34,918 nt of DNA. Origin: a bacterium (GTDB taxonomy: Bacteria; Vulcanimicrobiota; Xenobia; Xenobiales; JADMJV01). Of this stretch, positions 1 through 34,918 are shown piece after piece. Position numbers and translations under genes: made by a program. A model generated the notes under the pieces. That model had not been told where the DNA came from. It saw only the letters and a list, made by a program, of their open reading frames with translations, and made no database searches. The DNA is taken from assembly GCA_030149525.1 (NCBI GenBank), contig JASBRJ010000337.1, positions 1 to 34,918 of the forward strand, read 5' to 3'. Every line of letters begins with the position of its first letter. Position 1 is the stretch's first letter.

Positions 1-261
1 CAGGAAGCCAAGACGGAACAGCCCGCTGTTGCGGAGCCGGAGAAAACCGATGGCCAGGAAGACGAGCCCAACGCCATCACCGCCGATCCGCTGCAAAACC
101 TCCCCTCCTCCGGCACAGCCAAGACTCAAATGGCTACCCATCTCATCACCGATTCGGGGCTTGAGTTCTGGCTGGACGACCGAGGTCGCATTATCAAAAT
201 CGAGATTCCCGATCAGGGCCTCGAATTGATTCTAGAGAAGGTGGAAAGCAGTCTGGAGTAG
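1..261 (+). CDS. C-terminal fragment of unknown protein
   Basis: This reading frame is open from the first base of the window and stops at TAG 259-261, so only the last 86 residues are visible. The first part is rich in Glu, Pro and Ala and looks like a flexible linker. The end is a compact segment containing FWLDDRGRIIKIEIP followed by a short amphipathic helix. The pattern 'x-W-L-D-D-x-G-R-I-I-K' resembles the closing beta-hairpin of several substrate-binding domains of unknown function, but I cannot name a family. The next gene starts 5 bp downstream, so the two are probably co-transcribed. Confidence 0.7.
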   Translation, partial: QEAKTEQPAVAEPEKTDGQEDEPNAITADPLQNLPSSGTAKTQMATHLITDSGLEFWLDDRGRIIKIEIPDQGLELILEKVESSLE

Positions 262-266
262 CCTGA

Positions 267-923
267 ATGTGCGGTAGGTACGCTCTTACGCTTGCCGGCA
301 AATTGGACCAAATCTCCTTTCCGGAGGAGTCGGTCCAGCTAGAGTTAGAGCTACCCTGGGAGTGTTACAATATCGCTCCCACCGTGCAGGCCCCCATTCT
401 CGACCACGACCGCACCCTGAAGCTCTCCCGCTGGGGCCTGATTCCCTACTGGGCCAAAGAACCTCTCAAGCGACCTCTCTTCAATGCTCGCTCAGAGACG
501 GCGGCGAGCAAAAACAGTTTTCGCACAGCCTATAAAGAACATCGCTGCGCCGTTCCCGCCAGTGGTTACTTCGAGTGGTTTCAACCGCCCGAGCAAGACA
601 AGCAGCCCCACTTCGTGAGGCCTCAGGTGGAAGACCTCTTCTGGTTCGCGGGATTGGCCTGCGATTGGTCGGCCAAAGGAAGTGAGGAGGCGCAGTCCAC
701 CTTCACCATTCTCACCCGGTCCTCTGAGGGGTTGCCGGTTGCCTGGCTTCATGATCGCAGCCCCATACCGCTTGCCTGGGACGACGTGAAACTGTGGCTT
801 GACCGGGAAATCGAAGTCGAGGATTTGGAGAGCAAACACCTCTTTGCCGCCCCCTATCGAGTGAGCACAGCCGTAAACTCCGTGAGAAACGACACTCCTG
901 AGAATATTGAGCCTGTAGAGTAG
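267..923 (+). CDS. yedK: SRAP-domain protein (YedK/HMCES family)
   Basis: A 218-residue protein of the SOS-response-associated peptidase family. These proteins form a covalent thiazolidine link to abasic sites in single-stranded DNA, shielding them. The protein starts MCGRY, so removal of Met1 exposes the catalytic Cys2. Other family landmarks are NIAPT (about residues 36-40), FNARSET (about 74-80), GYFEW with the active-site Glu (about 100-104) and a His in the LHDRSPIP segment (about 163), where the usual HDRMP is slightly altered. Length is normal for the family. The start is fixed by the obligatory Cys2. It lies 5 bp after the preceding gene and 31 bp before the thioesterase. The function comes from the family; no LexA box was identified. 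Confidence 0.95.
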   Translation: MCGRYALTLAGKLDQISFPEESVQLELELPWECYNIAPTVQAPILDHDRTLKLSRWGLIPYWAKEPLKRPLFNARSETAASKNSFRTAYKEHRCAVPASGYFEWFQPPEQDKQPHFVRPQVEDLFWFAGLACDWSAKGSEEAQSTFTILTRSSEGLPVAWLHDRSPIPLAWDDVKLWLDREIEVEDLESKHLFAAPYRVSTAVNSVRNDTPENIEPVE

Positions 924-954
924 GCATTACCCTGAAGTAACAGAACGCCTCGCT

Positions 955-1341
955 ATGCTAGAACATCCACAACCCGTCATACGAGTCACCATGATGCCCC
1001 GCGACACCAACGGTCACGGAACCATTTTCGGAGGCGTCCTCTTAAGCTACATCGACCAGGCGGGCGCCATCGAAGCGGCCCGCCATGTCAGCCAGAAGCT
1101 CGTCACCGTGGCTATCAAAGAAGTCGTTTTTCATGAACCTGTGAACGTGGGCGATGTGGTCAGTTTTTTCGGCTCGGTCAAGCGCATCGGCAACACCTCT
1201 ATCACCGTGGCCATCGAGGTTTTTTCCACCCGAATTTGGGCTCAGAAAGCTGAAGAAGTTCGAGTGACCGAAGCGGAACTCACCTTCGTGGCTATCGATG
1301 AGGAGGGGAAGCCCACACCTATTCTTCGTTCAAAGTCCTGA
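955..1341 (+). CDS. YciA-like acyl-CoA thioesterase
   Basis: A 128-residue single hotdog-fold protein of the YciA/BACH acyl-CoA hydrolase family, which cleaves acyl-CoA to free acid and CoA in the cytoplasm. Visible family features are MPRDTNGHGTIFGG near residues 14-27 (the catalytic Asp/Asn region before the central helix), the hotdog helix LLSYIDQAGAIEA, and the strand VTVAIKEVVFHEPVNVGD that packs against CoA. It is slightly shorter at the C terminus than YciA of enterobacteria. Its last 23 bp overlap the end of the convergent adenylate-forming enzyme gene. Substrate preference cannot be read from the sequence. Confidence 0.9.
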   Translation: MLEHPQPVIRVTMMPRDTNGHGTIFGGVLLSYIDQAGAIEAARHVSQKLVTVAIKEVVFHEPVNVGDVVSFFGSVKRIGNTSITVAIEVFSTRIWAQKAEEVRVTEAELTFVAIDEEGKPTPILRSKS

Positions 1342-2641
1342 ACTGTTGGGGCTTCCCGTTCCAGGATTCCACCTTCTCAGCACTTCCCGACAGGCCCGTG
1401 GCCAAAGACACCACCTCTACCAACTTGTCCGGGGGGCAATCGCCACAGAAACGCAACAGAAAGCTCCTGTCCGCGTTTTGCGAGAAACTGAATCCCACCA
1501 GGGGAAAGTCTCTCAACGCCCCAATAATGTCGAGGTTACTGATGAGACTCCCCTGGGAATTCACGATTTCCACAGGGGCCCTCCCCTGGAAATCGGAAAG
1601 ATAGGGCTGTCCTCCCACGAATCGAAGTGCGGCGTAGTCGCCGGTCCGATAGCGCAGCAGAGGAAGACATCGATTCCGCCCTCCTGTGACCACAATCTCT
1701 CCGCGCTCCCCCGAGGTAAGCGGCCGTCCCTTTTCATCCACGATCTCCACGTACAGGTCGGGGCACAGAAGAGCCATGCCTTGCCCTCTGTCGGCGGCGA
1801 TGAACTTGCACTCTGTGAGGGAATAGACATCCACTACGGGGCACTGAAACTGCTCTTCCAACTCCTGGCGTAACCCATGAGAAAGGGCCACGGCAGAACT
1901 TACCATAAGACTCGGCCGAAGCCCCGGCGCCACTTGAGAGAGAACGCTTAAGGAATGCGGACAACCGGTGATCACCTCAGGAGCAAGCTCGGTGAGGTAT
2001 CGACCACGATCTTCGGCCTTGTTCCAGGAATCGGGATGAAGGTTGACCTTGAGGGTGGCCGCCCCTTCCAGGTAGTGGGACAGACTGGGATAGGTCAGAG
2101 TCTCGGCCTGACAAAAGACGGCTGCAAGAGCCACCTTACCCGCTCCCCGAGGCAGACTCCGGCCGTAGAATCCGGCCAGGCGGTCGAGTAGGACCAGGAC
2201 CTTGGAGCTAACGGAAGCTTCGGTGGGCACCACCAGCTTGTCTCCGCTGGTTCCGCTAGTGAAGTAGACGGTCAACTCGCTGGGCTTCACATCGTCGGGG
2301 ATGAATCGCTCGATTTCTGCCGCCAATTCAGCTCGGTCGACGGTGGGGATGGCAGCAAAGTCCACCGGCACGTCCCCGAACTCGCGGTAATACGGCACCT
2401 GACGAAACACTCGCTGAAGAAAACCGGGCATCCATTGGGGAAGGCTCCCCTCTTGCCAGAACGGTTCGCCGACAGTGGAGCGAGCGAAATTCTTCACATC
2501 CTGCAAACTCTCTTCGGTGAGGAGATCGGAGGACTCAAAGTTGTATTTCGGGGCGCTAGGATGTTCTCGAAGCGCTTTCAGGTGCTCGGCGGCGAAATGG
2601 GAAAACAGTCGTTCACTCATGGGAATAGACGGAAGCGGCAC
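1319..2641 (-). CDS. PaaK/CapK-like adenylate-forming enzyme
   Basis: A 440-residue member of the ANL superfamily, closest in appearance to phenylacetate-CoA ligase/CapK-type enzymes that activate a carboxylate with ATP. The ATP-binding loop is YFTSGTSGDK (about residues 126-135). The A5-like motif is VYSLTECKF (about 273-281), and the LLRYRTGDYA motif (about 328-337) holds the ribose-binding Asp. The C-terminal small domain is short. The start is GTG at 2641, preceded by AAAGGAG about 10 nt upstream; ATG 2620 is an alternative without a clear Shine-Dalgarno. Either start overlaps the end of the preceding gene, so it is the last gene of the MoxR-vWA operon and translationally coupled to it. 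The substrate is unknown: a free acid, or conceivably a protein or nucleotide group. Confidence 0.85.
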   Translation of the reverse strand: MPLPSIPMSERLFSHFAAEHLKALREHPSAPKYNFESSDLLTEESLQDVKNFARSTVGEPFWQEGSLPQWMPGFLQRVFRQVPYYREFGDVPVDFAAIPTVDRAELAAEIERFIPDDVKPSELTVYFTSGTSGDKLVVPTEASVSSKVLVLLDRLAGFYGRSLPRGAGKVALAAVFCQAETLTYPSLSHYLEGAATLKVNLHPDSWNKAEDRGRYLTELAPEVITGCPHSLSVLSQVAPGLRPSLMVSSAVALSHGLRQELEEQFQCPVVDVYSLTECKFIAADRGQGMALLCPDLYVEIVDEKGRPLTSGERGEIVVTGGRNRCLPLLRYRTGDYAALRFVGGQPYLSDFQGRAPVEIVNSQGSLISNLDIIGALRDFPLVGFSFSQNADRSFLLRFCGDCPPDKLVEVVSLATGLSGSAEKVESWNGKPQQFRTLNEE

Positions 2642-3209
2642 GGCGCTCCCTCTCCTTTCGGGCCAACTCTTCGCGCAATTTACGGGCCCGCTTCTCCGCC
2701 TCCTGAGCGGCTCTCACAACGGCATCTCGTTTGATGGTAGAGAGAGCCTCAAAGCGGTTCTCCGCCTCTTTCTCCCCTTCTCCCTCGGGCAAGATGTCCA
2801 ATGTGCGAAGGAGTAGTCTGGAGAACTCCTCGCGTCGCTCGGGGTCGATGACCACCTGCTCCGAAGGTAAGAGTGACGCCAACTCAGGCAGTTCCTCTTC
2901 TAGAAATCGGAGTGCGTCCTGAGGTTCGGTCAACTCACGAAGAGAGGAGTTGTAGAGCAGCCAGCAACCCACCAGGACCATGCGAAGCCGCTTGCGGTCT
3001 GTGGCCAAATTCTTCTTAGAGCGATAACTGAACAGTTTGACCTGGCGTGAGGTGAGAGGCTCGCCACCCATCATGGATATGAGATCCGACACCACCGCGG
3101 CCACATGGACTGTGCCCGTCCCGTTGGGCTGCAAAGGCTCGGCCAGAAAGCTCTCCGGACACTCGGCCAGATGCCTGGTCAACTCCTCAATAGGAGGTCC
3201 CTTTTTCAT
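2613..3209 (-). CDS. helical partner protein of MoxR-vWA operon
   Basis: A 198-residue, mostly helical, cytoplasmic protein with no signal peptide or membrane segment. The N-terminal part reads HLAECPESFL and VHVAAVVSDLI, followed by a Trp-containing segment VLVGCWLLYNSSL (about residues 78-90). I recall this pattern from uncharacterised proteins encoded beside MoxR/vWA gene pairs, but cannot confirm the family name. The last 40 residues form a highly charged, Arg/Lys/Glu-rich helix, probably a coiled coil. Its ATG overlaps the stop of the metallopeptidase-vWA gene by 4 bp, so it is translationally coupled and likely a stoichiometric subunit. No catalytic motif was seen. Confidence 0.85.
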   Translation of the reverse strand: MKKGPPIEELTRHLAECPESFLAEPLQPNGTGTVHVAAVVSDLISMMGGEPLTSRQVKLFSYRSKKNLATDRKRLRMVLVGCWLLYNSSLRELTEPQDALRFLEEELPELASLLPSEQVVIDPERREEFSRLLLRTLDILPEGEGEKEAENRFEALSTIKRDAVVRAAQEAEKRARKLREELARKERERRAASVYSHE

Positions 3210-4966
3210 CGTGTTCCCACCTTTTTCTGCCCGTACTTGAGTCGAGCGAACTCTCTAGCGAACTGCAAAAGTCCGCTCCAGTCGGTCACCATAAACATCT
3301 CCCAACCCATCTTCTTACAGGCTTTGGAGAAATCGTTCTCCAGAAAACTCTTGTTGTAGAGGTTCAAAACCATGGTTCCTCCGCCCCTGGCCTTCTCCAT
3401 AGCCATGGCCGAGATCTCAAGACCGGGAGTGCCTCGCTCGTCGTTATTTTTCATGGTGTCGATGCCGGAGTCGGAGAGAATGAGAATATGGACCGGTCGC
3501 TTGCTCTTATCCCGATCTTGATAAGTGTCTCGGAGAATATGGTTGGGAAAGGCCGTCCCGCCGCCCAGGTAGCCGGTGAGGACCCTGAGGATAGCTCGTT
3601 CGTCGCTGACAAAACCTGGCGTGGAATCGAACTGTCGGCGGCCACTCCACAGCGTAGCCTGGACTCTGGCCCCTGTGCGAAGGGCGGAGACCACAACGAT
3701 GGCACCGGCCAGAGCCAGGAAAGAAAAGTTCTGTTGGGGATTGGGGATGGAGCCGCTGCAATCCACGTAGAGGTCGAGGTCGAGTGGCTCTTTCTCCTTA
3801 TCCCGACCACCCATGACGCCCCAGGTTCGCCTTACCGTTGTCATCCCCGCAATAGGAAGAGGACTCACCATCACACTCTGAAGCCAGTCCACCTCTTCCA
3901 TGGGATTCCCCACATCCCACGGTTCCAGGCCTTCCATGAGCGGCTCCGTCGACTCTTCGGTCTCTTGAGTGGGAAACGGTATGAGGTGTGGGAGAGCCTT
4001 CTCACGATAAAATTTCACTGCAGCGTCGTGTTTGTCGAGCTTGAGGCCCAGAGCTTCGAGAACCTGACCGTAGAGAAAGGGCTCTCGGTTCTGAGCCAGG
4101 GAGCCGCCGGGTGCGTTGGGATGGAGTTGGCTCTCCTCCTCGGCGTCCTCTTCAGTAGAGGTTGAGCCTCCCACGATGTTGGGGTCGGCGCTGGGGTGGA
4201 CGATCTCCAGGTCGCCCAGTTCGAGGATGCCGAGTGGCACCTCGCAACCCTCCCCCATTCCGTCGGTATCGAACAAGAGGCGGTAACGCGCACCGGTAGA
4301 TTTACCGTCCTTCTGAAGATAGGGCAGACAGAGTGCGGCAAAACCACCCACTCCGGCCATCCAGTCTTTGCCGTAGACCCGCACCATCCGGGCCACCAGG
4401 TGGGCGTCCCCCTCTTCGGCGGCCTTCAGGTAGCCTTTCCGAGCTAATCGGCCGGGCTCCAGGCCCCACAGAATCTCAAAAGCTCGCATATAGAGAGTCC
4501 AGAGCTTTCCGGGGATCTCCTCATTCTGTTCATTCAGGCGCTCATAAATCTCCGCGTGACGCTGATCGTGGACCCTCACCAACCGGTCGTTGATGAGAAG
4601 ATCCTCCCACATGTTCACGATCATGGGAGCTTGCGTCTCAAGAGTCGGCAGAGCCATTTGAGCCAGCGCCACCGAGCGTCCGGCCTCTAGAAGATTGGAG
4701 GGGCAGAAGACATGATGGCCTATCTCATGAGCCAGGATCTCAAGGGCGTAATCCTCCAGACCTAAGTCCTGAATCTGTCTGAGACTGATAAGAACGCGAT
4801 GATCATTGATACGGATGGCGGCAAACGATCCGGTGAGACCGTCGGCCTGCTCTTCATTTGGATTGGTGAGCCAGCGAGGTTGCGAGAGTCTGGTGTAGTG
4901 ACTCCACACAGAAAGAGCCTCAGGCCAGGCCTCTTCCCACTTTTCTTGGACCTTGTCCAGCGTCAT
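3206..4966 (-). CDS. HExxH metallopeptidase-vWA fusion protein
   Basis: A 586-residue cytoplasmic protein with two recognisable ends. Near the N terminus lies a zincin motif HEIGH (residues 80-84) followed by NMWEDLLIND (about 118-127), where an acidic residue could be the third zinc ligand. The C-terminal 190 residues are a von Willebrand A domain with a complete MIDAS: DCSGS (Asp402, Ser404, Ser406), Thr471 in GGGTAF and Asp499 in LSDSG. The architecture resembles the DUF2201 group of vWA proteins that pair with MoxR ATPases. The middle is acidic (around 250-300) and probably a linker. It overlaps both neighbours by 4 bp, placing it in the middle of the operon. By family analogy the vWA domain binds a partner through Mg2+ and the ATPase remodels the complex; proteolytic activity is inferred from the motif only. 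Confidence 0.92.
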   Translation of the reverse strand: MTLDKVQEKWEEAWPEALSVWSHYTRLSQPRWLTNPNEEQADGLTGSFAAIRINDHRVLISLRQIQDLGLEDYALEILAHEIGHHVFCPSNLLEAGRSVALAQMALPTLETQAPMIVNMWEDLLINDRLVRVHDQRHAEIYERLNEQNEEIPGKLWTLYMRAFEILWGLEPGRLARKGYLKAAEEGDAHLVARMVRVYGKDWMAGVGGFAALCLPYLQKDGKSTGARYRLLFDTDGMGEGCEVPLGILELGDLEIVHPSADPNIVGGSTSTEEDAEEESQLHPNAPGGSLAQNREPFLYGQVLEALGLKLDKHDAAVKFYREKALPHLIPFPTQETEESTEPLMEGLEPWDVGNPMEEVDWLQSVMVSPLPIAGMTTVRRTWGVMGGRDKEKEPLDLDLYVDCSGSIPNPQQNFSFLALAGAIVVVSALRTGARVQATLWSGRRQFDSTPGFVSDERAILRVLTGYLGGGTAFPNHILRDTYQDRDKSKRPVHILILSDSGIDTMKNNDERGTPGLEISAMAMEKARGGGTMVLNLYNKSFLENDFSKACKKMGWEMFMVTDWSGLLQFAREFARLKYGQKKVGTR

Positions 4967-5910
4967 CCGACGGCGGTACCCAGAAAGACATGGACATGAT
5001 GAGAGAGCGCACCGGTGCAGACCAGAACCTGTCCCGCCACATCGAAAGTCCCGATCTTAGAAATCTCGGGGAAAGGAAACTTCTGACCCGACCAGATGAT
5101 CTCACCGTCACAGACGGAGATGTCGGACTTCTCCACATCTTCCATCTCGAACTCCACCACACGCTTGAGGGTCGCTCCGAAGCCGTCGCAGCTAAGCAGC
5201 CAGTCGTCGGTGCCGTCTGAGACGATAAACTGATTCGGTCCGGCTGCCACAACCTCCGGCGGTCGACGGAATTCCCCACCAAAGCCCACGAAGCCACCTA
5301 CCTTATGAACCTTGGCCACCCGACCTGGAGCCGGTCGCCGGCTCCACCAGGGGTCGTCTCTCACCGCGTCCCACCGGGGAACCAGGGTTTCCGCAAGCTC
5401 AGAAGGGAGCGATTCGGCCAGAGCCTTGGCCGACTCGCGATAATGAGCCATGCCGCAAACCCAGCTCAGCACTTGCCCGGCCTTGAGCCAGGTCTCACTC
5501 TCCGGGCACTGACTTTGGCACTTCTCCATCTGCTTAAGCCAGAACTTCCAATCTACGCCCTGTTCGCGTTCCAGATTGTAGACCGCGTTGGTGAGAGAAG
5601 CGGCTATCACCCCAGGCTGAGATGCCAATCGCGAGGATGCTGCGGGCAAGAGTTCCGTCCAGAGAGTGGCCACGGCCGGACTCCTCTGAAAAAGTTCGAG
5701 TCCGGTGAGTTCAAGAGTCAACTCGTAGAGCGGCCCGATGAGTGCGTCGGTGGATTCTGAGATGAGGGGAGCCACGAACTGTTTCAGATTGGCCAAAAAC
5801 CTTTCCTCATCCAGGCGAGGCCGGGCTCTCTTGGCTAGAGCGAAAAGGGTGTTGTAACGCTCCCTGTTGGCCATCAACTCTTTTTCGAGAACCGCTAGTG
5901 AGTTTGCCAT
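4963..5910 (-). CDS. helical/beta-rich protein, candidate bpX-like ternary subunit
   Basis: A 315-residue protein without signal peptide. The first 190 residues look alpha-helical. The last 115 alternate short strands and turns, including GGFVGFGGEFRRPP, QFIVSDGTDDWLLS and VLVCTGALSHHVHVF, which look like two or three blades of a propeller-type fold rather than a full ring. In MoxR-vWA-beta-propeller systems the third partner is a propeller-containing 'bpX' protein, and this gene occupies that position; the equivalence is an inference from context and strand pattern. It overlaps the MoxR gene by 16 bp upstream and the vWA gene by 4 bp downstream. No catalytic residues are evident. Confidence 0.85.
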   Translation of the reverse strand: MANSLAVLEKELMANRERYNTLFALAKRARPRLDEERFLANLKQFVAPLISESTDALIGPLYELTLELTGLELFQRSPAVATLWTELLPAASSRLASQPGVIAASLTNAVYNLEREQGVDWKFWLKQMEKCQSQCPESETWLKAGQVLSWVCGMAHYRESAKALAESLPSELAETLVPRWDAVRDDPWWSRRPAPGRVAKVHKVGGFVGFGGEFRRPPEVVAAGPNQFIVSDGTDDWLLSCDGFGATLKRVVEFEMEDVEKSDISVCDGEIIWSGQKFPFPEISKIGTFDVAGQVLVCTGALSHHVHVFLGTAVG

Positions 5911-7475
5911 TGCAACCAGCTCAGATAGTTGGTGTAACGCTGATGGAGATACTTCAAAAGGAGAATGTCGTCGTAGAGATGTCCGTACATCTTTCGTCCT
6001 TTGGCCATGTCGGCGAGTTGTCGCTCGATCTTCACCAAACGCTTCTTGACCTCAGGGGCCTTCAGGCCTTCAAGGCCCTGCTTGAACTCGGCATCAAGTT
6101 CTGCCACAGGGTCTGAGCGATCAAGATCCAGTCGATCGTACTCGGCATTAGCCATATCGAATAGCTTTCGAATCCAGCTCACTCGGTCCACTCGGAGGCT
6201 CCCGTTGCCGGGGGCTTCGAAGAAGGAGGCGTTGTGGTCCGGCACCAGCTTGTCGTGAAGAACGAAGGGGAGAATCTGGCGCACATCCTCCAGGCTGACG
6301 ATGCCGTCGCCTCGGAAATAGGCCATAGCTTTCACGAACACCAGAATGCTGAGGATAGCCCGGACCGAGAGTCCGTTCTGAGTCTGAAATCCTAGATCTT
6401 TGAGCTGATCCTTTCCCGATTGGTCGCCTAAAACATGGGGATCGATGCCGCTGATTTTCAGACAGTCTTTGGTCTTGTATTCGACCTGTTCACCACCCGG
6501 CTCGAAGAACTCGAATTGACTGGCGAAGAACTCCAGGCGGCGGCGGAGATTCGAAGGAAGTTCTACCGCCATGATCTCCTGATAAAGCCGCTCGGTCTGG
6601 GCGGGTGTGAAGATCAATTTGGGGGGAACGACCTCTTCCGGACGGATCCCCTCCTCAATCCGTGTGAGCATCTCGCCGAAGAATCGGGTATTAAAGTGAA
6701 GGGCTCGCACCACCACATCGATACGGTCGCGCAGAGCCTCAATCACCTGATAGGTGCCTCCCCCGCCGTCGTCGTTGGCGGTGAGAAACCAGGCCGCCGG
6801 CGGGCACTCGTACACATGATCGAGAACCTCGGCGTAGTTGTCGGCAAGCACCGTTAGAAGCGCCGACTGGGTTCGGGTGGGGATACGATTATACTCATCG
6901 ATAATCTTCACCCTCATCCCCAGCCAGCTTCGCCAGGACACCCGAATATCGTCCATACTCTGGGCGTTCACAAGATCGGCGGGCAGCGGATTCCCCAGAA
7001 GATCGGAAATCGTCATCTGAGGTTGGCCGTGCTGAATCCCCCGGCGGACTTCTTTCAGCGAATAACCGGCTAGAATCCCCATCAGAATCGCTGTGGCCGT
7101 CTTCCCCCGACCGGGTCCGCCCACCAGAAGACAACGCCTGCGAACAGCAAAGTTCAGAAGCGGCAGAAGCACGAAACTCGAGTAACTCTGGGAGCTTGGC
7201 AAGGTCACCTGAGTCTTAGAATCACCAAAGCTAAAAACCTGAGGCGGCTTATCGTTGTACTCGATGTCGTAGTGAGGACTAATCACCGCATGATTTACGA
7301 TCCAGAAGTAGGCCTGGCGCAACTTCTCATCCAGCGGCTCCTCACCGCCCTTCGACTCTTCCACAACCGGTGCAGGACCACGGAAAAGATCGGCCACATC
7401 GAAAGACTTCTTGGCTTGACGGGTTCCCGGACGGGTGGGGGCTTCGGCCACGTGTTGGTAGAGATTGTAGCTCAT
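5895..7475 (-). CDS. MoxR-type AAA+ ATPase
   Basis: A 526-residue AAA+ ATPase of the MoxR group and the first gene of the five-gene operon. The Walker A loop is GGPGRGKT (residues 119-126), the Walker B segment VKIIDEYNRIP (189-199), sensor 1 LTAND (231-235), and the arginine finger lies in ALRDRID (about 247-253). The stretch between Walker A and B, with IQHGQPQMTISDLLGNPLPADLV, is typical of MoxR proteins encoded beside HExxH-vWA partners. About 200 C-terminal residues follow the ATPase core and contain helical, charged segments. MoxR ATPases remodel partner complexes through a vWA protein. The ATG at 7475 is preceded by a C- and A-rich leader with no visible Shine-Dalgarno, which is unusual beside the strong sites elsewhere in the window. 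Confidence 0.95.
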   Translation of the reverse strand: MSYNLYQHVAEAPTRPGTRQAKKSFDVADLFRGPAPVVEESKGGEEPLDEKLRQAYFWIVNHAVISPHYDIEYNDKPPQVFSFGDSKTQVTLPSSQSYSSFVLLPLLNFAVRRRCLLVGGPGRGKTATAILMGILAGYSLKEVRRGIQHGQPQMTISDLLGNPLPADLVNAQSMDDIRVSWRSWLGMRVKIIDEYNRIPTRTQSALLTVLADNYAEVLDHVYECPPAAWFLTANDDGGGGTYQVIEALRDRIDVVVRALHFNTRFFGEMLTRIEEGIRPEEVVPPKLIFTPAQTERLYQEIMAVELPSNLRRRLEFFASQFEFFEPGGEQVEYKTKDCLKISGIDPHVLGDQSGKDQLKDLGFQTQNGLSVRAILSILVFVKAMAYFRGDGIVSLEDVRQILPFVLHDKLVPDHNASFFEAPGNGSLRVDRVSWIRKLFDMANAEYDRLDLDRSDPVAELDAEFKQGLEGLKAPEVKKRLVKIERQLADMAKGRKMYGHLYDDILLLKYLHQRYTNYLSWLQWQTH

Positions 7476-7677
7476 CTGGCGGGGTTTGGCTTTGGGGGGT
7501 GTGGGTCCTTTTGTTTGAGAGGTTGGAGAAATGAGTCCGTCTGCAACGCGTTGAAGTAAGGGGATGTGGTGATTTCAGCAGACTTCATTGAGCAGTTCTC
7601 GAAAGTCTTGTCTTCAGGATAAGTGATGAGCGCAAGCCGCTTGCGGTGCTACTAAGTCGCAGGCCGGGAGTTCTTGG

Positions 7678-8850
7678 GTGGAAATGATGAGGACAAGACT
7701 TTTGAGAATTGCTCTAGAGTTCGTTCCTGACGAGCTATATCGGGCAGCGATAAGCGACGCTTCTGAGAGGTTTGAGACCTGGCTAACCTATTATCGAAGC
7801 GAATCTATGAATGGCGCTTGCAGGAAACTGGTCAAGAGCTTTTTGGATGATCCGGAGAGTCGACTCGGGCAATGTTTAGATTCCTGGCTTTCACAGCCTG
7901 TCACTCCGTCCGGAAGTGATGCACAAGCGGACTTTGAGGTCATTGCAAAAGAGCTAAACGAATCGTTACTGATGCCGGTCTGGGTCATCCCCTACAACCC
8001 CGACATACCTGAGCAACTCGCCAGGGGAGCAGTCGCGTTCAGCAAGGTTTTCTCCCTGTACCGGGGCCTGAAAAAATTGGCTCGCGCGTTACAGATACAG
8101 GGAAGGCGTGCCGAGAGTGTGTCCGCATGGTGCACTTTACTAAGATTCACTGCCTGTTTCCAGGACGATATCTTATACGATGAGGTTCACCTACATTTAC
8201 ACCTGACAATGGTCAGTGCCTCAATTTCCGAGCTTTTAGACAGCGGACTTTTCACTTCGCCCAGACCGGACGAAGACTGGCTGAAATTAGCGGAATCCCT
8301 GAACTCATTTTCCCTGTCTGATGAGTTGTTGAAAAGAGCCTATTTCGACCAGACTCTGTTTGGGCAGTCACTGCTAAAGCCGCTATTGAACGGAACTCTC
8401 GCGAAATACTTGCCCCCCTTTCGATACCTGCTTCTTCGAGAGCTTCGAATTTTCTCAAGACAAATGTACTCTCGATATAGAGAGAGCTACCGGCTTCGAA
8501 CCGACCTGGAGAGCCAACCGGCAAACAGCTCAGTGTGGAAGTTCATCAAAGGTCAGGACCCCCTGTTTCTTCCTGTAAGCAAGCTCCCTGTGTACAAGCA
8601 AGACCTTGACTGTATTTCTGCCACCGTCTATTTAGCGAAGCTACTCTGCGTCATGGCCCACGAAATGACGAGCGATGTCCCCAAGGCGGAAGAGCTTAAA
8701 AGAATCGGTATGCTGGCAATGTACCCAACTTCTCTGGCGGTGACCTCATCCGGAGTGGAGATCAAGGTAACTTTGCCCGATCTGCCAAGCACCTTCTCTC
8801 CTCAGTTCGGGAACGAATTCGAAACGGTCACAGAGGGCCCAACGAGCTAG
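7678..8850 (+). CDS. unknown helical protein, 390 residues
   Basis: I do not recognise a named family. The protein is soluble, mostly alpha-helical and Leu-rich, with no signal peptide or convincing membrane helix. A central stretch, YRGLKKLARALQIQGRRAES (about residues 123-142), looks like a TPR-like helical hairpin as seen in uncharacterised proteins of planctomycete-like bacteria. The GTG at 7678 is chosen because GGGAG lies 7 nt upstream; ATG 7684 or 7687 are alternatives. It is divergent from the MoxR operon across about 200 bp and 75 bp upstream of the zinc-binding gene. By eye its base composition is more AT-rich than the surrounding operons, which could mean separate acquisition. Confidence 0.8.
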   Translation: MEMMRTRLLRIALEFVPDELYRAAISDASERFETWLTYYRSESMNGACRKLVKSFLDDPESRLGQCLDSWLSQPVTPSGSDAQADFEVIAKELNESLLMPVWVIPYNPDIPEQLARGAVAFSKVFSLYRGLKKLARALQIQGRRAESVSAWCTLLRFTACFQDDILYDEVHLHLHLTMVSASISELLDSGLFTSPRPDEDWLKLAESLNSFSLSDELLKRAYFDQTLFGQSLLKPLLNGTLAKYLPPFRYLLLRELRIFSRQMYSRYRESYRLRTDLESQPANSSVWKFIKGQDPLFLPVSKLPVYKQDLDCISATVYLAKLLCVMAHEMTSDVPKAEELKRIGMLAMYPTSLAVTSSGVEIKVTLPDLPSTFSPQFGNEFETVTEGPTS

Positions 8851-8925
8851 ATGAAACTTGTTGAAGCTCCATTGCGAGCAAAGGCAACAACCCTCGAAGT
8901 AGCCACCTAACGGAGAAACACTGAA

Positions 8926-9252
8926 ATGGGAATGAACAACTACGCATTATACGAGACCAGATGCGAGGGTTGTCATAGCGACATAGAGCTTCCGATTCTC
9001 TTTTCCTTCGGTAGGGTAGCAGAACATCGATACAAGCTCGGAGACTCCATCGTCCACGACTCCGACTCCAACCCCATAAACGGAACTGTGGTAGCAGATG
9101 GGCTGGTGAGTTATTGTCCAATATGTCACGACGATTACGGAGGGCCAGAAGAGTTCTATATCTTCATACAAGACAATCTTCTCCAGGAAGTTGTACCTGC
9201 AGATGGACGCTTTAAGATCGCAGAGGCGTCGTATATTATCCTAAGCCCGTGA
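8926..9252 (+). CDS. small CxxC zinc-binding-type protein
   Basis: A 108-residue soluble protein. It has CEGC near residues 15-18 and CPIC near 64-67, a spacing that suggests a single zinc site built from two knuckles about 45 residues apart, a zinc-ribbon-like arrangement. Between them are alternating beta-type segments and polar loops. GGAG about 9 nt upstream of ATG 8926 supports the start; ATG 8932 is also possible. It follows the 390-residue gene on the same strand and may be co-transcribed. No enzymatic motif is visible and I cannot name the family. Confidence 0.8.
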   Translation: MGMNNYALYETRCEGCHSDIELPILFSFGRVAEHRYKLGDSIVHDSDSNPINGTVVADGLVSYCPICHDDYGGPEEFYIFIQDNLLQEVVPADGRFKIAEASYIILSP

Positions 9253-9496
9253 CAGCACTTCCCCAAAGTCCTTCACAGGCGCTTACCCCAACCCAAATCC
9301 CCCAGGTGAAGCGCCTAAAAAGTTCACAAATAGTCAACTTTTGCCCCCTCTGAGGCATAGCATCTGCCTTTCCGTTTCACAGAATGCCACTCTCCATCGA
9401 AATCGTCCTCACAACAGGCCCCGCGCCTAGACAAGAAAGGTGAGACCCCCTAGAGAAAGCTCGGAAAATATAGTCCATATCAACTATCGCCACAGT
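9253..9496. other. intergenic region with nested inverted repeats
   Basis: No coding sequence with start-site support was seen here. An imperfect 11-bp hairpin pairs 9277-9287 with 9305-9316 (core AGGCGCTT/AAGCGCCT). A second A/T-rich inverted repeat pairs 9318-9324 with 9336-9342 (AAAAGTT/AACTTTT). Either could form the 3' end of the 8926-9252 transcript, but the first hairpin is followed by A, not T, on the plus strand, so it is not a standard intrinsic terminator. The stretch from about 9350 to 9470 shows nothing recognisable. Confidence 0.45.
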
Positions 9497-9512
9497 CGTA
9501 TAGAACTATACG
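9497..9512. promoter_or_regulatory. palindromic operator candidate
   Basis: A perfect inverted repeat, CGTATAG-AA-CTATACG. It ends 2 bp before an extended -10 element (9515-9523) and therefore occupies the -35 region. This is the classic position for a repressor site, or for an activator at a promoter with a weak -35. A looser outer repeat, CCATAT (9475-9480) with ATATGG (9522-9527), brackets it. The cognate regulator is not identifiable in the window. Confidence 0.5.
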
Positions 9513-9514
9513 GA

Positions 9515-9523
9515 TGTTACAAT
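9515..9523 (+). promoter_or_regulatory. extended -10 promoter for small-protein gene
   Basis: The sequence TGTTACAAT fits an extended -10 element (TGn followed by TACAAT, one mismatch from TATAAT). No good -35 hexamer is present at 16-18 bp, as expected for extended -10 promoters. Transcription would start near 9530 and give a leader of about 170 nt before the 31-residue reading frame at 9703. Confidence 0.45.
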
Positions 9524-9702
9524 ATGGTAAAACCTGAACGAGTCGAAAAAAACGCTTGATTTTTTTCTACACAGAGGGCATAGTGGGTGCTAACCTGAGA
9601 TTGTAGAGAAATGGATTTGGCCATTTTTCGAATCACAGCCCGCTGAAGCCCACGGCAGTCACTGTTGTGGGCCGTTGCAATACTGAAGAGGAGGTAAGTC
9701 TC

Positions 9703-9798
9703 GTGAGTCAATCCACCAAAGAGATTGTCCAGGCTAAGCGAATGCTTCTGGCCCTGGTCGCGCAAAAAAAAGCAGCGGCTCTCGCGAAGTCCAAATGA
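9703..9798 (+). CDS. 31-residue basic small protein
   Basis: A short reading frame starting with GTG, preceded by AGAGGAGG (9687-9694) at 8 nt, one of the strongest Shine-Dalgarno sequences in the window. The product starts MSQSTKEIVQ and ends AAALAKSK; it is Lys/Ala-rich and would form one amphipathic helix. An extended -10 promoter with a palindrome lies upstream and a strong hairpin with a T-rich tail starts 26 bp downstream, so the locus looks like a self-contained monocistronic unit. It could be a small regulatory protein or a translated segment of a regulatory RNA. No family is recognised. Confidence 0.55.
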   Translation: MSQSTKEIVQAKRMLLALVAQKKAAALAKSK

Positions 9799-9824
9799 GC
9801 AAAAATTGCGATAGTCACAGACCT

Positions 9825-9870
9825 CAGCCCTTCAGATATTCGGGGAATTCTGAAGGGCTGTTCTATTTGT
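9825..9870 (+). terminator. intrinsic terminator after small protein
   Basis: A perfect 12-bp stem, CAGCCCTTCAGA (9825-9836) with TCTGAAGGGCTG (9849-9860), has a 12-nt loop and is followed by the T-rich tail TTCTATTTGT. It lies 26 bp after the stop of the 31-residue gene. Because it sits 62 bp beyond the end of the convergent GGDEF/EAL gene (stop at 9932), it might also act on that transcript, although the minus-strand tail is less T-rich. Confidence 0.75.
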
Positions 9871-9931
9871 AGGATTTCTGCCGAGGAGGCGTAGCGTTCC
9901 CACTTTCAGAGAACGCACTCCACGAGAACCG

Positions 9932-12700
9932 CTAGCTGAGAACCATGTCCACGCCGTCATAATCGAGGGGACGAGAAACGGCGTAACCCTGAGCCAGATG
10001 AAATCCCGCCTTGGTGAGTGCCTTCTTGTCGAACTTGTTCTGCAAGAACTTGGCACAGTACTGAACATGCTTTCCCGCCTGAGGCGAAGCCACTAATTGC
10101 AGAGCCCTCTCGTCGTTGACCCGCACTTTGGCCTGCTTGAACCCCTGGTAGGCAAGAGTTCCAAAGTAAGAAGCATCGGAGCCGAAGTCGTCTAGGCAGA
10201 GCCCGAATCCGGCGGCGTGATAGTCTTGCAGGATCTGCCACCAGTTAGGGGAGCGACGCAATCGACTCTGATCTCGCACTTCGAAGATGACGCTAGAGGG
10301 CGCTACTCCGTATTGTTGCACCCACTGGACCGCTTTTTTGAGGAGCGACGGACTGAGAAGTTCTTTATCGCACAGATTGATAGACAGGGTGAGACCCGGC
10401 CTCATACGCTGCCATTTGGCAAAATTCTGAAAAGCTTTGGGCCAAACCCGTTCGGTCATCTTGAAAATGAGGCCGGACTTGATGGCTGCGTCGAGAAAAT
10501 CGCCGGGCTTGAGCTCGCGCTGATCGCGATGCTCCCAACGCAGGAGGAGTTCAAGCCCCATAACGAGGCCTTTGCCAAGATGAAAAACCGGCTGAAAGAC
10601 GGCCTTGAACTCATCTTTTTCGATGGCATGCTCCATCTGTTTAGCGTAAACCGACTCTTTTTGCTCTTTCTGCCTAACCGATTCGTCGAAAAGAACGAAT
10701 TGAGAGGTACCGCGGCGCTTGGCCTGCTCAAGGGCCATCATGGAGTGCTCGTAGAGACCAAGCGACGAGTCTCCCTCCAGCGGACCGAGGCTGGCCCCGA
10801 TGGAACCGGTGAGCTTCACCTCCTGGCCGGAGACGTCGAAAGGATAGGCCAACGCTTCCAGCAAGCTTCGAGCCGCCTCTTGACAGAATGTGGGAGCGGC
10901 CTTCTTCTCAATGTCGGCGGCCAGCAAGATGAACTGGTCCTGGCCTTTTCGAGCCACCAGATGAGACGCACCACGCATACTGTTGAGACGCTGACCCACA
11001 GCCTTCAGAAGCTCATCGGCCCAGTCTCGACCAAAGGTGTTATTGAGATAGCGAAATCCGTCGATATCGATGAGAAAGAGACCAAGCGATCGACCCGACG
11101 AGCGTGATTGCTGATGGGCGTAGCTCAGATACCGGTCGATCATATTGCGGTTAGGAAGAGTTGTAAGGGTGTCCTGGTAGGCTAACCGCTCCGTCTCCTT
11201 GGCCGACTTGTTTTGAGCCTGCTCTTTCTGCAGTTGAGCGTTGGCCGCATCAAGCTTCTTTTCGGTGTCGGCCACGCGCTTTTCTAGGAACTTGATCTGT
11301 GTCTTCACCGAAATCGACAGAGTGTCTTCATCGGCTGGTGCCCCACCGGCTCCTCGCGAGTCTCCCCCGCCGTTCAGTTGCTCTTTGAGCTTCTCCTCGG
11401 AGGCTTCTAGAGTGGCTATTCTTTCCCGAGCTTCTTCCAGTTTCTGACGAACTTCGGAGTAGAGCTTAATGGTTTCTTTCAGCTCTTTCTCTCGTTCACG
11501 ACTATCCTTGAGATCTTCGCGAAGCATGGACAGAACATTGCTGTGCTCCTGACGCAACTCTTCCAGTGTCTTGAGCTTTTCACTCAGCCGCTCTTCACGC
11601 CGCGTTGCCGAAGCCAGGGCGGCCTTAGTCTCTTCCAACTCCTCTTGCAATCTGGTGGAGTCTCCGGCCAGCTCGGAACTTTTTTGAGAAGCCAGAACTC
11701 GCAATTTTTCGAGCTCTTCTTCCTGAGCGGCCAAGCGGTCTTGAAAGTCTGACTTCTCTTGTTTGAGCGACTCGATTTGCTCGGCGATCTCATCAGCTAC
11801 CCGGTCGGAACTCTCCGCTTCCAGATCGCGGTATCGCTTTTCCGCCTTGACCAGTTCCGTCTCAAGACCCGCTGCTCTGGTCTTCTCAGCGTCGAGCTTC
11901 TCTTCAAGCTCCTCCACCCAGTTCTCCAAGGCTTTCTTGTCCTCAGAAAGCTTGTCGACTTTCTCTTCAAGAACCGGGTCGGCAGCGGGAGCCTCAACTG
12001 CTTCAGGCAACTCGGCTAAAGCCTTTTCCAGCCGTTCCTTTTCCTTGCTGAGCGTTTCCACTTCTTGAGACCGAGCACCAGACTCTTGACGAAGTCGCTC
12101 CAACTCCTTGGCCTGACTGTCCAGCTCGGATGAGACCTGCTCAAAGCTCTTATTCTTCGAGGCCAGTTGCTCTTCGAGCTGTTTGACCTGTTTTCTGAGA
12201 CGCTTCGATTCTTTGCCGCCCTCGGCGCCGGTGGATGCCTGTTCCAGTTCGGCTTTGAGTTTATCGTTCTCCCGTTGAAGCTTCTCTAACTGCTCGTGAA
12301 GTTTCTCTTCTCGCTTCTCCGCAGCGCCGGCCGTCTTTTGTTTCTGGCGGGCCTTTTCTTCTGCCCGCTTTTTCTTGCGCGCCGTATCTCGCTGATGCTT
12401 CTTGAGACGGCTGACTTCTTCCTCAAGCTCGGCGATACGATTGCGCGCCTCCACCGAGGACCGATCAACGGGAAGCTCAAGAATCGCCTTCTGATTCTGC
12501 CAACTTACTGGATACTCGCTCCAGTCGGCTCCTTCATCCAGCTCTTCGGCGGTGCGATTTTGCCAAAGGACTCGCCCGTCGGAGTCCTTGATTCTCAAGG
12601 CATAGGGAAGATTCCAGGTAAGATCTTTGAGCTCTTTGTTACGTGGCTTTCGATAGTCGTTTGAAGACGCCATTGCATGCCGCTTCGTCCTTAGCGGCAT
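9932..12700 (-). CDS. coiled-coil protein with degenerate GGDEF and EAL domains
   Basis: A 922-residue cytoplasmic protein. Residues 1-70 form a small N-terminal segment with aromatic residues. About 85-490 are a long, highly charged coiled coil. A GGDEF-fold domain follows (about 503-660): DTLTTLPNRN and IDIDGFRYLNN are present, but the active-site loop reads RKGQDQF instead of GGDEF. An EAL-fold domain ends the protein (about 680-920): LELLLRW replaces the EALLRW pattern though the Glu is kept, DDFG is kept, and the later KID-type motif reads KVR. It is therefore probably an inactive cyclic-di-GMP enzyme acting as a sensor, scaffold or effector. AGAGGGGAGGGG directly precedes ATG 12700; ATG 12673 is an alternative. 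It starts 11 bp after the selB stop and may be read from the sel operon. Confidence 0.9.
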   Translation of the reverse strand: MPLRTKRHAMASSNDYRKPRNKELKDLTWNLPYALRIKDSDGRVLWQNRTAEELDEGADWSEYPVSWQNQKAILELPVDRSSVEARNRIAELEEEVSRLKKHQRDTARKKKRAEEKARQKQKTAGAAEKREEKLHEQLEKLQRENDKLKAELEQASTGAEGGKESKRLRKQVKQLEEQLASKNKSFEQVSSELDSQAKELERLRQESGARSQEVETLSKEKERLEKALAELPEAVEAPAADPVLEEKVDKLSEDKKALENWVEELEEKLDAEKTRAAGLETELVKAEKRYRDLEAESSDRVADEIAEQIESLKQEKSDFQDRLAAQEEELEKLRVLASQKSSELAGDSTRLQEELEETKAALASATRREERLSEKLKTLEELRQEHSNVLSMLREDLKDSREREKELKETIKLYSEVRQKLEEARERIATLEASEEKLKEQLNGGGDSRGAGGAPADEDTLSISVKTQIKFLEKRVADTEKKLDAANAQLQKEQAQNKSAKETERLAYQDTLTTLPNRNMIDRYLSYAHQQSRSSGRSLGLFLIDIDGFRYLNNTFGRDWADELLKAVGQRLNSMRGASHLVARKGQDQFILLAADIEKKAAPTFCQEAARSLLEALAYPFDVSGQEVKLTGSIGASLGPLEGDSSLGLYEHSMMALEQAKRRGTSQFVLFDESVRQKEQKESVYAKQMEHAIEKDEFKAVFQPVFHLGKGLVMGLELLLRWEHRDQRELKPGDFLDAAIKSGLIFKMTERVWPKAFQNFAKWQRMRPGLTLSINLCDKELLSPSLLKKAVQWVQQYGVAPSSVIFEVRDQSRLRRSPNWWQILQDYHAAGFGLCLDDFGSDASYFGTLAYQGFKQAKVRVNDERALQLVASPQAGKHVQYCAKFLQNKFDKKALTKAGFHLAQGYAVSRPLDYDGVDMVLS

Positions 12701-12711
12701 CCCCTCCCCTC

Positions 12712-14622
12712 TCAGCGAGGTGCCATTTTGCGCTTGTCCCCAAGACGAACGGTCCAGCCTTCATTATCCATCCATTCCAGAATAGGAATAATGAATTTTC
12801 GAGAGGTGTCCAGAAACTGACGAGCCTCCGAGGCGGTGAACCCATCCTCACTGGAGGAGGTCAGCACGTCTCTCGCTTTCTCGAGAACATTAGGAGTGGT
12901 GACGATCTTCTCCGAGAGCCTCACCACCTGACGGGTACCGAAAAGAAAATCTTCAATCTGACTCTGCAACTTGCGATCATGCGGGGCCACCTCCGCCAGA
13001 CAATGCTCCCAATCACGAGGCGAGTAGAGGTCGCCTTCCAGCAATGCCACCGCTCGTTGAGCGCTCTTTCTGGCCGCCGGACCGAGCTTCGGCTCATGAC
13101 CTGCAGGGGCGTAAAGGGGCCCGTTGCGCTGAAGCCGCCCTGTCGAAACCATCCGATCCAGGACATCTGCCAGGCCCTGATCCGAGCCGGATTTGAGACC
13201 GAGAAGATTGATGATATCTTGAGGCGGCCAGCCGCCCTTCCAGGGGGCCGCCTCCACTAGTCTCACCAGCAGTTCATGAACCTTCAAGCAGAGAGATTCC
13301 AGAGTTTCAGTATCCCAAAGTTTGTCTTTCCCTAACCGAACAACCCGACCGGAATCCAACAGCAATTCTAACTGCTTCTCCCACTCTTGGGGTGACAAGC
13401 CCTGATGCTTACGCAAAGCCGACTCCTTGGCAAAGCCTCCTTTTTCGATAAGAAACTGACACACCTGACCTACCTCACCGCCTCCGCTGAGAGCCTGATA
13501 GCGTTTCAGGTGAGCCGCCGCACGACTCCGCCGAAAGGACCTCTCCTCCGAACCAAGCACAGTTCCACCGCCTATCAACTGGGAATCCGTTTCATCCCTC
13601 AGCAAGAACCGATCCCCTCGACACAACAACACCGGTTCTCGAAAGCGAAGCTGACCGAAGACCTCGGTGTCGCTCGGCTTCTCCGCCACCAAATTCACCG
13701 AAAGCTGGTAATGGGACGTTCCTTGAAAAAACGTTCCTTTGAACTTCTTCTTGAGCCATTTGGGATCATCGTTCTTGAGAGTTAACGACACCGCAAAGGC
13801 CTCGGCAGCCACCAGCGACCCCACCGGCGACACGAGAGTCTCTCCACGCTTCAAGTCCGCCTTATCCAAGCCGGACACGTTCACCGCAACCCGTTGCCCC
13901 GGAAGAGCCGACTCCACCGCTTCGCCGTGCACCTGAAGGCCTCTCACCTTTCCCTTGGCGCCCAAGGGCAAGAACTCCACCTCGTCGCCTACCGACAGAC
14001 TCCCCGACCACAGACTCCCGGTGACCACGTCTCCAAAACCCACTTTGCTGAAAGCCCGGTCCACGGGAAGACGCGCCACCCCTTGTGCGTTTCGCTCCGG
14101 CAGCTTCTCAAACATCTGGTAGAGGTGAGAGCGAAGCTCGTCGAGCCCTTGACCTGTCTGAGCCGAGGTGGCCACGATGGGCGCGTCCTCCAAAAAAGTT
14201 CCCTGCAGCAACTCACGGAGTTCCCACTGGGCGATTTCCAGGCCGTCTTCGTCACTTTTGTCGGCCTTGGAGAGAGCGACAACTCCCGCCCGGGTTTGCA
14301 ACAACTGGAGAATCTTCAGGTGCTCCTCGGTCTGAGGCTTCACCCCTTCGCAGCAATCCACCACCAGAAGCGCCGCGTCGAATCCACCTACCCCTGCAAT
14401 CATGTTTCTCAAGAAACGATGATGCCCGGGCACGTCCACCACGCCCAACTGAATGTCTTCTTTGGAATTCTCCAACAAAAGAGGGGCAAAGCCGAGGTCG
14501 ATGGAGAGACCCCTTTCTTTTTCCTCCGGGAGACGATCGGTGTCGACGTTTGTAAGGGCCTTGATGAGACTGCTCTTACCGTGGTCGACATGCCCTGCAG
14601 TTCCTAAAATGAAGTGTTTCAC
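12712..14622 (-). CDS. selB: selenocysteine-specific elongation factor SelB
   Basis: A 636-residue translational GTPase that delivers selenocysteinyl-tRNA(Sec) to the ribosome at UGA codons carrying a SECIS element. The GTPase motifs are GTAGHVDHGKS (residues 7-17), ERGLSIDLGFA (36-46, a switch I form typical of SelB), DVPGH (63-67) and SKADK in the G4 position. Beta-barrel domains follow, and the last 230 residues contain the winged-helix repeats that bind SECIS RNA. Length is slightly above the 614 residues of E. coli SelB. Its ATG overlaps the selA stop by 4 bp, so the two are translationally coupled. Confidence 0.97.
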   Translation of the reverse strand: MKHFILGTAGHVDHGKSSLIKALTNVDTDRLPEEKERGLSIDLGFAPLLLENSKEDIQLGVVDVPGHHRFLRNMIAGVGGFDAALLVVDCCEGVKPQTEEHLKILQLLQTRAGVVALSKADKSDEDGLEIAQWELRELLQGTFLEDAPIVATSAQTGQGLDELRSHLYQMFEKLPERNAQGVARLPVDRAFSKVGFGDVVTGSLWSGSLSVGDEVEFLPLGAKGKVRGLQVHGEAVESALPGQRVAVNVSGLDKADLKRGETLVSPVGSLVAAEAFAVSLTLKNDDPKWLKKKFKGTFFQGTSHYQLSVNLVAEKPSDTEVFGQLRFREPVLLCRGDRFLLRDETDSQLIGGGTVLGSEERSFRRSRAAAHLKRYQALSGGGEVGQVCQFLIEKGGFAKESALRKHQGLSPQEWEKQLELLLDSGRVVRLGKDKLWDTETLESLCLKVHELLVRLVEAAPWKGGWPPQDIINLLGLKSGSDQGLADVLDRMVSTGRLQRNGPLYAPAGHEPKLGPAARKSAQRAVALLEGDLYSPRDWEHCLAEVAPHDRKLQSQIEDFLFGTRQVVRLSEKIVTTPNVLEKARDVLTSSSEDGFTASEARQFLDTSRKFIIPILEWMDNEGWTVRLGDKRKMAPR

Positions 14623-15962
14623 GTGAAATTTCTTCTACAAACCTCAGAAAGTTCTTCGTCGTCAGCCGAGAGCAGAGAACGCAAGTCCAAGTAGAGACTT
14701 CCCTTCTCAATCCTCGTAATAATCGGAGTAGAAGCTCCCCGAAATCTCTTTTGCCAACGGTGAGCTTCCGCCTCATCAGGCGGTGTCAGTCGCACCGCTA
14801 CCGAGGGGACGGTTCCGCCCGGAAGCGAGCCACCGCCCACCTGAGCCTCGGTGTCCACCACCTCCACCTTCATACCCTGGGGAAGCAGACTTGACAACAG
14901 TTCTGCCAGAGCCCCGGCACGGAGCCTCAGACGCTCCACCGGTTCGGTGAGTAATTCGACCGTGGGCACTCGGCGAGGATCACTTGCATGCCGTCGTAGT
15001 GCTTCTTCCATCAAAGCCAAAGTCAGTTTGTCGCATCGGAAGGCTCGGTAGAAAGGATGGCGTCTGCAAGCTTGAATAAATTCTTTCTTGCCCACCAGAA
15101 TCCCACACTGTGGTCCACCCAAGAGCTTGTCACCGGAAAAGGCGGTCAGGCTGAAATCTTTGGAATCCTCCACCGAAGGCTCATCTTCCACAACACGGGT
15201 GATCATCCCAGACCCCAGGTCGAAAACCACCGGCAAGTTATGGGCCTTACCTAGTGCCACGTATTCCTCCACTGTTGGCGACTCGGTGAATCCCACGATC
15301 TCAAAATTAGAACGGTGAGTGGAGAGAATGAGACCGGTCTCCTCGTTGATAGCTCGTTCGAAATCTCCGATGCGGGTTCGATTGGTGGTTCCCACTTCTC
15401 GCAAAGTGGCTCCGGAAAGACTCAGAATGTCGGGAATTCGAAAACTCCCCCCAATTTCCACCAATTCCCCCCGGCTCACGATCACTTCTTTACCCTTGGC
15501 CAGGACGGTAAGAAGCAAAACCATGGCAGCAGAACAGTTGTTCACCATCACGGCCGCTTCAGCACCCGTCACCCACCGAAGAAGACGCTCCACCGCCTCA
15601 CCTCGTTTGCCGCGCCGACCGGATTCCAGATCGTATTCCAGAACCGAGTAACCCTGAAGCCTTTCCCCCACCGAAGTTAAGAGGTCGCCCAGGGGCGCTC
15701 GGCCTAGATTGGTATGAAGTATGGTTCCGGTGAGATTGAGCACACGTTGTTGCGCCGGAGCCAACATGGAAACCACCCTCTGATGAAGCTCCTCAAGCTC
15801 TACCGCTTGGCCCTGAAGCAAACGGACTCGCGCTCCCTCTAGAACCTCTCTCACAGCCGACTTCACCAGAAACTCTCCGTGGTCTTGGGAGAGGGCGCGA
15901 AAGTCGCTCGATTCCAGGAGTTTGCCAACCGAGGGCAAGTCTCGGGGGGTTCGACAGGTCAT
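14619..15962 (-). CDS. selA: L-seryl-tRNA(Sec) selenium transferase SelA
   Basis: A 447-residue PLP enzyme that converts seryl-tRNA(Sec) to selenocysteinyl-tRNA(Sec) using selenophosphate. Recognisable are VLNLTGTILHTNLGRAPL (about residues 74-91), the glycine-rich VNNCSAA (140-146) and the PLP-binding lysine in FSGDKLLGGPQ (Lys279). The ATG at 15962 begins MTCRTPRDLPSVGKLL, which matches where SelA proteins normally start and leaves 31 nt after selD. A longer frame from 16052 would overlap selD by 59 bp and add an unlikely basic tail. The upstream Shine-Dalgarno is weak (GAGAAG). Confidence 0.96.
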   Translation of the reverse strand: MTCRTPRDLPSVGKLLESSDFRALSQDHGEFLVKSAVREVLEGARVRLLQGQAVELEELHQRVVSMLAPAQQRVLNLTGTILHTNLGRAPLGDLLTSVGERLQGYSVLEYDLESGRRGKRGEAVERLLRWVTGAEAAVMVNNCSAAMVLLLTVLAKGKEVIVSRGELVEIGGSFRIPDILSLSGATLREVGTTNRTRIGDFERAINEETGLILSTHRSNFEIVGFTESPTVEEYVALGKAHNLPVVFDLGSGMITRVVEDEPSVEDSKDFSLTAFSGDKLLGGPQCGILVGKKEFIQACRRHPFYRAFRCDKLTLALMEEALRRHASDPRRVPTVELLTEPVERLRLRAGALAELLSSLLPQGMKVEVVDTEAQVGGGSLPGGTVPSVAVRLTPPDEAEAHRWQKRFRGASTPIITRIEKGSLYLDLRSLLSADDEELSEVCRRNFT

Positions 15963-15993
15963 AGGAGGGGCTTCTCTTGCCGGGGAAAGGCTC

Positions 15994-17025
15994 CTACCCC
16001 AAGACCTTGAGACAGCCGGAGGTGGGCGAGTCCGCCTCTTCGATGTAGCCAATCACAGCAAACTCAGGAGGGACTTCCACCTCCTGAGGCCAGGCCATCA
16101 AGAGTCCCCCCGAGGTCTGCGCATCGGTGAGAAGTCCACGATGAGCCTCTTCTACCGACTCCTCCCAAACCACCGCGTCCATGCCTTCAAGCCAGTCTCG
16201 ATTGGCCACCGAACCACCCGGAAAAACCCAGTCCAGGGCGAATTCCCAGGCCGCCTCATAAAGGGGCACTTTGTGCGCTTCAAAGACAAAGTTGAGGCCG
16301 CTGCCGCGGATCATCTCCCAGGCGTGACCTAAGAGCCCGTAGCCGGTAATGTCGGTGGCGGATCGAACTCCCGCCTTCGTCATGGCTTCACAGGCCCGGG
16401 CGTTGAGGGTCTTCATCCCATCGAAGGCTTGGGAAATCTCCCTTTCGGTGAGCTTTCCTCGCTTAACGGCGGTGGTGAGAACACCGGTCCCGATCGGCTT
16501 GGAAAGCACCAGCCGTTGACCCGGTCGAGCCCCATCTTTGGTGGTCATGTGCTCCGGTTTCACAAAACCTGTCACGGAGAGGCCGAACTTGGGCTCGGCA
16601 TCCTCCACCGTGTGGCCGCCGCAGGGCACGGCTCCCGACTCTGCCACCTTATCGGCTCCCCCTTGCAGAATGGCCGAGAGAATCTCCGTTCCCGCCTTGG
16701 AGAGGGGAAAGCAACAGATATTCATGGCCGTGTAAGGGGTCCCGCCCATGGCATAGACATCGGAAAGTGAGTTGGCAGCAGCGATCTGACCAAAAAGATA
16801 TGGGTCGTCGCATAAGGGCGTGAAAAAGTCCACCGTCTGAATCATGTAGTCTCCGTTGGGAGCCTTTACGACAACGGCGTCGTCGGGGACGGCGCTTCCC
16901 GCCACGACCCTGGGGTCGAGAGCCGGCGCTTTTTCTTTAAGTGGACGCAGAACCTGCTCCAGATCCTTGGGTCGGATCTTAGAGGCTCAACCGGCGCACT
17001 TCACCATCTCGGTCAGTTTTGTCAT
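15994..17025 (-). CDS. selD: selenophosphate synthetase SelD, itself a selenoprotein
   Basis: It makes selenophosphate from selenide and ATP for SelA. Reading from ATG 17025, the N terminus is MTKLTEMVKCAG, then an in-frame TGA at codon 13 (16989-16987), then ASKIRPKDLEQVL. The TGA sits exactly at the catalytic Cys/Sec of the family (Cys17 in E. coli), with the essential Lys three residues later, so it should be read as selenocysteine. The product is 343 residues. Automatic calling would start at 16905 and lose the catalytic N terminus. Other family parts include VDFFTPLCDDPYLFG, with metal-binding Asp residues, and ANSLSDVYAMGG. A SECIS-like hairpin follows the TGA. It is the first gene of selD-selA-selB. 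Confidence 0.96.
16957..16984 (-). promoter_or_regulatory. SECIS-like hairpin in selD
   Basis: On the minus strand, starting 3 nt after the UGA, CTCT pairs with GGAG (one wobble), an A is bulged, and AGATCC (16979-16974) pairs perfectly with GGATCT (16966-16961) around a 7-nt apical loop, GACCCAA. Bacterial SECIS elements lie inside the coding region just after the UGA, with an apical loop starting with G and a bulge below it. The position (loop at +14 to +20) is compatible. The fold was made by eye, not computed. Confidence 0.6.
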
Positions 17026-17054
17026 GGGGCTTGCTTCGTAGATTCGGCCACCAT

Positions 17055-17099
17055 TCCTAGGCCCGGATTCCGCACTTCTCCCGAAAGCTGGGCCTAGGA
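17055..17099. promoter_or_regulatory. long inverted repeat between selD and K+ channel gene
   Basis: TCCTAGGCCCGG (17055-17066) pairs with CTGGGCCTAGGA (17088-17099) over 12 bp with one G-T pair and a 21-nt loop. It lies in the divergent intergenic region, 29 bp upstream of the selD start and 52 bp upstream of the channel start. In the selD transcript it would be a leader hairpin; in DNA it could be an operator. There is no T-tract on either side, so it is not an intrinsic terminator. Confidence 0.55.
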
Positions 17100-17151
17100 C
17101 AAAGAGCCTTTCCCGAGGAGGTCAAATAAGGCTCGAACGAAAGTTGGGAGG

Positions 17152-18693
17152 ATGCCCCCCAGGCAACAAGACGTGAGTTGGATAAAGCGTATAGACCGGA
17201 TGCTCAACGACGGCCGGTCCACCAGTAAAAAGCGATTTGATATCTTCATCGCGCTCCTGGTTCTTTTCAGCACGGCCATTATTTTCGTGGGCGGGTTCTC
17301 CACCGACGAGGAGACCACCCAACTCCCGCACTGGCTGCATGTCATCGACAACGCTATCCTGGGGATCTTTTTGTTGGAATATTTGGCCCGATTGATGTTT
17401 GCCCGCCCCGATCTTCCCGAGGTGGTTCATATCACCACGACTCGCTGGATCTGGTATCACATTCAGGCGCGCATCCGATGGATGTTCACCCCTATGGCGA
17501 TCATCGATCTTCTGGCATTCTTGCCGTTGTTCGCCCTGGATCGGAGCCTCAGCAATCTCAAGCTGTTCCGGGTCCTGCGAATTCTGAGACTCATGAGGCT
17601 GTACCGCCTCCTCACCATCTACAACCCCCTGGAGAAGCTGGGGAAGGCGTTTCGTAACAACGCCCTGCTTTATGTAGTGGCTTTCTCCCTGGTGGTTATC
17701 ACCATCATCATGGGGTCCCTTTCCTTTTACGTAGTGGAAGGCAAGTCAAATCCCAACGTCGGTAACCCGTTCGATGCCATCTGGTGGACGGTGGTCACGC
17801 TCACCACAGTAGGCTACGGAGACACAGTGCCCGCCACCGGCCTGGGGAAGATCGTAGCCATTATGCTCATGCTGAGCGGCGTGGTCTTGATGGCGGTCTT
17901 CGCCGGTGTTATGTCTCAGACCATGATCGGCTATCTACTTGATGTTCGAGAGGAGCGAGTTCGAATGAGCTCAACAGTCAACCACTTCATTATCTGCGGC
18001 TGGAACGATCGCGGCCCCATGGTGGCCGAGGAACTTCACCACCTGGCCCCGGACGAAGAGATCATCGTTTTCGCGGAAACCGACGAACCCATGAACGTTC
18101 CCGAGAACGTCACCTTTCTTCGAGGCAACCCCACCAAGGAATCGGAATGGGAGAAAGTGCGTCTCTCTATGGCGCGTAACGTGGTGGTGCTGGCCCCACC
18201 CAGCGCCGGGAACAGCACCACCTCCGACGGCTACACGGCGCTCGTCGTCTACACGATCCGGTCTTTTGAAAACAAGCTGAAGAAAAAGGGCGTGAACAGA
18301 ACCGTTCCCCTGCATATCAGCGCAGAACTTCTGGACCCTGAAAACTACAATCATATCGAAGTGGCGGGCGCCGATGAAGTCGTTCACACGGCTCAGGTGG
18401 GTAGCAACCTCATCGCCCACTCGGCAGTGAAGCCGGGAATGGGGAAAGTGGTCACGGAACTCATCTCCTGGTGGGGTCAGGGCATCGACTTGGAAGCCTT
18501 TCCCGACACCCTCGAGGACGGTGCGACCTTCCGCGAAGTGACGGCTAAACTGCGGGAAGAATCGGGCTTTCTGGTGCTGGGCACGGTGGATGAGAAGGGG
18601 GAAATCACCTTGAACCCTCCCGATCAACGCAAGATCAAACGGACCCACAAGCTTGTGGTGATCAGAAACCATGAAGACCAGGTCGAAGACTAA
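17152..18693 (+). CDS. six-helix voltage-gated-type K+ channel with RCK domain
   Basis: A 513-residue inner-membrane potassium channel. Helices S1 (about residues 31-49), S2 (about 62-84) and S3 (about 114-129) precede an arginine-rich S4, FRVLRILRLMRLYRLL (139-154), with Arg at every third position. S5 is about 171-195. The selectivity filter TTVGYGD (218-224) and S6 (about 232-258) follow. The cytosolic part from about 277 is an RCK/TrkA-N-like regulatory domain starting FIICGWNDRG, with a TrkA-C-like end. GGGAGG abuts the ATG with no spacing, so translation may start differently; GTG 17173 is possible. Gating by voltage and by a ligand or NAD(H) is a family inference. Confidence 0.93.
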   Translation: MPPRQQDVSWIKRIDRMLNDGRSTSKKRFDIFIALLVLFSTAIIFVGGFSTDEETTQLPHWLHVIDNAILGIFLLEYLARLMFARPDLPEVVHITTTRWIWYHIQARIRWMFTPMAIIDLLAFLPLFALDRSLSNLKLFRVLRILRLMRLYRLLTIYNPLEKLGKAFRNNALLYVVAFSLVVITIIMGSLSFYVVEGKSNPNVGNPFDAIWWTVVTLTTVGYGDTVPATGLGKIVAIMLMLSGVVLMAVFAGVMSQTMIGYLLDVREERVRMSSTVNHFIICGWNDRGPMVAEELHHLAPDEEIIVFAETDEPMNVPENVTFLRGNPTKESEWEKVRLSMARNVVVLAPPSAGNSTTSDGYTALVVYTIRSFENKLKKKGVNRTVPLHISAELLDPENYNHIEVAGADEVVHTAQVGSNLIAHSAVKPGMGKVVTELISWWGQGIDLEAFPDTLEDGATFREVTAKLREESGFLVLGTVDEKGEITLNPPDQRKIKRTHKLVVIRNHEDQVED

Positions 18694-18739
18694 GGTCTGA
18701 CCTGTCAGAAGTTGTCCGGCGGCCTCTGCACCCACTCTT

Positions 18740-18745
18740 TATAAT
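18740..18745 (+). promoter_or_regulatory. -10 hexamer upstream of 18773 gene
   Basis: A perfect TATAAT lies 28 bp before the ATG of the next gene. The nearest -35-like hexamer, TTGTCC (18712-18717), is 22 bp away, which is too far, so the promoter would need an activator or a non-standard -35. Transcription would start around 18752. Confidence 0.4.
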
Positions 18746-18772
18746 GAGATCAATCCCTCATTGGAGTGAATA

Positions 18773-19132
18773 ATGACGTCCGAAAATCTGTGCATACCCG
18801 ATATCGCCTATGCAGTTCAAAAGCTTTTTTTAGCCGCCGACAATTCCACCCGGCCCGACCTTTATGATTTCGACCCCCGCCATGGATATGTTCGCCTAGG
18901 CCGAACTCAGAGCCGCAGTTTGCTTAAGCTCGGCGTGAGGTACATGCAGGGTCTGATGAACTCCAATCAGGATTTTCAAGCGGTTCTGGCGGGAGACTTC
19001 GGGTCCGGAATTCTCACCATGGTGAAATCCGAAGGGGCTGTCAACCTTAACTGGGTCGTCGAACCTACTTCTTGTAAGCCGAAGAGACAATCGCCTCGAT
19101 TCGTCGAGTCTCTTTGTCCTCACGTCGCTTAA
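18773..19132 (+). CDS. small unknown protein, 119 residues
   Basis: A soluble 119-residue protein with no recognised family. It begins MTSENLCIPDIAYAVQKLF and has a central segment SRSLLKLGVRYMQGLM that is probably helical. The start is supported by GGAG 6 nt upstream and by a TATAAT box at 18740. The last 68 bp overlap the 3' end of the convergent TPR lipoprotein gene, so the basic C-terminal tail could be poorly constrained. Short, but better supported than a chance frame. Confidence 0.6.
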   Translation: MTSENLCIPDIAYAVQKLFLAADNSTRPDLYDFDPRHGYVRLGRTQSRSLLKLGVRYMQGLMNSNQDFQAVLAGDFGSGILTMVKSEGAVNLNWVVEPTSCKPKRQSPRFVESLCPHVA

Positions 19133-20165
19133 GTTCGGCTGTCATCAACTCTTCAATCTCTTGAGCATGAACCTTGGCATCCACGTAGAAGAGAGCCAGG
19201 GCCAGGTCCCTCTCGTGTCCGAGGCTGTCGGCCTTGAGAAGCTGAGCAGCGGTGGCAAACGTTTCCTTCGCCTTATCCTTGTCACCTGACTCCCACTGTA
19301 CTTCTCCCAGTCGCACGAGAAAGAGCGGGTCCCGGTAATGCTCGAAGGCCGCACGAAGAAGCTGGGAGGCGCCTTTGAAGTCTTTGTTCGCGACCATCAA
19401 ACGCGCTCGAAGAACCTCTGTGAGAGGTTGCTCTACAGGGATGGCATGTGCTGCTTCAAGCAACGCCTGAGCCTTTTCGAGGTTCCCCTCCTCCAGTTCT
19501 AACCTGGCCCAGACCCCTCGCATCCGGGCCGATTCCGAAGGCGTACCGCTGACCGTCTCGCTGTCTAAGGCCGCTTGATAAGCTGATCTAGCTCCCTTGA
19601 GATCCCCTTGAGCCTCGAGCACTTCTCCCCGTAGGAAAATCAATCCAGGCAAAGGATCGTCGGGAACCTGACTCAGACGGCGGGAAGCGGCCTCCGGGTT
19701 ACCCTGGGCAAGAGAGATTCGGGTGGCCAGAATCAGAGCCGATGGATTGCCAGGCTCCTGCTCGAGGACTTTCTCCAGCACCGCAAGCGCCTCATCGAAC
19801 CGGTGATGCAACTGGAGATAATCAGCTTTCACCAGGTAGGCGGCACTGTTTGGAAATTTCTCTAACGACTTCTCCGCCCACTCCTGTGACTTCTCCAAGT
19901 CCGTTGTGGAGCGGCGAGTCTTGCCTCTGGAAAAATAACAACCGGCCAGTTCTGCCATTTCTAAGAAGCTGTCGGGCCGCGTTTGAAGCCTTTTCTCCAG
20001 AAAGTCGATCTGCACCGAGATGTCGGCACCCTTGTTGGCGGGATTCGGCTTGTAGGTCCAATCCTTGCCCCCGTCCGCCGACCTGCAGCCTCCCAATAGA
20101 AGCAAAAAAAAGACGAGGAGAGCCGTAGCTCCTCTCGCCTTTCTTTGCCTTTCCGGGCAACTCAT
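19065..20165 (-). CDS. TPR lipoprotein
   Basis: A 366-residue exported protein. The start MSCPERQRKA is followed by a hydrophobic stretch and the lipobox LLGGC (Cys about residue 26), so it is predicted to be lipid-anchored in the periplasm. The mature part is a run of TPR-like hairpins, for example AAYLVKADYLQLHHRFDEAL and LIFLRGEVLEAQGDLKGARSAYQ. The ATG at 20165 comes 4 bp after the stop of the DUF4331 C-half gene; longer versions of the frame overlap that gene and lack a signal peptide. It is likely co-expressed with the DUF4331 pair and may scaffold it. The exact binding partner is unknown. Confidence 0.88.
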   Translation of the reverse strand: MSCPERQRKARGATALLVFFLLLLGGCRSADGGKDWTYKPNPANKGADISVQIDFLEKRLQTRPDSFLEMAELAGCYFSRGKTRRSTTDLEKSQEWAEKSLEKFPNSAAYLVKADYLQLHHRFDEALAVLEKVLEQEPGNPSALILATRISLAQGNPEAASRRLSQVPDDPLPGLIFLRGEVLEAQGDLKGARSAYQAALDSETVSGTPSESARMRGVWARLELEEGNLEKAQALLEAAHAIPVEQPLTEVLRARLMVANKDFKGASQLLRAAFEHYRDPLFLVRLGEVQWESGDKDKAKETFATAAQLLKADSLGHERDLALALFYVDAKVHAQEIEELMTAELKRREDKETRRIEAIVSSAYKK

Positions 20166-20169
20166 GAAA

Positions 20170-20847
20170 CTAGTTCGGAGGAGCCAGGAAGGGGAACGAG
20201 GAGGGACCGAAATTGGTCGTCTGCCCGTTGAGGCGCTGGTGACCGATGTTGGGGTTGGTCGAACCGGGGCCGTTGGCAGGCTTGTAGTAAGGCACCTGAT
20301 CAGATTGGATAGCACCGTCAGTGAGAACATTGAGGGTGATATCGATCACGTCGTCGGTGAGCTTACGTCCATAAGACAGCGTGGAACCGGCGTTGTTGAA
20401 AGTTCCGTAGGATGGATTGCTGGTTCCGTTGTTACGGAAACCGTCGGCGGTAGTACCGGCAGTCTCGATTCTCATAACGTCGGGAATGAAAGCAGCCAGG
20501 ATCTGATCGGTGGTCAAACCGTTCACGTTGCCGTCGGCTTGCTCCAACAGATCCAGAACGCTTCTCGCTTGAGAAATCAGCGGTCCCGCAGCCTGAGCTT
20601 CAGGACCGTTGGGATTGTCGAGAACCGTTCTTTGAAATCGGGGATTGATCGCGTTGTAAGTGTTCAGGAAGCTGTTGGTAAAAAGCAGAGCTTCACCGAT
20701 TCCAGGACGAGCCAGGAATTCGACTTGAGTCACCGTGCTGGTTTGCGCCTGGGCCGGAGCGATAGGTGCTACCAGATTTGTGTTGTTGCCACAACCGGTG
20801 GCGAAGATGGCCGCGGAGGCCAGAACTGAAAGTACAAGTTTCTTCAT
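20170..20847 (-). CDS. DUF4331 C-terminal half, lipoprotein
   Basis: A 225-residue protein with a signal peptide and lipobox (FATGC, Cys at residue 19). The mature sequence matches the C-terminal half of DUF4331 proteins: VEFLARPGIGEALL, NAINPRF, AAFIPDVMRIET and YGRKLTDDVIDITLNVLTDGA, ending FPFLAPPN. These proteins are usually single polypeptides of about 400-500 residues of unknown function, often extracytoplasmic. AGGAGG lies 5 nt before the ATG. Only 9 bp separate it from the gene for the N-terminal half upstream. Confidence 0.9.
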   Translation of the reverse strand: MKKLVLSVLASAAIFATGCGNNTNLVAPIAPAQAQTSTVTQVEFLARPGIGEALLFTNSFLNTYNAINPRFQRTVLDNPNGPEAQAAGPLISQARSVLDLLEQADGNVNGLTTDQILAAFIPDVMRIETAGTTADGFRNNGTSNPSYGTFNNAGSTLSYGRKLTDDVIDITLNVLTDGAIQSDQVPYYKPANGPGSTNPNIGHQRLNGQTTNFGPSSFPFLAPPN

Positions 20848-20856
20848 CTTATCCTC

Positions 20857-21651
20857 CTATTGAAATTGAGCTACGCTGTTCGGGAGCGTGACGCTTTCCC
20901 AAACATCGAAGGCGGTCTCGCCGTTGTTCTGCAGGAAGCTGATAGGCACCCGAACGACGATAGCGTTGACGTTGTAACCGGAAGCGAAGTCAACCGCTCC
21001 GTCGGCGTTGGTTGCGAATCCAGCTGCAGGACCTTGACCGGCGGCGTTGGCTCGAAGGCGGAAAAAAGCCTCCACATCGAAGAAGAACGGATCTTCACGC
21101 AGACCGGCAAACACGTTGATAGTGGTGTTGCCGATGGTCAGGTTGTTAGGCACCGCTGCAGGGGTTCCCAAGAGCGGTACAGCAGGAGTGGTCAGACCAC
21201 CGGTGGCAGTGGCTTGAGCCACGGGAGTGCCGTTTGCGTCCAGGGTAACGACATCCATAGAGAAGGTCTGCTGACTGTTGGCGTTAGGTGCGCCGAAACG
21301 GAAGTCAAACCGGAGATCGTCCTGACCCGTCACCTGATTATCCTGGCTGGACTGGCGGTCGACATGGAACGAGTAGGTCGCATCCGTGTTGAAAAAGTAT
21401 TGTTGCCTGGGCAGCGACCTGGGGTTGGTGCACATGACCATGATCAGGTTGCCGGCATCCGCTGCATTACCGGTATGCCAATCCTCACGGAAAACGTAGA
21501 GGTCCGTAAGGCTAAGATTTCGCGATTTGATGTTGGTTTCACCATCGTCGTGGTCGCTGGCCACGACGGGTGCGGTATTTGAACCGTAAAGAAGCGCGCC
21601 GCCGAGAGCCAGAGCCGCAGCGAACATCTTCCATTTAGAAAAGAGCTTCAT
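20857..21651 (-). CDS. DUF4331 N-terminal half, secreted
   Basis: A 264-residue protein with a Sec signal peptide (cleavage expected after VVA at about residue 31). The mature protein starts SDHDDGE, the family's usual N terminus, and continues LTDLYVFRED, LIMVMCTNP and FFNTDATYSFHVD, ending with VDFASGYNVNAIVVRVP and FDVWESVTLP, which is about the middle of a normal DUF4331 protein. GGAGG lies 9 nt before the ATG. Function is unknown; beta-rich binding or structural roles are inferred. It forms a pair with the separate C-terminal half. Confidence 0.9.
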   Translation of the reverse strand: MKLFSKWKMFAAALALGGALLYGSNTAPVVASDHDDGETNIKSRNLSLTDLYVFREDWHTGNAADAGNLIMVMCTNPRSLPRQQYFFNTDATYSFHVDRQSSQDNQVTGQDDLRFDFRFGAPNANSQQTFSMDVVTLDANGTPVAQATATGGLTTPAVPLLGTPAAVPNNLTIGNTTINVFAGLREDPFFFDVEAFFRLRANAAGQGPAAGFATNADGAVDFASGYNVNAIVVRVPISFLQNNGETAFDVWESVTLPNSVAQFQ

Positions 21652-21665
21652 AATTGATCCCTCCG

Positions 21666-21694
21666 AAAAGATAAGAGGGGCTTCGGACGCCCCC
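21666..21694 (-). terminator. terminator-like hairpin before DUF4331 pair
   Basis: On the minus strand GGGGC-GTCCGAA-GCCCC (21693-21677) is followed by TCTTATCTTTT. It lies between the roadblock gene and the DUF4331 pair and just upstream of the Shine-Dalgarno of the latter. It could end the roadblock transcript. If the promoter at 21723-21753 is used, it would lie in the leader and could attenuate DUF4331 expression. The stem is short (5 bp plus imperfect extension). Confidence 0.4.
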
Positions 21695-21722
21695 TTCCTA
21701 ATCCTTTGAAATTGAATGAAGG

Positions 21723-21753
21723 ATTATTACGATCTCTCTTGACGTTTTGCCAA
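21723..21753 (-). promoter_or_regulatory. promoter candidate for DUF4331 pair
   Basis: On the minus strand TTGGCA (21753-21748; one mismatch from consensus) and AATAAT (21728-21723; one mismatch) are separated by 19 bp. The spacer is slightly long; reading the -10 as TAATAA gives 18 bp. It would initiate about 65 nt before the DUF4331 N-half start. Confidence 0.4.
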
Positions 21754-21762
21754 TAAGCCTTC

Positions 21763-22110
21763 TTAGAGCTGTTCTTTGAGGGTCTTGGAGGCGCTGTCGA
21801 TGGCGTATCGGACCATTCCCAGAGAGACATCGGTCCCGGTGAGAACCATCAGGTAAGTCACCTCGTTGATACTCTTCAGAAAAATATGACCATTCTCGGC
21901 TTCCAAACTCATCATGCCGAGCTCGCCCTTTTCGAACTTCTCCTGCATTCCAGCGTCGGCGTTCTGCAGCAGTTCTGCCGTCTCTGCACCGAGAAAATCG
22001 GGATCCGGTTGGGCCTCTCCGAGAGATGTGATCAAGAGTCCGTCTTTCCCTACGATGAGCGACGCCTCCACACCCGGAGTTCGGTTGATCATCTCTAAAA
22101 CATCTTCCAT
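21763..22110 (-). CDS. roadblock/LC7-domain protein
   Basis: A 115-residue single-domain roadblock/LC7 protein. It starts with a helix (MEDVLEMINRTPGV) followed by ASLIVGKDGLLITS, the long helix with ETAELLQNAD, then MSLEAENGHIFLKSI and TYLMVLTGTDVSLGMVRYAI, the normal order of strands and helices. Family members (such as MglB) dimerise and act as activators or scaffolds for small Ras-like GTPases. AGGAG lies 7 nt before the ATG. It follows the double-roadblock protein gene with a 58-bp gap. No partner GTPase is present in the window. Confidence 0.92.
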   Translation of the reverse strand: MEDVLEMINRTPGVEASLIVGKDGLLITSLGEAQPDPDFLGAETAELLQNADAGMQEKFEKGELGMMSLEAENGHIFLKSINEVTYLMVLTGTDVSLGMVRYAIDSASKTLKEQL

Positions 22111-22168
22111 GGTACTGCTCCTAAATTTCTCTTTCTACGGTTGATTTTGCTTGCTTTGGGACGTTGCT

Positions 22169-24733
22169 CTAGGAAAAGACGGACGACAACATAGCCGCCG
22201 CTCCGGTGAGACGGTTCTGCCAAACTTCACGAGGCACATCTGCCTTTAAGAAGGTGATGAGAAAAGCTTCCCCATCGATAGGTATGAGACTGTAGCTTCG
22301 CTCTGCCGAGGAGAGCAGATACTGATGGACCGGCTGAATGCCCAGGAACTCCATCTCCTGTTCTATATCGCCGATGGCCTGGGTCATTATCACACCCACA
22401 ACCTCCGGGTTAACATCCTCGTTGAGTTGCATATCGATGGGCAGACCGTCGCTCGAGGTCACTACGTTTCCGATGACCCCCTCTACGCCGGCCAGTTCTT
22501 CCAGAACCTTCTTCATGATCGCTTCCCGCAGAACGGTTTCGCCCGGTAAGTCGGAGCCGTCCTGAGAGCTTTCGTCCACCGAACTTGGCAACATGGCCAG
22601 AAGACTCAATTCTTTAGGAAGTTTGAAGTAATTGAAAGAGTGACTGCCCGCCTCGATGACGATGGACTCCAGTTCACCTAACTCTGCTTCCTCGAGCCCT
22701 CTTCCCATAACCTCCATTAAGACAGGTCCGATGGAAGCGGCTCTTTGGAAAGCCGGGTTCTCCTGATAACGCCGGTTGAGTTCCAGGCCTTCGGCAGAGA
22801 CGGCTGAGACGAGAGCCGACGGGTCGGTCTCGGCAGCCACCATGGAGATCTGGTCTTCCAGGTCGACCCCGTCCAATTCGTCGGTCATTTCCACGTAGTC
22901 GCGCACCTGGCTCACCGACAGAGCGAGAAGCTGGGTCACCGAGGGCTTATCTACCGGACTGACCACTTCAGGGAGCATCTCGGTGATGCCGGTGTCTTGA
23001 AGGGCTACCTCCGGCTCCGCCTCCGTGGCGGCAGCAGGCTCGGTCACGGGATCAATATCCAGGTCTATACTCGGCTCCGGCCCCAGGTCGAGATCCATAT
23101 CCATGTCGAGAGCCTCGTCCAGGGCCGGAGTCGACTCTACCGGATCAAGATCCGGCCCGAAATCAGGCGGAGGAATGTCATCAATTTGCGGCTCTTCGAC
23201 TTCGGCAGGCACCGGCTCGGCAGAGACTTCGGGAACCTGGGGCACCGACTCGCCGGCCGTATCGATATCCAGGTCGCCAAGATCCAGATCGAGGTCAAGA
23301 TCAAGGTCAAGGTCAAGATCTAGGTCGAGATCGGATGTGGCACTGCCGGTTGTGGCCGAGCCCAAATCAAGATCATCGAGATTGGTATCGAAATCATCCA
23401 CTCCGGGGATCGAGCCCACATCGAGGTCGCTACCTCCGTCGCCGGAAAGTCCAAGGCCGTCACCACCGGCGGGCGAGGAATCGAGATCAAGATCGAGATC
23501 GAAATTGAGCAGACTGTCGATGTCTGTGCTTTCTTTCTTCTCCGGTTCGGGACCGAGTAGGTGTTCACCGATATGAGTGCCGATATCGATTCGAGTCATG
23601 CCATCGAAACGGCTCAAGATTTCTTGCACACTTCGGTAAGAGGTCTCACGTAGCACATCGGAGATCTTCTCGCCCAAAGTGCCCAGGTCGGTAATCAGGT
23701 CGAGGGGGATGTCTCTTTCGCTGCGACTGAGAACTTGTCGAGCCTCCGTGCACTCCGTAACAGGGGTGACCAGAAAGGCCGCGTCGGGCTCAAAGTAGTT
23801 TGCCCGCGAGAGAAAGCGAAACGCCTTATCAGGTGTCACGGCAGATTCCTGAACCTCAAACATGAACACGGAGCCTTCGTAAACCGCGAAGAGGTCGACC
23901 GTCTCGTAGTCATTCTCCAGGGCCCATCTGAGACTCTTTTCAGAAACCCCATGATGAGACAAGGCCTCGGCAAGCGAGAGAGCTAACCACAGGTTGCGAT
24001 GAGCCAACCTTTTTCCAAGGGCCGTCGGACGCAACAGTTGGTCGATACGCTCCTCGGAGATCAGTCGGTTGGAGAAGGGGCTCCGGAATCCGCGTTCCGC
24101 CGCCTCTTGAAGGGCCTCGTAGGAAGGAAATCTTGCTAACTCACGGTTCGAGTCCCGATCAAAGACTTCGAATTCCCGCTCGATCAGGCGCTTCTCCACC
24201 AGATCGTCCACAAAACTTTCGTAGTCGCCCTCTTTTTCTTCAGCGAACTGGCTGAGCATGATCCCCGGGCAGCGGGCTACCTTTTGCAGCAGAGCCCGGC
24301 TCTCCTCAGCTTCTAAGACCTTGGCAGCCTCCAATTGCCCCTTGGCTACCGGAAACGGGTCGGACTCCTCAGCCACCAGCCGAAATCTTCGACTGAGCAC
24401 CGAGAGAGGCGTCCAGCGCCAGGCATCGAGAACGGAAGCGATGGAGGAACGAAACTCCTCAAACGGCTCGATGGGAGGTGCGTCGGAATAGATGACCCCG
24501 GCCTCAACGGCATCACGCTCTTCGGAGATCCAGTAGAAAAGGATGTTCTCATCCTTACCCAGGAAGAGCTCTCCGCCGGTCTCGTTCCCTTTGCCTCGCA
24601 GCTCGAGAAGATCTCGAAAAACTCCGGGGACGTCGCTGACCAAGGGCTGGTACAGCCCTTTCAACCTCGTCCAAAGGTCTTTCTCTTGCTCCTCCCCTAC
24701 TTTGACTCTCAGTACTTCACGAAGAACCTGCAT
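22169..24733 (-). CDS. nuclease-fold-like/DL-repeat/double-roadblock protein
   Basis: An 854-residue multidomain cytoplasmic protein. Residues 1-400 are globular; near 271-296 they contain ETVDLFAVYEGSVFMFEVQE, which resembles the core strands of PD-(D/E)xK nuclease folds but has Gln where Lys is expected, so nuclease activity is doubtful. Residues 420-560 are a low-complexity acidic linker with a long Asp-Leu repeat (about 467-490). A roadblock-like domain lies at about 596-714 and a second at about 733-854 (VLEELAGVEGVIGNVVTSSDGLPI). It starts 6 bp after the stop of the giant TPR gene. It is likely a scaffold that pairs with the small roadblock protein downstream; function is inferred. Confidence 0.85.
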   Translation of the reverse strand: MQVLREVLRVKVGEEQEKDLWTRLKGLYQPLVSDVPGVFRDLLELRGKGNETGGELFLGKDENILFYWISEERDAVEAGVIYSDAPPIEPFEEFRSSIASVLDAWRWTPLSVLSRRFRLVAEESDPFPVAKGQLEAAKVLEAEESRALLQKVARCPGIMLSQFAEEKEGDYESFVDDLVEKRLIEREFEVFDRDSNRELARFPSYEALQEAAERGFRSPFSNRLISEERIDQLLRPTALGKRLAHRNLWLALSLAEALSHHGVSEKSLRWALENDYETVDLFAVYEGSVFMFEVQESAVTPDKAFRFLSRANYFEPDAAFLVTPVTECTEARQVLSRSERDIPLDLITDLGTLGEKISDVLRETSYRSVQEILSRFDGMTRIDIGTHIGEHLLGPEPEKKESTDIDSLLNFDLDLDLDSSPAGGDGLGLSGDGGSDLDVGSIPGVDDFDTNLDDLDLGSATTGSATSDLDLDLDLDLDLDLDLDLGDLDIDTAGESVPQVPEVSAEPVPAEVEEPQIDDIPPPDFGPDLDPVESTPALDEALDMDMDLDLGPEPSIDLDIDPVTEPAAATEAEPEVALQDTGITEMLPEVVSPVDKPSVTQLLALSVSQVRDYVEMTDELDGVDLEDQISMVAAETDPSALVSAVSAEGLELNRRYQENPAFQRAASIGPVLMEVMGRGLEEAELGELESIVIEAGSHSFNYFKLPKELSLLAMLPSSVDESSQDGSDLPGETVLREAIMKKVLEELAGVEGVIGNVVTSSDGLPIDMQLNEDVNPEVVGVIMTQAIGDIEQEMEFLGIQPVHQYLLSSAERSYSLIPIDGEAFLITFLKADVPREVWQNRLTGAAAMLSSVFS
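23281..23334. repeat. hexanucleotide repeat encoding Asp-Leu
   Basis: Nine consecutive degenerate 6-bp units of the form GRTCNA (for example GATCAA, GGTCAA, GATCTA). In the minus-strand reading frame they encode alternating Asp-Leu. Some units are identical, so the tract could change copy number by slippage in multiples of two codons without a frameshift. A shorter related run lies near 23468-23500 in the same gene. Confidence 0.8.
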
Positions 24734-24739
24734 GCTGTT

Positions 24740-27700
24740 CTACTCTCCTCCGGGGACTTGCACCCCAAGTCGTTGCATCTCTTTGCCAAATTTTGCCAGA
24801 AAATCGTTTGACCTCTTCTGCTGAGCAACGGAATATCCGATTTTCAGCTGCTGCTCCGCTTCGTCGGCCATCTTCATCCGTTCGTAGATGAGAGCCAGGT
24901 TGTAGCGCGCGTTGAGATCCTCTTCATCAAGATCCAGACAACGTCGATAAGATTCTATCACTTGATCCCACTGCCTCTTCTTGCTGTAAGCCACACCCAA
25001 GTTGTAGTGAGTCTTAGGGTCGAGAGGGTTGAGTGTTATGGCTCGCCGGTAGGAAGCGATGGCCTCGTCGAGTTGTCCTGCCGCTGCATAGGCGATACCA
25101 AGATGGCTTTGTGCGTCGGCCATCGTGGGTTCGATCTCCACGGCTCTTTTCAAGACCGAGATAGCCTTTTGGAAATCTCCTAAACGAAATGCGACCAGGC
25201 CGAGCTTGCTGGGATGGTCCGGATTGCGAGGCTCCAAACGAGAGGCTTCCTCATAAGCCGAAGCAGCGTCCTCCCACCGGCCTAACTGCATGAAGACCAG
25301 ACCTAAATCGGCATAAGGCTTAGCCCAATCGGGGGCCGTTTGGGTGGCGGAACGAAGACAGGACAGGGAGTCTTCAAAGCGCCCTTTTCTCATGAGCACA
25401 GCACCTAATCCGGCTTGTGCCCGCGCATTGTCGGACTGCAGCCCGAGAGCTTTTCGGTACTGGGACTCCGCTTCCTCAAGTCGACTGGTGCCGAAAAGGG
25501 CATCCCCGAGAAGGGCGGCGGTCTCCGGTCCGGGCTTGAGTTTGGCGGCCTTCTCCATAGACTTGATGGCTAACTCATGGTCTCCTCGCTTAGCGTAAGC
25601 GCGACCCAAATCCAGCTGCAACTCCACCGACTCCGGTTGAAGGTCCAGAGCCCGCTGAAATTCCTCAATGGCCAGATCCACCTGGTCGTTGGCTCGGTAA
25701 AGATGCCCTAGTTCAGCTCTGGCCTGAGTCAAATCGGGATAATCGTCCAAAAGCTCTACGAATTCAGCGATGGCGGCCTCGCCTTCGGAAACCCGAGCGG
25801 AACAGAGCGCCTTCTGCAGACGAATTCTCAAATCGTCGGGCTTGAGACGGTTCGCTTCCTGGGTCTCCTGATAAGCCAATTCCATCTTATTCTGAAGCTT
25901 GTAAAGACGACCCATCTGGTAGCGAAGCTCACCCTCGTCGGCGTAATGAACGGAGGCGTGAGCCAACTCTTGCTCAGCCTGCTCCCAACGCCGGGCATCG
26001 ATGAGCAAAAGCGCCCGACGAAACGCCAGATCCTTCTCTTTACTACCGTGCTGCTCGGCCTGGCGCAGCGCCTCCAGGGCGGGCTCGATAGCGTTCAGAG
26101 CCTGCAGGGAGCACCCTAAAGCGTAGTAGAAATCGGCTAATTCTTCCTTGGGAGGGTCGAGTTCAAGAGCCGCTTTGAGATTGTCCACAGCCTCGGTGTA
26201 CATTCGGTCGCGGAAGAGAACTCGACCGAGGTAGCCTGCGATATCCCAGCGGCCCGGCTCGATGGCCGCCGCCTGACGGAAATATTCTTCGGCGCCGCGG
26301 TCGTCGCCCAGAGCGATCAAAGTGCGGCCGAGATAGTAGAGCGCGTCGCAGTGACCCGGGTCGATCCCGAAGCAGGCGGCCAGGCTTTCTCGCGCTTCTT
26401 CCATGTTTCCGGAGACAAAAAGCGTGTAGCCCAACTCGAAGAGCGTCTCGGCTCTTTCCGGACGTAATTCGGCAGCCACCCGATAAGACTCGGCGGCCTC
26501 TTCCAGCATACCTTCGTCTCGTTGAACCTCGGCCAACTCTAGAACGTAGTCTAGATTGCCGGAATCAAGGTCGACCGCTTGACGAAGGGCGGTCAAAGCG
26601 TTTCTGCGAGCCCCCAGATCGCGCTCAACCGAAGCCACCTCATAGTGGTAATGCGCCTTATCGGGCTCAAGCTCCGCAGCCTTGCGAAAAGCTTCACGAG
26701 CGGCATCGTCTTTACCCAACCGGCGCCGAGTGAGACCCAGCCGAAAGAAGGCCTGGCCCCAGTAGGGGTAGAGTTCGGTGGCTTTAGCATAACGCCCGGC
26801 GGCCAGTTCATCCAGCTTGAGGCTCTCGTAGATCCCGCCAAGAGCGAAGTGATAGTTCTGCTGATTGGGGTCGAGTTCGGTGGCTCGGCGAAGCTCTTCC
26901 GCCGCCCGGTCGAAAAGACCCAGCTCCTCGTAGCAGCGTCCCAGGGAGTACCTGACATGGGCATTGAGACCGTTTATCTTGACCGCCTTCTCGAAGGAGT
27001 CTACCGCCTCTTCCGTACGCCCCATTCCGGCCTGCGCACTCCCGACCCAGAACCAGAGTTGGCTCCTATCGGGTGAAATCTGAAGCGCCTTGCGATAGTG
27101 GGAGACGGCAAGGTCAAGCTTGTCAAGCTCTGCGTAGGCACGACCGAGAGCGGTATAAAAATCCGCATTGTCGGGGTCGAGAGTGAGGGCTTTCTGATAC
27201 CTCTTGATGGCCAGGTCGATTCGACCCAGTCGAACGTAGGACAGCCCGAGGCGGAAATGGGCTTCGGCCATATCGGGAGCGAGTTCGATGGCCTTCTGGT
27301 ATTCTGCGTTGGCCTCGTCAAAGTCGCCCAGGCGGATATAGACGTTGCCCAGTTCGAAATGGACGTCGGGTTTGCTGGAGTCAAGAGAAATGGAGGTTTG
27401 AAACTCTCGCCTGGCGGCCCCTAAGCGGCCTCGTCTGCTGTAAACCCGGCCCAGATTAAAGTGAACCAGAGCATCGTTGGGATCCAGGTCGATGGCCTTG
27501 AGAAATTCCTGGACAGCCAGATCGAACTTGTCTTGCTGGAAGTAGGCCAGCCCGAGATTGTTGTGAGTGTAGGAGTCGTTGGGGTCGAGACGGATGGCCT
27601 CTTTGTACTCCACCACACAGGCATCGAGGTCGCCCAAACGAGCGTAGGCGCGACCCAGGCTGTAGTGATAGTAAGAATCCTGAGGCTCCATCTCGATGGC

Positions 27701-28543
27701 GGATTTGAAATGATAAATGGCGTTGTCGACATCATCGTTGGCCGACAGGGCCAGACCTAGGTGGTAGTGGGCTCGGTGGTGATCCGGACTGAGCTCAAGA
27801 ACGCGGCGGTAGCGATCGACCGCACGCTCGGAGTAGCCCAACTTGGCATAACACTGACCGAGCTGAAAATGAGCCTCGGTGTGCTCTTCGTTGAGTTCAA
27901 TCGCTTTCTCGAATTCTTCAATGGCCTGCTCATTCTTGCCCTGTCGAAAGTAGACGAGGCCGAGACTAAAGCGTGCCTCTACGTTTCGAGGATCGTCTTG
28001 AACCTGGCGTAGAAAGTCTTCCGTACCTTGCAAGCGTTCAAGCTCTTGCTGGATTCGTCTCTCCCCGGTGGAGTCGTTTTGAATCTGCACGATCTTGAGA
28101 GCGACTTGCAGTTCCGTCACCGCCTTGTCGCGCTTCCCCTGTCGCTCATAGGCGAGCCCCAGAGAATAATGCGCTCTCACAAAGTTCGGTACCAACGCGC
28201 AGACCTCTTGCCAGGCACGAACGGCCATCTCAAGATTTCCCTGCCGAAAATACGCCGTCCCCATTTCAAAATGGGCCTGCACATGCTGCGGGTTGAGGAG
28301 AACCACTCTTTGATACTCGCGAATAGCCGCATCCAATCTATTTTCATAGAGGTGCTGGTTCCCGAGTCTATAGTGATAGCCGACCTCATCGCTAGTGGCC
28401 AGTGTTCCTAGAGAATCATTTGGATGAATGGGGTTGTCCAAGCTGGATACGTCCTTCGTGTTTTCGGTCGGCGTTGGCACAGATGCACCGTCCGCGTTTT
28501 CGGTGCGAGGCCTTTGGCGAGGCGAAGGTAGATTCCTGGTCAT
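24740..28543 (-). CDS. giant TPR-repeat protein
   Basis: A 1267-residue protein. The first 50 residues are polar and disordered-looking; the rest is an almost uninterrupted series of about 35 TPRs of 34 residues each. Consensus positions recur throughout, for example AHFEMGTAYFRQGNLEMAV and ALVHFNLGRVYSRRGRLGAA, often ending in DPN before the next unit. There is no signal peptide or membrane segment. Such a superhelix is a protein-binding scaffold; partners are unknown. The repeats give strong periodicity in the DNA, and a change in repeat number between relatives would not be surprising. ATG 28543 has only a weak Shine-Dalgarno. The operon continues into the double-roadblock gene. Confidence 0.93.
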   Translation of the reverse strand: MTRNLPSPRQRPRTENADGASVPTPTENTKDVSSLDNPIHPNDSLGTLATSDEVGYHYRLGNQHLYENRLDAAIREYQRVVLLNPQHVQAHFEMGTAYFRQGNLEMAVRAWQEVCALVPNFVRAHYSLGLAYERQGKRDKAVTELQVALKIVQIQNDSTGERRIQQELERLQGTEDFLRQVQDDPRNVEARFSLGLVYFRQGKNEQAIEEFEKAIELNEEHTEAHFQLGQCYAKLGYSERAVDRYRRVLELSPDHHRAHYHLGLALSANDDVDNAIYHFKSAIEMEPQDSYYHYSLGRAYARLGDLDACVVEYKEAIRLDPNDSYTHNNLGLAYFQQDKFDLAVQEFLKAIDLDPNDALVHFNLGRVYSRRGRLGAARREFQTSISLDSSKPDVHFELGNVYIRLGDFDEANAEYQKAIELAPDMAEAHFRLGLSYVRLGRIDLAIKRYQKALTLDPDNADFYTALGRAYAELDKLDLAVSHYRKALQISPDRSQLWFWVGSAQAGMGRTEEAVDSFEKAVKINGLNAHVRYSLGRCYEELGLFDRAAEELRRATELDPNQQNYHFALGGIYESLKLDELAAGRYAKATELYPYWGQAFFRLGLTRRRLGKDDAAREAFRKAAELEPDKAHYHYEVASVERDLGARRNALTALRQAVDLDSGNLDYVLELAEVQRDEGMLEEAAESYRVAAELRPERAETLFELGYTLFVSGNMEEARESLAACFGIDPGHCDALYYLGRTLIALGDDRGAEEYFRQAAAIEPGRWDIAGYLGRVLFRDRMYTEAVDNLKAALELDPPKEELADFYYALGCSLQALNAIEPALEALRQAEQHGSKEKDLAFRRALLLIDARRWEQAEQELAHASVHYADEGELRYQMGRLYKLQNKMELAYQETQEANRLKPDDLRIRLQKALCSARVSEGEAAIAEFVELLDDYPDLTQARAELGHLYRANDQVDLAIEEFQRALDLQPESVELQLDLGRAYAKRGDHELAIKSMEKAAKLKPGPETAALLGDALFGTSRLEEAESQYRKALGLQSDNARAQAGLGAVLMRKGRFEDSLSCLRSATQTAPDWAKPYADLGLVFMQLGRWEDAASAYEEASRLEPRNPDHPSKLGLVAFRLGDFQKAISVLKRAVEIEPTMADAQSHLGIAYAAAGQLDEAIASYRRAITLNPLDPKTHYNLGVAYSKKRQWDQVIESYRRCLDLDEEDLNARYNLALIYERMKMADEAEQQLKIGYSVAQQKRSNDFLAKFGKEMQRLGVQVPGGE

Positions 28544-28639
28544 TTCCCATGTTCAGACCACGGAACGCGGCCCGAAGACTCTCCTGCGAGGCTTTCGGGA
28601 AAGGGGATACAGCCTCTTCTCTGAATCGATAAAACCCAG

Positions 28640-29812
28640 ATGAAATGGATTCGGTGGTATCGGAGCCAGAGGGCACGCTTTCTCTACTACGCAAAAGAGG
28701 TCACTCTCTTGTTCCTGGCGGTCTTTTATTTTTTCATCGCCACCAACACCCAGACGGGTTGGCTTTTCCTTCTCAGCGCTTTCTTGCTGGGTCTGCTGGT
28801 CTTTTCTTGGGCCGTGGGGCGCCGCTCCTGCGAAGAGCTCAGTCTCACCTATCGCTGGCTCAGCGAGCCGCAAAAGGGCCACCCGTTCCGCATTGAAATT
28901 CGCCTGAAGAATGAAGGTTCTTCCGCCAAGCGAGAGCTGCGAGTGGACTGTCCCACACCGCCGTGGGCTAGCGAAGAACAGGACTTCTCCTGGGCCATCC
29001 CTGTTCTCCAACCAGGGCAAATAGCCACCACAAGCTTTCAGTTAACCCCCACCAAACGAGGGGAGCACCAACTGGACACACTGGTTCTCACGAGCGGTGC
29101 CCCTTTCGGGCTCTTCACTCGGAAAAAATCTTTTCCAAACAGAGACACCTTTCTGGTTTACCCGGAGCTTAGAAAGCTCCCCAGCCTCCACTCTCGAAGC
29201 CTCCTCTCCACCGCCCTTTCAGAATTGGTCTCCCCCTCCGGTCTTGGAGACACTCGGAGCCTGCGTTCAGTGAGAGACTATCGCCCAGGCGACGATCTTC
29301 GCCAGGTCCACTGGAAGGCTAGTGCCAAGAGAAGCGACTCCCGCCTGCTCATCCGAGAACATTACGCACCGGCCCCGAATCGAAGTGCCCTCTTGCTCAA
29401 CAACAGTCGATGTGATGAAGAATGCTTTGAAAGGGCCGTCTCCTTCGCAGCGTCGGTCCTTTGGTCGGCTCACCGGCAAGGCGCCCAGACATCGCTTCAC
29501 ATTCTCAACCTCGAGGGAGAGCCGATCCGTTCCCGCCACTGGCATGAGCAATATGCGGCTCTCGCCAGAGTCCAAATCCAAAGCGAACGGCCCTACTCGG
29601 AGTGGCTCAGAGAGGTCGGGAACCATCTCGACCGTTCTCTTGTTCAATCGGGATGGGCCCTGGTGACCGCCCGGAGCGAGGAGAGAGTGGAGAGTTGGCC
29701 TCAGGCCCTCTCCACGGTTTTCTACTTCCAATCAGGCGATGAAGGCCCAGAACTTCCTCAAGGTCCGCGCCTGATACGGATGAAGGAGAAAGAAGCCGAA
29801 TTTCATGTTTAA
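28640..29812 (+). CDS. DUF58 protein
   Basis: A 390-residue protein anchored by two N-terminal transmembrane helices (about residues 20-58). A beta-rich domain follows, then the DUF58 signature RSVRDYRPGDDLRQVHWKAS (about 209-228) and AKRSDSRLLIREHY. The C-terminal part resembles a degenerate vWA fold. DUF58 proteins usually occur with a MoxR ATPase and a transglutaminase-like membrane protein; here the transglutaminase gene overlaps by 8 bp but no MoxR gene is adjacent. It is divergent from the giant TPR gene with 96 bp between them. No clear Shine-Dalgarno is visible before ATG 28640. The role is probably in envelope-related assembly or maturation. Confidence 0.92.
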   Translation: MKWIRWYRSQRARFLYYAKEVTLLFLAVFYFFIATNTQTGWLFLLSAFLLGLLVFSWAVGRRSCEELSLTYRWLSEPQKGHPFRIEIRLKNEGSSAKRELRVDCPTPPWASEEQDFSWAIPVLQPGQIATTSFQLTPTKRGEHQLDTLVLTSGAPFGLFTRKKSFPNRDTFLVYPELRKLPSLHSRSLLSTALSELVSPSGLGDTRSLRSVRDYRPGDDLRQVHWKASAKRSDSRLLIREHYAPAPNRSALLLNNSRCDEECFERAVSFAASVLWSAHRQGAQTSLHILNLEGEPIRSRHWHEQYAALARVQIQSERPYSEWLREVGNHLDRSLVQSGWALVTARSEERVESWPQALSTVFYFQSGDEGPELPQGPRLIRMKEKEAEFHV

Positions 29813-31928
29813 GAGCTGGCGAGAGTTTCTAGAAAAGCATAGAACTGCGCCCGAGGAGTCCGTCCTTTACCGAGTGGCCGTGACAGTGCTTGTCATGTTC
29901 GCGCTTCTTCTCACACTCCATCAATTAGAATGGCCTTCCTACTGGCCCGCAGTTCTTGTCATCACCCCCGCAGCCTCCGTCCTGTCCTACTACCGGCGGG
30001 GCCACTCCAACGTGTGGTTGAAGATTTTCTTGTCCTTTGCCATGGTAGCGCTCTTGCTCTGGTTCTTCACCCGACTTTCCCAAACGCTCTACGACCCGCG
30101 TCTGCCGCTGGCGGAACTCCTGGTCTGGCTGCAGGCTCTTCACGCCTTCGATCTCCCGGCCAAGAAAGATCTGAGATACACCGGACTGGTGGCACTCATT
30201 CTGATGGCCATCGCCTGCGTCCTCACCTACTCCTCCAACTTCGCCCCCCTGCTGCTGCTCTTTTGCGTCCTGTTCCTGGTGGTGCTGGCCATCGACTTCT
30301 GGGCCGGGAACCGTACCCCCCAGACCAAAGTTTACCGCGCCTCGGGAGCCCTTCACTTCGACCCCACATGGCTCTGGAAAACCGTGGCCAAAGCTCTGCC
30401 CCCCGCCCTCCTGGGAGCGGCCGTCATTTTTCTTTTCATGCCTCGTTACCAGGGCCTCACTCTCCGCTCCATGCCGGTGAACTGGGACATTCAATTCAGT
30501 CTCTCTCAGGTTTCCTCAGGCGACATCGTTAACGAGTCAACCCAGCGAACGAACATTGAAACCGGTGGAAGACCTCAGAAATTGGAGGGTGACTCCTACT
30601 TCGGCTTCGATTCGGAAGTCAACCTGAATGCTCGGGGGAAACTGTCCGACCGGGTCGTTCTCAAGGTGAGAACCTCTAACTGGCAATATCACCGGGGAGC
30701 CACTTTCGGCACCTACACCGGCTTCGGTTGGAAAGCCCTCCCCTGGAAGCCTGAGTCTCGAAAGGTGAGAAAACCTCCCTTTCTTTTTCCCTCGGTCAAC
30801 TGGCAAGATGAGCGAGTCACCATCTACTACGCCGAGACCGACCTTCCCAACATCATTTTCACCCCGTCGACGCCTAGCCGACTCTATTTCCCTTCCAACG
30901 AGATTTTTCAACTCCCGTCCTTCAGGCAGCGCTCGCTCCCTAAAGATCATGTCAACACCCCGGCCACCCTGGTCTCCCCCTTTCTTTTGGAAAAAGGTGT
31001 GGTCTACTCCACTCTCAATCAGGTCCCGGCGATGGGACCAAGCCAGCTTTCCAAACAGTTGAGCGAAGCAGGCTCACTGGCCAACGAGAAGTACCTCCAA
31101 CCGTTTCTTCAGCTCCCGAGCACCGTCACGGAAAGAACCCGAGCTAAGGCCAAAGAACTGACCCGTGGCAAGACATCCGATTGGGCCCGAGCCGCCGCCC
31201 TCACATCCTACCTACAGCAAAATTTCAAATACAATCTGGAGGTCGACTTCTACCCGGAAAGCGCCGACACAGTGGATCACTTTCTTTTTGAAGAAAGGGA
31301 AGGTTACTGTGAGCAATTCGCCACCAGCCTGTGTGTTCTGGCCAGGGCGGCCGGTCTCCCCAGCCGCTACGTCACCGGATATCTGCCCGGAACGTTTAAC
31401 CCGGTCTCCGGATTTTACGAAATCAAAGCTTCCGACGCCCATGCCTGGGCGGAGATCTACTTCCAAGGCTACGGGTGGATGATTTTTGATCCGGTGCCGG
31501 GCGAAAACGCCACTCCGCAAGTTGGCAATCCTCCGCAACAGCGATGGCTCCTCGAAGCTTTACTCGACTACTTTCAGGTGCCCTCGGAAATCCGCGATGC
31601 CGTTCCGAATCTGCTCCGAGTTGCCGTGACGCTAGCTATCGTTTCGCTCTTGATCGCTCTGATTCGAAGAGAACGGACAGTTGGTCGCCCCACCCTCTCC
31701 AGGCTCGCTCGCTACCTCAACGAAGCAGAACGACTCACCCAACCGAGAAGGCAAGGAGAGACGGTACTCAACTGGACCAAACGGCTATCCCAATATCCGG
31801 AACTGCTCCCTCTAGCTCAGGTCTATGAAGAGACTTTCTACCAAGACAAGGAGCCCGAAACGGCCCAACTCGACGAACTCGAGCGTCTGCTCCGGGCACT
31901 CAAAAAGAAGAGCAAGAAAAAACTTTAG
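29805..31928 (+). CDS. TgpA-like membrane transglutaminase
   Basis: A 707-residue inner-membrane protein. The N-terminal 210 residues contain several transmembrane helices of the DUF3488 type (LLVWLQALHAFDLPAKKDLR). A periplasmic transglutaminase-like domain carries the catalytic triad: Cys in EGYCEQFA (about residue 503), His in DAHAWAE (about 546) and Asp in FDPVPG (about 561). One more transmembrane helix (about 605-622) and a C-terminal cytoplasmic segment similar to DUF4129 follow. Its start overlaps the DUF58 gene by 8 bp, and its stop overlaps the convergent small secreted protein gene by 4 bp. The substrate of the peptidase/transglutaminase site is unknown. Confidence 0.94.
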   Translation: MFKSWREFLEKHRTAPEESVLYRVAVTVLVMFALLLTLHQLEWPSYWPAVLVITPAASVLSYYRRGHSNVWLKIFLSFAMVALLLWFFTRLSQTLYDPRLPLAELLVWLQALHAFDLPAKKDLRYTGLVALILMAIACVLTYSSNFAPLLLLFCVLFLVVLAIDFWAGNRTPQTKVYRASGALHFDPTWLWKTVAKALPPALLGAAVIFLFMPRYQGLTLRSMPVNWDIQFSLSQVSSGDIVNESTQRTNIETGGRPQKLEGDSYFGFDSEVNLNARGKLSDRVVLKVRTSNWQYHRGATFGTYTGFGWKALPWKPESRKVRKPPFLFPSVNWQDERVTIYYAETDLPNIIFTPSTPSRLYFPSNEIFQLPSFRQRSLPKDHVNTPATLVSPFLLEKGVVYSTLNQVPAMGPSQLSKQLSEAGSLANEKYLQPFLQLPSTVTERTRAKAKELTRGKTSDWARAAALTSYLQQNFKYNLEVDFYPESADTVDHFLFEEREGYCEQFATSLCVLARAAGLPSRYVTGYLPGTFNPVSGFYEIKASDAHAWAEIYFQGYGWMIFDPVPGENATPQVGNPPQQRWLLEALLDYFQVPSEIRDAVPNLLRVAVTLAIVSLLIALIRRERTVGRPTLSRLARYLNEAERLTQPRRQGETVLNWTKRLSQYPELLPLAQVYEETFYQDKEPETAQLDELERLLRALKKKSKKKL

Positions 31929-32284
31929 CGTAACTCCTGGTAGAGAGCTCTGAGCTTTTGCCACTGATGGGGACGGGGAATCAAACGACGGGCTAGTGGA
32001 CGTTGACGGGGAGTCAGCACATGATCCACCCGGTTCAAAACTTCGGGAACCAGAGTCATAAGTTTACTAGGCTCTCCCTGGTGCTGATGGATGACAGGGA
32101 TGTAGTTAAGGGCAACAACCTGCAAATCCGCCAACTGCTTCTCGCTCAACTGGAGATTCTGAAAAGCTTCTCTTTGGTCGGGGTCGGCCACGGTCAAGAG
32201 TTTATCGATGAGCCCGGTAGCGGGCACTGCCGAAATGGGGGCCATGAGAAGGCAGAATATAAGGGCCGTTATCAGACGGGTCAT
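31925..32284 (-). CDS. small secreted protein
   Basis: A 119-residue protein with a Sec signal peptide (cleavage expected around PISA, residue 19) and no lipobox. The mature part of about 100 residues is helical and basic near its end ([18 protein letters not shown]). The segment [12 protein letters not shown] is faintly reminiscent of the LTxxQ periplasmic helical proteins, but that is not a firm assignment. Its ATG overlaps the stop of the flavoprotein gene by 4 bp, so it is translationally coupled as the last gene of the trio. Confidence 0.85.
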
Positions 32285-32943
32285 GAGTAAAACGTTGTGT
32301 ACTCGGACAACTCTTTCTTAGAGATATCAGGAACCTGCACACCTTCCCCAGGGTAACCCACCACGAGAATGAGGAAAGCTCTCTCCCGCTCGGGACGCTC
32401 CAGGATCTCGCGTAGAAAGCTCATGGGGCTGGGGGTGTGCGTCAGGGTTGCAAGACCGGCGTTATGAAGAGCCGCAATGAGGAAACCGGTCGCTATGCCG
32501 ACCGACTCGGTCACGTAGTAATTCTTGACCTTATTTCCCTCACGATCAACACCGTAGTTTTCACAAAATATGACGATGAGGGCGGGCGCCTCTTCCAAGA
32601 AGGGCTTGTGTTCGTCGGTACCCAGAGGGGCCAGTGCGTCAAGCCATTCTTCCGGAGCTCGTCCGTGATAAAACTCTTTCTCCTCCGCCTCGGCCGCCAC
32701 TCGGATTTTCTTTTTCAGCTGGGGATTGGTGACCACGGCGAAATGCCAGGGCTGATGATTGGCACCATTGGGCGCTGTCCCGGCGGCCCTCAGACAGTCT
32801 TCCACCACCCCCATCGGAATGGGACGTGAAGAAAACTCCCGGACTGTCCGGCGCCGCTTGATATCTTGGTAAAAAGATTGGGCGCGCGCCAGCATTTCGG
32901 GAGTCTCATATTCGTGAAATTCTGTATAGGGGATAGTTTTCAA
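32281..32943 (-). CDS. iodotyrosine deiodinase-like nitroreductase-fold flavoprotein
   Basis: A 220-residue FMN protein of the nitroreductase fold. [14 protein letters not shown] and [14 protein letters not shown] bind [33 protein letters not shown] and [11 protein letters not shown] follow the iodotyrosine deiodinase (IYD) subgroup. The IYD substrate-lid triad is retained: Glu88, Tyr92 and Lys113, in spacing E-x3-Y-x20-K. These enzymes reductively remove halogen from halotyrosines. The start is TTG 32943, which overlaps the TGA of the upstream gene (TTGA), while a longer TTG-started frame to 32994 would overlap that gene by 55 bp. Activity in this organism is inferred. Confidence 0.9.
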
Positions 32944-33104
32944 TGAACGATCCGGTCTTCGGGGAGGCCTAGAGAAATCGCGCAACTTCTGCAAACCCCG
33001 TGTGACTCGGGGACTTCAGCCTCTTGCTGCTCTGCTTGTGGCGCTCGCATCTCGGTGTTACACCAAGCGCAAATCAAGCGCAATTCTGCAGTGACATAAC
33101 CCAT
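32940..33104 (-). CDS. zinc-ribbon mini-protein
   Basis: A 54-residue protein starting [15 protein letters not shown]. The two Cys pairs CAWC and CRSC (the latter preceded by SHGV) resemble the 'ICAWC...SHGIC..C' mini zinc-binding proteins found in many bacteria. AGGA about 8 nt before ATG 33104 supports this start over the longer frame. It is the first gene of the coupled trio; its TGA overlaps the TTG start of the flavoprotein. The role may be regulatory or structural; no partner is identified. Confidence 0.8.
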
Positions 33105-33260
33105 AGTTGTATTCCTATCTTTCTCTCTGTTTTTTGCTCCCCCGAGCATGCTTAAAATACCCTGAAATTTGTAAACCGTTGTTCCCGTTTTGTTTCAATC
33201 AGGTCAGAAAGCCACACCTGAATTTGAAATAAACTTTCCATCGTTCACGACAGAACCCCC

Positions 33261-34918
33261 ATGATGAAAAAGACACTTCTCGTTCTCTTAACCATCTCGG
33301 GACTTTTGGCTGTCCTGGCCACCTGCGCGCCCGCTCAACCTCCGCAAGCGGAGACCGCGGCAGACTTTGAGAGGAAGGTTTTCCAGTTCAAAAAGAGTGA
33401 ACGCGACTCAGCCCCCCTCTCTCTCACTGCCGCCGACGGCACCGGTCTCGAGCTCAAAAGTTTCCGGGCCCGTGCGGTGCTTCAGGGGCCGCTGGCCTTC
33501 ACCGAATTGCGCCTCACCTTCGCCAACCCCGAGAACCGGGTTCGAGAGGGGCGCTTTCGAATCACTCTTCCCGAACGCGCCGCCATCAGCCGGCTCGCCA
33601 TGAGAATCGATGATGTCTGGCAAGAAGCGGAAGTGGTGGAGAAACAAGCTGCTCGTGTGGCCTACGAGGACTTTCTTCATCGCCGGCAAGACCCGGCCCT
33701 TATGGAGAAGTCGGCGGGAAATGAGTTTCAAGCTCGCATCTTCCCCATTCCAGCCGGCGGGGAAAAGGAGTTGATCATCAGCTACTCACAAGAACTCGAG
33801 TCGAGTTCCATCCCCTACACGCTCCATCTTCAAGGCCTTCCCACCGTGGCCGACTTTGAACTCGAAGTGCAGAGCCGAGCCGGCGAAAAGCCTCTTATCC
33901 TCAAGCATGCACAATTTCAACCTCAAGGAGACTTCCAGCTGAGTCGACCCGACGGTCCCTCCGCCCTGGCAAGCCGCAAATTCCTGGTAGCCCGCGTGGC
34001 CCCCGAACTTGACGCAACTCCCCAGAACCCCAAAAACCTCCTCGTCCTGGTGGATACCAGCGCTTCCAGAGGGCTCGGCCTGGAACGCCAGTTAACCCTT
34101 CTCAAAGGAGTCGTCTCCAAGATTCCCGGACTCAGTCGCGTCGAGGTAGCCGGTTTCGACCAAACTGTCTTTCCCGTCTACCGAGGAAAACCCGACGATC
34201 TCAAACTCAATTCCCTGGCGGAGCGGGGCGCTCTAGGGGCAACCGACCTTAAGAAAGCCCTCGCCTGGGCGGCAAGCAAGAAAGGTTATGACAGACTCCT
34301 TATCATCACCGACGGAATCGTCACCGCCGGTGAAGACGCTCTCACGGGCAACTGGCAAAGCTCAGGCATCGAAAGAATCGATGTTCTGCTCAGCGGTGGG
34401 ATACGAGATAGAGAGAGGATGCTCACCCTCGTTCAAGGGCCCTCCAGCAAGGACGGCGTGGTCCTTTCAGCAGATCTCCCTGTTTCAGCGCTGGTGAAAT
34501 CTCTCACAAGCTCCGTCTCCTCAGGTGTCCCTGTCAGGGTAGAGGGAGCCGGCTGGACCTGGCCTTCCACTCTGGATAACCTCCAGCCTGGGGAAGAGAG
34601 GCTCATCTACGCGGAAATCTCCGCCCCGAGCGACACCTACAGTTTGCAGGTGGGTGAAACAACTTTCGAAGTCAGACCGCTCCCCCTCGACGAGTCTCCT
34701 CTTCTGGAGCGGTCAGCCGTGGTGGCCCAAATCTCGCGCCTGGAAAGTGTCCTCGAAGAGGAAACAGACCCGGAGAAAAAAGACGCCCTCTCTCGACAAA
34801 TCCTGGACTTGAGCACCACCCATCGTGTGCTCTCAAGCAAGACAGCTTTGTTGGTTCTGGAGACCGACGCAGATTATGAGCGCTTCGGAATCGACCGAAC
34901 AGCCCTTTCCGACATCCT
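33261..34918 (+). CDS. VIT-vWA exported protein, 3' end outside window
   Basis: Open to the end of the window; 552 codons are visible. MMKKTLLVLL plus a hydrophobic stretch is a signal peptide, followed by a Cys in LATC that could be a lipid anchor, although Thr at -1 is not a typical lipobox residue. A vault/inter-alpha-trypsin (VIT) domain covers about residues 50-200 (KSFRARAVLQGPLAFTEL; QARIFPIPAGGEKEL). A vWA domain follows with MIDAS residues DTSAS (about 260-264), the Thr in GATD and the Asp of LIITDG. VIT-vWA proteins are surface or envelope proteins related to inter-alpha-trypsin inhibitor heavy chains. It is divergent from the zinc-ribbon gene. No strong Shine-Dalgarno is evident, and the C-terminal domain is unseen. 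Confidence 0.9.
   Translation, partial: MMKKTLLVLLTISGLLAVLATCAPAQPPQAETAADFERKVFQFKKSERDSAPLSLTAADGTGLELKSFRARAVLQGPLAFTELRLTFANPENRVREGRFRITLPERAAISRLAMRIDDVWQEAEVVEKQAARVAYEDFLHRRQDPALMEKSAGNEFQARIFPIPAGGEKELIISYSQELESSSIPYTLHLQGLPTVADFELEVQSRAGEKPLILKHAQFQPQGDFQLSRPDGPSALASRKFLVARVAPELDATPQNPKNLLVLVDTSASRGLGLERQLTLLKGVVSKIPGLSRVEVAGFDQTVFPVYRGKPDDLKLNSLAERGALGATDLKKALAWAASKKGYDRLLIITDGIVTAGEDALTGNWQSSGIERIDVLLSGGIRDRERMLTLVQGPSSKDGVVLSADLPVSALVKSLTSSVSSGVPVRVEGAGWTWPSTLDNLQPGEERLIYAEISAPSDTYSLQVGETTFEVRPLPLDESPLLERSAVVAQISRLESVLEEETDPEKKDALSRQILDLSTTHRVLSSKTALLVLETDADYERFGIDRTALSDI

Follow-up and report, generated by a model that had tools for sequence, protein, structure and literature searches.

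In this work, we conclude that the selD gene in a 34,918-nucleotide window (the whole stretch of DNA that was analysed) from a bacterium of the phylum Eremiobacterota almost certainly encodes a selenoprotein, a selenophosphate synthetase in which selenocysteine (Sec) is read at UGA codon 13, and that it does so from a selD-selA-selB operon. The conclusion is drawn from sequence, namely the gene itself, the position and conservation of its UGA, the Sec machinery and tRNA-Sec of the genome, and a SECIS candidate (Table 1).

When positions 17025 to 15994 of the minus strand are translated with TGA as Sec, the product begins MTKLTEMVKCAGUASKIRPKDLEQVLRPLKEK... and contains a single internal UGA, at codon 13. 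The TIGR00476 selD profile matches residues 3–315 with 348.7 bits (cut-off 125), so homology runs on across the UGA, and both AIR-synthase domains (PF00586 and PF02769) are found in the 343-residue protein. U13 and K16 correspond to the catalytic Cys/Sec and the Lys of the SelD N-terminal loop, and both fall in invariant columns. Ordinary open reading frame calling gives instead a protein of 303 residues that starts at the GTG at 16905 and loses residues 1–40, Sec13 and Lys16 among them. The ATG at 17025 is preceded by an in-frame stop 33 codons upstream, and the interval contains no other ATG, GTG or TTG; a strong Shine-Dalgarno sequence is not apparent upstream of this ATG. An earlier note had placed an in-frame UGA at the catalytic position, with the essential Lys three residues later, and had held that the automatic start would remove the catalytic N terminus. 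All of this is borne out: in the alignment to Cys- and Sec-containing SelDs that the note had called for, the UGA (16989–16987, minus strand) falls exactly on the catalytic column, and Lys16 is invariant.

Table 1. Coordinates in the window of the selD operon, its recoding elements and the candidate hairpins
Feature	Position	Strand	Basis
selD, selenophosphate synthetase, 343 aa, Sec at residue 13	15994..17025	-	TIGR00476; PF00586 and PF02769
UGA codon 13, putatively read as selenocysteine (catalytic)	16987..16989	-	opposite a UGA or Cys codon in all SelDs read
Lys16 codon, invariant catalytic lysine	16978..16980	-	invariant column in SelD alignment A1
Default ORF, GTG start, without residues 1–40	15994..16905	-	ordinary ORF calling
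Hairpin A, directly after the UGA	16950..16988	-	stable; loop 13 nt from the UGA
Hairpin B, best-supported SECIS candidate	16942..16961	-	published bSECIS model and Sec/Cys comparison
selA, L-seryl-tRNA(Sec) selenium transferase, 447 aa	14619..15962	-	TIGR00474, 488.9 bits; PF03841
selB, Sec-specific elongation factor, 636 aa	12712..14622	-	TIGR00475, 346.1 bits; PF09107, 1.6e-15

The codon at residue 13 was compared in two sets of relatives. SelD was found in most of the 148 genomes of Eremiobacterota searched, many times with one internal TGA, and the 70 SelDs in which the codon was read have UGA (44) or Cys (26) and nothing else. An alignment-based scan of genome contigs collected a further set of 80 SelDs from named genomes of many phyla, with UGA in 63 and Cys in 17. 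The earlier note had also raised the case of relatives carrying a plain frameshift or nonsense change rather than a conserved UGA; among the relatives read, this column holds only UGA or Cys, with no frameshift and no other nonsense codon. In 38 genomes searched for both SelD and tRNA-Sec, a tRNA-Sec over cut-off accompanied every UGA-containing SelD (15/15), and several genomes with a non-UGA SelD (G005, G016, G020, G025, G041) had none over cut-off. Within the phylum, residue 15 varies together with residue 13, being Ser in 36 of the 44 Sec-SelDs and Ala in 21 of the 26 Cys-SelDs, an association that may reflect clade. One genus contains both forms, with a Cys-SelD in L017 and Sec-SelDs in four species (L012, L013, L015 and L016). 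The Cys gene of L017 still has the SECIS hairpin, and its sequence suggests that Sec gave way to Cys only recently and that the SECIS is a relict.

The genes for Sec synthesis and decoding are complete in this genome, with tRNA-Sec, SelA, SelB and SelD all present. selA and selB lie directly downstream of selD in the same direction, the last 4 nt of selA being shared with selB, and the C-terminal domain of SelB is the winged-helix SelB-wing_3 (PF09107). The order selD-selA-selB is also found in the same-family relatives L013, L015 and L017. The search for selC elsewhere in the genome, likewise proposed in the earlier note, recovered an intact tRNA-Sec, scoring 73 bits and carrying the anticodon UCA, on another contig of the 398-contig assembly than selD. 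The genome has one SelB match over cut-off and one SelD match; an Rfam scan of the window gave no match.

After the intact tRNA-Sec (contig C119, 9251–9344) comes a gene for a phage-type integrase (C119, 9469–10608; PF00589), the two making up locus L156 (9251–10608). A second tRNA-Sec-like call (contig C223, at 1600; 53 bits) lies, within locus L157 (C223, 3–1691), beside a ShosA/ShosT-like pair (DprA-like and phosphoribosyltransferase-like). This second call was rejected as a functional gene: only its 3' half, from the anticodon stem to CCA, is in common with the intact tRNA-Sec, with a differing variable arm, and, built with its 5' half, the acceptor stem is mismatched and the D-arm poor. 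selC serves here as the attachment site of an integrase element, which explains the false call, and we infer that the ends of contigs C119 and C223 flank one element. Genome G047 (L158, contig C38) provides another instance in the phylum of an insertion at selC: the 3' half of selC, from the anticodon stem to CCA, is repeated there exactly and in direct orientation over 65 bp, at 6928–6992 and 8037–8101, 1,109 bases apart.

A search of the genome for the selenoprotein families tried revealed at least three other genes with UGA, together with SelU. Two are SelW-like (Rdx) genes with a CxxU motif and UGA as U (L205, C154:10454–10654; L206, C206:6426–6647). The third is an AhpC/TSA-family, peroxiredoxin-like gene with a UxxC motif and UGA (L211; C62:3022, minus strand), about 600 bases from selU (348-bit match, C62:3647, plus strand). 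These three genes rule out SelD as the sole selenoprotein of this genome. No UGA-containing formate dehydrogenase was found in the genome, the matches to that family being without UGA, and the AhpD/CMD family gave none either.

Could the UGA be a plain nonsense mutation or an assembly error in a Cys-SelD, or could the real protein be the short form from 16905? Ordinary open reading frame calling does yield the 303-residue form, but it would be without Sec13 and the invariant Lys16, and the frame and homology extend upstream to residue 3. UGA moreover stands at exactly this codon in the majority of relatives and recurs across many other phyla, its sole substitute being Cys, and the genome has the complete Sec machinery, with selA and selB in the same operon. 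We therefore consider this explanation extremely improbable, and propose instead the following course of events for a Sec-containing SelD. The ribosome would start at the ATG at 17025 and reach the UGA at codon 13, SelB with Sec-tRNA(Sec) would bind a SECIS hairpin shortly after it in the gene, most likely that at 16961–16942, and Sec would be inserted in place of termination. By analogy with the known pathway, SelD would then use Sec13 and Lys16 to form selenophosphate, which SelA would use for new Sec and SelU for selenouridine in tRNA. Synthesis of Sec-SelD would need pre-existing SelD activity, because this genome has only one SelD gene and no Cys-SelD backup. Such self-dependence, which the earlier note had claimed for this gene and which agrees with the single SelD found, is a known property of Sec-SelD.

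Our comparative analysis points to hairpin B as the most likely functional SECIS. It has the form UGGAGCAG-GUU-CUGC(G)UCCA, with 8 bp, one bulged G and a GUU loop at 16953–16951 that lies 33 nt after the UGA, and its free energy is -8.5 kcal/mol. These values fit the published bSECIS model, which has a loop of 3–9 nt, a stem of 4–16 bp, a G in the first two loop positions, a distance of 16–37 nt between UGA and loop and an energy of at most -7.5 kcal/mol (PMC13188914). Composition-shuffled sequences meet the same model in 6.6% of trials, so the argument leans mainly on the comparative evidence. When scored by its four upper pairs and the loop G, hairpin B is present in 32 of the 42 distinct Sec-SelDs of the phylum against 2 of the 25 Cys-SelDs (Fisher 3e-8, kinship ignored), and in 32 of the 63 Sec-SelDs of the named genomes against none of the 17 Cys-SelDs (Fisher 5e-5, kinship ignored). 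In its closing pair, the wobble position of the Gln24 codon is matched with the first position of the Leu26 codon, and the combinations CAG...CUG and CAA...UUG are all synonymous. Of 51 Sec genes, 47 keep this pairing, where codon usage, taken gene by gene, would predict 31.3; the value of 47 was not attained in any of 20,000 simulations, and Q-x-L motifs elsewhere in the same Sec genes match in 54%. Not all Sec genes use hairpin B: roughly half of those from named genomes, and a few in the phylum, use a different one, for example one 17 nt after the UGA in L164, L196 and L197. A GUU loop is likewise found in the peroxiredoxin-like gene of this genome, on a perfect 7-bp hairpin and 21 nt after the UGA of that gene. 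Free energies relative to synonymous codon randomisations differed only weakly between Sec and Cys genes (mean z -0.86 versus -0.54, p 0.03), so this test was not relied on.

Two other folds compete with hairpin B for the same region, and because the family to which the window belongs keeps all three paired, it does not by itself set hairpin B apart from the others. The SECIS-like hairpin that the earlier note had described directly after the UGA does exist as a stable structure, hairpin A. No fold of the region has a lower free energy than hairpin A (-17.8 kcal/mol for 46 nt, with 1 of 200 dinucleotide shuffles as good), this hairpin is fully paired in 5/5 same-family Sec genes, and alignment A2 has paired changes at columns 12/28 and 13/27. 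Its loop, however, lies 13 nt after the UGA, outside the 16–37 nt of the bSECIS model (PMC13188914), and its pairing is no higher in Sec than in Cys genes (0.70 versus 0.73 in the phylum, 0.50 versus 0.68 in the named genomes). The same-family Cys relative L017 moreover keeps hairpin A, and hairpin B too. Hairpin A is thus probably not the functional SECIS, and we consider it unlikely that it serves as such, possibly jointly with a downstream hairpin. A third fold, hairpin C, AGGAUCUG-GAG-CAGGUUCU (16967–16949), with its loop 27 nt after the UGA, also satisfies the bSECIS model and is locally slightly more stable than hairpin B (-9.8 versus -8.5), but its covariation is not above that of shuffles (0.73 versus 0.72 in the phylum, 0.66 versus 0.66 in the named genomes), and we regard it as a very unlikely SECIS.

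Returning to hairpin B, a more tentative idea, which we put forward as possible rather than probable, is that the Sec-SelDs of many phyla share one homologous, SelD-specific SECIS, with its loop 33 nt after the UGA over the A-Q-V-L-R codons. This would let a relict hairpin, as in L017, mark recent Sec-to-Cys switches, and the neighbouring competing hairpins could tune the self-dependent expression of SelD.

What does this gene add to the known Sec-containing SelDs? Our search of the literature gave no mention of selenocysteine for Eremiobacterota. The SelD of the window belongs to an ordinary, well-known kind of gene, here found in a poorly studied phylum. Its best solved relative by sequence is the SelD of PDB entries 2yye and 2zod (3e-65), which we take to be that of Aquifex aeolicus, a distant relative of another phylum; residue 13 of the window SelD aligns with the catalytic residue of this chain (native 13 if nine N-terminal residues are a tag). 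It is like Sec-SelD/SPS2 (TIGR00476) in its family, in the catalytic Sec with Lys three residues on, in UGA recoding and in the alternation with Cys (PMC4561486, PMC5029168), and we see no functional difference, only the host lineage, here Eremiobacterota. Sec-containing SelD was known from 383 organisms by 2016 (PMC5029168) and only one prokaryotic selenoprotein family is more widespread (PMC13188914). In the selDABC cluster of Eubacterium acidaminophilum, so named in a title cited in PMC12013277, selD, selA and selB are likewise in one operon, whereas selC lies here outside the cluster, on another contig. Our results correct the annotation of a key enzyme by 40 N-terminal residues that include the active site, and relatives whose SelD has the UGA are likely to suffer the same annotation error. 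They also document selenocysteine use with a complete toolkit in Eremiobacterota, and provide a textbook case in which an enzyme of the Sec pathway itself needs Sec.

Elsewhere in the window, an 18-nt tandem repeat (23278–23332) lies inside an 854-residue open reading frame (22169–24733, minus strand) and codes for an Asp-Leu repeat.
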